From: Plazaster borealis
Taxonomy: Eukaryota; Echinodermata; Asteroidea; Forcipulatida; Labidiasteridae
DNA length: 64,000 nt
NCBI GenBank assembly: GCA_021014325.1
Contig: CM037471.1
Span: 17,008,818 to 17,072,817, forward strand
Direction of reading: 5' to 3'
Shown here piece after piece: positions 1-64,000 of the stretch. A program made the position numbers and the translations under genes. The notes under the pieces were generated by a model that saw only the letters and a list, made by a program, of their open reading frames with translations, was not told the DNA's origin and ran no database searches. How positions within the stretch are numbered: position 1 is the first letter of the stretch; the number at the start of each line of letters is the position of its first letter.

Positions 1-85
1 CTAGTTTACCAGAAAACATTCGTAATTCCCTACTGTTATTGCCCTTCCACAGCTTCCTCAAATCACTTAGATATTCTGTCTGCAG

Positions 86-1345
86 GGGTTGCCCTTAACT
101 TTTTTTTCAACTAGCCAGCAGGACCAGTTGGCTTGATTTTTAACTGGTCCGCAACGTTTTTGACTGGTCCGTCAGTTTTGTTATAACATTTTTCATATTG
201 ATAATGATTGAAACAATGTCCTGATTTTCGATCATCGCTATTTCAATTCAATTAATTGCAACGTCAAGTTAACTATACATTGATAGCCATACTTTATTAT
301 GTTAAGACAGTTATTGTGTTTGTTAGGAGTACGTTTACTTGTTGATGGCGTAACAATTTTGTTGTCATTATTAAATGAAAAAAAATATTAATAACACAGG
401 TGAGATTTTTCAGAAGCAAATTGGAAATGATCTTTGGATAGTTTCAGTCCATGGATGATGGTTTCAGTATCCAAAGACAGCAAGTCAAAGTATTTCCATG
501 GGACAAGTACTTTTTTATGAAAGAAAATGCTTGTGGTTAATTAAAACAAATAACTTTAAAACCGACTTGATAAAAAAAAACCATGAACTTGTTATTGATG
601 ATTGTCATTAATCTACGGTACCGAAGGAGGGTTAGTGTACTGTTTACGCACGATCGCTGTAGACAATAGCAGTCCTTCAATGCAAAATAAACCCCCCAAA
701 ACAACAAAAAAAAATCAAGAAGAGAAAATCTTACATTATACCATAAAATACTCTTTTTGTTCATCCAGAGTATCCCAAATTGGTCATTTTTTGTAAAATG
801 AAGCCTACAGACGTTCTGTAGTTTTTCGTAAACAACCTAAAATTTACACGGAACTGTGTGCTCTGTTGACCATGCTGTCGACAGAATTTGCGTGCGTACC
901 AGCAACGACAATGCTGTAGATTACAGCGTGCGCGCACCAGGGATGATGACATTGCAATATCGGGGGAATAACCGCTTTTCCCGAGCATGCGCAGAAACGT
1001 CAAGTCTTTGGTCAAGGCATTTGTAACTTGGTTTTGTATGTTATCGCGTAATTTCACCAATAGAGGGCGTTTACTCTCGCGCTATTGAATTGTTCTAAAA
1101 CGCCCTCTAGCGTTCAATGTTAATTGCATTTATTGTCGCACGCAAAGTAACGAAATAAAAGACTACAAGCCTGTAAATTGGAAACGGTGTGTCGCACGAT
1201 CGTGCGTTGTGTACATGTACATCGTGATCGTTATGTGTTGAGCGTTTCGCTGGACTTATATTTTTGACTAGCCAGCCGGACCACTTGGCAAGGTGTTTCA
1301 GCTGGTCCGCCGCCGTTTCAACTGGCATTTGGCCAGCGGACCACC
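86..1345. repeat. Two copies of a GGACCAGTTGG-rich repeat, inside the upstream NSF intron
   Basis: Short segments at about 95-175 and 1262-1345 share 'gactagccagc.ggacca.ttgg' followed by repeats of 'aactggtccg'. They are dispersed-repeat fragments. The DNA between them shows no gene apart from the repeat at 1095-1240. I see no NSF exon in 1-2323, so this stretch is intron. Confidence 0.35.
1095..1240 (+). repeat. Dispersed repeat, family also at 48.1, 48.7 and 52.0 kb
   Basis: Starts at 'cgccctctagcgttcaatgt' and continues through 'gcacgcaaagtaacgaaat' and 'agcctgtaaattggaaacg'. The same blocks recur at 48085-48320, 48685-48760 and (diverged) 51985-52110. This copy lacks the 111-bp MITE present in the 48.1-kb copy, so it serves as an empty-site reference. 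Confidence 0.6.
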
Positions 1346-1389
1346 GCTAAGGTCGAACCCTGTGTCTGCCAATCTCATGAATCAACTTG

Positions 1390-1694
1390 AATAGTTTTTA
1401 TTATTTTTCTTCAGTGTGGGCAGGGCCTTCTGTCCGTATTTTTGTGTTACTCTTTCTTACTTGTAAATTTGCACTATTTTATTTGTTCTTATTTTTATTT
1501 AATTATTTATACATGTATAATTCTCCGGGGAGGGGAGTGTGGCTTTTAATTGCCTGCTTTAGCCCATTCACTTGTGCAATATTTTTATTTATGTATTTGC
1601 TTTTGTTGTCCCTTGCCCATCTCGGGGTATATTGTCTTGTATTTTATTTTGTACTGTTATGGCAAATAAAATAATAATAATAATAATAATAATT
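1390..1694 (+). mobile_element. 3' end of a non-LTR retrotransposon with (AAT)n tail
   Basis: T-rich, non-coding stretch ending 'ttgtactgttatggcaaata' then AATAATAAT repeats (about 1670-1693). A GC-containing 3' UTR closing in a short trinucleotide tail is typical of CR1/Jockey-type LINE ends. No reverse transcriptase sequence precedes it, so it is a heavily 5'-truncated copy. Confidence 0.45.
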
Positions 1695-1955
1695 TTGAGA
1701 TTTACTTTTTTTTTGCACGCTGATTGATGGATTACTTTATGAAAATTACAGGTAAAAAAGACATGATGGCAAAGGAATGTTGAACAGGCACTGTGCCATA
1801 CCTTTCTGATCTAGGACTCAGCACCTATATACACAGACAAAGGAAGAGCCCTGTAATCAATTACATTGTACATCTGCACAGCCATATTTATACAAATATG
1901 TGGGGATGGTGCAGGTTTGCTGGGGATTAGACTTTTTGGTTAAATCAAGATAAAA

Positions 1956-2092
1956 GACTGTGCAAGTCTCGTGCGTATTCGAACATTGGGACCCGTTAAA
2001 GCGCGTGAGTTTGTTTCCTTCACGCGTTAAAGCATGTACGTGGGACCAAAGTGGTCCAAAAATGTTTGAATACGCGCGAGACTTGCACAGTC
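1956..2092. mobile_element. Short terminal-inverted-repeat element (MITE), TIR GACTGTGCAAGTCTCG
   Basis: The left end GACTGTGCAAGTCTCGTGCG and the right end (CGCGAGACTTGCACAGTC) are inverted copies over about 35 bp with few mismatches. The right end is followed by TA. The same TIR bounds the 1.1-kb element at 9374-10488. No coding capacity. Confidence 0.7.
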
Positions 2093-2323
2093 TATTTGTA
2101 TTGTACAATTGAGAATCAGTTGTTGAGAAAATACTGATATGGTAATAAGCCTGTCATCTTACATACAGCACAATTGAATGGGTTTCTTCAGTCTTCCAGA
2201 TTTGTGATGCTTTGTTAACAATGGGAACCACACCCTTGCACTTGCATAATGCAAACTTGGATGGAAGGCGAAAATGTGCGTTTGATAAAAAAATAAGCTT
2301 TTCTTATTTCTTTGTACTTGCAG

Positions 2324-56979
<54,656 letters not shown>

Positions 56980-57135
56980 TAGAATCTATGCAACTGATTA
57001 TCAATATTTTTTATTTAATCTTTTTTTGTCATGGTTTCTATTTCAGAGGCAAAATTTTGATTTATTTAAGAATGAAAGGGACTTAATTTATTGTGTTTTT
57101 CTCTTACTAGAATTGGCTATTTAACTTTGTTAGCA

Positions 57136-57400
57136 TGTCGTGGCTGAGCGGTCAAGCACACTGGACTCAAGCTCTGGTGTTTCTGATCAACAGAGTGTGG
57201 GGTTGAATCCTGGTCTTGACACTTGTGTTCTTCATTATTGCATTGTTCTTGGGATGGGATGTAAATCCTTTGGTCCTAAAAGAACCAAGGTACTGTTATC
57301 GCTAAGAGAAGTTGTTTGCCCCGGTGTTTCTGGCAGTGGCTGCTGAATGCGCTAAAGCACCTTGTAAACCCTTACAAGTTGTTATATTAATGGGTCTCAT
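57136..57400 (+). mobile_element. tRNA-derived SINE (Leu/Ser-type head)
   Basis: 'gtcgtggctgagcggtcaag' matches a class-II tRNA box A (TGGCTGAGCGG), and 'ggggttgaatcctgg' (57199-57213) a box B. The spacing, with a long arm between, fits a Leu/Ser tRNA head, but the cloverleaf is degraded. The unrelated body ends 'ttgtaaacccttacaag'. It lies 170 bp after NSF exon h. Confidence 0.7.
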
Positions 57401-57624
57401 AATTCAAAAACTTCAAAAACCTGTCTGGAAATAAATAATTATTTAAACACTTGGAGACGCCCGCAGATAATTATTATTATGAGGTGTCCAGTTTTAGAGC
57501 TGAGTTGCTGACTGGTAACAACATTAAAGTTGTGTTTCTGCAAAATGCTTTTAATTTAACATCCACAAGTGTTTTCTTGTTTCGGATGATAAAGACAAAA
57601 AATAAAAATGTTTAGATAGTTGTT

Positions 57625-57800
57625 TGGGATCAAGTTGGCTCAGTGGTTTTTTCCCTACCTTTCACTTCTTGGACACTGGTTAGAATCCTAACTTAGACCA
57701 GGTCTCGTATGTGCATTGGGTTTTCAGTCCCTACCAGTGATTGCATGGATTTTCCCCATCGGTGTTTCCTCCCACATCTGACACTGAACATTTCGTCGGT
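57625..57800 (+). mobile_element. Second tRNA-derived SINE
   Basis: 'agttggctcagtgg' (box A) and 'tggttagaatcctaac' (degenerate box B, 57676-57691) are followed by 'gggttttcagtccctaccag' and 'tttcctcccacatctgacac', a body I associate with echinoderm SINEs. Confidence 0.65.
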
Positions 57801-58015
57801 GGTTTTACGATCTGGCAAAATAGCTAAATTACATAAATTTTAGATTTTCTAATCTTTTCATATTCTGAAAGTATTTATTCAATTGTACCTTTTCACAAAA
57901 TTTCAACCCTGGAAACGCGATATTTTTTTAGATATGGTGAATGTCTGGAAGGGGAACATGTCCAAAATGTAGACTTATGTAAAAATTTGGATTTTACGAA
58001 TCGACAATACATTGT

Positions 58016-58267
58016 GTCACCGGTTCGTAAAATCCACACACGCCACGTGTGTGCACGCGCTGTACTTTGCGAACTGACCTAGTTGTTGTGTTGTCGGTTC
58101 GTAATGACTAGTCCTCACCTAGCTTACGCATAGCGTATGTGTGCCTGCGTGAAACTAAAAGGCACGCCGCCATGGCCGCCATGTTTATGATTGTTTTTGT
58201 TGGGGTTTTCCAACTTGATGTCCCTTCCTTCACGAGGCTAACATCTGCAGAACATCCCCATTAAAAG
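58016..58267 (+). promoter_or_regulatory. Putative promoter/first-exon region of the nested gene
   Basis: A locally GC- and CpG-richer stretch (acgccacgtgtgtgcacgcg; cggttcgtaa repeated) leads to GCCGCCATGGCCGCCATG at 58169 and a possible splice donor 'aaaagtaagt' at 58267. The first ATG opens a 30-codon frame that ends at TAA about 58260, so if transcribed it would be an upstream ORF. The predicted acceptor of the first coding exon is at 58968. This is inference from composition and splice-like sites only. Confidence 0.3.
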
Positions 58268-59004
58268 TAAGTCAATTGTCGTCTTTCAAATCAGACTGGA
58301 AATCAGCCTGCAACATTGTATTTTGTAATAGAAAAAGCTAGTGTAAAAGTACGTTCTCAAAGATTGTTCGCAGATATTTACGCCCAACTGCAATTTTCAC
58401 CCAACTCATACTTGGACTGGTCCAACTAACGCGGCAACGCACACAATGAATGGATGACCCATGGCCCATTCCAAGATGGAGTCCAATCGGACACAATCTG
58501 CAATTGGGTGGGGGGGGGTTATCAACAATGTAAAAAAACCCAGCTAAGGCTTAAGCGTGGCTTATGCCAAACCTCACAATAATCACAAGGTTGCATAGTG
58601 TTTACAAACTATAGTGTATGTATTTACTTACATTATTATTAAACTTTATAATACAAAGATAAAATGTTATTAGCCTACTGTTATCTTAAAAGATCAGTCT
58701 TGATGTTAATTAATAATCATTCATCAGTCACTCACTGACTCAGTCATGTATTCTCAGAATAGTTAGTTATGTTTACTGTTGAAGTAAATTTACTTTTCAT
58801 CGAATTTAGTGCACATTAAGTATTCATCGTGATTTGGAAATAATTATTAAATAGATTTATTTGCAGAACAACGAGTCTCAACAAAGTCAAAAATATCTCT
58901 GCAGTTTATAGGTTTTCTTCTATGGAGTGGAAGTATAAACCTCATCCATTTCATTTTATAATTTACAGATTGCTCAAACTTGTACATTACTGCTGGGTTC
59001 AAGA

Positions 59005-59017
59005 ATGGACGAAACAG
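59005..59017 (+). CDS. Nested gene exon 1 (start codon)
   Basis: Encodes MDET plus one base; donor gtaagt. The exon would begin at 58969 after acceptor tttacag. The frame upstream of the ATG is open within the exon, so the ATG choice is tentative. Confidence 0.5.
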
Positions 59018-62000
59018 GTAAGTGATGGGTTTCTCTTTCTTTTTTCTCTTAGCATGTTCCGTTTTAGTCCTCCTTGAATTCTCAAATAATTGAAAATTGC
59101 GACTCCCGAATTGAGTCATAATATTTACTCAATATCATTATTATTATGAGTCGTTAGTACCAACAAGATTGAGTCTCTAGTCCAGTCAATTGTTTTTCAT
59201 GTTGACTTAATTTTGTTATGTGTTTCAAAACAATTAAATAAACAGATGATGTTGATGTGGTCGTTAAATGGAAGAAAGATGGTTCGCTCAACATAGTGAA
59301 TGTAAAAGATCTCTGCATAACTTCCAAGAGACCTCTACAGAAGGGAACAAGCGTCAAAATGAGAAGCAAAGCAAGTTGGTGGAAGGGACGAATCATTCAA
59401 ATATTACCAAAGACCACAGTAATGGATTACCAGGAGAGTGATGAAAGTGATGAAAGTGATGATGATGTATCTTTAGCAATTGTTGGTAAGTAGATTTATG
59501 ATAAGTGTGTAGGCCTATGCAATGTACAATTTTTGTGTAGGTTTTTATTTATATTATCCACTCATTATTTTAGTGTTTACTTTTTTGTATATATTTTATC
59601 TTTTAATGTTCCAGCTTCTCTCAATCTCAATCCTATGTGAGATTTTAGATGTATTTTTTAAATATATGTTCAATGTAATTTTGCCTTTTGCAACAACATT
59701 GAATGTTTTTAATGAACCACTAAAAAATAATCATAATATTAACAACAATAATAATAATTTAATAGACAAATGGGGTAGATTGTGATTCTCACTCAGAAAT
59801 TTAACTTTACACAAGCAGGCATGGGATCATGACACAGTGTTTTAATTGCAAGTAAAATTGTGTTTTCCTGCCCTCTTTTTAGCCTCTCGAGCAGTGCCTG
59901 TTAATCCTGCTGGACAGCATGAAATCCAGCCTGACCGTGGTGAGACTGTCGTCCAGCATGAAACCCAGCCTGACCGTTGTGAGACTGTCATCCAGCATGA
60001 AAGCCAGCCTGACGGTGGTGAGACTGTCGACCAGCATGAAACCCAGCCTGACCGTGGTGAGACTGTCGTCCAGCATGAAACCCAGCCTGACCGTGGTGAG
60101 ACTGTCATCCAGCATGAAACCCAGCCTGACCGTTGTGAGACTGTTGTCCAGCATGAAAGCCAGCCTGACGGTGGTGAGACTGTCGACCAGCATGAAAGCC
60201 AGCCTGACGGTGGTGAGACTGTCGACCAGCATGAAAGCCAGCCTGACGGTGGTGAGACTGTCGACCAGCATGAAACCCAGCCTGACCGTGGAGAGACTGT
60301 CGTCCAGCATGAAACCCAGCCTGACCGTGGTGAGACTGTCGTCCAGCATGAAATCCAACCTGACCGTGGAGAGACTGTCGACCAGCATGAAAACCAGCCT
60401 GATGGTGGTGAGACTGTCGTCCAGCACGAAACCCAGCCTGACGGTGGTGAGACTGTCGACCAGCATGAAACCCAGCCTGACCATGGTGAGACTGCCGTAC
60501 AGCAAGAAAACCAGCCTGACGGTGGTGAGAATGTCGACCAGCATGAAACCCAGCCTGACCGTGGTGAGACTGTCGACCAGCATGAAACCCAGCCTGACGG
60601 TGGTGAGAATGTCGACCAGCATGAAAGCCAGCCTGACGGTGGTGAGACTGTCGACCAGCATGAAACCCAACCTGACCGTGGAGAGACTGTCGACCAGCAT
60701 GAAAACCAGCCTGATGGTGGTGAGACTGTCGTCCAGCACGAAACCCAGCCTGACGGTGGTGAGACTGTCGACCAGCATGAAACCCAGCCTGACCATGGTG
60801 AGACTGCCGTACAGCAAGAAAACCAGCCTGACGGTGGTGAGAATGTCGACCAGCATGAAACCCAGCCTGACCGTGGTGAGACTGTCGACCAGCATGAAAC
60901 CCAGCCTGACGGTGGTGAGAATGTCGACCAGCATGAAAGCCAGCCTGACGGTGGTGAGACTGTCGACCAGCATGAAACCCAGCCTGACCGTGGTGAGACT
61001 GTCGACCAGCATGAAACCCAGCCTGACCGTGGTGAGACTGTCGTCCAGCACGAAACCCAGCCTGACGGTGGTGAGACTGTCGACCAGCATGAAACCCAGC
61101 CTGACGGTGGTGAGACTGTCGTCCAGCATGAAACCCAGCCTGACGGTGGTGAGACTGTCGACCAGCATGAAACCCAGCCTGACGGTGGTGAGACTGTCAT
61201 CCAGCATGAAACCCAGCCTGACCGTGGTGAGACTGTCGACCAGCATGAAACCCAGCCTGATGGTGGTGAGACTGTCGTCCAGCATGAAACCCAGCCTGAC
61301 CGTGGTGAGACTGTCGACCAGCATGAAAGCCAGCCTGACCGTGGTGAGACTGTCATCCAGCATGAAACCCAGCCTGACCGTGGTGAGACTGTCGACCAGC
61401 ATGAAACCCAGCCTGATGGTGGTGAGACTGTCATCCAGCATGAAACCCAGCCTGACCGTGGTGAGACTGTCGACCAGCATGAAACCCAGCCTGATGGTGG
61501 TGAGACTGTCGTCCAGCATGAAACCCAGCCTGACCGTGGTGAGACTGTCGACCAGCATGAAAGCCAGCCTGACCGTGGTGAGACTGTCATCCAGCATGAA
61601 ACCCAGCCTGACCGTGGTGAGACTGTCATCCAGCATGAAACCCAGCCTGACCGTGGTGAGACTGTCGTCCAGCATGAAACCCAGCCTGACCGTGGTGAGA
61701 CTGTCATCCAGCATGAAACCCAGCCTGACCGTGGTGAGACTGTCGTCCAGCATGAAACCCAGGCTGACATCCAATATGTTGTCCTGCCTAATTTAGGATC
61801 ACCAGCTCTTCCAGAATCAAGCTCTTTGCCAACTGAAGGTAAATTGTAGACAACAACACATTTACTTCATGTGATTACACCCCTCCCCCACCTGTGTATG
61901 GAGTGCTTCTATGCCTCAGAGACTGAGTTTCAAAAACAAAAATCTGGTCCCTTGCAACCTTAATTTTTCTTAGCACACTTTTATGTTCTCTTTTAGTTTA

Positions 62001-64000
62001 GTCTAAACTTTTATGTTCTCTTTTAGTTTAGTCTGAATATGGTGAGGGATTGGAGTGTAGCAATACACTTTTTTTAAGGTTTCAAGACAGTAAGTAATAC
62101 ATACCGTTGATAAGTCTTTCTTGTGCATAACTTGTATCCCTTTTCATTTTTAACATTTAGAATTGTTACTACACACAGAAGAAGAAGACAATGATGACAT
62201 CCCACTCTCAATCCTTGGTAAGAATTATCAAATACTTTTCGTAATGTTTTAAAATAAAGTATGTTGTTAAAATCTGCCAGTCATTAGCTGTTAGGTGTAA
62301 GATTAAAATATAAACCTTAATTGTTCAAAATGAACAAAATGTTTGTTGTCGCATCTGGTCGCATTATCTCTCAAAGTGGAATTGTTTTACACTACACCTG
62401 TTGCACACACATGTACATGAATTAATTGTGAAATATATTTCTAATTTTTTTTTAATTCAAGCCTCCTATCCTCCAGCGACTATCGACATCCAGGCAGTTG
62501 TTTCAAATGGAGAACTTATGTTATCGTCTGTTCCACCTAGAGGCTGGATGGAAATCATGGGCCAAGGTGTGTTTTTTCTTCATTTCATTTTTCATTTATC
62601 TTATTTTTTGTTTCCCCCCGTTTTTTACTTTTAAAAAATTGGCATACCTTTTTCTTGCAGCTCCTGCAATGTCACTCTACTTAGAAACGGAAGATGAGCC
62701 AATGTCAATAGAGTCTGATTGGGAAGGTAAATTCTTTAGTATACTACAGTCCATTACTTTTGTCTATATTTTAGTGTTGTGCTTGAGAAAATAATCCAGT
62801 ATGGACATTTTGTCTGGATGACTAGGTTTTATAGCCACCTGTTTTGGTCAAATAATTTTGCCAACAGAGGAATATTTTTATCAGCAAGAAGAAATAGTTA
62901 GGCTGAGTTTAGTTTATTTAGTTCTGATCAGCAAATTCTGTTCAATTGAGTTAATTTGAATTTAAAATTTGTCTTGTTGTTTGCTTGTGATAATTTACAT
63001 TTAGAATTTGTATTTTTCTTTTACAGGTTCACAGCTATCCACAATTGATGATGTAGCCGTTCATACAGATGATGAGAATCCAGAAAGCTTCATCATCGAT
63101 GAATCTGTAGGTAGTGATAATGCCTTATTACTTGATCAGTTTGATACTCCTCCTCAACAGAAAACACCCAGGTCAAAGAATAGGATGGTCAAACAAAAAC
63201 GTAACAAGGGTCTATCATATTACTCTGAAAAGTCTCACAGATTCATTGAGGGTAGGAAAACCATACACAAGCAAAAGTGTACTGGGAAACGGTGTAAATA
63301 TAAGCTTAGTTGCACTAAATTTGATGACCAGGCAGTAAAGTCTTTAAGAGAAGACTTCTATGAAGCAGGGAACTTGGCCCTTCAAAGGGAGTACATAGCG
63401 CGACATGTCAGTTACTCTGTTGTCAGTAAAAGTAGGTGTCACAAAAACAGAATTAAATACACTCTCCCACACCCATCCATCCCAGGGGAAGTTGTTCAAG
63501 TTTGTAGAACGACTTTTTTGAGTTCACTTGCAATAGCGGACCGCCAGGTCCGTACAGTACTGCACAAGAAAAGTAGGCAAACTGGGGTACCTGAAGGAGA
63601 AAAAAGGGGTGGTAAGCAAAATCAACAGCCTCACAAGAGACGTAGGATTCTTCAACATCTCAATCGCTTTCCCCGAATAGAATCCCACTACTGTAGAGCA
63701 TCTACGAAGTGGAACTACCTCTCTGCAGAACTAACAAGGAGAAAGATGTACAGGATGTTTAAAAAGGATCATCCTGGCTGTGGGTTGTTTTCTCTTTATA
63801 AGAAAGTAATGAGAGAACAAAATCTGAAAATTCACAGGCCAAAAAAAGATAAATGCGGACGATGCGAAACATTTCGTCATTGTAGTGAAGCAGAACGTCC
63901 AAAATATCAAACTGACTACGACAGACACAGGGAAGAGATTTCTGAAGTAAGAAAATTCAAAGAACAAAGCAAAGAACGTGCCATTGGAGACGTTTCCCAC
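59005..64000 (+). CDS. Nested multi-exon gene: SH3/Tudor-like domain, 47 x 13-aa repeats, transposase-like C-terminus (partial)
   Basis: Seven exons (59005-59017, 59246-59485, 59883-61838, 62161-62217, 62462-62566, 62661-62726, 63027 on) join through GT-AG introns, every one in phase 1, giving at least 1137 residues. Residues ~5-60 form a small beta-rich domain (VVVKWKKDG..., WWKGRIIQI) like Tudor/SH3 folds, followed by an acidic (ESDESDES) stretch. Residues 96-706 are 47 repeats of QHETQPDRGETVV. Short acidic exons follow. From about residue 880 a basic region contains Cys (KCTGKRCKYKLSC), RFPRIESHYCR, RKMYRMFKKDHPGC and KKDKCGRCETFRHC, an order I know from transposase-derived invertebrate proteins. 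The ORF is open at 64000. The start ATG at 59005 is the first in-frame one in an exon whose acceptor is 58968; upstream coding cannot be excluded. Function unknown. Confidence 0.75.
59246..59485 (+). CDS. Nested gene exon 2: SH3/Tudor-like domain
   Basis: Acceptor aaacag, donor gtaagt, 240 nt, phase 1-1. Encodes DDVDVVVKWKKDGSLNIVN, a KGTSVKMRSKASWWKGRIIQ block, then ESDESDESDDD. The pattern strand-KWxxDG...G..V......WW.G.I..I fits a small SH3-like barrel; the fold is inferred. Confidence 0.85.
59883..61838 (+). CDS. Nested gene exon 3: 47 tandem 13-residue repeats
   Basis: Acceptor ttttag, donor gtaaat, 1956 nt, phase 1-1. From 59915 to 61747 exactly 47 units of 39 bp occur (1833 bp, no net length change), then a decayed 48th. 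The consensus is QHETQPDRGETVV, varying at T/S/N/I, R/G/H/C and V/D/I. An eight-unit block (312 bp) is duplicated. The predicted region is acidic and probably disordered. Long ORFs exist in other frames and on the other strand; the + frame is chosen because both splice sites and flanking exons fit it. Confidence 0.85.
62161..62217 (+). CDS. Nested gene exon 4
   Basis: Acceptor atttag, donor gtaaga, 57 nt, phase 1-1, encoding LLLHTEEEDNDDIPLSIL: a short acidic linker exon. Confidence 0.75.
62462..62566 (+). CDS. Nested gene exon 5
   Basis: Acceptor attcaag, donor gtgtgt, 105 nt, phase 1-1, encoding SYPPATIDIQAVVSNGELML and VPPRGWMEIMGQ. No domain was recognised. Confidence 0.7.
62661..62726 (+). 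CDS. Nested gene exon 6
   Basis: Acceptor cttgcag, donor gtaaat, 66 nt, phase 1-1, encoding PAMSLYLETEDEPMSIESDW, another short acidic exon. Confidence 0.75.
63027..64000 (+). CDS. Nested gene exon 7: transposase-like region, runs off the window
   Basis: Acceptor tttacag, open for 974 nt without a stop. After an acidic start (DDVAVHTDDENPESFIID) comes a basic region with RFIEGRKTIHKQKCTGKRC, HLNRFPRIESHYCRAST, YLSAELTRRKMYRMFKKDHP, then KIHRPKKDKCGRCETF. The Cys pairs and the SHYCR...KMY..F...C...PKKD.C..C order match the pre-catalytic part of transposase-derived proteins I recall from invertebrate genomes. A DDE/RNase H-like core would be expected beyond 64000. Confidence 0.8.

Follow-up and report, generated by a model that had tools for sequence, protein, structure and literature searches.

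A DNA transposon with a probable DDE-type transposase related to DUF7869 proteins and a fast-changing coding minisatellite in the sea star Plazaster borealis

The cut-and-paste chemistry of DDE transposases is established, and for Mos1 and SETMAR the target site duplication (TSD) is known to be TA. For the Sola superfamily of DDD transposons, the parts of the source available to us give a 4-bp TSD as criterion, and for Ginger they give termini of the form 5'-TG...CA-3' (PMC10741241); for Kolobok, the available part of another source gives the TSD TTAA (PMC9587614). At the protein level, the locus described here has its closest counterparts in animal proteins with a SHYCR motif and the domain DUF7869 (Pfam: PF25273). 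The element class and the protein family are both already known, the latter as a Pfam entry of unknown function; our literature search found no paper naming either DUF7869 or PF25273.

Our analysis concerns a stretch of 64,000 nucleotides from Plazaster borealis (the window), whose features are listed in Table 1. We are highly confident that the region at its right-hand side belongs to a four-copy DNA element of 8.9 kb, lying in the left 70% of it, and that the predicted seven-exon gene of this element likely encodes a cut-and-paste transposase of the DDE type. The right end lies at C17:17075505 (66688 in window numbering); a search for inverted repeats confined to the window did not show the terminal inverted repeat (TIR), because the right end is outside it. 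Looking for near-identical copies elsewhere in the genome and for TIRs beyond the right edge, as the original prediction had proposed, yielded both. A 1-kb piece of exon 7 matches at four places in the 560.6-Mb genome, i.e. on C17 (the window) and in three further copies on C20, C5 and C7; all four candidates were scored, and the number is to be read as a lower bound. The elements measure 8,895, 8,356, 7,785 and 8,712 bp, respectively. Their ends begin with CGTCGGTG, and in all four copies the two ends pair over 25 of their 27 outermost bases. Each copy is flanked by a 4-bp duplication identical on both sides (ATTT on C17, ATAT on C20, ATTT on C5 and C7). Within 20 kb around each copy, pairwise similarity stops at most 15 bp from the left end and at most 4 bp from the right end, and the flanks of the four dispersed copies are unrelated. 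The terminal core CGTCGGTGNTTTTACGATC occurs exactly eight times in the genome, namely at the four left and four right ends, and a control pattern has no exact occurrence genome-wide. TIRs and a TSD of fixed length in all four copies, dispersed among unrelated flanks, are the features of a class II cut-and-paste element.

Table 1. Features of the element in the window and of array-bearing sibling loci (window positions unless a contig is given).
Feature	Position	Strand	Evidence
Target site duplication ATTT, left copy	57790..57793	.	right copy directly after right end
DNA transposon, left 6,207 bp of 8,895	57794..64000	+	block common to four copies
Left terminal inverted repeat CGTCGGTGGTTTTACGATCTGGCAAAA	57794..57820	+	25/27 pair with right end
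TTTTACGA motif inside TIR	57803..57810	+	motif count
Subterminal TTTTACGA motif	57992..57999	+	motif count
Subterminal TTTTACGA motif, inverted	58025..58032	-	motif count
Exon 1, start codon, MDET	59005..59017	+	identical in four copies
Exon 2, predicted Tudor-like head (~59248-59406) and acidic SDDDVSLA motif	59246..59485	+	AF2 model, Tudor matches, head in 25/122 homologues
Exon 3, repeat linker	59883..61838	+	spliced reading
In-frame 39-bp repeat, 47 units (majority unit QHETQPDRGETVD)	59915..61747	+	TRF and unit count
Exon 4, second acidic motif NDDIPLSIL	62161..62217	+	spliced reading, copy comparison
Exon 5	62462..62566	+	spliced reading, copy comparison
Exon 6	62661..62726	+	spliced reading, copy comparison
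Exon 7, predicted N-terminal transposase body, SHYCR and KKDKCGRC blocks	63027..64000, open	+	homologues P0002-P0007, family profile
Sibling L034, 11-aa array between head and Cys finger	C7:11907600-11912500	-	
Sibling L040, 11-aa array between head and Cys finger	C7:7542600-7547400		
Sibling L036 (broken), 60-bp (20-aa) unit x8.4 after Cys finger, with stops	C7:8595900-8600700		

Comparison of non-coding stretches (the 5' part, the introns 3, 4 and 6, and the 3' part) shows the copies to be 97.5-100% identical; a recent spread is therefore likely, and changes between copies were too few to reveal selection. Four such similar copies of one gene unit could also have come from segmental duplication of a gene instead of transposition. 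Yet all four are bounded on both sides by the same terminal sequence, and each has its inverted repeats along with a duplication of 4 bp; we consider this origin extremely improbable.

Within the element, seven exons, all of whose introns run from GT to AG, join into a reading of 1,137 codons without a stop, which runs off the right edge of the window. All junctions are in phase 1, because a 13-base first exon is followed by five internal exons whose lengths are multiples of three. This agrees with the structure predicted originally, and the WWKG head, the 47 repeats and the SHYCR and KCGRCE motifs were likewise all found. Head and tail exons are thereby predicted, from the sequence, to be joined in one frame; the RNase H core of the protein is predicted to lie to the right of the window, beyond the part of exon 7 seen there. 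The model goes beyond chance, because 12 exon landmarks are common to all four genomic copies and independent relatives possess head and tail together. Further long frames cross the array on both strands; these were rejected as genes, since a 39-bp period without stops produces them as an artefact. The C17 and C20 copies, which were searched for further frames, have none of more than 85 codons on either side of the gene.

Each of the four copies carries a coding lesion as assembled, and the small ones may be assembly errors. Compared with C20, the window copy has two single-base deletions in exon 7, which stops after 394 codons, ahead of the second catalytic Asp. Because its product would be truncated within the catalytic fold, this copy is likely inactive by itself. 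The C20 copy has one stop in exon 5, and its exon 7 is open for 622 codons; the C5 copy has one single-base indel in exon 7, and the C7 copy a single-base indel in exon 7 and a 780-bp insert in exon 2. This insert in exon 2 of the C7 copy (L011) has inverted ends, both short (ACCTGCCAAC), and what looks like a 9-bp duplication of its own. Of the idea of an intact transposon with introns, the transposon thus stands (TIRs, 4-bp TSD, four copies), but not its intactness, as the frame is broken just beyond the right edge of the window.

The alternative raised from the start was an undescribed host gene that had captured a transposase and added a repeat spacer, that is, a domesticated gene whose transposase, Tudor-like head and spacer are kept for a cellular job. 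Its several exons, all in phase 1 with splice sites intact, would suit such a gene, and a sea-urchin relative is a protein annotated by NCBI. However, the locus is part of an element of 8,895 bp whose inverted ends contradict this reading; the TSDs and the four near-identical copies in unrelated flanks also speak against it, as do the lesion in each copy and the head-plus-tail relatives that insects and molluscs also have. We regard it as very improbable.

Relatives of the encoded protein are numerous. A first search with a tail query (P0001, 324 aa) yielded six proteins, and a profile of seven rows yielded 279 at E <= 1e-3. The best 120 of these 279 were taken; their hosts include a sea urchin (Diadema), a sea cucumber (Apostichopus), two molluscs (Patella and Elysia), a crab (Petrolisthes) and six insect genera. 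A search aimed at longer relatives added ten, including LOC115918229 of Strongylocentrotus (1,008 aa). In a tree of 32 of 33 chosen sequences (P0120 was dropped for coverage), the window groups in one clade (support 0.99) with Diadema, Strongylocentrotus and sequences without an organism name. The window head is matched by 25 of the 122 listed tail homologues (E <= 0.052 in a database of 123 proteins), and in all 25 the best stretch starts at residue 1 to 4; the other nine proteins matched have E values of 0.97 or more. This count is possibly too low because of short fragments among the homologues: 40 of the 122 fall below 600 aa, a length that all 25 with a head reach. Judged by sequence, head plus tail is the normal arrangement for a large animal protein family. 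The combination had been called unlike any nameable family, which for head plus tail does not hold in view of these 25 homologues and LOC115918229.

With the DUF7869 or SHYCR proteins the gene shares the whole tail, including the DGCxGQNKN and HGQxExDxxH blocks, and an acidic motif of the DDxPL type upstream of it. This motif is present in 32 of the 79 relatives whose upstream sequence is long enough, whereas 200 shuffles gave 7.1 on average and never more than 14; in the window it is found as DDVSL at the end of exon 2 and as DDIPL in exon 4. The DUF7869 profile reaches 19.0 bits in the C20 copy, compared to a Pfam gathering score of 26; among the relatives, P0003 and P0127 score above the cut-off, and P0008, P0068 and P0048 below it. 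The differences concern length and fingers. Among the listed relatives, 82 of 122 have 600-840 aa and none exceeds 837, candidates having been taken up to about that length, whereas the spliced gene of the C20 copy comprises 630 + 622 codons, its one stop counted; the gene is longer because of the array. Exons 4-6 contain no cysteine, while 51 of 79 relatives have, by a pattern-based count, a Cys finger ahead of the tail. LOC115918229 of Strongylocentrotus purpuratus (P0124) possesses the same head and tail and a tandem repeat of its own between them (49-aa period, four times), which differs in unit sequence and length, and unlike the gene here it has a Cys finger. The DUF7869 protein P0127 from Periplaneta has an N-terminal 22-aa tandem repeat followed by a match to the helix-turn-helix domain DUF4817, after which the sequence looks, presumably, mariner-like; it is perhaps a fused or misjoined gene model.

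The window copy is broken before the second Asp, and the model of the catalytic core is that of the relative P0068. Structure comparison assigns the predicted tail of P0068 an RNase H-like fold, with three acidic residues placed at beta1, behind beta4 and on the helix that comes next; D482, D559, E600 and D602 stand in columns that are at least 90% conserved in 89 rows. The core is accordingly modelled as RNase H-like, with two Asp plus Glu or Asp as predicted catalytic residues. Retroviral integrases, Mos1 and SETMAR show 7-10% identity in the rows of structure matches, and their N-terminal domains and target duplications differ from those of our element. The AF2 model of the head (pLDDT 80.6) matches Tudor domains among the structural matches listed; four strands of at least three residues are called, versus five in a complete Tudor barrel, and of the hybrid Tudor domains of ARID4 and KDM4 the head matches only part of the hybrid pair. 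The head encoded by exon 2 is thus predicted from its model to be Tudor-like and similar to chromatin readers. Searches by sequence were less productive: the in-window tail had no match in PDB up to E 10, and the best match of the head, an importin (E 0.012), was dismissed as likely chance. Pfam gave Agenet for the head alone (E 0.12) and S1FA for exon 7 (E 0.18), both below the cut-off, NCBIfam gave weak matches far below it, and PADLOC none. Two scans of viral contigs returned 1 and 9 pattern matches, no relative being among them according to tblastn.

Among superfamilies, Sola agrees best with the element in target duplication and size, a comparison of descriptions and not of homology. The 4-bp TSD that serves as its criterion is found here, and the TIR of ~27 bp, the size of 7.8-8.9 kb and the predicted acidic triad suit a group described, in the parts of the source available, by a 4-bp TSD, a DDD/E-type enzyme and a similar range of sizes and TIRs (PMC10741241). 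We put membership at slightly under an even chance. Kolobok was rejected on the duplications ATTT and ATAT of the element, and Ginger on its termini CG...CG.

The ends are also marked by a clustered octamer. TTTTACGA occurs nine times in the C17 copy, where eight of the sites are no more than 450 bp from an end, and as near to the ends in 6 of 7 cases in C20, 8 of 9 in C5 and 8 of 9 in C7; outside the element, the 57,793 bp of the window contain two. With three mismatches allowed, the terminal core is found at 147 + 147 places versus 93 + 108 for the control. We fetched 12 core-like loci, made up of four pairs of neighbours and of eight places out of the 14 that have one or two mismatches, and inward-facing end pairs 549-836 bp apart are present in seven (L022, L028, L029 and L031; also L021, L025 and L032). 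Their 4-bp duplications are identical in four (ATAT, ACAT, AATT, ATAT), agree at three of four bases in two and at two of four in one; the fully matching ones, along with ATTT, fit ANNT. In tblastn, four family proteins had no match in the 12 loci. These short elements are likely non-autonomous relatives, which this transposase may have moved.

What sets the element apart is its array (47.5 copies and 92% match according to TRF). In its 13-aa unit, Q1, E3, Q5, P6, D7 and E10 are invariant in all 47 units of the window copy. The number of units is 47 in C17, 33 in C20, 19 in C5 and 22 in C7, whole units throughout; strings of unit types reveal blocks common to several copies and a block duplication within C17. 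Such length variation between near-identical copies justifies the early attention to the repeat spacer. The window holds other arrays as well: a 41-bp unit at 12526-20403 (192 copies, 93% match), one 34-bp unit at 34818-37224, 41316-41948 and 42285-42519 (70.7, 18.6 and 6.9 copies) and a 21-bp unit, a period divisible by three, at 50473-51155 (32.8 copies).

Sibling loci place the array in a wider context. P0008, searched against the host genome, gave at least 61 matches (67 of 90 candidates scored), which comprise the four copies and further loci that are 26-55% identical and in many cases contain stops. For eight of these further loci, picked by good match and not randomly, we read the DNA upstream. 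All eight have head and Cys finger, one with a head piece of only 20 residues, and five have no array between the two; these five are not independent, because their heads are nearly the same. Two siblings on C7 possess an 11-aa unit TPFTGASTPVA, x39.5 at 11.9 Mb and x51.5 at 7.5 Mb, open throughout, and in both the acidic motif DELPLSRL appears three times. L036, at 8.6 Mb on C7, has its 20-aa units after the finger, so that sibling arrays occupy two places, before the Cys finger and after it; its period equals that of the 20-residue repeat of the relative P0053. Shorter repeats upstream of the tail are seen in relatives too (93 scanned), e.g. P0094 (48 aa) and P0053 (20 aa). The pattern QPDxxxTVVQ, common to the 13-aa unit and the 49-aa unit of the sea urchin, was found among 128 relatives only in P0124. 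From the differences between units, not from a tree, the arrays seem to be of separate origin.

The array may serve as a flexible spacer that can lengthen or shorten freely. About as likely is that it is a passive by-product of replication or recombination and does nothing in the protein. Two observations suit a passive array: the units of the window copy differ from one another by distinct non-synonymous changes (12 of 92 possible) almost as often as by synonymous ones (5 of 25), and the siblings lacking an array belong to one subfamily. On the other side, the frame is kept in all four copies despite their different numbers of units, and siblings and relatives repeatedly have arrays of unrelated sequence, likewise in frame, between head and tail. 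A more far-reaching proposal is that several unrelated in-frame minisatellites between head and tail in this one genome (units of 13 aa, x 19-47; of 11 aa, x 40-52; of 20 aa, x 8) each originated independently, outpace the rest of the element in length change, and act as tunable tethers or as multivalent host-docking arrays that aid escape from host recognition; we think this rather unlikely.

The anatomy of the element and the established chemistry of transposases lead us to propose a cut-and-paste mechanism with joins 4 bp apart. The transposase would act as a multimer on both element ends; its Cys-containing middle part, resembling a helix-turn-helix, would recognise the inverted repeats and the clustered subterminal motifs. 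Cleavage would take place at the CGTCGG ends, which would then be joined to the target strands at points 4 bp apart. As a tether, the head would hold the complex on chromatin or DNA, and the acidic linker would carry the array as a flexible spacer.

As far as our searches reach, the ends, the target duplication, the recurrence of the Tudor-like head and that of coding minisatellites in the stretch from head to tail are new; neither a Tudor-bearing transposase nor a coding minisatellite in a transposase appeared among the titles and abstracts listed, which leave most subscription literature outside. One lineage of DUF7869 now has a mobile-element identity, with ends and a target duplication. 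In this likely transposase, a coding minisatellite whose length differs between near-identical copies links the enzyme with a head predicted to resemble chromatin readers, and the natural series of 19, 22, 33 and 47 units raises the question of the spacing between reader and core.
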